A stretch of DNA of 33,527 bases, taken from assembly GCA_002840355.1 (NCBI GenBank), contig PHAL01000031.1, forward strand, positions 1 to 33,527. Direction: 5' to 3'. The DNA comes from Elusimicrobia bacterium HGW-Elusimicrobia-3. GTDB lineage: Bacteria; Elusimicrobiota; Elusimicrobia; Elusimicrobiales; UBA9959. The notes below the pieces were generated by a model. That model had not been told where the DNA came from, ran no database searches, and saw only the letters and a list, made by a program, of their open reading frames with translations. How positions within the stretch are numbered: the first letter of the stretch is position 1; each line of letters starts with the position of its first letter. The translations under genes and the position numbers were made by a program. Shown here one piece after another: positions 1 through 33,527 of this stretch.

Positions 1-1188
1 GCAGCCTGAGCTGCCGGCCACCTCGCTCAGTTCGCCCGGGCCCACGCCGGTAAAATGCAGCCCGCGGTCGTCGGCTATCCAGTAGGTGCGGGTCTTGCCG
101 GGCGCGTCGCCAGGCAGCGGCCGCATCAGTATGTCGAAGGCGCGCCCGCGCCAGGCGCAGGGCAGCACGGCCGGGGCCGAAGAGCGGAACAGTTCCTCCC
201 GCGAGATCCGGAAAGACGGGTCCAGCCGGTCCAGGGCGGCGGCGGCCAGCCAGCGGTCGGCCTCGCCGGGCGCCTGCAGCAGGCCGCGGAAGACGGGCAC
301 GGCCAGGTCGGCCAGCGCGCCCCCGCGGGGCAGGGCGCTCACGGCGGAGAAAGAGACGGCGGGCAGCACGCGCCGCAGTTTGGCCGCGGCGGCGGCGGCC
401 TCGGGCGACTGGGCGCGGCTTTGTATGGCTGGGGCCGCGGCCGCGCCGGCAGCGCGCAGCCGGGGCCAGCCGTAAACTGCCAGCGCCGCGCCGCCCAGCA
501 GCAGCGTCAGTATGAACCAGGAGCGGGCCAGGCCCGGCACCGCGCCGCGGCGGCCCGGCTCGCTGAAGTCGAAGCGCACCGGCAGCGCCTTGATGAGGCG
601 CAGGCGGTAAAGCAGCGGGCTCAGGCCGAAGGCCGCCTCGGAGACGGCCATGATCAGCAGCGAGCCCGTCATCACCAGCGCCGTGAGCGCCGTCATCACG
701 TTGCCCCAGCCGCCGGCGGCGAACAGCTCGAGCACGCGGTGGAATTCCGGCACGCCGTGGTGGCGCGCCAGGCCCGGCGCGCGGGCCAGCGCCAGGTAGG
801 CCAGGACGCCCAGGACGAAGGCCAGCGGCGTATGCGGCTTGAGCCGGCGGGTGGAGAGGTCGGTGAAGGTGACGCCGAGCATCACGTACATGAAAGCGAA
901 GCCGCACACCTCGCGCCAGAGCAGCGACGGGTGCCACTGCCCCTGCAGGGCGGTATTGAACATCATGGCCGCGTAGACCACGGCCAGCGCGCTGACATAG
1001 AGCAGGTTCAGCATGGCGCTGACCTCCGGGAACAGCAGCCGCTTGAGGCCGGCCATGCACAGGTCCGCCAGCCGGGCCAGCATCCAGAACATGGCGCTGA
1101 TGCTGCTCAGCGTGCGCAGCGGCACCAGCAGCGCCTGGAACTCGGGGGCGTTCCAGACGGCTACGGCTTGGTTAAGGTAAGGCTCCAT
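1..1188 (-). CDS. Polytopic membrane protein, C-terminus beyond window
   Basis: The minus-strand frame starts at an ATG at 1188 and stays open to base 1 (396 codons, no stop), so the 3' end is missing. The first ~230 residues contain about five hydrophobic segments, including stretches near LLYVSALAVVYAAMMF, FAFMYVMLGVTF, TPLAFVLGVLAYLAL and WFILTLLLGGAALAVYGW. An Ala-rich, more polar and probably extracytoplasmic part follows. I recognise no family. The start lies 4 bases after the stop of the upstream gene, so the two are almost certainly cotranscribed and perhaps translationally coupled. The long plus-strand frame over this region (55-1209) is Arg/Gly/Gln-rich antisense noise. The coding frame is well supported by hydrophobicity and operon spacing; the function is unknown. 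Confidence 0.8.
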   Translation of the reverse strand, partial: MEPYLNQAVAVWNAPEFQALLVPLRTLSSISAMFWMLARLADLCMAGLKRLLFPEVSAMLNLLYVSALAVVYAAMMFNTALQGQWHPSLLWREVCGFAFMYVMLGVTFTDLSTRRLKPHTPLAFVLGVLAYLALARAPGLARHHGVPEFHRVLELFAAGGWGNVMTALTALVMTGSLLIMAVSEAAFGLSPLLYRLRLIKALPVRFDFSEPGRRGAVPGLARSWFILTLLLGGAALAVYGWPRLRAAGAAAAPAIQSRAQSPEAAAAAAKLRRVLPAVSFSAVSALPRGGALADLAVPVFRGLLQAPGEADRWLAAAALDRLDPSFRISREELFRSSAPAVLPCAWRGRAFDILMRPLPGDAPGKTRTYWIADDRGLHFTGVGPGELSEVAGSSGC

Positions 1189-1192
1189 GAGG

Positions 1193-1915
1193 TCAGCGCG
1201 CGGCTTTAGCGGAGAACGCGCAGTCGCCGGCCGCGGCGCGGCGTTTGCCGCCGCCGGGATTCAGGATCAGCTCGCCCTGGCCTTCGGCCAGCGTCTCGGC
1301 TCCCTCCTTGAGCTGCAGCGTATACTGCAGCAGGAAGCTGCCGTCCAGGGCGGGTCCGTTGGGCAACAGGCCTACCATGAAGCGGCGCACGCTCTCCGAG
1401 TCCTGGCTGTAGGTGACCACGGTGTACTGCTGGTCCGGCAGGAAAGCGAAATTGGCGGCGTGCTCGTCGCGGCCGCATTTCAGGCTGGTGCGTATCGACC
1501 CGTTGCCGTTCTTGCGGGCGCCGGGCTCGGCTTTGCCCCGCAGTTCCAGTATAAGTTTCCAGCCGGAAGCCTCGGCGGCCAGCACCGGCTTGCCGGGGCG
1601 CAGCGCCACCTTGCCCGCAGCCTGGAAAGGCGGCCGCGCGGCGTTCTTGCCGGTCAGCTCGACCATATAGTCCAGGCGCAGCAGCCCGGCCTCAGGCTTG
1701 TTGAGATAGGCGTTGAAGATCAGGCCGCGCCGCGGCCAGCCGCGCGTGGCGGGCGCGCCGGTGAAGCTGGCCTGCTTGCCCACCGGCAGCTCCAGTTCGT
1801 GCGTGTAGGTGCCCTTGCCGCTGACGGCTTTAAGCCTCACCGTCCAGGTCTCGGCCCCGGCCGTACCGGCCAGGCAGAGTAAAGATAAAATGACCGCCCA
1901 ACCCCGGGTTTTCAT
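1193..1915 (-). CDS. Secreted protein of unknown function
   Basis: 240 residues. The N-terminus MKTRGWAVILSLLCLAGTAGA is a classical signal peptide, with cleavage probably after AGA-E. The rest is beta-rich in look (alternating hydrophobic residues) with one visible internal Cys pair (residues near SLKCGRDE and GDCAF) and no recognised domain. It follows the PorV-like gene and precedes a membrane-protein gene at 4 bases, so it is probably a periplasmic or outer-membrane accessory of that operon. Start choice: no Shine-Dalgarno, but a TAGAAT hexamer ends exactly 6 nt before this ATG, which fits a leaderless start. Confidence 0.8.
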   Translation of the reverse strand: MKTRGWAVILSLLCLAGTAGAETWTVRLKAVSGKGTYTHELELPVGKQASFTGAPATRGWPRRGLIFNAYLNKPEAGLLRLDYMVELTGKNAARPPFQAAGKVALRPGKPVLAAEASGWKLILELRGKAEPGARKNGNGSIRTSLKCGRDEHAANFAFLPDQQYTVVTYSQDSESVRRFMVGLLPNGPALDGSFLLQYTLQLKEGAETLAEGQGELILNPGGGKRRAAAGDCAFSAKAAR

Positions 1916-1921
1916 AGGTTT

Positions 1922-1927
1922 ATTCTA
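1922..1927 (-). promoter_or_regulatory. -10 element of a leaderless promoter
   Basis: Read on the minus strand, TGG-TAGAAT-AAACCT-ATG: an extended -10 (TGn) with 6 nt to the start codon, so transcription would begin at or next to the A of ATG. No good -35 is visible; that region falls inside the terminator hairpin of the upstream gene. The 17-nt string TTCTGTTTTGGTAGAAT recurs unchanged at 18057-18073. Confidence 0.55.
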
Positions 1928-1936
1928 CCAAAACAG

Positions 1937-1959
1937 AACCGCCGGTCCCCCGGGCGGTT
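1937..1959 (-). terminator. Terminator after the PorV-like gene
   Basis: Stem AACCGCC/GGCGGTT around a C/G-rich loop, starting immediately beyond the TAA of the PorV-like gene and followed on the minus strand by TCTGTTTTGG. The plus-strand side also has TTTTTATTTT, so it could act in both directions. Confidence 0.7.
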
Positions 1960-1960
1960 T

Positions 1961-2872
1961 TTATTTTCCCAGCCTCCAGGCCAGGCCGAAATGGTGGGTG
2001 CTGCCCAGCAGGCCCATGGTCCTGAAGGCGTAGTCCAGTGCCGCGCCGCCGCGGGCCAGGCCGAAGCCGGCCGAGAGGCCGTTGACCCGCCGGGTATCCA
2101 GCGCGGCCGTATTGTAGCCGGCGCGGGCCAGCAGGCTCCAGGCAGGCCCTTTAGCCAGCGCGTACTCGGCGCCAACGCCTATCCAGGCGCGGCCTTCCCT
2201 GGGGAAATTAACGTCCGCCGACCATTGCAGCGCGGGGCTGTAATGCGCGTACAGGCCGGCCCGCAGGTTCGCCGGCAGCGGCGCTCCCTCGTCGCGGAAC
2301 TTCATGGGCTTGCCCAGGTTCTGCGCCGCGAACCCCACCGACAGCTCTTCACCGCCTATCAGCAGCCCGGCGTCCAGGGCCAGCGCCGAGGCCGAACCCG
2401 TAATTCTGGAATTGATATATTTGCCCGCGGCGCCCAGGTACACGTCCTTCATCAGCGCTATGCCGTAGCCCAGGACGGCGGCCCCGTCGCGCGGCGAGAG
2501 GCTGCCGGCGGGCAGGCCGGTATTGTCCAGCGAGGCCAGGCTGCCGTACTGCAGGTATTGCACGCCCACGCCCAGCGCGCCATAGCGCAGCGGCACGGCC
2601 GCGGCCAGCACATCATAAGAGATGTCCCCCGCCAGCAGCGAGTGGCTGAAAGCCACCGAGCCGGGCCCGGCGCCCAGGCCGGCAGGGTTCTGGAACAGGG
2701 CCATGCCGCCGCGGGGCGAGCCGGCAACGGCCCCGCCCATGGCCGCGCCCCGGGCGTCTACCGGCAGGTTGAGAAAAGCCGCCGCGCCGGTGCCGGCCTC
2801 GTTGGCGCAGAGGCCCGCGCGCGCTCCGGCGCACAGCAGCAGGCCCGCGATAGCCAAAGCCCTGGTCCTCAT
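1961..2872 (-). CDS. PorV/PorQ-type outer-membrane beta-barrel protein
   Basis: 303 residues from the ATG at 2872. A signal peptide (MRTRALAIAGLLLCAGARAGLCA) is followed by the hallmark start of the PorV/PorQ (UPF0164) family: AAFLNLPVDARGAAMGGAVAG, then NPAG, as in 'FL.lp..aRa.gMGgA..A...d..a...NPAGL'. The remainder is alternating-hydrophobic strands rich in Gly and aromatic residues, typical of a FadL-like barrel, and ends in aromatic strands. In type IX secretion PorV shuttles cargo through its C-terminal signal. Here the start codon overlaps the stop of the giant surface protein (ATGA), which strongly suggests a cargo/partner relation. The frame remains open upstream to 3271, but that part is antisense-like sequence inside the neighbour and lacks a signal peptide. 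Family call is from recalled motifs. Confidence 0.8.
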   Translation of the reverse strand: MRTRALAIAGLLLCAGARAGLCANEAGTGAAAFLNLPVDARGAAMGGAVAGSPRGGMALFQNPAGLGAGPGSVAFSHSLLAGDISYDVLAAAVPLRYGALGVGVQYLQYGSLASLDNTGLPAGSLSPRDGAAVLGYGIALMKDVYLGAAGKYINSRITGSASALALDAGLLIGGEELSVGFAAQNLGKPMKFRDEGAPLPANLRAGLYAHYSPALQWSADVNFPREGRAWIGVGAEYALAKGPAWSLLARAGYNTAALDTRRVNGLSAGFGLARGGAALDYAFRTMGLLGSTHHFGLAWRLGK

Positions 2873-5800
2873 CTTTCCACCGCCAGTTTTAGGATCTTCT
2901 CTTTGGAGCCGCTCCGCACATGCGCCAGGTAAACGCCGCTGGCCGCCTTGAGCCCGGCCGAGTTGCGGCCGTCCCAGATCTTTACGCCCAGGTCGGCCGT
3001 GCTGACGGTCAGCTTGCGCACCAGCCGGCCGTCTATGGTGTAGATCCTGATGTCGCTGCCGTCGGGCAGGTTGTCGAAGATTATCCCGTCGGCGCCGGCG
3101 GGGGTATCGAAGCGGCCGCCGGAGCCGGGCTTCCACGGCACCGGGTAGGCCCGCGCCGCGTTCAGGTTCGCCGCCATCGGCGCGAACAGGGCGAAGAAGC
3201 TGAAATGCCTGGTGCGGCCGGTCACTTTCTTGGCCCCCAGGTCCACCGCGGACTCCAGGTCGCGCTGCCAAGGGCCGGCGGCGTTAGGCGAGGAGTACAT
3301 CTCCAGCAGATTGGTGCGCAGGTTGGTGCCGTCCACGATGCCGTCGTTATCGGCGTCGGGGTACACCAGCGTCACCACCGCGCTACGGCCGCCGGCCAGC
3401 GCGCTCTGGTTGGAGAGATTTATCTCCACGGCTATGCCGGCCGCCTCGGCGTCGGCGGGGGCGGGCGGCAGCAGCGCCGGGTTATTGGTGACGGCCACCG
3501 TGGCGGTGGAATAGTCCAGCGCGCCGGCGGGGATCTCCACCTTGGCCAGCTGCGCCGAGGCCGGGTCGCCGGCCTGCAGCGTGTTGGCGACCAGATTGTT
3601 CACCAGCTGTTCCTTGGTCACGCGGCCGCCGCTGGCGTTCTCCACTATGTCCGGCTCGTCGGCGCCGATCAAAATGGTAACGGCCGCCGGCGACGGGTCG
3701 GCGGCATTGCCCAGGTCGGCTGCTACCGCGCGCAGGTCGTAGGCGCCGGGAGGCAGGCCGGTGACGTCCCAGTGAATGAAGTAGGGCGGGGCGGTGTCGG
3801 GATTGGGATGATTGCCCGGGTCCCGGGCTGGGATGTCCAGCCAGGCGGGCGACGCCGAGGCTTTGTACTGCAGGCGCACGTGTTTCACATCGGCGGGCAG
3901 GCCGCTGGTGATCTCGGCCATCACGGTGACGCTGTTGCCGTTCACGCGCCGGCCGGTCTGCGGTATCTTTATGGCCGCGCGCGCGCCGCTCAGGGTGAAC
4001 ATGGCGGGCGCCGAGGCCGTAACGCCGGTATTCTGTTCTACCGTACCGCAGCGGTGCGCCGCCCGCAGGCCATACTTGTAGGCCGCGCTGCTGGTCAGCA
4101 CGCCGGTGGTGTACGAGGTCTGGCCGGCCGGCAGCAGGGCCAGCGGGCTGGCGTAATTTATAGTGCCGGTGCCGTTGTCGGTGTACAGCCGGTAGCCGGA
4201 AATGCCCTCGTAAGGGGCCGGCTCCCAGGAGAGCAGGATGCGGCCGCCGTATTGCGCCTGCGCCGAGAAATTCCCGGGCGGCGGCGGCACCGGGCTGCCC
4301 GTAAAGGCCGGGCCGACTTCCACCTCGGCGGAAACCTGGCCGCGGCTGTTGAGGTTCCAGATCCGGTAATAGTAGCTGGTGCAGCCCTGCAGGCCGGTGT
4401 CGGTCAGCGCCAGACCGTTGGTGCTGAAGGTGGGCCCGTCCACGCGCCGTACGCGCGCGGGGTTGCCGGCCGGGTTGCCGTTGAGCGCCCAGGCCAGCGA
4501 GGCGCTGGTGATGTGCACCGCCGTCAGCGCGGCGGCGCCGGGCGGCGCGGCCAGCGTGGTCACCGGCAGCGACGGGAAAGAGGCAGGGCCCTCGCCGGCG
4601 GGGTTGTAGCCCCGCACCACTATGCTGTACGTGGCGTTGGGCAGCAGCCCCTCCTGCGAGAAAGTCGGCCCCGGCGTGGAACCTGTCAGCGTGCCGGGCG
4701 CGCTGGCGTGATAGACATTGTAGCCGGCCACATTGGCCAGCGAAGTCCAGGTCCAGGTTATGGCCGACCAGCCGGCCGCCGTGCCCGAAGGGAAGGCCGC
4801 GCGCTCCGGCAGCCGCGGCAGCGTGGCGATAGCGGCCGGAGCGGTATAGGCGGTGGCTATGCCGTCGGCGTTGATGGCGCGCGCCTTGAAGTAATAAGGC
4901 GTACCGCCGGGCAGGCCGGCCAGGGCGAAAGCGCGCGCCGTGCCGGTGGACAGCCAGGCGTTGGTGAAGTCCGCGCTGCTCGAGGCCAGCAGCTGGTACT
5001 GGGTGTGGTCCGGGTTGCCGTTGGCGGCCCAGGTTATGGCCAGCGACGTGGAGGTTACCTCCACCGCCGTGGGCAGGCCGGGCAGCGCGGCCAGCGTGCG
5101 GCCCTCGCCCGCCAGCGGGTCAGGGGCCCCGGCGCCGCCGGTGGAGACATAGGCGAAATAGACGGTATTGGGCGTCAGGCCGGAGAAATCCTGCGACAGC
5201 GCCGTGGTGGTGGCGGCCTGCACGTAGCCCGCCGGGCCGGCGGCCGTGGCCAGCCGCACCGCGTAATTGGTGCCGGGGATAAAGGTGGTGCCCCAGTTCA
5301 CCGTCAGCGCCGTGGCCTCCACGCCGCCGAACGGCGCGGAGCTCACATAGTCCGTAGAATCGTCGTGATAGGTGAAAGTAGTGACGGCGAGGGCGGTCTG
5401 CGCGTTGCCGGCGGTGTCCACCGCGCGCGACACGGCGGCGTAGGAGGTGTCCGTGGTGAGCGCCGCCTCCGGCGGGCCGGCGTAGGTCCAGGCCGCGCTG
5501 CCGGCCGCTATGTTCCAGGCCTCGGCGGCTGTCCACTGCCCCAGCACGCCGTTCCAGTACTGGCCGTCGGAGAGGCGCGCCAGCCGCAACCAGACCTGTC
5601 CTACGGAGGTGTCGGCGTCCCAGGCCGTGCCGGCCAGGCCATTGTATTCCACCAGCGCGGCGTCGGCCTCCGGAACGGTGATCGCCGAGACCGGAGGGGC
5701 GGCGTCGTAATAGACGGTGACCGACGGGTTGGCCACGGACCAGTTGCCCGAACTGTCCACCGCCCTGGCCGAGATGGTGAAGTAGGCGCCGTTGGTGAGC

Positions 5801-8505
5801 GCCGGCCCGGCGTAGCTCCAGGAATAGGAGACGGTGGAGAAAGCGGCGTTGAGCCAGACCGGGGTGGAAGTCCACGAGGCGCCGTTCCAGTAGTAGCCGC
5901 CGGCCAGCTTGCGCAGAGAGACCTGCGCGCCGGCCGCGGCCACGTCGTCGCCGGCGGTGCCGGTTATCAGCGGCGGCCCGTTAAGCGTGCCGCCGTCCGC
6001 CGGCTGCAGTATGGCCGCCAGCGGCGGGATGATGTCCACGAACTGCGGCCAGTCCACGTAGCCGTAAGGGTCCTGCTCGTACAGGCTGCCGCCGCGCTGG
6101 CCCGAGGCCGACCGCATGGTCAGCCGCGATCCGGCGTCGAGCAGGCCGGCGTCCACGTTGACGGCTGCGCCGGGCGCGTTGAAAGCGACGCCGGTAAAAG
6201 TCGACACCACCTGCCCGCCCAGCAGCTGCAGCGCCGTGGCCCCCGGCGAGAGGCTGTCGAAAGCCAGCCCGGAGAAGACCAGCGAGGCGCCCGGCGCCTG
6301 CCGCGCTACTACGGCGCCGTAGCGGCCGCCCCGCACCGAGCCGGAAGTCACCGCTATCACGCCCCCATTGTCAGCATCAATGTTGATGGCCGTGCCCTGC
6401 GGCCCGCCGTAGACCGTGTTGCCAGTGAAGGTCAGGTTGAGACTGTTGCGCCCCATGTCGAGGCCCAGGCTGCCCGGACCGTCGCCAACCAGCACGCTGT
6501 TGCTTATCACCGTACCGGTGGAGCCGCTGATATAAGCGGCCGTGGAGCCCTGCAGGTAGGACTCGGTGATGGTATTGCTGGAAGCCGCCCTGAAGTAGGC
6601 GGCCGCCAGCCAGGAGCCGCTGGCGACGGTGCTGCGGCTTACGGTATTGCCGGCCGACCTGGTTTCGAAGTACAGGGCGATGCCCGCGGGGCTGCGGAGA
6701 TAGCTGTCGGAGACGGCGTTGAATTCGGAGGTGACGAAATGCAGGGCGGCGTAGGAACCGTTGCCGCCGTAAAAAATGTTCCGTGCCAGCGTGTTATAGT
6801 TGGAGCCGGCAGTTAGATGAGCGCTGCGGCCCAGGGGCGAGCCGAGATAGCTGTCGCTTACCGTGTTGCGGGAGGCCCCGGTAAAGAAAAGAGCGTAGCA
6901 GCTCAGGCCCTGGCAGGTCATCGTGCTGAGGCTGACCGAGTTGTAGGCCGCCCCGCCGCTGAAATAGGCGTTATAGTCGCCGACCGGATTGTCTATATAA
7001 CTATCCGTCACCGAGTTGTAGTTAGAACCATCCACGTAAAAGACCGGGCTGGTAGTCGCGGCGCCGCGCAACAGGCTGCGGCGGATAGAATTGTAGGCGG
7101 AACCGCCTGCCAGGTGGGCCGCGTGGCTGAGGCCGCTGTAGAGGTAGCTGTCCGTGACGCTGTTGGAGGAAGAGCCCAGCAGGTACAGCGCGTACCGGCC
7201 GGCGGCGCTGTTGGTGACGGTGCTGGCCGCCACGGTATTATAGCCGCCCAGCAGCCGCACGCCGTGCGCGGTTGCCGCGTCTATCATGGAATTTTCCACC
7301 ACGCTCCAGTTCTTGAGCAGGATGGCCGAATCGGTAATATGGCCGCCGGCCGTTACCGTGACGCTGGACAGGTTCACGCCGGACGAAGAGGCCATGACGC
7401 CGTAAGTCAGCGGGCCGGACGGGACTATATTTATTCCGGCCAGCGTGACGTTGGCGTTGGCCAGCACGAAGGCCGCCGCGGAGCCGCCGGGCGGGCTGAG
7501 CGCCGGGGCGGCCGCGCCGAGCGCCGGGTCCTTGGCTATCACCACGCGGTGGCCATTGGTCAGGAAGTCCCGCACCTCCACCTGCTCGGCGTAAATGCCG
7601 GCGTCGCCGACTACCACGCAGGCGCTGCCGGCCAGGTTATGGTCCAGCGCGTCCACCGCCGCCTGGATGGAAGTATGGTCTCCCGAGCCGTCCTTTTTAA
7701 CGGTAAGCGTCTGCGCGCAGCCGGCCTGCTGGCCGCCGGCAAAAACGAACACGCTGGCCGCGCCGGCCAGCGACCAGTTGCCGGCCGGGTCCGCCGCGCG
7801 GGTATAGGCGAAGTAAGTGGCCCCCGCCGTCAGCGAGGCGGAGGGCAGGCCGGAGTAATTCCAGGTAACGCTGCCGTCGGCCACGTTCCACCGTTCGCCG
7901 CCCAGCCACTCGGCGCTCGCCCCGTCCCAGTACAGCCCGTCGGCCGGACGCCGCACGGCCACCTGCGCCTGCGCGACGAAAGACTCGCTATCCCAGGCCG
8001 TGCCGCTGATGCCGGCGTAGGCGCCTACCATTTCCCCCGAATACGGCGAAGTGACGGCCGCCGCGGGCGCCGCCGTGTCGTAGAAGAAAGTCCGCTCCGG
8101 GTTCGGGGTGGACCAGTTGTTGGCCGAATCTTTAGCCCGCACGCTGACCGTATAGTAGGTGCCGTTGGTCCAGAACTCAGGCGGGTCATAGCGCCAGGTG
8201 TAAGGCGTGGTGGTAAAGCCTACGTCCAGCCAGGCTTCGGACGGCGAGAAAGCCCCGCCGCCCCAGTAAAAATTATCCGGCTGCCGCTTCACCGAGACCT
8301 GCGTCAGCACCACGGCCATGTCGTCGATGGCCGTGCCCTGCAGGTAGGGCACCGAACTGACGTACTGGGTATAGGGAAAAGTTACGGCCACCGTCGGCGA
8401 GCTCACGTCCTGGGCCGCCAGCGGCGCCGCCAGCAGAAAAGCGCAGGCCAGGCCCGCGATAAGGCGGCCCGGCCAGGTTTTTTCCCAGAAGTATAGCTGT
8501 CTCAT
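2869..8505 (-). CDS. Giant surface protein: Ig-like, beta-helix, FN3 and FlgD-like C-terminal domain
   Basis: 1878 residues. A signal peptide spans residues 1-31 (hydrophobic AGLACAFLLAAPLAAQ). Residues ~32-260 are two related Ig-like modules with repeated features such as YW, AxDxxxNWS and FYDTAAP. From ~262 the pectate-lyase/pectin-esterase-like opening GSGDHTSIQAAVDAL leads into a right-handed beta-helix to ~820, with repeated N-(T/S)-(V/I)-S-(D/E)-S-(Y/L) coils. Two more Ig-like modules follow (~830-1050), then about five fibronectin-III-like repeats (~1055-1500) and a linker. The last ~95 residues (from YPVPWKPG) contain FDNLP, IRIYTIDGRLVRKL, WDGRNSAGLKAASGVYLAHV and a basic end, the pattern of FlgD-like/type A sorting domains. 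It is probably exported and displayed on the cell surface. It shares an ATGA overlap with the PorV-like gene. Confidence 0.88.
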   Translation of the reverse strand: MRQLYFWEKTWPGRLIAGLACAFLLAAPLAAQDVSSPTVAVTFPYTQYVSSVPYLQGTAIDDMAVVLTQVSVKRQPDNFYWGGGAFSPSEAWLDVGFTTTPYTWRYDPPEFWTNGTYYTVSVRAKDSANNWSTPNPERTFFYDTAAPAAAVTSPYSGEMVGAYAGISGTAWDSESFVAQAQVAVRRPADGLYWDGASAEWLGGERWNVADGSVTWNYSGLPSASLTAGATYFAYTRAADPAGNWSLAGAASVFVFAGGQQAGCAQTLTVKKDGSGDHTSIQAAVDALDHNLAGSACVVVGDAGIYAEQVEVRDFLTNGHRVVIAKDPALGAAAPALSPPGGSAAAFVLANANVTLAGINIVPSGPLTYGVMASSSGVNLSSVTVTAGGHITDSAILLKNWSVVENSMIDAATAHGVRLLGGYNTVAASTVTNSAAGRYALYLLGSSSNSVTDSYLYSGLSHAAHLAGGSAYNSIRRSLLRGAATTSPVFYVDGSNYNSVTDSYIDNPVGDYNAYFSGGAAYNSVSLSTMTCQGLSCYALFFTGASRNTVSDSYLGSPLGRSAHLTAGSNYNTLARNIFYGGNGSYAALHFVTSEFNAVSDSYLRSPAGIALYFETRSAGNTVSRSTVASGSWLAAAYFRAASSNTITESYLQGSTAAYISGSTGTVISNSVLVGDGPGSLGLDMGRNSLNLTFTGNTVYGGPQGTAINIDADNGGVIAVTSGSVRGGRYGAVVARQAPGASLVFSGLAFDSLSPGATALQLLGGQVVSTFTGVAFNAPGAAVNVDAGLLDAGSRLTMRSASGQRGGSLYEQDPYGYVDWPQFVDIIPPLAAILQPADGGTLNGPPLITGTAGDDVAAAGAQVSLRKLAGGYYWNGASWTSTPVWLNAAFSTVSYSWSYAGPALTNGAYFTISARAVDSSGNWSVANPSVTVYYDAAPPVSAITVPEADAALVEYNGLAGTAWDADTSVGQVWLRLARLSDGQYWNGVLGQWTAAEAWNIAAGSAAWTYAGPPEAALTTDTSYAAVSRAVDTAGNAQTALAVTTFTYHDDSTDYVSSAPFGGVEATALTVNWGTTFIPGTNYAVRLATAAGPAGYVQAATTTALSQDFSGLTPNTVYFAYVSTGGAGAPDPLAGEGRTLAALPGLPTAVEVTSTSLAITWAANGNPDHTQYQLLASSSADFTNAWLSTGTARAFALAGLPGGTPYYFKARAINADGIATAYTAPAAIATLPRLPERAAFPSGTAAGWSAITWTWTSLANVAGYNVYHASAPGTLTGSTPGPTFSQEGLLPNATYSIVVRGYNPAGEGPASFPSLPVTTLAAPPGAAALTAVHITSASLAWALNGNPAGNPARVRRVDGPTFSTNGLALTDTGLQGCTSYYYRIWNLNSRGQVSAEVEVGPAFTGSPVPPPPGNFSAQAQYGGRILLSWEPAPYEGISGYRLYTDNGTGTINYASPLALLPAGQTSYTTGVLTSSAAYKYGLRAAHRCGTVEQNTGVTASAPAMFTLSGARAAIKIPQTGRRVNGNSVTVMAEITSGLPADVKHVRLQYKASASPAWLDIPARDPGNHPNPDTAPPYFIHWDVTGLPPGAYDLRAVAADLGNAADPSPAAVTILIGADEPDIVENASGGRVTKEQLVNNLVANTLQAGDPASAQLAKVEIPAGALDYSTATVAVTNNPALLPPAPADAEAAGIAVEINLSNQSALAGGRSAVVTLVYPDADNDGIVDGTNLRTNLLEMYSSPNAAGPWQRDLESAVDLGAKKVTGRTRHFSFFALFAPMAANLNAARAYPVPWKPGSGGRFDTPAGADGIIFDNLPDGSDIRIYTIDGRLVRKLTVSTADLGVKIWDGRNSAGLKAASGVYLAHVRSGSKEKILKLAVER

Positions 8506-8596
8506 CGTAGTAGCGCTGCGGTTCTTGTTGCAGAGGTCGTCGAAAGGGGTGTGGCGCTATATCTTCGCGCCCGCCTTTATAAATACAGGCAGCTAT

Positions 8597-8625
8597 AGTC
8601 TAATGTACGCCCCCCCGTTTGTCAA
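8597..8625 (-). promoter_or_regulatory. Promoter of the surface-protein operon
   Basis: Minus strand: perfect -35 TTGACA (8620-8625), 17-bp spacer (8603-8619), -10 TAGACT (8597-8602). This predicts a 5' leader of roughly 85 nt before the ATG at 8505, unlike the leaderless genes in the window. No strong Shine-Dalgarno is visible in front of that ATG. Confidence 0.7.
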
Positions 8626-8656
8626 CGCCCCCAGCGAGGCTTCGCCGCGATGGACA

Positions 8657-8680
8657 AAGGCCGCCCCCGGGGGCGGCCTT
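8657..8680 (-). terminator. Terminator after the DUF4105-like gene
   Basis: A perfect 24-bp palindrome (AAGGCCGCCCCC and its complement) about 20 bases beyond the stop at 8701. On the minus strand it is followed by TTTGTCC, a weak T tract. Being a perfect palindrome without a loop, it would form a hairpin with a small opened centre. Confidence 0.6.
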
Positions 8681-8700
8681 AACGGCTTGAGAGGCAGATG

Positions 8701-9531
8701 TTAAGGTTTCCAGTTGGAGGCGTCGTGGCGCTGGCGCGCGCCCAGGAAGCCGCGCAGCTTGAGGTGCTTGATCACCACGGAGGGCAGCAGCCGCCCCACC
8801 ACCAGGTGGTGGCCGGTGGCCCGGCTGAACACCTTGAGGGCGTTGGAACTGCAGGAGTTGAAGAAAGTGTGATACTTCTCGCCGGCGTAATTCCTGGTGC
8901 TTTCCTTCACGGCCTCGTCGAGCAGGCGCTGTTTCTCCTCGCGGCTGACCTTGAGCGGGTACACGTCCACGGCAAGCTTGCTCTTAACTATGGAGCTCTC
9001 CAGGAAGCTCTCCCACGAGACCACGTTCCAGACCAGGTCGTACTTGCCCGTGATGCCGGCGGTGAAGGGTTCGAACTCCTCCCCCTTCTTCTTCCAGGGC
9101 AGCACCTCGGCCACGAAACCGCGCACGGTCTTGCCGTCCGACTTGGCGCCGTCCTTGAAGGTGAACAGCAGGAAATTGTGGCCGGTGCCGCCGGACCTGT
9201 AGCCGAAGTAAACTTCCTCCAGCTTATCGTCCTCAATGCTCAGGTCGCGCCAGGCATAGGTATTGGTCTGCGCGTCCCGCTCGAAGCGCACGCCGCCTAT
9301 AACGCGCGCGCCGTTGGCGTTTGAAATCAGTTTAGCGGGTTTGCGGTCCTGCTCCAGGTCGGGATAGGTTTCCACGAGCGCCGGTACGGCCGCCGGGATC
9401 TCGAGGGCGGTCTCGCCCTGATAGGACAACAGTTCGTCGAGGGCCGGCGCCTGGGCAGAGGCGGCGGCCGTGAACAGCGGGAGAACGGAAAGAATTGTGA
9501 GTTTGCGCAGGATAGAAACGCAGTATCGCAT
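8701..9531 (-). CDS. Secreted DUF4105/Lnb-like protein
   Basis: 276 residues from the ATG at 9531. The signal peptide region is LRKLTILSVLPLFTAAASAQA. The mature part carries HNFLLFTFKDG in mid-protein and KYHTFFNSCSSNALKVF towards the C-terminus, the His and Asn-x-Cys arrangement seen in DUF4105 (the periplasmic domain related to the lipoprotein acyltransferase Lnb). No membrane helices follow, so it would be the soluble domain alone. Start choice: the frame is open to 9582, but the ATG at 9531 gives the cleaner signal peptide, and TATATT lies exactly 6 nt before it. Assignment rests on the Cys motif and overall pattern; a different Cys-dependent hydrolase fold is possible. Confidence 0.72.
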   Translation of the reverse strand: MRYCVSILRKLTILSVLPLFTAAASAQAPALDELLSYQGETALEIPAAVPALVETYPDLEQDRKPAKLISNANGARVIGGVRFERDAQTNTYAWRDLSIEDDKLEEVYFGYRSGGTGHNFLLFTFKDGAKSDGKTVRGFVAEVLPWKKKGEEFEPFTAGITGKYDLVWNVVSWESFLESSIVKSKLAVDVYPLKVSREEKQRLLDEAVKESTRNYAGEKYHTFFNSCSSNALKVFSRATGHHLVVGRLLPSVVIKHLKLRGFLGARQRHDASNWKP

Positions 9532-9537
9532 ACCAAT

Positions 9538-9543
9538 AATATA
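9538..9543 (-). promoter_or_regulatory. -10 element of a leaderless promoter
   Basis: Minus strand TATATT-ATTGGT-ATG, again a 6-nt gap between the hexamer and the start codon of the DUF4105-like gene. No convincing -35. Confidence 0.45.
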
Positions 9544-9619
9544 CAGGATATGCCGCCGCAAGTAATGAGGCTTTGGCCCCACCCCCCTCTGGTCTTTGGG
9601 CCTACGGCAGAAAAAGAAA

Positions 9620-9640
9620 ACCGCCGGCCCAGCCGGCGGT
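9620..9640 (-). terminator. Terminator after the TPR-secretin gene
   Basis: Stem ACCGCCGGC/GCCGGCGGT with a 3-nt loop, about 70 bases beyond the stop at 9711. On the minus strand it is followed by TTTCTTTTTCTG, a good T-rich tail. Confidence 0.75.
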
Positions 9641-9710
9641 CTTTAAGACTATAGCCAGGCGTCCCCTATCCTCCTTTCCCCGCTCCCGCGCCTTCCCGCC
9701 AGACGGGTAT

Positions 9711-11513
9711 TTAGTAGTACAGGAAGCTCAGCGAGCGGCGCAGCACCTGGTTAAGACTTTCCCGTTCCCCCCACCATTGCTGGTCGAAGGCGCCGGTATT
9801 ATAGAGTTCCTTGAAAACCTTGTAATGGGCCAGGTTCCCCCATATATGCTCTATGTTGGTGTCCTTCACGAACATATGCCCGAAACGTTCGCGGTACGCC
9901 TTCAGGTACGGGGACTCGTTGCGTATCGCCCGCACAAGTTCCGGTTCCGGGGAAGTGTCCACCCCGGGATGCGGCCGGCGCGGCGAGATCAGGATTATGA
10001 CCGACTTGTTGAAGTCCATGGTCTTCTCGTTGGAAAAAAGGTACTGGATGACGGGGATATCGCGCAGGACGGGAACGCCCGATTTCGTCTCGGTGGTCTG
10101 CTTCTCGCGCAAGCCGCTCAGCACGAGGGTCTGCTCGGGGGACATCACAACGCTGGCCGTCACCGAGTTCTTGGACGACCGGATGCTTTCCTTGAAGGTC
10201 CCCACGGCCCCCACCTCGAAGAAGGACCGCCCCGCCGTAACGTCGAGCATGATGCGGCCGCTCGGCAGGAAAGTCGGCGTGACCGTCAGCGTGACGCCCA
10301 CCTCTATGGTCTTCAGACTTCCTTCCTGGGTCCCGGTTATGGCCACCTCCAGCGTGGAGCCGGCGAAGAACTTCGACTCTTTGCCGTTAAGCGCCACCAG
10401 CGTGGGCCGGGCCAGGATCTCGTTGCGGTCGTCGGCCGCGTTAAAGATGTTGAGGTTGTATTTAACCTCCGGCACGGAGATCTTGCGGGTCAGCACTTTA
10501 GTATAGGTCGGGGCGGCGGCGGTCTGCCAGGTCTTCGTGAAGGTTTCATCGCCGCTGAACTGGGCGACAAGGCCCTCAAGCAGGTTCACGCCCTTGTTGG
10601 TGGTCTCGTACTCCTCGGTCCGGATCATGGCGACATCCAGAACTATCATCTTCTCTTCATCGGCTTCAGCTACCGGCGGCCCCTCCGGCGGGATTGGCCC
10701 CGCCGCGGCCGGCTCCGCCGGCTTTGCCGGGCCCGCGGAAAGTATTTCCTTGACGCTTTCATCCTTTATCGCGTCGCGCAGGCCCTCCCATTGCGCCAGT
10801 TTGCCCGCCAGCCGCGCCACGCGCACCCTGTTGGGTTCCGTCTTGTTGTAAGTGGCCAGCTGCGTCCTGGCTTCTTCGAACCGCCCGGCGGCGGCCGAGA
10901 TCAGCGCGTGGGCGCCCGCTATGCCGGCCGACTCGGGCCTGAGTTCCCTGGCGCGGATGATGGCCGGCAGCGCCGTCTCCAGGTCCTCCGCGTAGTAGGA
11001 GGCCTGGGCCAGTCCGCTGAGCAGGTCCGGGTCCTCCGGCTGGTACAAGAGCGCGTGGGCGAAATATTCCTGGGCCCGGGCATAGTCCTTCCTGGCCAGG
11101 GAGATCCGGCCCAGCTGCTGGGAGGCCAGCCAGTTGTCGGGATTGAACTTACGGGCCATGTTGTAGCCTATCTGGGCCTGCTCGTACTGGTTGGCATCCC
11201 CGTTCTCGGCCATCAGGTGATAGGCCAGCCCGTTGAGGAACTGGAAGTTGGAGTTGGAGGGATCGGTGCGCAGGGCATTGTTCAGCTCTTTCGACGCCTT
11301 CTCGTATTTCCCTTTCTGAAGGGCCAGAACCGCCTTGCGTATATTGAGGTCGGAGGGCTTCTTGCTGTCGCTGGGCGGCAGCAGGCGCGTGACCGGGACC
11401 GTGGCGAGATAGTCCGGGTCCAGCGACCGGGCGCGCGGCCCGGTGGCGGCGCAGCCAGCCTGGAACGCGGCCAGCAGACATACCAGCGTGAGCCGGGATA
11501 TATATATTTTCAT
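9711..11513 (-). CDS. TPR-secretin lipoprotein (type II/IV secretion or pilus channel)
   Basis: 600 residues from the ATG at 11513, preceded by GGGGGGGAG. The N-terminus has a hydrophobic run ending in the lipobox AGC (Cys ~20). Residues ~50-260 contain TPR-like helical repeats (ALQKGKYEKASKELNNAL, ARKDYARAQEYFAHAL and LEEA-type helices), then a Pro/Ala linker. The C-terminal ~300 residues match the secretin family core: ARPTLVALNGKESKFFAGS, a GVTLTVTPTFLPSGRIMLDV strand pair, and the signature SGVPVLRDIPVIQYLFSN followed by NKSVIILISPR. Secretins form multimeric outer-membrane channels. The usual N0/N1 domains seem replaced by TPRs. It stands alone, with no other secretion gene adjacent; a PilP-like gene lies 7 kb away. 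Confidence 0.88.
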   Translation of the reverse strand: MKIYISRLTLVCLLAAFQAGCAATGPRARSLDPDYLATVPVTRLLPPSDSKKPSDLNIRKAVLALQKGKYEKASKELNNALRTDPSNSNFQFLNGLAYHLMAENGDANQYEQAQIGYNMARKFNPDNWLASQQLGRISLARKDYARAQEYFAHALLYQPEDPDLLSGLAQASYYAEDLETALPAIIRARELRPESAGIAGAHALISAAAGRFEEARTQLATYNKTEPNRVRVARLAGKLAQWEGLRDAIKDESVKEILSAGPAKPAEPAAAGPIPPEGPPVAEADEEKMIVLDVAMIRTEEYETTNKGVNLLEGLVAQFSGDETFTKTWQTAAAPTYTKVLTRKISVPEVKYNLNIFNAADDRNEILARPTLVALNGKESKFFAGSTLEVAITGTQEGSLKTIEVGVTLTVTPTFLPSGRIMLDVTAGRSFFEVGAVGTFKESIRSSKNSVTASVVMSPEQTLVLSGLREKQTTETKSGVPVLRDIPVIQYLFSNEKTMDFNKSVIILISPRRPHPGVDTSPEPELVRAIRNESPYLKAYRERFGHMFVKDTNIEHIWGNLAHYKVFKELYNTGAFDQQWWGERESLNQVLRRSLSFLYY

Positions 11514-11609
11514 TAACTCCCCCCCGATAGACATTTCGCCACGGTACCGCGCGCAAGATAGTGCTCTTGAGCGCAATATACGCTAACCCACCCCTATGGT
11601 AACAAAAAG

Positions 11610-11663
11610 CCGGGCATTTTTCACCTTTTTCCCGGGATTATTTTGCCGGGGGTTTTGCCCCCG
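11610..11663. terminator. Paired hairpins between divergent promoters
   Basis: Two hairpins sit between the divergent genes: CCGGG/CCCGG (11610-11635), flanked by AAAAAG on the left (a T tract on the minus strand) and ATTATTTT on the right, then CGGGGG-TTTTG-CCCCCG (11647-11663). They lie at gene starts, not gene ends, so they may insulate the two promoters. Confidence 0.5.
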
Positions 11664-11696
11664 CTGAAGGCTGCCGGTTCTGCTTCCGGTTCGTGT

Positions 11697-11725
11697 TTGT
11701 GGAATAATCCGATATTGTATAGAAT
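11697..11725 (+). promoter_or_regulatory. Promoter of the Cys-rich repeat protein
   Basis: -35 TTGTGG (11697-11702), 17-bp spacer, -10 TAGAAT (11720-11725). Predicted leader of about 35 nt ending in the Shine-Dalgarno GGGGGA (11754-11759). Confidence 0.55.
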
Positions 11726-11766
11726 ACCCACGGGGAAGTATTTTGGGTTAAATGGGGGACAAACAA

Positions 11767-13374
11767 ATGATCATTATGCGATGGATAATCGCGGTACTGG
11801 TGCTATGCTTCTGCAGCTCCGGGGCTCTCGCCGCGGGCTGCGGCGGGAACGACCAGAAGCCCTGCACTATCAGCGAGGCGACCAAAGTGGGACAAAAGCC
11901 GAGCTCGTGTCCGAAGGGCTCGTTCTTCGATCCTATCGACGGCGGCACCTGCTGGGAATGCCCGGAGCACAACAACCGCACGGCGTACCACGTCAAGAGC
12001 GACAAGGCCTGCGTCAGGCCCTCCTACGAGAAATTCAAGAAAGCCGACAAGAAGCGCAAGAACACGCGCGTCGGCCAGGGCTGTCCCAAGGGCCAGTTCT
12101 GGGACGTGAAGGGCGGCAACGGGCTGCTCGGCGCCTGCTATGACTGCGAGGGGTACAACCGTACCGCCTACCCCGTAGACCACGACCGCTCTTGCGTGAA
12201 GCGGGTAAAAGAGGATCTCAACAAAGCCAGGCTGGTAATGTCCCTCTCCTGCCCTCCCGGCAGCTTCTTCGACCCTATCGACGGCGGCACCTGCTGGGAA
12301 TGCCCGAAGGACTACAGCCGCTCCGCGACCCATGTAAAGTCCAAAGACGCCTGCGTAGCGGCGCCGTTCGCTGGGCTGGGCGCGGCCTTCGGCGCCTGCG
12401 ATCCCGGCTACCTCAACATCCGCGGCACCTGCCGCAAGCAGGGCGATTGCGGCAAGAACGGGGAGCGCCCCTGCCTGCTGGGGGAGCGCATTCCCTCCTG
12501 CAACGACGGGCTAAAGGAGAACTTCCAGCAGAACGTCTGCGTGCCGCTGGCCCCGGGAGAGCTTCCCTTCTTCGCCGGGCTGGCCTCGCTCGCCGATTTC
12601 TACGGCGACGGCATTGTGCTGGCCTGCCGGCAGGCGCTGGGGCCCCTCAACCTCAAGTCGGACACCGATCTTGCCCTCGGGGCCAACTGCACCAAGAACG
12701 TGGTGGCGGGGGCGGCGTGCGAGCTGTTGGCCGACAAGATGGGCAGGGGAACGGCCAAGACCGCGAGCATGCTGCTGAGCGTGCCCGCCACGGCGGCCAG
12801 GTTCAACAGCGAGGTCGACAAGGCCTACAAGAAGGACTGCGCCGGCTTCAAGGAGAACCTGACCAAGGCCAAGAACCACGGCGCGGCCAAGACGTTCATG
12901 ACCTGCGGAGAAGGGCAGTTCTGGGATTTCAACGGCAACTGCTACTCCTGCCCGAAAGGCCACAACCGCACCCTGTATCCCGTGGACACTGACAAGGCCT
13001 GCGTGGACAGGGTGGGAGGAGAGCTGGTCCGGTCGGCCTGCAGCGTGTACAAGGCCACGGACGAGATGTTCGTCCAGAGCAACAAGTGCACCATCGAGGT
13101 CATCCGGAACGGGGAGTTCCTGAACCAGCCTCTCGACGTTTCGGACGCCAACCGCGAGGTATGCATGGCGGTCGGCGAACTGAGCTACGGCATCTACGAC
13201 CTGATCACCGCGGTCAAGGATAGCCCCCAGGATACGGGCGTAATGCTTGAAACCAAGCTCAGCAAGTTCGTCTTCGCCGTCAAGAAGACCTCGAAATACG
13301 CGTCGGTAGCCGTCAAGGCCACGACCGTAGCGGAGAAGGGCAAGAAGCTCAAAGACATGGCGGAGTGCCGCTGA
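11767..13374 (+). CDS. Secreted Cys-rich repeat protein
   Basis: 535 residues from the ATG at 11767, chosen because GGGGGAC lies 7 bases upstream; an ATG at 11752 is in frame but lies within that sequence. The signal peptide is MIIMRWIIAVLVLCFCSSGALAA-GC. The mature protein contains four copies of a ~45-residue module, roughly C-P-x-G-x-F-(W/F)-D-...-C-(Y/W)-x-C-P-...-N-R-(T/S)-x-Y-x-V-x-x-D-x-(A/S)-C-V. Three lie in the first ~215 residues and one near 380-425. The Cys spacing looks like a small disulphide-bonded knot. Between the third and fourth copies is a Gly/Ala-rich segment. The final ~110 residues are helical and nearly Cys-free. No named family is recognised. Probably extracellular or periplasmic; single-gene unit ending in a shared terminator. 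Confidence 0.85.
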   Translation: MIIMRWIIAVLVLCFCSSGALAAGCGGNDQKPCTISEATKVGQKPSSCPKGSFFDPIDGGTCWECPEHNNRTAYHVKSDKACVRPSYEKFKKADKKRKNTRVGQGCPKGQFWDVKGGNGLLGACYDCEGYNRTAYPVDHDRSCVKRVKEDLNKARLVMSLSCPPGSFFDPIDGGTCWECPKDYSRSATHVKSKDACVAAPFAGLGAAFGACDPGYLNIRGTCRKQGDCGKNGERPCLLGERIPSCNDGLKENFQQNVCVPLAPGELPFFAGLASLADFYGDGIVLACRQALGPLNLKSDTDLALGANCTKNVVAGAACELLADKMGRGTAKTASMLLSVPATAARFNSEVDKAYKKDCAGFKENLTKAKNHGAAKTFMTCGEGQFWDFNGNCYSCPKGHNRTLYPVDTDKACVDRVGGELVRSACSVYKATDEMFVQSNKCTIEVIRNGEFLNQPLDVSDANREVCMAVGELSYGIYDLITAVKDSPQDTGVMLETKLSKFVFAVKKTSKYASVAVKATTVAEKGKKLKDMAECR

Positions 13375-13430
13375 GGCCAGCCGGGAAGTCACGGGCAGGG
13401 AACCCGCCCGGCAACTTACCCCAAAAGCAG

Positions 13431-13454
13431 AACCGCCGGGATTTCCCGGCGGTT
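13431..13454. terminator. Shared terminator of convergent genes
   Basis: AACCGCCGGG-ATTT-CCCGGCGGTT, a perfect 10-bp stem between a plus-strand gene ending at 13374 and a minus-strand gene ending at 13484. The T-rich tail (CTGCTTTTGG) is on the minus side. Confidence 0.75.
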
Positions 13455-13483
13455 ATGACTGGGAGGCCAGGAAGCAGCGTTCC

Positions 13484-14992
13484 CTACTTCGGACGGCGGG
13501 GCAGGCTGCCGGAGATCTTCCTCACGAACAGGGCGGCTTCCTCGTAGAGCGGCTTATTGCGCATCCGCTCATAAAGCCCCTTGCCCAGCTGGGAGAGCAG
13601 GCCCCCGCCCAGGCTTTTAGAGGTTTTAACGCGCGTGACGGCCCCCGAAGAGCTCCAGACCTCATGGTCGGACGAAGAGTCCGACATGACGAAACCGCCA
13701 GCCACCTGGCGCCGGTTGTAAACCCCGGCCATGATCTCGCCGAACTCGGTTATATCCCCGGTGATAACGGCGTCCACGTTCAGCCACTTGCGGAGCTTAT
13801 CCTGCCGTACGCCGCGCAGCTGCGCCCCGTCCGAATACCCCTGGCGCCGCAGTAGGTCGTCGGTCTCGGCCAGCGGCTGCATGGCGTAGCCGCCGGCGGC
13901 CAGCGCCTCGAAAAGCATCTCCCGGAGCATGGGCGGCCCGTCGATGCTGTTGGTCTCCTCAGCCAGGGGCAGCAGCGCCACCCGGCGGCCGAACCAGGCT
14001 TCCGCCGCGGCGTTCTTCTCCTGGGCCGGCGCGGTCAGGCGGTCCAGATCGGAGAAGATCTGCGCCCACCTTATCCCCGAGGCCTGTTTATCCCCCGCGC
14101 TCTTTTCCCTGGCGGCCAGGTATTTTTCACGGGCGGCGGCGTAGTCGCCGGCGGCCTCGTGACAGACGGCCAGCCCCAGCAGGTCGCGCCAGGTACCGCC
14201 CGCGGCCGCCCGCGCGCTCCAGAAGGAAGAAGAACTGCCGCAGCCGCCCCGGCCCGCCGCCCGCGCGGCCCGTTTGGCCGGCTTGTCCTTTTTCTCGAAG
14301 TAGACCGGCCGGAACCGGGGTGAGGGCTTGCCGGCGTAGCGGCTCGCTACCCTGGCCGCGAAAGACGCCGCGGCCTTGAGCGAAGCCTGGCCGTACCAGT
14401 CGGAGGCGGAAAGGTCCCCGTGGTTATTTTGCTCCGAATATTGCATGGGCTCGGCCCAGGAATCCACTACCGCCCCGCCGGGCAGCGCGGCCAGCGAGCC
14501 CTGCACCGAAACGGCGGCCGTGTAGGTCCAGGTCGCGCTTTTACCGGCCTTTACCGCGCCGCTCTTGTCCTTATAGGTGATATTTTTCTCGGTCTTCACT
14601 ACGGAGACGCGGACGGGGCTGACAGCCAGCGAGAGCAAGCCGGAAGGCGAGAACCTGGCGGCCAGCGGGTCGGGGAGTTCCGGCGAAACCCGGTAAGCCG
14701 CCACCCCGAGCCCCCCGGCAAAAAGGCCAGCCGCGGTATCGGCGGCGAAAGCGGAGGCCTCGAACTCAGCGGGGTCGCCGGCCAGCGCGTTGAGCACCTT
14801 GCCGAGCTTTCCCAGGTCTACAGGGGCTTCCGGCTTGACCGAGATATAGACGGAGGACAGGGCGCGCAAGACTTCGGGGGAGCCCTGGTACGACGGGAGG
14901 CGGTGGTTCATCCTTACCGAATAGTGGGACGAGCAACCGGAAAAGAGAACGGCGGCCAGAGCGGCCGCAAAATATGCTGTTCGGTGATGCAT
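13484..14992 (-). CDS. Lipoprotein with C-terminal GNA1162/DUF799-like domain
   Basis: 502 residues. The N-terminus HRTAYFAAALAAVLFSGCSS has a lipobox (SGC, Cys ~20), so it is probably an outer-membrane lipoprotein. The N-terminal half has no recognised domain. Near residues 255-310 is a short helical, TPR-like stretch (LLGLAVCHEAAGDYAAAREKYLAA). From ~336 the pattern VALLPLAEETNSIDGPPMLREML...LAAGGYAMQPLAETDDLLRRQGYSDGAQLRGV...LNVDAVITGDITEFG closely follows the GNA1162 (DUF799) lipoprotein family. That family usually occurs as a ~220-residue stand-alone protein beside CsgG-like lipoproteins. Here it is fused to a long extra N-terminal region. Shine-Dalgarno AAAGGAA lies ~10 bases before the ATG. 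Confidence 0.8.
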   Translation of the reverse strand: MHHRTAYFAAALAAVLFSGCSSHYSVRMNHRLPSYQGSPEVLRALSSVYISVKPEAPVDLGKLGKVLNALAGDPAEFEASAFAADTAAGLFAGGLGVAAYRVSPELPDPLAARFSPSGLLSLAVSPVRVSVVKTEKNITYKDKSGAVKAGKSATWTYTAAVSVQGSLAALPGGAVVDSWAEPMQYSEQNNHGDLSASDWYGQASLKAAASFAARVASRYAGKPSPRFRPVYFEKKDKPAKRAARAAGRGGCGSSSSFWSARAAAGGTWRDLLGLAVCHEAAGDYAAAREKYLAAREKSAGDKQASGIRWAQIFSDLDRLTAPAQEKNAAAEAWFGRRVALLPLAEETNSIDGPPMLREMLFEALAAGGYAMQPLAETDDLLRRQGYSDGAQLRGVRQDKLRKWLNVDAVITGDITEFGEIMAGVYNRRQVAGGFVMSDSSSDHEVWSSSGAVTRVKTSKSLGGGLLSQLGKGLYERMRNKPLYEEAALFVRKISGSLPRRPK

Positions 14993-15055
14993 AACGCTGT
15001 TTTTCCTTTCGGCTCTTTTTGATCTTCGCGCGGGTGCCGCCCGCGCTGCCGGGAT

Positions 15056-15061
15056 ATTCTA
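15056..15061 (-). promoter_or_regulatory. Possible -10 element before the GNA1162-like gene
   Basis: Minus strand GTTTTGTAGAAT, close to the GTTTTGGTAGAAT of the leaderless promoters, about 64 bases before the ATG at 14992 and just beyond the stop of the upstream DUF1704 gene. No -35 is visible. Confidence 0.35.
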
Positions 15062-15071
15062 CAAAACTCCT

Positions 15072-16235
15072 TTATTTCTTCCCGGCCTCCAGCGCGCGCA
15101 GGGCGGGCAAATGGTCCATGGAGACTTTGCCGTATTTCATCAGCTCGTCCCAGGACCCGCCGGCCGCGAGGAAGGCTTTGACCTTAAGATAACCCCTGAA
15201 ATACGAGACGTCCTTCGGGTAGCAGCCCGGCCGCCCGGTGTCCGTTAGCCCGCGCTTTACGCGCTGCGTGAGCGCCCAGGCGAGGTCGTCCGGCACGCCG
15301 CCGCGCGAAAGGTTGTCGAAAACCGCGGAGAACGGCAGCCGGGAGGCCCAGTGCACCGCCAGCACGCGCAGGGCGAAAAGGCGCAGCCCGTCGTTAATGC
15401 CGCTCTCCCGCTCGCGCCAGGCGGCCATGCCTTCCTCGGTCTCCAGGTAGCCCTCCAGGCCCACGCGGAAGATGCCCAGCGGCATGGCGTGGCCGTTCTC
15501 GGCCCGCCTGGCGTGCACGCCTATCTCGTGCTCCACCAGCCGGAATACTTCCTCGGCGGCGAAGCGGCGGCCCTTCTTTATCTTGACCACGCGGCTGCCT
15601 GGCAGCACCGAGGCGGACGCGCTCATTTTGGCAGAGATCCTGACGCTCCAGTTATGAAGGCCGCGGTCCTGCAGCGCCCGCCCCAGTTGCTCGGCCATAT
15701 CCGCGTCGCTAAGCCCGGCCGGCCTGGCTGGAGGCGTCCAGCCGAGTTCCTTCAGTGTGGCCGAGGCGGCCGCCACTTCCTCCGGGGCGGGCAGCGGGTA
15801 AAGCGCCGCGCCCAGCGCGGTGAACTCCCCGGCGCCGCGGGCCTGCAGTATTTTCAGCTTGGCCTTCAGCTGCAGGCGCGCCTCGTCCAGAAAAACGGCA
15901 TAAGGGCCGGCGGGGGCCGGCTCGTCGAGGCGCCGCGCCGCCGCGAGGGCCTTCTTGGTTATGGGCGAGTAAGTGAATTGCGGTTCATAGGTCCGGCCGG
16001 CTCGCCTGGCCTTGAAAAACCGGGCCCGTTCTTTTTTCTCGGAGGCCGGTAACGGGTTTATGCGCTCGGAGAAGCCGAGCGCCCGGCTGAAGCCAGACAC
16101 CATTTCGTCCCGGGCCTTTTCGGCCGGAGAGGGAACCGGCCAGGCTCCCGCCGCGAGCGGCAGCAACAGGGCCAGCCCGGCCGCGCCCGCGCATATTATT
16201 TTTATTGAGCCTTTCATGTTAAGCGATCCGGCCAT
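15072..16235 (-). CDS. Exported DUF1704-like zinc metallopeptidase
   Basis: 387 residues. The N-terminus has a hydrophobic export signal (IKIICAGAAGLALLLPLAAGAWP). The core carries VEHEIGVHARRAENG near residue 235, an HExxxH zinc motif, followed ~30 residues later by ETEEGMAAW, equivalent to the 'QEGLA' element of DUF1704 (the family that includes the tubulin carboxypeptidase MATCAP). The Glu there would be the third zinc ligand. Family members are usually cytosolic, so the signal peptide is notable. Start: ATG at 16235 follows GGGGGATT, as at two other starts here; an in-frame ATG at 16217 gives a more typical signal peptide and cannot be excluded. Substrate is unknown; peptidoglycan or a secreted protein is possible. 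Confidence 0.8.
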   Translation of the reverse strand: MAGSLNMKGSIKIICAGAAGLALLLPLAAGAWPVPSPAEKARDEMVSGFSRALGFSERINPLPASEKKERARFFKARRAGRTYEPQFTYSPITKKALAAARRLDEPAPAGPYAVFLDEARLQLKAKLKILQARGAGEFTALGAALYPLPAPEEVAAASATLKELGWTPPARPAGLSDADMAEQLGRALQDRGLHNWSVRISAKMSASASVLPGSRVVKIKKGRRFAAEEVFRLVEHEIGVHARRAENGHAMPLGIFRVGLEGYLETEEGMAAWRERESGINDGLRLFALRVLAVHWASRLPFSAVFDNLSRGGVPDDLAWALTQRVKRGLTDTGRPGCYPKDVSYFRGYLKVKAFLAAGGSWDELMKYGKVSMDHLPALRALEAGKK

Positions 16236-16280
16236 AATCCCCCGGTAAGATCCTAACGATATTAAATATTAGCATTTAGC

Positions 16281-16336
16281 AAAAAGGCCGCCGCGGCCGC
16301 GCTGGTCCCCCGGCATGGCACCAAAACGGCCTTTTT
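16281..16336. terminator. Bidirectional hairpin between divergent genes
   Basis: Outer stem AAAAAGGCCG/CGGCCTTTTT (10 bp) enclosing 36 bases with further GC pairing. T tracts occur on both strands. It lies between two gene starts (16235 minus, 16470 plus), not at a gene end. Confidence 0.55.
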
Positions 16337-16469
16337 GTTGCCGCGCAACGTCATAAGCCATCCGTCCCCGAAATTGGCCCTTATGCCTCATGTGCGCGGC
16401 CGCCGGGGTTGATACCATATATGTACGGCGGTCTTTAGAAAAGGGACCCCGCCAGGAGGTAGCGCAACA

Positions 16470-17135
16470 ATGAGGAAATCAGCGATTCTTGTACTAGCGG
16501 CCCTGTTCACGGGCGCCGCTGCCCACGCGGCCGGCAACGCCGGAGCTTTCGAGCTGCCCGCCCTCGACGCGGCCGCTCTGAAGACCGCCGCCGCCGACAT
16601 ACAGGTCCCCGTCGCCCCCGCCTCGCGGGTGAGCGGCTATCCCGGCGACCAGGAGCAGGCCAAGGTCTGGCTGCCGTTCCGCCAGGAAGGCCCGGGCTGG
16701 TGGAGCACCTCCGAGAGCGACCCTTTCGCCAGCGACCGCATAGAGGTCAACGTGCGCTCCGGCTTCGGCGACGACTTCGACGTGGACTTTACCGCCGGCT
16801 TCGGTCACGAGATGGGCACCATCTCCCGGTTCGGCTCCAGGATGGAACTTTCGGCCATGGGCACGCGCATGACAGCCGAGAAGTGGCTGGACAGCTACAG
16901 GCTCGAAGGCGAGGTGCTGCTCGAGAAGGGCCGCCGCGTGCGTATCCGCCTGGACATGGAGAAGGACTTCAGCAGCGAGAACTACGTTATCCGCAGCACC
17001 GGCCTGCTGCTCAACGTCAACAGGTTCGGCATAACCGGCGAGGCCCCCGACACGATAGGCTACCCCAAGAAGGTGCTGGCCGTGATAGCGGCCATGTCGA
17101 TCGCGATATTCCAGTCGCCGGCCAACGGGTTCTGA
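16470..17135 (+). CDS. Secreted protein of unknown function
   Basis: 221 residues with a clear signal peptide (MRKSAILVLAALFTGAAAHA). The start is fixed by a strong Shine-Dalgarno, AGGAGG, 10 bases upstream. The middle contains WLPFRQEGPGWW and a strand-rich segment with many Asp/Gly and charged residues (RSGFGDDFDVDFTAGFG, EGEVLLEKGRRVRIRLDMEKDF). No Cys and no recognised family; predicted periplasmic. A hairpin can form in the leader just before the Shine-Dalgarno (GGCGGTC with GACCCCGCC, ~16426-16455), which might modulate translation. Confidence 0.8.
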   Translation: MRKSAILVLAALFTGAAAHAAGNAGAFELPALDAAALKTAAADIQVPVAPASRVSGYPGDQEQAKVWLPFRQEGPGWWSTSESDPFASDRIEVNVRSGFGDDFDVDFTAGFGHEMGTISRFGSRMELSAMGTRMTAEKWLDSYRLEGEVLLEKGRRVRIRLDMEKDFSSENYVIRSTGLLLNVNRFGITGEAPDTIGYPKKVLAVIAAMSIAIFQSPANGF

Positions 17136-17160
17136 TCTACAGGCCCTGGCAGATAAAAAA

Positions 17161-17180
17161 ACCGCCGGGAGACCGGCGGT
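17161..17180. terminator. Shared terminator of convergent genes
   Basis: ACCGCCGG-GAGA-CCGGCGGT with TTTTATTTAT on the plus side and TTTTTTATC on the minus side, an excellent bidirectional terminator between stops at 17135 (plus) and 17202 (minus). Confidence 0.85.
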
Positions 17181-17201
17181 TTTTATTTATGGCGGCGGCG
17201 C

Positions 17202-18050
17202 CTAGGGTTTGAAGTCGCTGACCTTTACCACCCGGCCCTCCACGGCGTACAGCGCGCCTCCCTCCTGGGCCTCGTAGGCGTGCGCGGTGAGCACGCTCAT
17301 GTCTATGATGGGCAAATAACCGGTAAGCGCGTCGCGGTCGGACCTTATGAAGCCGCAGCGCATCCACACATTGCGGCCGTCCTGCAGCAGCCGGCGCTGG
17401 TAGTCGCCTATGCGCTTGAGGTAACCCTGCGGCAGCAGCTCGGCCCGCGGGAATTCCAGCAGCGCGTTGGCCATGGGGCAGCTGAATACGCCGTCCTTGA
17501 CCTTCTTCAGTATGCCGGCCCCGAGGAAATCCTTGCAGACGGCGGCGGCGGCCTTTTTTACCAGGCCGGCCGAGGCTGCCAGCCGCTCGGCCGACCAGTC
17601 CCCCTCGTCCTTGGTGACGAACAGGAAAGCCTTGTGATGGTCGAAACTCTCCAGCGAGGCCACGGCCTGCGCCACGGTGACGGGGCATTTGCGGCTCTTG
17701 AGCGCGTGGCCCATGGCGGAATGCATCGGCGGCAGGCCGGCGGCGTCCTCAGTTACCGAGATTATTGGCTTGAGGATAGAGTCATAGGTCTCGCCCCCGG
17801 CCATGGTCCGCAGCCAGGCTGCGGTCAGGCCGCCCAGCGCGCCGCTCTTGGGCACCAGGCGCAGAGCGGGCGCCAGGCGGGTCACCGCCGCTATGGGGGG
17901 CAGCACCTTTCCCTGCTCCCACAACAGATATTTGCGGTAGGTTATCTTGAGCACCGGCTGGCCGCCGTTGTCGTGGAAGAACCTGTAGGCGGTGGCGAAG
18001 CCGGCCGCTTTGCGCAGCTTTATCAGCGCGTCAGAGAAATTCGTGGTCAT
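17202..18050 (-). CDS. XRE-type helix-turn-helix regulator with winged-helix domain
   Basis: 282 residues, no signal peptide. Residues ~5-65 (ALIKLRKAAGF...YRKYLLWEQGKVLPPIAAVTRLAPAL) follow the Cro/C1-type pattern, with YLLWEQGKVLPP matching the usual 'Y..WE.GK..P' element. Residues ~145-190 (WSAERLAASAGLVKKAAAAVCKDFLGAGILKKV) look like a winged helix. The C-terminus is unassigned. The layout is reminiscent of the TIGR02147/DUF4423 type of regulator, but I cannot confirm membership. Start: the ATG has a TAGAAT hexamer exactly 6 nt upstream (leaderless). The divergent neighbour is the PilP-like gene, a possible target. Confidence 0.7.
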   Translation of the reverse strand: MTTNFSDALIKLRKAAGFATAYRFFHDNGGQPVLKITYRKYLLWEQGKVLPPIAAVTRLAPALRLVPKSGALGGLTAAWLRTMAGGETYDSILKPIISVTEDAAGLPPMHSAMGHALKSRKCPVTVAQAVASLESFDHHKAFLFVTKDEGDWSAERLAASAGLVKKAAAAVCKDFLGAGILKKVKDGVFSCPMANALLEFPRAELLPQGYLKRIGDYQRRLLQDGRNVWMRCGFIRSDRDALTGYLPIIDMSVLTAHAYEAQEGGALYAVEGRVVKVSDFKP

Positions 18051-18056
18051 GGTTCA

Positions 18057-18062
18057 ATTCTA
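18057..18062 (-). promoter_or_regulatory. -10 element of a leaderless promoter
   Basis: Minus strand TGG-TAGAAT-TGAACC-ATG, 6 nt to the start codon. The preceding TTCTGTTTTGG is identical to that at 1928-1938, though here no minus-strand gene lies upstream. Confidence 0.55.
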
Positions 18063-18073
18063 CCAAAACAGAA

Positions 18074-18098
18074 CGCGGGGAGCCCCGGCGGCCCCGCG
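18074..18098. terminator. GC hairpin between divergent promoters
   Basis: CGCGGGG/CCCCGCG with an 11-base loop. On the minus strand it is followed by TTCTGTTTTGG as in the true terminators, but there is no upstream minus-strand gene to terminate. Confidence 0.45.
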
Positions 18099-18170
18099 CA
18101 ACTCGGCCCAGGCCCCCGCGACAGACTTGGGCAAAGCGGATAAAGATCAGTAAAAAGAGGAACCCGGCAA

Positions 18171-18199
18171 TTGCACGCGATACCACCTGGATGTAAACT
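18171..18199 (+). promoter_or_regulatory. Promoter of the PilP-like gene
   Basis: -35 TTGCAC (18171-18176), 17-bp spacer, -10 TAAACT (18194-18199), about 68 bases before the ATG at 18267. Confidence 0.5.
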
Positions 18200-18266
18200 A
18201 TTCTGGGGCAGGTTGTTCTAAGACTTAACCAGGGCGCCCTGCGGAGGCAGGGCGAGAGGGGGTTAT

Positions 18267-18722
18267 ATGGGCAATGTAATTGCGGCATTAATGATGCCGC
18301 TGCTGTTATCTCTGGCCTCGCCAGCCGCGGCGCAGGTAGCAGTGTCCACCCCGCCCGCCACCGCAGAGGTGGCCTACAGGCCGGTCAACCCCCGCGACCC
18401 GATGATACCCTCGTATGTATACGGCGACCTGACCGGTACGGGGAGCCTCAAGACCAAAAGCGACGTGCCGGCCGAGAGCGTGGCAAAAGGCACCTTCACT
18501 ATACACGAGCTTACGCTTACCGGGATAATGGTAGACTCCCGCGGCCGCCAGGCCCTGCTGCGCGATGACGCCGGGAACATGTATACGCTCAAGGCGGGCC
18601 GCCTCAATGACTCAACGAAGACGAATGTGCCCGGGGTTTCCGGGATAGTCAGAGGCAAGCAGGTAACGCTGATGACAAGGGACAAGGAAGTGCGCCGTCT
18701 TACCCTGGGCGAGAAGGAATAG
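18267..18722 (+). CDS. PilP-like type IV pilus assembly protein
   Basis: 151 residues. A hydrophobic export signal (VIAALMMPLLLSLASPAAAQ) is followed by RPVNPRDPMIPSYVYGDL, resembling the 'RDPF.P' start of PilP's folded domain. Then come FTIHELTLTGIMVDSRGRQALLRDDAGNMYTLKAGR and VSGIVRGKQVTLM, equivalent to 'l..l.lvGil......aLv..pdg..y.v..Gd......G.v..I'. PilP is an inner-membrane-anchored periplasmic protein linking the pilus alignment complex to the secretin. It lacks a lipobox Cys and is not in a pilMNOPQ cluster, so its partner could be a distant locus or the TPR-secretin in this window. Shine-Dalgarno GAGGGGG lies 5 bases before ATG. Confidence 0.65.
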   Translation: MGNVIAALMMPLLLSLASPAAAQVAVSTPPATAEVAYRPVNPRDPMIPSYVYGDLTGTGSLKTKSDVPAESVAKGTFTIHELTLTGIMVDSRGRQALLRDDAGNMYTLKAGRLNDSTKTNVPGVSGIVRGKQVTLMTRDKEVRRLTLGEKE

Positions 18723-18737
18723 CCGGCAGCGCAAAAC

Positions 18738-18766
18738 AGAACCGCCGGGGATCACCCGGCGGTTCT
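18738..18766. terminator. Shared terminator of convergent genes
   Basis: AGAACCGCCGGG-GATCA-CCCGGCGGTTCT, a perfect 12-bp stem, between stops at 18722 (plus) and 18811 (minus). The minus side continues GTTTTGC. Confidence 0.75.
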
Positions 18767-18810
18767 GGCGCGTCTGGCTGGCAGCCGCCTAACGGCTACT
18801 ATCCCGGCCC

Positions 18811-19398
18811 CTACCGCTCGAAATACACGATGTCTATAAGGAACAGCGCCGCGAGCAGCAGGGCCTTATGCTCGGCCGAAGCGGCGCGCGGGAAAGCCAC
18901 GCTGAAATTGTCGGCGTCGGTGAAAGACTCTTTCACCAGGCCGCTCCAGTTCTTGAGTATCTCGCCGGCCTCAGCGCCGCCTATGTACACCTTGAAGGTC
19001 CACGGATGCAGCAGCGCGGCGCTGATGCGGCAGACCTCGCCGCCCTGCGCGTCCGTAACGTGGAAATTCCGCTGGAGCAGCGAGAACTCGCGCTTGACGT
19101 TGCCGATAAGCCGGCCGTCCGGGGTGAACACCGACATCTCGTGGAAATAGAACCGGAAAGGCTTCTCGGTCTTTATCGCGGGCCGGCCGTCGGCCGACAG
19201 TATATGCAGGCTGAAAGGCCGCAGCGCCTTGAGCACCAGGCGAGCCAGCATGGAACCTTCCTCGGCCGCCCAGTATACCTGCTGCCCCGAGCCGTCGTAA
19301 ACGGCGTAGCGGTTGCGGGCCTCGAAGCCCGTTATGATCTCCCCCCACTCTTTCTTCTGCCTGACTGTCAGCAATTCCACGTCTTTAAGTTTTTCCAT
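18811..19398 (-). CDS. Phospholipid scramblase/LOR-like protein
   Basis: 195 residues, no signal peptide, with a terminal hydrophobic segment (ALLLAALFLIDIVYF). The pattern ITGFEARNRYAVYDGSGQQVYWAAEE, then RPFSLHILSADGRPAIKTEKPFRFYF, VFTPDGRLIGNVKREFSLLQRNFHVTDAQGG and KNWSGLVKESFTDADNFSVAFP follows the Scramblase (PF03803, tubby/LURP-one fold) family: a beta-barrel around a C-terminal hydrophobic helix. Bacterial members are mostly uncharacterised; lipid scrambling has not been generally shown for them. Shine-Dalgarno AGGGGA lies 5 bases before ATG. Single-gene unit. Confidence 0.72.
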   Translation of the reverse strand: MEKLKDVELLTVRQKKEWGEIITGFEARNRYAVYDGSGQQVYWAAEEGSMLARLVLKALRPFSLHILSADGRPAIKTEKPFRFYFHEMSVFTPDGRLIGNVKREFSLLQRNFHVTDAQGGEVCRISAALLHPWTFKVYIGGAEAGEILKNWSGLVKESFTDADNFSVAFPRAASAEHKALLLAALFLIDIVYFER

Positions 19399-19497
19399 AT
19401 GTTCCCCTAATTAATAGCTACTCGGCGCCACAGGCCCATGTTTAAAGGCCACAGGTTCATTGTATTCAATAACTTCTGCTTCTGCGCGCGGCCTTTG

Positions 19498-19503
19498 TAT
19501 AAT
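19498..19503 (+). promoter_or_regulatory. -10 element before the decayed gene
   Basis: TATAAT-AGTCGT-ATG: a perfect -10, 6 nt before an ATG, the same spacing as the leaderless genes. The reading frame behind it is broken. Confidence 0.5.
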
Positions 19504-19509
19504 AGTCGT

Positions 19510-19692
19510 ATGACGACACGCCGCTTTGCGCCGCCGTTCTCCTTTTCCCCTCTCTAGCCGCGGCCGCCAGCCTGCGCGGCAACGTCTTCGACGGCGACGA
19601 CTCGCTGGAGTGGGAAGCCATCGACCACCAGACCTGGTTCCGCGAGACCTACATGCTCCCCGGCATAACCCCCGCGCAGGCCTGCGGCTTGG
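19510..19692 (+). pseudogene. Frameshifted remnant of a secreted-protein gene
   Basis: From the ATG at 19510 the frame reads 15 codons and stops. Shifting frame at ~19528 gives AAVLLFPSLAAAASLRGN, the hydrophobic core and cleavage region of a signal peptide, then FDGDDSLEWEAIDHQTWFRE and TYMLPGITPAQACG, which look like genuine protein. No start codon exists in that second frame. After ~19692 the sequence loses coding character. So a secreted-protein gene has a frameshift in its signal peptide and has lost its 3' part. The parent family is not recognised. The ~400 bases between 19398 and 19813 hold nothing else I can support apart from a repeat-like scar at ~19698-19740. Confidence 0.6.
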
Positions 19693-19812
19693 CGCAAACT
19701 GCAAATAGTCACATAGTCATCAGCGTCCCCTGTCACAGGTCTTTTGTATCCATGCTGCTCAGGGTGAAGCCCCCTCTTTTTGTGCCGCCGGCCTCATCTG
19801 GCCATAGCGCCG

Positions 19813-20301
19813 CTACTGCACCTGGGCGAACAGTACCACGTAGTTTTTACCGAACACTTTGGCGCATTTGGGACAGGCGGTATAGAAGTAATACAGCTTG
19901 CCCATGGTTCTGCCTTTGGAGGCCATATAGGCCTTCATTTCCTCCGCCCAGGTCCCGGCCTTGTTGTAAGGCCCTTCGAACACCTTGGTGAGGAATGTGC
20001 CGGAGAGTTTTACCATCTGCGCGCCGGGCACGTCTTTTGAGACCGCTATATATATGTCCGCCCCCCAGAGCGAGTTCTCGTCCGTGAGGGTAAGCGGGTG
20101 CTCGGGCTGCGCGCCGGCGGCCTGTATAAGCGCCATGTTCTTGTTCATTTTTGCGCCGTAGTTGATGGGAACGTGCAGCACGCTGGTCACGCGGTCCTTC
20201 ACGAAGGCTTTGTCCGTCCAGGACATTTCCTTGCCTTCCCACTTATCAGGCTCGATAAGCTCGCAAATGCAGTCTGTTTTTACAGCGGTTGATCCGGTCA
20301 T
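19813..20301 (-). CDS. Conserved-looking small cytosolic protein with CPKC motif
   Basis: 162 residues from the ATG at 20301, preceded by GGGGGGATT; the frame is open to an ATG at 20325, which lacks support. No signal peptide or membrane segment. It ends KLYYFYTACPKCAKVFGKNYVVLFAQV, with a Cys-Pro-x-Cys pair that could bind metal or be redox active. The body includes WGADIYIAVSKDVPGAQMVKLSGTFLTKVFEGPYNKAGTWAEEMKAYM. The compact alternation of strands and helices suggests a single-domain protein, possibly a SRPBCC/GyrI-like or related ligand-binding fold, but I cannot assign it. Confidence 0.72.
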   Translation of the reverse strand: MTGSTAVKTDCICELIEPDKWEGKEMSWTDKAFVKDRVTSVLHVPINYGAKMNKNMALIQAAGAQPEHPLTLTDENSLWGADIYIAVSKDVPGAQMVKLSGTFLTKVFEGPYNKAGTWAEEMKAYMASKGRTMGKLYYFYTACPKCAKVFGKNYVVLFAQVQ

Positions 20302-20336
20302 AATCCCCCCATTCTGGCTTAACATTCCCCATCCCC

Positions 20337-20365
20337 ATCTTAAAATACTTTTTCTATATTTTCAA
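20337..20365 (-). promoter_or_regulatory. Promoter of the CPKC protein
   Basis: Minus strand: -35 TTGAAA (20360-20365), 17-bp spacer, -10 TAAGAT (20337-20342); leader about 30 nt to the ATG at 20301. Confidence 0.5.
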
Positions 20366-20400
20366 TACCGCGCAGGGCGCCGTCAGCCCCCAAAACGAAA

Positions 20401-20420
20401 CCGCCGGGACTCCCCGGCGG
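20401..20420 (-). terminator. Terminator after the ORF6N gene
   Basis: CCGCCGGG-ACTC-CCCGGCGG just beyond the stop at 20427, followed on the minus strand by TTTCGTTTTGG. Confidence 0.75.
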
Positions 20421-20426
20421 CTCCGG

Positions 20427-20933
20427 CTATGGTTTAAAGCCGGCTATCTTTTTGGGCTCATCTCCGGGAGGCGGCTCCATCAGTGCCCTTATCGCGTCGA
20501 ACACGCTGCGGAACTGCGCGTCGTACCTTTTCTCCAGCTCGGCCAGTTTGCGGGCCAGGTCCTTGTGGGTATTGAGCAGTTCCCTTAGCTTTACGAAGGC
20601 CCGCATTATCTGGATATTAACTTCTATAGCGCGCCTGCTTCTAAGAACGCTGGAGAGCATGGCCACGCCCTGCTCGGTAAAAGCGAAGACATTGGGAGCG
20701 TGTTTTATACTGGAACTTATCACATTCTGTGATATGTTCAATATCTCTCCGCGGCGCAGCGTAAGCATGAAGTCATCCGGGAAGCGGGAAATATTACGGC
20801 GCACCGCCTGGTTGAGCGCGCGAGTCTCCACACCGTAAAGCGCGGCCAGGTCGCGGTCCAGCATTACTTTGTGACCGCGGATTATCAAGATCCTGGACTC
20901 AAGTATCCCATGCGGCACGATATCCTTTGTCAT
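20427..20933 (-). CDS. ORF6N domain protein
   Basis: 168 residues. The first ~100 match the ORF6N domain: ILIIRGHKVMLDRDLAALYGVETRALNQAVRRN, RFPDDFMLTL, then FTEQGVAMLSSVLRSRRAIEVNIQIMRAFVKLREL. The last ~50 form a charged coiled coil (LARKLAELEKRYDAQFRSVFDAIRAL). ORF6N/KilA-N type domains are DNA-binding modules of phages and are common as single chromosomal genes of unclear role. The ATG is preceded by GGGGGGCTT, a very close G-rich Shine-Dalgarno. Upstream lie two palindromes that could be its operators. No other phage genes are adjacent. Confidence 0.9.
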   Translation of the reverse strand: MTKDIVPHGILESRILIIRGHKVMLDRDLAALYGVETRALNQAVRRNISRFPDDFMLTLRRGEILNISQNVISSSIKHAPNVFAFTEQGVAMLSSVLRSRRAIEVNIQIMRAFVKLRELLNTHKDLARKLAELEKRYDAQFRSVFDAIRALMEPPPGDEPKKIAGFKP

Positions 20934-20969
20934 AAGCCCCCCTAGCCTACAAATAGCATAGCAGGTGCC

Positions 20970-20995
20970 CCCGACAAGGGGATGTCGGGTTTTTT
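20970..20995 (+). terminator. Orphan plus-strand terminator
   Basis: CCCGACA-AGGGGA-TGTCGGG followed by TTTTTT: a textbook intrinsic terminator on the plus strand, although no plus-strand gene precedes it. It could end an antisense or small RNA crossing the ORF6N start. Confidence 0.65.
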
Positions 20996-21027
20996 AAGGT
21001 TTCAATTTGGCATCTTAAAGCTGCGAA

Positions 21028-21074
21028 TTGAGGTCACAGCCTGTGACCTCAAGATCTGCTGTCACAAATTGTGA
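21028..21074. promoter_or_regulatory. Two TCACA-N3-TGTGA palindromes (putative operators)
   Basis: Site 1 is a 25-bp inverted repeat, TTGAGGTCACAG-C-CTGTGACCTCAA (21028-21052). Site 2 is TCACA-AAT-TGTGA (21062-21074). Both share TCACA-N3-TGTGA, with centres 28 bp apart. They lie upstream of the ORF6N gene and downstream of the prenyltransferase gene, in non-coding sequence. Confidence 0.5.
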
Positions 21075-21099
21075 TAAGTTCCGGAGATCGAAAACAAAA

Positions 21100-21120
21100 C
21101 CGCCGGGCAGACCTGGCGGG
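21100..21120 (-). terminator. Terminator after the prenyltransferase gene
   Basis: Minus strand CCGCCAGG-TCTG-CCCGGCGG (one mismatch) followed by TTTTGTTTTCG, just beyond the stop at 21129. Confidence 0.65.
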
Positions 21121-21128
21121 TCGGCGTG

Positions 21129-21980
21129 TCAGACGCCGGCTAGGCGCATAAACAGGAAGATGATCAGGCCGGCCGTGGCGCCCAGGTATATGCCGCGTAT
21201 GTGGGCGCGGCCCTCCTGCCCGCTCGAGCGCAGAAGTCCGAGGCCGAAGAACAGGATGGAGCCGTCGATGACGGCCATGGGCAGCAGGTATACGGGCGCG
21301 AACCAGCCCAGCGCAAAAGGGACCAGCGTAAGGATCATCACCAGCGCGAACGAGACGGCGCTCACGCGCAGGGCGCAGCGCCTGCCGCGCACTATGGCCA
21401 GCGACCGCGAGCCTATCAGCCTGTCGCCCTCGGCGTCCATCGCGTCGGCCGCTATCTCCTCGCCCAGCTCCACCAGCGCCGCCACCGCCGCGAACAGGAG
21501 CACCACGCGGTTGAGCGCCCCGGCCGACAGCCCGCCGTAGACGAAGGTCATCCCCACCGAGAAGCTCACCATCAGGTTGCCCGGCAGGCCGCTCTTCTTG
21601 AAGAACCGGTTGTAGAGAAAGCCTATAACGCCCAGCAGCACCGCGGCGCCCAGCGTGGCCGGCCCCGTCAGCGCCGCGAGCGCGAGCCCTCCCGCGGTCA
21701 GCGCGAAGAAGAAGGCGAGCGCGGCCCCCGGCGACACCTGCCCGGACGGGATAGGCCGCTGCGGCGCGTTCACCCGGTCCGTCTCCACGTCGAAATAGTC
21801 GTTGAGCACCAGTATGGCGCCAGAAGTCAGGAAGATGGCCCCGAAAGCGGCCGCGGCCAGCCCGGCGCCCGGCAGCGCGCCCAGCGCGAACATCTGGCCC
21901 AGCACCGTGCACACGCCGGCCGACACCGGCAGTTCCGGCCTTATCAGCCTCAACAGCCCTTTAACCAATCCCATAGGCAT
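21129..21980 (-). CDS. UbiA-family prenyltransferase
   Basis: 283 residues with about eight membrane segments. First Asp-rich motif NDYFDVETDRVNAPQRPIPSG at residues 60-80; second, EEIAADAMDAEGDRLIGSRSLAI, near 172-195. Both Mg-diphosphate motifs of UbiA enzymes are intact. These enzymes transfer a polyprenyl group to an acceptor in the membrane. The RPIPSG and DAEGDR...SLAI wording resembles the (di)geranylgeranylglyceryl phosphate synthase branch more than quinone-pathway UbiA, but the acceptor cannot be told from sequence alone. Start: ATG at 21980 is 3 nt after a TAGAAT hexamer; a second ATG at 21974 is 9 nt after it. A leaderless message could use either. Confidence 0.88.
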   Translation of the reverse strand: MPMGLVKGLLRLIRPELPVSAGVCTVLGQMFALGALPGAGLAAAAFGAIFLTSGAILVLNDYFDVETDRVNAPQRPIPSGQVSPGAALAFFFALTAGGLALAALTGPATLGAAVLLGVIGFLYNRFFKKSGLPGNLMVSFSVGMTFVYGGLSAGALNRVVLLFAAVAALVELGEEIAADAMDAEGDRLIGSRSLAIVRGRRCALRVSAVSFALVMILTLVPFALGWFAPVYLLPMAVIDGSILFFGLGLLRSSGQEGRAHIRGIYLGATAGLIIFLFMRLAGV

Positions 21981-21983
21981 GAA

Positions 21984-22020
21984 ATTCTACCAAAACAAAA
22001 CCGCCGGGCTCTCCCGGCGG
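21984..22020 (-). promoter_or_regulatory. Composite terminator and leaderless promoter
   Basis: Minus strand: CCGCCGGG-AGAG-CCCGGCGG (22001-22020), which can terminate the cyclase-like gene, runs into TTTTGTTTTGG and TAGAAT (21984-21989), the -10 of the prenyltransferase gene. Confidence 0.6.
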
Positions 22021-22075
22021 ATTCGCTGTCAAGATTCTGCGCTATGCGCATCAGACGGCCAAGACCTGACCCAAT
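22001..22075 (-). repeat. Island repeat copy A (gene-end tag)
   Basis: Shares with copy B, in order, the GC hairpin, TGTCAAGA (22027-22034) and AAGACCTGACCCAAT (22061-22075). Copy A has ~24 extra bases in between that contain a small hairpin (TGCGC-TAT-GCGCA). It lies directly beyond the stop of the cyclase-like gene. The GGGTCAGGTCTTG string resembles, from memory, ends of REP/RAYT-type elements. Confidence 0.6.
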
Positions 22076-22081
22076 TCTCAA

Positions 22082-22849
22082 CTAAGTCCTAGCCCTTACG
22101 CGCATTTCCTCTCCTTTAAACTTGCAAAAAATAATATAACGTTCTGTTTCCTCAACTTTTTCCACTGCTCGCGCATCTCCCAAGTCTTTACCATGTGCCC
22201 AGAACTTACTATGAACATACTCCCGCAAATCTCTCGCCCCCGCAAATGTCATATTATCTGACTTGAGATTATATTGCACCGTTCTTTGCCCACCTGTCAG
22301 TGGAGTTTTATACTCCAACACTTGGCTATTAAAGTACGCAAGCGCATCCGGATCTTTTGCTGTCTCAACCATGCTATATCTATCAAACATCCCTTGTGTT
22401 AGCACACATGTAGACAGATTCAGCTTATTCGCCAGCTCATAAGCATCAACAATACCCCGTCCAGCCATGCTATGGCCAGTAGATCTGTATTCCCCAAAAT
22501 GCAAGGCCCCTCGCAATGGAAGCCCATAATCAAACATCCGAGTCATAAGATTTCTAGCTATTCCCAAAACGACAAAATAAGGAACCGCATCAGTTTCAGA
22601 TTCCGGCTCAAGCGTATAAACAACCGTATCCGAGAATACTAACCATTTTATTCGGGAGAATATGGCACGAACGTTCTCTTCTGCCCTATTTCCCACGAGC
22701 CCTGGGAATACCGTTTTATAAAAATCTGGCCCTGGATTTTCCAGCGAACCAATAAAGTTTAAAACGTCATCCTGAACTGCAGTATCTGAATTATTTTTTA
22801 AAAAACTTTGGTATCCCAATATATCGAAGAAACCAATATAGCCTTTCAT
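22082..22849 (-). CDS. Nucleotide-cyclase-like protein (class III fold candidate)
   Basis: 255 residues, AT-rich codons unlike the flanks. It begins MKGYIGFFDILGYQSFL: Asp9 in the FxDIxGY pattern of class III nucleotidyl cyclase strand 1. WLVFSDTVVYTL supplies a second Asp (74), as in the metal-binding loop. LRGALHFGEY...GRGIVDAYELANKLN (~125-160) corresponds to 'R.GIh.G....G..vn.A..L'. So a cyclase fold is likely; whether it is active, and on which nucleotide, is unknown. Related proteins are frequent in variable islands, and cyclases of this class produce cCMP/cUMP in Pycsar defence. Strong Shine-Dalgarno AGGAGA 6 bases before ATG. It lies behind the KAP gene but is separated from it by a terminator. 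Confidence 0.6.
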   Translation of the reverse strand: MKGYIGFFDILGYQSFLKNNSDTAVQDDVLNFIGSLENPGPDFYKTVFPGLVGNRAEENVRAIFSRIKWLVFSDTVVYTLEPESETDAVPYFVVLGIARNLMTRMFDYGLPLRGALHFGEYRSTGHSMAGRGIVDAYELANKLNLSTCVLTQGMFDRYSMVETAKDPDALAYFNSQVLEYKTPLTGGQRTVQYNLKSDNMTFAGARDLREYVHSKFWAHGKDLGDARAVEKVEETERYIIFCKFKGEEMRVRART

Positions 22850-22930
22850 TTTTTATCTCCTACTACCCCTTAAGCCCTCGAATACTGCCAACAAGCACTC
22901 GAGTATTTCAGATTCTGCTTTATATACAAC

Positions 22931-22976
22931 ATTTTACTAAAACAAAACCGCCGGGCTTTTCCTTCCCCCGGCGGTT
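22931..22976 (-). promoter_or_regulatory. Composite terminator and promoter in the island
   Basis: Minus strand: AACCGCCGGG...CCCGGCGGTTT-type hairpin with an 11-base loop (22946-22976) after the KAP gene, then TTTTGTTTTAG and TAAAAT (22931-22936). The hexamer is ~81 bases before the cyclase-like ATG and may be its -10. Confidence 0.55.
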
Positions 22977-23007
22977 TACATGTCAAGAATCAAGACCTGA
23001 CCCCAAT
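22946..23007 (-). repeat. Island repeat copy B (gene-end tag)
   Basis: Hairpin, TGTCAAGA (22981-22988) and AAGACCTGACCCCAAT (22992-23007), in the same order as copy A. It lies directly beyond the stop of the KAP gene. An adjacent AGTCAGGACC (23021-23030) can pair with the GACCTGAC part. Confidence 0.6.
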
Positions 23008-23034
23008 CCCACCTCGCTTTAGTCAGGACCTTCT

Positions 23035-26000
23035 CTATCTATCCTTAGGGTCCGATTGCTCAGCAAGTTTTTCAATAGAAGTTATATGGAGCCTAACTCC
23101 CTCAGAGAGTGATTGATCCCCGGCCACATTCCTGACTCTTTCCTTAAACGAATGTTTAGTTTCTTTTTCGCTAGCATTAAGTATTTTTCCGTCTGAGAGA
23201 ATTGTCTCCAACCAAGCAAGTTCCGACTCAATCTTTTTTCCAATAATGTCTGAAGCAAGCACGCGAATTACCCTATCTCCATCTTTAACGAAAAGTTCTG
23301 ACTCAGAAAGCACAGGAGTATACACACTCAAAAACAACTCCAACTTCTCTTTTGAATGGGAAATCATTTTATCCCGCAAAGTTAACCTTAGAGTTTTCCG
23401 CCAATCTGACTCAAGAGCCTCTAGCAACCGTGTCCACTGCCCCTTATATTTCGCAATTGCCTGCGCCCCAACAACCAACTTTTCAGCATGCTCATTCAGC
23501 GCATCATGAAATTCTTGTGACAACCCAATCGTAGCCCCAGATTCAACTAGTTGGAGCACCAAGCCAAGACAATCCCCCTCTTTCCCGATCTCTTCTGCCC
23601 ACACTTCCTTGGGAATAGGAAGAATACTCTTTACCAGGAACTGAATATAATCCACATCACTCGCTTTCCCCTTCTGCTTCAATATTAAGGAGTATAGCCA
23701 CGCATGATTTCTATCAAAACCATTCGCAATAATATCCCCTACGATATCGGTATGCCCCAATAATTGAGAAATCAAGGAGTTGAGATTTGCCTCCGTAAGT
23801 GCTTTCCTAAGGTAATCCGCATTACCCAAAAACATCGGGGCCGTAAGGTGGTCAATAAACTCCACACTCTCTACCAGCAGATTAATGAGTCTAGACACAA
23901 ACTTTTCAGTAATTGGTATTGTAGTCTTTATTTCAAACAATTTTTCAACAACAGACATCTCCACCACCAACTTCAGGAATTCAGATAGCAGAGCAGGATG
24001 AGCATCTGGGGACGCTAGTATTGCCTTATAATTAGCTCTCCCCGCATTTGAATTCCGAGTATTGGTATTATTACCTCCAGCTGCCTGCACCAAAAACATC
24101 GCCATCACAACTAAAGCATTCGCTTTAGGATTTTCCGGATCAATGCGCGCCAAATAATGCGGGATATGCCCATTCACACAAAAGGCAGTAAGAAGATTCT
24201 TCGCGGTAGCATCCTCATCTCTACGTAATAAAAGTGCCTTCAAGCACCCCACCAACTCTGGCAGTGCAATTTCTGTCCCGATTCGGCTTGCTATTGCATT
24301 AATTAGAGTATCCCATTTTTCGCCAGGCCATATTTTCGCCAAAAAGTTCAACAGCCTTGCTTCACGCTCTCTAAAGACCCCCGACTGACACTCTCTCACT
24401 AATTCATTAATAACATGCACTTTTCCGGCTTTAGGAATAAGGTATGGCTTCAGAAGATCCGATTTGTCCCCTTCGGCAATAACTGCGGCAATTTCAATAA
24501 AGTCCTTCTCTGAACCCGGGATTCTTAGGTTATCTAAGGAAGCTTTCGCATCTATAGCATTTAGGTATTCAACAATCTGAGATACAGAATCCGCCCATCC
24601 CCGTAAAACTCTTGCATTAGGGCTAACCCCTGCACTCCACGGTTTATCCGTAAGGCTTCCGACAACATTTTTTGCGATACTCTCAAGCTCTTCCTGTCGC
24701 GTATTTTTAAAAATTAAAACGATACCTTTTCCTACCGAAGAATCAAGATTTTGCCAACCAGAGACTTTTCCAATACTTAAACTCAACCACCCCCACACGG
24801 AACCACTCACCAATTTTGCATCTTCCCCAAGGCTCTCAATCGCCACCGCAGACAGAGCCAAGGAAGCAGGCTCCTCCTTTACCCATGCCTCATGGTTCTT
24901 GATAATTATATCTTCCAACAAATCATAAAATCCCGGAACATGGCAGAATTCTTTCAGACTACGCCCCGTGGTAAGATTCTCTTCAACTTTCTGTCCAATT
25001 AAGACCTGCAACCCATCATCTTTCTTGACGCCAAAATGTAATGCGATTAAATCTTTTTGCCAATCCGGCCAAAATATAACGTTCTGTATTCTTGGCTCAA
25101 TAAAGTCCCAGGTTATCAACTCCTTTTCAGAGCGCCTGATATTCTCGGCATACAACACATACAACGCTTGTGACGCGAGGCCAATATCGTCCCCCCACAA
25201 TAAATGCAAAGAAACGACTCTATTAATGAACAATTTCACATCACGCGGAGTAACTCTACCCTGTTTTGTCACGACTCTTTGACGATACAGTCGAAAAACG
25301 GCAAGCAATACATTTTCATTTCCCGCATGACTTGGAAACGCTATTTTCAACTGCTCGATAAAATATGTTTTCAATTGAGATAACACCGGAGGCGGGACAT
25401 AAAACTCCATCTGAAAAGTCTTCTCTACGAAGGCATCCACCAATGTTGACCCAATAGCATTTTTCCCGGTATCTACCGCAGATGCGTCCCAAAGTCGACT
25501 AAGCGCGGACTTATCCATCGGAACTATTAGCCAGAAAGAATCCGTCCAGGACATCTTTTGTGGGGCATCGAACTCGAACAAAGTACGCATAGTGGCCCAT
25601 ATTGATAAAGCATCTTTAGTATCCACTCGGTCCAGGTTATCAACAACAACAATGAGCCGCCGTCCATTTAAGGCCAAGGCCTTCCCCAACATCTTCTTTA
25701 ACACTTCCTGGAATTCAATTGTAGTAGGATCTGGAGTAGTTACCGATGTTGTCTTGTGATTGGCTGTGGTCTTAGTAAAGAACAATGATACGTAGTCTTC
25801 GGATTTTTTTCCGAATATTTTATTACACAGGCATCCCAGCACCGCCACAGTAAACGGCAGCAAAAGAATAACTATTCCCCAAATCCATAATGGGAAATAC
25901 CATTTTGGCAAAGAGGCATAATCTTTTGATGTTAGTGTCCCAAAGAAAGAAAAACCTATTGGGTAAAAAAGCAAAAGAAACAGTATTATTTTACCCAACA

Positions 26001-26400
26001 ACGTAATTGTTGGCTCAGATTTCGTTTCAGTATCCACAATCTTACGCGACAATCTCCCCAACTCTGCCTCCCATTCATCTTTACCCGTCCACGGAACGAG
26101 GGCTTCCGCCAGAGACTCAAGAAACGATCTCCGCAGAGGATCTCCCTGATGTGCCCACGCATCAAAAACAAATACTTTCTCTTTGATGTTTTTGACTTCG
26201 CCAGAAATCCTAAAATGTTCCTTAATAAAACCAACAATAGTCGATTTACCGCTTCCCCAATCTCCGAACAAAGCGATTGCCTTGCCTCCATTGCCATCTT
26301 CCGTTAAATCAACAATAGCATCTGCGATTTGCTTGTGTGCCCCGAAAGCATCACTCGAAGCAGGCGTATCCGACAGAAAATATGCCTTACATTTTCCCAT
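23035..26400 (-). CDS. KAP-family P-loop NTPase with two membrane segments
   Basis: 1121 residues. Walker A GDWGSGKS at 46-53, followed by VFVFDAWAHQGDPLRRSFLESLAEAL. Two hydrophobic segments at ~137-197 (IILFLLLFYPIGFSFFG and WIWGIVILLLPFTVAVLGCLC) are inserted in the NTPase, as is characteristic of KAP proteins. Walker B is RRLIVVVDNLDRVD near 250. The remaining ~750 residues are helical, without a recognised domain, and could be a sensor. KAP NTPases include the phage-exclusion protein PifA and are often membrane-associated and island-borne. Codons are AT-rich. Shine-Dalgarno AGAGGT 4 bases before ATG. Neighbours are a cyclase-like gene and a nuclease, consistent with defence, though no function is proven. 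Confidence 0.87.
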   Translation of the reverse strand: MGKCKAYFLSDTPASSDAFGAHKQIADAIVDLTEDGNGGKAIALFGDWGSGKSTIVGFIKEHFRISGEVKNIKEKVFVFDAWAHQGDPLRRSFLESLAEALVPWTGKDEWEAELGRLSRKIVDTETKSEPTITLLGKIILFLLLFYPIGFSFFGTLTSKDYASLPKWYFPLWIWGIVILLLPFTVAVLGCLCNKIFGKKSEDYVSLFFTKTTANHKTTSVTTPDPTTIEFQEVLKKMLGKALALNGRRLIVVVDNLDRVDTKDALSIWATMRTLFEFDAPQKMSWTDSFWLIVPMDKSALSRLWDASAVDTGKNAIGSTLVDAFVEKTFQMEFYVPPPVLSQLKTYFIEQLKIAFPSHAGNENVLLAVFRLYRQRVVTKQGRVTPRDVKLFINRVVSLHLLWGDDIGLASQALYVLYAENIRRSEKELITWDFIEPRIQNVIFWPDWQKDLIALHFGVKKDDGLQVLIGQKVEENLTTGRSLKEFCHVPGFYDLLEDIIIKNHEAWVKEEPASLALSAVAIESLGEDAKLVSGSVWGWLSLSIGKVSGWQNLDSSVGKGIVLIFKNTRQEELESIAKNVVGSLTDKPWSAGVSPNARVLRGWADSVSQIVEYLNAIDAKASLDNLRIPGSEKDFIEIAAVIAEGDKSDLLKPYLIPKAGKVHVINELVRECQSGVFREREARLLNFLAKIWPGEKWDTLINAIASRIGTEIALPELVGCLKALLLRRDEDATAKNLLTAFCVNGHIPHYLARIDPENPKANALVVMAMFLVQAAGGNNTNTRNSNAGRANYKAILASPDAHPALLSEFLKLVVEMSVVEKLFEIKTTIPITEKFVSRLINLLVESVEFIDHLTAPMFLGNADYLRKALTEANLNSLISQLLGHTDIVGDIIANGFDRNHAWLYSLILKQKGKASDVDYIQFLVKSILPIPKEVWAEEIGKEGDCLGLVLQLVESGATIGLSQEFHDALNEHAEKLVVGAQAIAKYKGQWTRLLEALESDWRKTLRLTLRDKMISHSKEKLELFLSVYTPVLSESELFVKDGDRVIRVLASDIIGKKIESELAWLETILSDGKILNASEKETKHSFKERVRNVAGDQSLSEGVRLHITSIEKLAEQSDPKDR

Positions 26401-26541
26401 ACATACCTCTAATTAGCGAAGTTTATATTCAGCGATAAGATATTTCTGCATGACATTACAAATTCAGACCAGAACACCCCGACATTAAGCATCTTTTACT
26501 ATTCACAACAAAGATAATATATACCAATTGTTGGCCACACT

Positions 26542-26650
26542 TTACATCTTTAAATATCCCTCAATCTCTCTCAAATCCACATTTGCCAGCAGGCCATTGG
26601 TGGGCTTATACATACTCCTATCACCCAGCAATTCTCCGTCCGCTCCTCTG
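26542..26650 (-). pseudogene. Remnant resembling the tail of the AddA-like gene
   Basis: Minus strand: an open stretch ends in MYKPTNGLLANVDL followed by REIEGYLKM and TAA (26542-26544). Bases 26577-26607 match 27821-27851, inside the 3' end of the helicase-nuclease gene, at 24 of 31 positions, mostly differing at third codon positions (proteins YKPTNGLLANVDL and YNKPAKALLAYVDL). Upstream it runs into the cloverleaf element at 26652. It could be a gene end left or brought in by an insertion. The rest of 26401-26541 shows nothing I can support. Confidence 0.5.
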
Positions 26651-26651
26651 A

Positions 26652-26777
26652 CTGCCGGGGGTTATGGGTCCGAGGGCCGTCACGGAAGGAGGAACTTGCA
26701 TAGCGCGACGACTGAGTGACGAGGTGCGGCCACGGTGTGGCCGACGCCGTGCCCCGAGGACCCCATACCCCGGGCAG
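26652..26777. other. GC-rich 126-nt cloverleaf element (structured RNA or MITE)
   Basis: In AT-rich surroundings, the ends form a near-perfect long stem: CTGCCGGGGGTTATGGGTCC pairs with GGACCCCATACCCCGGGCAG, with few mismatches. Inside are two further paired regions: GTCAC...GTGAC (26679-26720), and GGTG-CGGCCAC-GGT-GTGGCCG-A-CGCC (~26723-26748). This gives a branched, cloverleaf-like fold on either strand. No open frame of note. It could be a non-coding RNA gene, or a non-autonomous mobile element with imperfect terminal inverted repeats. No clear target duplication is visible. Confidence 0.6.
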
Positions 26778-26832
26778 CCGATAACACGCAAGTCAATCAC
26801 AATTCAGACACCAGACCTAATTCAATCTCCCT

Positions 26833-27717
26833 TTAATATCTTTTCGGGACAATAATTGCCTCTACCCTTAACCCATCTTTTTTCCCGCTGAGGTCACTCT
26901 CTAATCCACCAGGATTAATTATTCGATTTTCAGGATCATACACCATACATATTAATGTTTTACAACTTTTCATTTTTGAATACCGGGCAATGTCCAAAAT
27001 AAGCTGATCCCCAACTTCTTTCGCTCCAAGCCCAGCACGTGTTTTCTTAACCTCTATAACAATATCTTCTGGCTTTAATAAAAAGTCAACTCTGGCTGAT
27101 TTTCCCGCATAACTGGGGGTCCACTCCTCTGGGCGCACGTCATCAAATTGCAGACAAAGCAATGCATGGAGGAGATCCTGAACATCATACTCATCCGAGA
27201 CATCCAATGTGGGGCGGCTATCATGCCTTTGACGCAATTGAATAGATACTGTGTGAAATCTCAATATAAGGCGACGAACATCCTCCACTGCGTCACATTC
27301 CGACTTAGGATTAGGAAGAGAGTCACCTCTCTCTTTAGGCTTCTGTGACCCATTTCGCTCCTTATATTCAGCATCTAACCATTCTTTCAATTTAATTAAA
27401 TCCTTTTCCTCGCATACAATTTGAAGACGGCTTTCCCACCTATGCGCCCCCTGAAGAACATTAAAGTTTTGAATTACCCCCTGCTTCTTTAACAAACCAC
27501 AAGCCTTCCAGCGGTACTCGCAATAGCGATCCCGCATATTTACCCCGTCACCTGGCATTAACATCGGAAACTTTACAATAGTAGGGAGTAGTGGAATTGC
27601 GACCTCAGCAGACAACTGCAATTCACTGCAAATATCCATAGTGACGTCATAAACTGCCAAAAAGTTCTCGTTTGTCAGACTTGTTACCCATTTCGGAATA
27701 AACTTATCTGATTTCAT
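26833..27717 (-). CDS. DpnII/MboI-type PD-(D/E)xK endonuclease
   Basis: 294 residues from the ATG at 27717, chosen for AAGGAAAG 6 bases upstream; the frame is open to 27756. The C-terminal ~150 residues read LRFHTVSIQLRQRHDSRPTL, DEYDVQDLLHALLCLQFDDVRPEEWTPSYAG, then ARVDFLLKPEDIVIEVKKTR. This gives the catalytic D (~210) and E-x-K (~220-222) of a PD-(D/E)xK nuclease, followed by DQLILDIARY and TLICMVYDPENRI. This matches my recollection of the DpnII/MboI-like REase domain (PF18742). The N-terminal half is helical and unassigned, perhaps a recognition domain. No methyltransferase is nearby, so it may not act as a classical restriction enzyme. AT-rich like the rest of the island. Confidence 0.8.
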   Translation of the reverse strand: MKSDKFIPKWVTSLTNENFLAVYDVTMDICSELQLSAEVAIPLLPTIVKFPMLMPGDGVNMRDRYCEYRWKACGLLKKQGVIQNFNVLQGAHRWESRLQIVCEEKDLIKLKEWLDAEYKERNGSQKPKERGDSLPNPKSECDAVEDVRRLILRFHTVSIQLRQRHDSRPTLDVSDEYDVQDLLHALLCLQFDDVRPEEWTPSYAGKSARVDFLLKPEDIVIEVKKTRAGLGAKEVGDQLILDIARYSKMKSCKTLICMVYDPENRIINPGGLESDLSGKKDGLRVEAIIVPKRY

Positions 27718-27794
27718 GTATTCTTTCCTTGCCACCAGATTATTAATATTCCACAAACGCCAGTGTCACCCAATCAGCACCTTAATGTCCCAAA

Positions 27795-30700
27795 CTACAT
27801 CAGGTTCACCTTCCCCAGATCCACATACGCTAGCAGGGCTTTGGCGGGTTTGTTGTAGACTTCGGCTATGATGGAGAGATAGTTCTTCATCTGGGCGGTG
27901 TATTTGGCGGTGTTTTCGCGGCCGGTTTTGAAGTCGATCACGGTGACGGAGTCGGCGTCCACCAGCACGCGGTCCATGCGGAACAGCGAGCCGTTCTTGT
28001 CTATGAACTCGGCCTCCACCAGCGTCTCGCGGCCGGGGGCGGCGGCGAAGAGGGCGGCGGCCTCGGGGTTCTTCAGGAAGGCCAGCAGGCCGCCCACCAC
28101 CTTGGCGCGGTCGAACTTGAAAGGGTAGCCGGGGGCCAGCTCGTCGAAGGCCTCGTTGAGGGCGGGCTCTAGCGCGGCGGGCAGTTCCTTGAAGCCCGAG
28201 AGCATGGCGTGCACCAGTTCGCCCTCGGCGGTCTCGAAATAGCTGGCGTAGGTGGGCTTGAGCGTGTCGAAGCGCTGCTCGGGGCGGCCGGGGGCCGAGA
28301 CCACCACCACCGGGGCCGACGGCTCGCGGTGCTCCGGCTTATGCGCGGCGGGGCGGCCCAGCTCGCGGTTCTCGAAGACGTCCAGCAGCCGGGCTTCCTT
28401 AGCCTCGCTCTTGCGGGCCTTGCGTATCACCAGGTTGTACAGCTCGTGGCGGGCGCGCGTGGAAACGACATAGAGGACGTTGAGGTCCTGCACGGCGCCG
28501 TCTGTCTTGCGGCCCTCATAGACCGGGCGCAGCTTCAGGCTGTGCTCGGCGGCGGGCTTGGTGATATGGTAGACGTGTATCTCGCCGTCCTTCTCCTCGA
28601 AGTACATGGGGTCGCTGGGGTCGCGCTCCTCGTACATCAAATTTATCACCACCGAAAATCCCAGGCCCTTGCTCTTGTGAAAGCTCATCACGCGCACGGC
28701 GTCTATGTACTCCGGCAGGGCTATGGCGAAGATCTTGGCCTTGTCCTCGTCCTCCCCGGAGGCGTACTCGATGAAAGAGCGCGGGCTGGTAACGCCCTCG
28801 GCCTCCAGCGAGGTCACCGCGTCCAAGAGGCGGGCCAGGAAAGCCTGCTCGTCCGGGAAATTGGCGAATAATTTAAAGCCTGAGTAGACCACCGACACCA
28901 GCTCGTACAGCGGCAGGTAGCCCACCTTGCGGAAAGGCTCGTCGAGGTGCTGCTCCCAGTAGCGGCCGTACTTCGGGTGATTGCGGAAAGCGGCGTAGAG
29001 CAGCGCCTTGGGGTCGGCCTGGCGGGCCGCGAAGATGAAACCGGTTATCTCGGCGCGGGAGAGACCCGTGAGGCGGGTGAAGATGTCGCCGGTTATGAAA
29101 TCGGCGAAGGACAGGTCGTCCGAAGGCGTCTCGAGGAATTTCAGAAAAGAGACCAGCTCGGCCACCGGCTTGCGCTTGCGAATATCCAGCGAGCTCAGCG
29201 AGGCCACCGGTATGCGGGCCTCGGTCAGCCATTCCACCACCGGCTCTATGCGCTTGTTCTTGGCCACCAGTATGGCTATCTCGCCCAGCGGGTAGCGCTC
29301 GCGCGCGCCGTTTACGGCCTGCAGCAGCCACTCGCGCTGGCCCTCGGGGTCGGCGAGGTCATCGGTCTCCAGCACGCTGGTCTTAACATAGCCGTCCTTC
29401 ACCCGGCCCGGCTGCACATGCTGCTCGTAGCTGGTCAGCTCGGTGATGTCGGAGCCGATGAGACCGGGCGAATTCTTCAGCCTGGTCTTGAACAGGTCGT
29501 CCACGTGGGCCAGCAGCTCGCCGTCGGAGCGGTAATTGACCGGCAAATTGACGTATTTGAGCTCGTTGCCGAGCGGCTCCAGCGAGAGATTGTCAGAGAC
29601 GTTCTTCTTGCCCTCGGCTTTGTCGAGCAGGTCGCGCATAATGCGGTAGTCGGCGTTGCGGAACATGTATATGGCCTGCTTGATGTCGCCCACCACGAAC
29701 AGCGAGCCGTCCTTGGCCAGGCCCTCCTCCACCAGCGGGCGTATGACATCCCACTGCAGTCGGTTGGTGTCCTGGAACTCGTCTATCAGGAAATGGCTGA
29801 TGCGCTCGCCGAGCTTGAGGTAGATCTCGGGCACATTATGATCGTTGATATAGGCCGCGAGCTTTTTGGCTATGTCGTTGATGTGTATAACGTCGGTCTT
29901 GCCGCGCTTTACGCGCTCCAGCTCGGCCTTGAAGCGGTCGTATATGCCCACGTAGGGGTGGTAGTAGGCTATGGCGTTGAGCTCGGTGAGCTCTATGACC
30001 AGGTCGCTCAGGTGGGCTATGTCCTTCTCCCAGCCGGTCGGGAACTTGCCCTTCTTGACGCCGTTGAAGACGCCGAAAGAGTAGCTGTAGGCGGCCAGGA
30101 AGCTGGTGATATTGCCGTCGGCCATGGCCTCGGCGGCACTGGCCTTCACATATTCCGGGCCGAAGCGTTTCACCAGGGCGGCGCAATGTTCCAGCACGGC
30201 CTTGAACTTGGCCTTGAGCAGGGCCTCGTAGTCGCCGGCCGAGTTCTTTATCAGGCCGGCTGTCTTGCCCTCCTGGTTGAGAAAGCTGTTGAAATGTTCT
30301 TTCACCCTCTGCGCCGGGTTCCACGGGTAGGCGCCGGTCTTGGGCAGCACGGCCAGGAACTTGTCCACCGTCTCATTGGTCAGGTCCGGCTTGCCTATGC
30401 GGGCGAACATGGCGTACAGGGCCAGGTCTATCAGCACGTCGTAGGCCATCGTGATCTCGGCCCGCAGCGGCAGGCCCAGCTCGTCCACCGAGGCCGTCAT
30501 CACGCGGGCCAGGAAGCTGTCTATGGTCTGTATGTGGAAATCTGAATAGTTGGCTATGACGCGGTCCACCAGGGCCTGCGCCCGCCTGTGGGCCTCGTCG
30601 CGGGTGAGCGACACCAACTGCAGCGTCTCGTCCATCTTGGCGCAGTTCTTGTCCAGCGCCAGCTCTTTGAGCCAGGCCAGTATGCGGGCCTTCATCTCTT

Positions 30701-30902
30701 TGGCGGCGTTGTTGGTAAAAGTGACGGCCAGTATATTGGGCAGGTCGTTGTTGGGGACTTTCTCGGAGAGCAGGAACTGCACATAGCGCTGCGTGAGCGT
30801 ATAGGTCTTGCCAGAGCCGGCGCTGGCGCTGATCAGCAGGGCGTGCGGGAACTTGAGGGTCTTGTCCCCCTCCAGCACCGGCTCGGCCTTAGCGCTTTTC
30901 AT
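27795..30902 (-). CDS. AddA/RecB-type UvrD helicase-nuclease
   Basis: 1035 residues from the ATG at 30902. All superfamily I motifs are visible: Walker A SASAGSGKT (25-33), Ia LAVTFTNNAAKEMKARI, II FLIDEFQDTNRLQ (~374), III FVVGDIKQAIYMFRNAD, IV LPVNYRS, V VRVMSFHKSKGLGFSVV (~739), VI LNVLYVVSTRARHEL (~811). The end carries a RecB-type nuclease, FRMDRVLVDADSVTVIDFKTG...YTAQMKNYL (~970-1010). Such enzymes process double-strand breaks for recombination and degrade foreign linear DNA. No AddB-like partner is adjacent. Start: the frame is open to 30950, but TATAAT lies exactly 6 nt before the ATG at 30902. GC-rich, unlike the island that begins directly beyond its stop; it has no GC hairpin terminator of its own there. 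Confidence 0.9.
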   Translation of the reverse strand: MKSAKAEPVLEGDKTLKFPHALLISASAGSGKTYTLTQRYVQFLLSEKVPNNDLPNILAVTFTNNAAKEMKARILAWLKELALDKNCAKMDETLQLVSLTRDEAHRRAQALVDRVIANYSDFHIQTIDSFLARVMTASVDELGLPLRAEITMAYDVLIDLALYAMFARIGKPDLTNETVDKFLAVLPKTGAYPWNPAQRVKEHFNSFLNQEGKTAGLIKNSAGDYEALLKAKFKAVLEHCAALVKRFGPEYVKASAAEAMADGNITSFLAAYSYSFGVFNGVKKGKFPTGWEKDIAHLSDLVIELTELNAIAYYHPYVGIYDRFKAELERVKRGKTDVIHINDIAKKLAAYINDHNVPEIYLKLGERISHFLIDEFQDTNRLQWDVIRPLVEEGLAKDGSLFVVGDIKQAIYMFRNADYRIMRDLLDKAEGKKNVSDNLSLEPLGNELKYVNLPVNYRSDGELLAHVDDLFKTRLKNSPGLIGSDITELTSYEQHVQPGRVKDGYVKTSVLETDDLADPEGQREWLLQAVNGARERYPLGEIAILVAKNKRIEPVVEWLTEARIPVASLSSLDIRKRKPVAELVSFLKFLETPSDDLSFADFITGDIFTRLTGLSRAEITGFIFAARQADPKALLYAAFRNHPKYGRYWEQHLDEPFRKVGYLPLYELVSVVYSGFKLFANFPDEQAFLARLLDAVTSLEAEGVTSPRSFIEYASGEDEDKAKIFAIALPEYIDAVRVMSFHKSKGLGFSVVINLMYEERDPSDPMYFEEKDGEIHVYHITKPAAEHSLKLRPVYEGRKTDGAVQDLNVLYVVSTRARHELYNLVIRKARKSEAKEARLLDVFENRELGRPAAHKPEHREPSAPVVVVSAPGRPEQRFDTLKPTYASYFETAEGELVHAMLSGFKELPAALEPALNEAFDELAPGYPFKFDRAKVVGGLLAFLKNPEAAALFAAAPGRETLVEAEFIDKNGSLFRMDRVLVDADSVTVIDFKTGRENTAKYTAQMKNYLSIIAEVYNKPAKALLAYVDLGKVNLM

Positions 30903-30908
30903 ATATGT

Positions 30909-30914
30909 ATTATA
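30909..30914 (-). promoter_or_regulatory. -10 element of a leaderless promoter
   Basis: Minus strand TATAAT-ACATAT-ATG: consensus -10 and 6 nt to the start of the helicase-nuclease gene. No -35 is evident at 16-18 bp. Confidence 0.55.
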
Positions 30915-30954
30915 AAACATTAGGCCGACAACGGCATGTCGCGGAGCCAAAAAA

Positions 30955-30982
30955 GAAACCGGCCCCTATAGAGGCCGGTTTC
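30955..30982 (-). terminator. Terminator after the small secreted protein gene
   Basis: GAAACCGGCC-TCTATAGG-GGCCGGTTTC on the minus strand (10-bp stem) followed by TTTTTTGGC, ~25 bases beyond the stop at 31006. Confidence 0.8.
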
Positions 30983-31005
30983 CAGATGTAGGCGCGCGTT
31001 ACTCT

Positions 31006-31545
31006 TCAATCGTTGCAGAACTTCACGTAGCTGGCACAGGTTTCGTAGGCGTCCTTCACGGCTGAAGTGCCGGAAGTCTCGCGCACCACCTTCCAGGCCG
31101 CGCACTCCTCGCGGGTGTCGCGGCAATTGTCCAGGGCCTGGCCCTCGGCCTTGCGCTGCTGGCCGCGGAAGGTCATGCCCTGACCCTGGAAGAAGGCCTC
31201 CAGCCTGAACGACTGCGTCTCCTCGGGCGTCAGCAGGCGGCCGTCGCTGGCCTTGCGGCAGTTCTTCACGGCCGCGCCGGCGTCGCCCTTGGCGCAGGTC
31301 AGCGTTTCCTTCTTTACCGCGCTGTCCTGTATGACGCGTATGTCTATGGTGATCGTAGAGACCGCGGGGGCGGCGGCCGGCCTGGAAGCCGGGGCCGGCG
31401 CGGGGCGGTCGGCCACGGCGTCCCTGAAAGAGGAACCCAGGCCGTAGCCGGTGCCTATGCGGCTGTCGTAGCCGATCATGATGCCCTGGGCATTGGCGGC
31501 TATGGCGCTCATCATTATCGCGGCGGCTATTATCATTTTTTTCAT
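31006..31545 (-). CDS. Small secreted Cys-containing protein
   Basis: 179 residues with a signal peptide (MKKMIIAAAIMMSAIAANAQ). A Pro/Ala-rich linker (~45-62) separates a Gly/Tyr-rich N-terminus from a C-terminal part with six Cys (TCAKGDAG, KNCRKA, DNCRDTREECAAW, ETCASYVKFC), probably disulphide-bonded. No family recognised. Shine-Dalgarno AAAGGAA ~6 bases before ATG. It points away from the divergent operon at 31831 and may share regulation with it. Its general make-up (signal peptide, C-terminal Cys near the end) resembles the protein at 31831-32409. Confidence 0.78.
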   Translation of the reverse strand: MKKMIIAAAIMMSAIAANAQGIMIGYDSRIGTGYGLGSSFRDAVADRPAPAPASRPAAAPAVSTITIDIRVIQDSAVKKETLTCAKGDAGAAVKNCRKASDGRLLTPEETQSFRLEAFFQGQGMTFRGQQRKAEGQALDNCRDTREECAAWKVVRETSGTSAVKDAYETCASYVKFCND

Positions 31546-31655
31546 ACTGTTTTCCTTTGAATCGGCTTACACCCTGTTCAAAGCAATTTAACTGCCAGCG
31601 GCCGCCGCCGGCGGTTCCCCCTAGGCGCCGGCCATAGCGGCACATGAAAGCGCGC

Positions 31656-31696
31656 TTTCCTTTTCAAAAGGAAATAATATTTTCATTTGAAAATAT
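31656..31696. promoter_or_regulatory. Two adjacent AT-rich palindromes before a -35-like TTGACC
   Basis: TTTCCTTTT-C-AAAAGGAAA (31656-31674, 9-bp arms) and ATATTTTCA-TT-TGAAAATAT (31677-31696, 9-bp arms), both perfect. TTGACC follows at 31701. No clear -10 at 17 bp; TTTATA lies at 19 bp. Likely operators in the ~285-base gap between divergent genes. Confidence 0.5.
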
Positions 31697-31830
31697 ACTG
31701 TTGACCCCCTGGCGGCCGGCAGGCGTTTATATAAGGAGAAAAGGTGCAATAAAACTGATCCCGAATATTGGCATATTAATTGCTCTGTACAGGTTGCGGA
31801 CAAAAACAAAACAGGGAAGGGGAAACAGAT

Positions 31831-32409
31831 ATGAAAAAGGCGAACATGCTAGCGGTTGCGGCGGCGGTGCTGATGGCGGCGGGGGCCGCGTCCGCCCAGG
31901 GGCTTAAAGTGGATTTCGACGGCAGCAACAGCGCGGCAGTTTCCGGCCTGGGCCTGGCGGCCGCGATAAAAGCGGACAAGGACCTGCTGCCGGCGCAGGC
32001 GGACCTGATACCGGCCCGGGTATACACCCCCGCCGAGTCCGTACCGCTGACTTTAGCGCTGAAGCGGCTGCCCCGCATGGACAAGACCATACTGTCCGCT
32101 ATAAAATATACCGAGACGCACAAGATGGCCCGGGCGAAGGCCTCTTTCGAGTGCCTGCTCAAGACCGGCACGCCGCAGCAGAAGTTCGCCTATGTCTACG
32201 GCGACAGGACCGTGCCCTACAAGTTCCCGGAGACCTGCGCCGCCAAGCCCGAACTGCAGAAGGACATAATCGACGATTTCCTGCACTGGGTCTGCCGGAC
32301 CTACACGGAGTTCGTGGTGCAGTACAACTGCCACCCCACCGACGACGGCGACGAGAAGTGCGACGAGGAACTGGTGGAGCTGATCACCGAGTCCTGCAAT
32401 TGGGAATAA
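31831..32409 (+). CDS. Secreted protein, first gene of a small operon
   Basis: 192 residues from the ATG at 31831, chosen for the signal peptide (MKKANMLAVAAAVLMAAGAASAQ) and AGGGGAAA just upstream; the frame is open from 31780. The mature part has an Ala-rich N-terminus. The C-terminal half contains six Cys (FECLL, ETCAA, HWVCRTY, YNCHP, EKCDEE, ESCNW) and many acidic residues. No family recognised. It is followed 27 bases later by a membrane-protein gene with its own Shine-Dalgarno. Confidence 0.8.
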   Translation: MKKANMLAVAAAVLMAAGAASAQGLKVDFDGSNSAAVSGLGLAAAIKADKDLLPAQADLIPARVYTPAESVPLTLALKRLPRMDKTILSAIKYTETHKMARAKASFECLLKTGTPQQKFAYVYGDRTVPYKFPETCAAKPELQKDIIDDFLHWVCRTYTEFVVQYNCHPTDDGDEKCDEELVELITESCNWE

Positions 32410-32436
32410 CGGGCTAATCCTGCCGGAGGGAAACAT

Positions 32437-32943
32437 ATGATCGAAACTATCGTGTTCGGAATTGTGCTGGCGGCCATGTACGTGCTTCACGGCTCTTCTA
32501 CCATCCCCATGATGACTGGCGTAAGCGCTGCCGCCCTGCTGGGCCTGGCCGCCATAGTGATGCTGGTCCGCGGCCGGAAAGCCAGGGCCGCCGAGCTGGG
32601 GCTGAGGACCGCCGTGCTGGCCCTGAGCTGCGCGGCGATCTACGGCCTGGCCGCGGTTAACTCCTTTACGGCCGCGCGCCGCACCGGGGACATAGCGGCC
32701 GCCTGCGAGGCGTACAAGGCCAAGACCGGGGCCTACCCCGAGAACCTGCGCGCGCTGGTGCCCGAATACCTCAAGAGCGTTCCGGCGGCCAAGTTCACCA
32801 TAATGTGGGCACAGTACCGCCTGGTGGGCAGCCGGCTGATGCATGTCCGCGAGCCCGGCATGCTGGCCTCCGCCTACGACCTGGAAACGAAGAAATGGGA
32901 CATAGTCGCCGTCGCCGAGATGTTCCCCAGGAAGGGCAACTGA
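32437..32943 (+). CDS. Membrane protein with pseudopilin-like C-terminal domain
   Basis: 168 residues. Three hydrophobic segments in the first ~85 (IVFGIVLAAMYVL, AAALLGLAAIVMLV, AVLALSCAAIYGLAAV). The C-terminal ~80 residues read ACEAYKAKTGAYPENLRALVPEYLKSVP, very like the segment that follows the N-terminal helix in GspG-type pseudopilins ('y....g.YP..l..L...yl...p'), but without a prepilin peptidase site. Shine-Dalgarno GGAGGG 6 bases before ATG. Role unknown; envelope localisation is likely. Confidence 0.75.
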   Translation: MIETIVFGIVLAAMYVLHGSSTIPMMTGVSAAALLGLAAIVMLVRGRKARAAELGLRTAVLALSCAAIYGLAAVNSFTAARRTGDIAAACEAYKAKTGAYPENLRALVPEYLKSVPAAKFTIMWAQYRLVGSRLMHVREPGMLASAYDLETKKWDIVAVAEMFPRKGN

Positions 32944-32944
32944 C

Positions 32945-33040
32945 ATGACCTATCTCTATGCCATGGGTTTTTCATTCGTAGCCGCGGCCTTCCTGTCGGC
33001 CGCCCTGGCCTTCGTCATAGAAAAAAACGATTGGTACTGA
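32945..33040 (+). CDS. 31-residue single-pass membrane protein
   Basis: ATG at 32945, one base after the preceding TGA, giving MTYLYAMGFSFVAAAFLSAA and then LAFVIEKNDWY. It is a single hydrophobic helix with a charged tail facing the other side. Tight spacing and sensible composition support a translated small protein, probably a partner of the upstream membrane protein. Confidence 0.55.
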   Translation: MTYLYAMGFSFVAAAFLSAALAFVIEKNDWY

Positions 33041-33046
33041 TATAAA

Positions 33047-33166
33047 GAGAGAGCCCCCTACCGCGAGCGGCAGCGAGCTTCCCCATAAGGACCCTTATCT
33101 AGGGGGAATACACCTTCAGTCAAAGCACGAATACAATTGAGAGAGCCCCCTAGATAAGGGGGCTCT
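33047..33166 (+). promoter_or_regulatory. Array of competing hairpins
   Basis: Direct repeat GAGAGAGCCCCCTA at 33047-33060 and 33139-33152. Between them, CCTTATCTAGGGGG (33093-33106) is the exact complement of CCCCCTAGATAAGG (33146-33159). Two local hairpins compete: CCCCATAAG...CTTAT-CTA-GGGG (33081-33105), and AGAGCCCCC-TAGATAA-GGGGGCTCT (33142-33166). No T tract follows, so a plain terminator is unlikely. Confidence 0.5.
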
Positions 33167-33199
33167 ATCATCGGCCCAGGGGCCGTTACTTTAGTTTGT

Positions 33200-33527
33200 A
33201 CCGCAACCGCGACCGCACACCACACCAGGACGACCGGACAAGAACCGCGAGACGCGGGAGCCGGAGCGCCAACCCGGGAGCCGGAACACCGCCGCAAGGG
33301 GCGGGACCGCTAGCCCAAGAACCCAGCCGCGCGCCGCCAAAGAGGCGGGAGACGGGCCGGAGCACACCCCTGGACGCGCCACACACCGCCATGACCGAAG
33401 CGGGCGCCGCAAGACGCCGCGCGAGAGCGGGCCGCGAACCTGGGGGAACCGAGCACCGGACCGGGGCCGAACCCCGAACCGCACTGCCAACCACGCCGCC
33501 GGTGCAACTAGAAAGATCAGGACTACA
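33200..33527 (+). other. T-depleted, gene-less stretch
   Basis: Only 9 T in 327 bases after 33200, and none in the first 110 (33201-33310). The stretch is G, C and A only, with a repeated GGGAGCCGGA. Several frames are open simply because T (plus) or A (minus) is rare. The longest plus frame (from 33195 to the end) lacks a usable start codon. I see no supported gene. Confidence 0.6.

Follow-up and report, generated by a model that had tools for sequence, protein, structure and literature searches.

The GC-rich cloverleaf at positions 26652–26777 of the window (the whole stretch of 33,527 nucleotides analysed here) is, judging from sequence comparison, likely to be a solo member of a family of small dispersed repeats, non-coding and of mobile type, which would be moved in trans and whose cores would be swapped and flipped by recombination. 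The family is previously undescribed, native to one family of Elusimicrobiota and probably mobile. The original prediction had offered two guesses, a new structured RNA linked to the neighbouring nuclease or KAP gene and a non-autonomous mobile element; the second is better supported, by dispersed copies, by filled and empty orthologous sites and by the position of this GC-rich repeat, which comes from a GC-rich genome, in a low-GC stretch. The most economical reading is thus a small non-autonomous mobile-type repeat (MITE/BIME/ERIC-like) rather than an RNA tied to either gene.

The interval 26652–26777 on the + strand, which is the folding strand, comprises the whole element of 126 nt. Its predicted coordinates proved good to a few bases, and the description of a GC-rich cloverleaf inside AT-rich DNA was confirmed (GC content 0.70 versus 0.41 and 0.42 in the 500-bp flanks). 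With RNA parameters the minimum free energy is −72.3 kcal/mol over 126 nt (z −5.66; equalled by 0 of 200 dinucleotide shuffles), and with DNA parameters the fold has a z of −4.31. An interrupted stem of 5, 5, 6 and 4 pairs leads to a three-way junction that carries two hairpins, so the branched fold with two internal hairpins is present as proposed. The terminal stem of about 20 bp also exists, but it actually consists of three blocks of 5, 5 and 6 bp with a mismatch and an internal loop between them, and four more pairs lie further in. The match to the covariance model extends over 26659–26772 (85.8 bits, E 1.7e-19). The parts of the element are as follows:

26652–26671, + strand: outer stem, 5′ arm, predicted pairs in blocks 26652–26656, 26658–26662 and 26666–26671; the homologous helix 1 of the outer stem covaries across copies and across orthologues
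26674–26677, + strand: inner junction-closing block, 5′ side, predicted to pair with 26751–26754
26678–26721, + strand: hairpin arm A of the three-way junction; helices 3 and 4 show two-sided changes in 11 of 15 pairs
26695–26706, + strand: conserved tip of arm A, CTTGCATAGCGC, near-invariant columns in alignment A1
26723–26748, + strand: hairpin arm B of the three-way junction; helix 5 has 96.7% of cells paired and two-sided changes in 5 of 8 pairs
26732–26738, + strand: invariant tip of arm B, ACGGTGT, invariant columns in alignment A1
26751–26754, + strand: inner junction-closing block, 3′ side, from the predicted fold
26758–26777, + strand: outer stem, 3′ arm, blocks 26758–26763, 26767–26771 and 26773–26777 of the predicted fold

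The family version of the arm A tip is CTTGCRTA(A)GCGC and includes a TT bulge.

On one side of the element a DpnII/MboI-type nuclease gene (26833–27756, −) stops, and on the other a KAP NTPase gene (23035–26400, −) starts; both genes are on the strand opposite to the folding one. An open tail of 37 residues (26545–26655, −) ends at the outer edge of the element. It had been taken for a helicase-tail remnant interrupted by the cloverleaf, which was not borne out: NCBIfam and plasmids gave no match for the tail, and within the bacterial family it has just weak ones (E ≥ 0.1), of which one, on inspection, proved to lie inside a BamA-like outer-membrane protein. Without a relative, the "remnant" has no nameable identity. 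The first 22 kb of the contig have a GC content of 65%, and the low GC content around the window copy is consistent, as a single case, with the element having moved in after that DNA arrived.

The stretch at 22000–27756 has 43% GC within the 65% GC contig. Its KAP NTPase shows weak similarity to QatA/PifA, its DpnII/MboI-type nuclease is similar to the PADLOC entry Aga_Helical-REase, and a UvrD/PD-DExK helicase-nuclease adjoins; it is possibly an acquired defence stretch.

BLAST found 23 matches to the element in its own genome, and each of the 32 genomes of the genus has matches. Covariance model R1, built on alignment A1 of 67 copies, detected at least 65 copies in the own genome (E up to 3.6e-5, with 150 of 2711 candidates scored), a lower bound for the genome copy number that the original prediction had asked for. 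The covariance search that it had likewise proposed recovered homologues with compensatory changes among both paralogues and orthologues, and the element thereby withstood the refuting condition that no such homologues exist. Within the phylum, the model found many copies in genera g1, g10, g12 and g13 and single copies in g3; the six further genera sampled from this family have none, and four other families yield just one or two weak matches per genome. Counted by genus, the repeat occurs throughout its own and in four others of its family. The pattern of the two hairpin tips occurs in at least 114 stretches of a collection of 84,980 species; among the matches listed, the titles are Elusimicrobia, Elusimicrobiales or Elusimicrobiota, except for bins titled "bacterium" and two contigs, L048 and L132. 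No match to the element was found in plasmids, phages or viral contigs. Rfam gave no match at the gathering score, and its permissive-threshold matches were all far under the cut-offs. A literature search, which lay outside most subscription journals and preprints, found no report of such repeats in Elusimicrobia. Assembly may conceal further copies: the sequences come from draft MAGs, and a contig breaks off at several of the copies (C20, C36 and C37).

Five genomes of the class outside the home family (G191, G219, G250, G287 and G290) each contain one or two weak model matches (E 1e-5 to 1e-8), possibly distant cloverleaf relatives. The contig L048, binned as Magasanikbacteria, changes from about 31% to about 61% GC half way along and ends in a cloverleaf copy; this GC jump indicates that it is probably a chimeric assembly. 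On the 5.5-kb contig L132, binned as Verrucomicrobia (GWC2_42_7), a cloverleaf copy occupies positions 207–319. Since its GC content is 42% throughout, horizontal transfer and a misbinned low-GC Elusimicrobia contig both stand as explanations.

The fold is supported by strong covariation, including compensatory changes at pheS-pheT orthologues. In a structure-free analysis of 136 aligned copies, the strongest pairs by mutual information were mostly nested complementary columns. Given the structure, 84.2% of cells are paired and 28 of 38 pairs show two-sided changes; the covariation score is 0.321, a value reached by 0 of 500 shuffles; shuffles give 0.117 and slid controls no more than 0.191. 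As the kinship of copies inflates covariation counts, orthologous copies were also examined. Between pheS and pheT, 12 species share the element in the same orientation and with a recognisably common outer frame. The first 20 stem pairs of these orthologues are 92.5% paired, and double-change cells number 32 against 7.4 expected (0 of 1000 shuffles). GA/GA internal loops interchange with Watson–Crick pairs between subtypes.

Folding energy was dropped as a test of strand: the window copy folds at −72.3 on the + strand versus −64.5 on the − strand, but shuffled sequences give a nearly equal asymmetry, and base composition would account for most of such a gap. For this reason, G-T wobbles were counted instead; were the duplex all that counted, the two strands should show them in equal numbers. 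The inner helices have 40 on the + strand versus 6 on the other. A first count in the outer stems (94 versus 37) was partly inflated by wobbles conserved within a subfamily, and a recount in the outer stems of one subfamily, with the conserved parts excluded, gave 26 versus 7 (p = 0.001), wobble p-values being optimistic because the copies are related. The enrichment of wobbles on one strand identifies that strand as the folding one, and the bias fits RNA and single-stranded DNA alike.

Some of these features would also be expected if the cloverleaf were a multi-copy structured RNA with a cellular job, as a small RNA or as a regulator or stabiliser within mRNAs, and if covariation reflected selection on the transcript at each site. 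The strand-biased wobbles, the invariant hairpin tips, the RNA-typical TT bulge and interchangeable GA/GA loops, and the single frame long kept at pheS-pheT with compensatory changes all speak for such a molecule. Against it stand the lack of a tie to particular genes or of an orientation preference, the reversed copy at pheS-pheT in one species and the empty junction in others, the failure to find anything like a promoter or terminator in the surroundings of the window copy, and the lack of an Rfam family. We consider this explanation unlikely. A tRNA/tmRNA search returned nothing. The more specific proposal, which ties an RNA to the KAP gene or the nuclease, fails because other copies adjoin unrelated genes in either orientation and one site can hold opposite-orientation copies in different species.

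Copies of the family, which number dozens per genome, are intergenic, scarce between divergent promoters and indifferent to gene direction. With genes called by a simple purpose-made predictor, 170 of 179 copies fall outside the genes, and coding sequence makes up 84% of the loci; the 128 copies with two assigned neighbours sit between tandem (82), convergent (36) or divergent (10) genes, and those between tandem genes are oriented with transcription in 34 cases and against it in 48. Orientation showed no significant bias relative to net coding direction. Most copies are solo, and all 25 close pairs (16 in the locus collection and nine in the own genome) are arranged head-to-head. The 50-bp spacers of seven pairs from one set of loci are related, which suggests that a pair may be a unit. 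Two head-to-head copies 1.3 kb apart were considered as a gene-bearing composite; the two ordinary ORFs between them were judged to be there by chance.

The flanks of four own-genome copies were traced in other species of the genus. Gaps at the orthologous sites are mostly about 190–250 bp (filled) or about 35–100 bp (empty or remnant), and the sequences confirm the presence of elements, short clean junctions and left-over single arms (the latter in G028, G009 and G017). At pheS-pheT, one species has a copy in the opposite orientation and other species have an empty junction. These gains and losses are scored as presence or absence and are not polarised on a tree. No target-site duplication was recognised by eye in the filled/empty comparisons, and exact boundaries differ by subtype.

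Comparison with the closest species, G014, whose flanks are mostly 85–99% identical, revealed a short element-less gap at five of 16 comparable sites; the window site has no counterpart there. Stems were compared by eye and by script. At the site of C67:14924 the outer stem is almost identical and the core is of a different subtype; at C34:51708 the stem is similar and the core is flipped; at the C16 and C84 sites both stem and core type are kept, with an extra hairpin inserted in one. The C31 site holds a deletion remnant, and at most other sites unrelated stems occupy the same junction.

Local recombination between old copies, or deletion between them, could explain part of what looks like movement. 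Carried to its limit, this would mean an old, now immobile set of hairpins, whose differences between species stem from ectopic gene conversion, arm inversion, deletion and template-switch correction, with no transposition. The core swap within a kept outer stem at the C67 site, the remnant at the C31 site and the left-over single arms in G028, G009 and G017 would be explained, as would the failure to identify a mobilising enzyme. Such a set would not account for recent subfamilies with one outer stem at several sites (for example, the CATATGGGCAGG copies), for related-spacer pairs that recur at several sites or for a window copy in acquired-looking low-GC DNA, and we regard full immobility as distinctly improbable.

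The exchange of cores is also evident within the own genome. Copy C64 has its core flipped relative to the conserved terminus CCGACTNNGCNTCTCGCGG, which occurs at 12 sites in this genome versus 0 for the reversed control. At C9 and C67, the same terminus closes a second, unrelated structured core (GACTTTGGGGAAGGGGG...GGGGAACCGCGCAACGGTTCCC; L253 1380–1519 and L262 1380–1519, respectively) in place of the cloverleaf. This second core has 12 BLAST matches in the own genome, relatives in other species and no Rfam match; its family is also present in L022, L025, L051, L068, L110, L130, L138, L150 and L151. At those of the 12 terminus sites of the own genome that were inspected, the terminus bounds a structured core or a short stretch of non-coding sequence, with no recognisable transposase. 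A terminus shared by two core types, together with swapped and flipped cores, indicates that termini, stem and core act as separate modules. These observations might be extended to a modular class of mobile DNA, whose frame would consist of constant termini plus a site-specific paired stem and whose cores, cloverleaf subtypes as well as the unrelated second type, would be loaded, swapped and flipped by a dedicated fold-reading enzyme; we hold this to be rather doubtful. The repeat is a new family with unusual core exchange; it does not yet amount to a new principle.

One might suppose that the element is a giant REP/BIME/REPIN, mobilised by a RAYT (Y1/HUH) transposase that works on single-stranded DNA in folded form. 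Of the 32 genomes of the genus, 27 have Y1_Tnp genes; the spacer-separated inverted pairs and the compensatory changes in the arms are REPIN-like (PMC3116915), and some outer ends (GGAGCGGGTG...CACCCGCGAA) resemble REP feet (PMC2817692). However, the model matched nowhere in the 1.5 kb or so around 20 Y1_Tnp genes, and many of these genes are accompanied by hairpins that differ in sequence from the element. Y1_Tnp genes are equally common in element-free genera of the family (RAYT subtypes pooled), and many copies of the element are present in the five genus genomes without a detected Y1_Tnp. Strand bias relative to GC skew is likewise absent (81 versus 88 copies, a weak test with loci of about 4–17 kb). 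The link was rejected, with neither proximity nor co-occurrence, and mobilisation by RAYT is very improbable. REP/REPIN systems are defined by a RAYT gene flanked by two inverted repeat copies (PMC2817692); because this transposase association was tested for and not found, the element is not filed among them.

The preferred reading as a small mobile-type repeat is also consistent with likenesses to known families. ERIC/IRU/RU-1, the 127-bp enterobacterial repeat, and the MITEs Correia/NEMIS, RUP, RPE and YPAL are similarly 100–200 bp, intergenic and multi-copy, and they share a long paired stem between the ends and a stable predicted RNA fold (PMC2229807); the element here is non-coding. Different from them, it belongs to another phylum, has its own three-way junction with two conserved hairpin tips and its own locus-specific outer stems, varies in core type or orientation within one frame, and has no recognised terminal 5′-TA or target duplication. 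As in MITEs, the copies are small, non-coding, dispersed and intergenic, and long paired outer arms serve as terminal inverted repeats, although the arm sequence is locus-specific. The bcr1–bcr18 repeats of the Bacillus cereus group, as described in PMC3446304 and PMC2267715, are likewise lineage-restricted and intergenic; according to the same descriptions, bcr1–bcr3 are MITE-like and often part of UTRs, and bcr10 and bcr18 have a conserved structure. Core exchange and inversion, found in the element, are not among the bcr features given in those two descriptions. REP/BIME/REPIN sequences resemble the element in being extragenic, in forming inverted pairs with spacers, in compensatory arm changes and in occurring as solos and pairs (PMC3116915). 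They differ in that REPs are described as palindromes of 20–40 bp (PMC3733652), compared with about 115–130 nt here, and in that REP/REPIN have RAYT whereas the element has no RAYT association. In integron attC sites, the R and L boxes lie at the stem base, and cassette arrays and an integron integrase belong to the system; the conserved parts of the element, by eye, are the hairpin tips and not the stem base.

Under this reading, the unit would be moved, now or formerly, in trans by an enzyme that recognises either the termini or the single strand in its folded form; no transposase or recombinase mobilising the element was found. After insertion, the long inverted arms might stay paired through selection on the fold or through template-switch correction between the arms, and recombination between dispersed copies and across inverted arms may swap and flip the cores. 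A folding strand conserved over several genera, with compensatory changes even at one orthologous site, provides a rich natural data set on the movement of structured repeats, on what keeps their arms paired and on whether ordinary gene conversion or a novel recombinase underlies core exchange. The family also carries a warning for annotation: seen singly, a copy could pass for a new RNA gene, and several contigs end in a copy.

Two other kinds of hairpin were observed. Y1_Tnp loci (L154–L156, L159, L164 and others) are often flanked by hairpins of their own, GGGGACAGGCTACTTTTT...AAAAAGTAGCCTGTCCCC and AACCCGACA...TGTCGGGTT, apparently a separate repeat system. Small extra hairpins (for example, TGGAGCGAAGCGACA and ATAAACCGCATAGCGGTTTT) lie within cloverleaf arms at L029 3960–4200, right of 4120 in L037, at L020 12958–13071 and at L080 2586–2746, and from this position inside the arms the repeats appear to be nested.
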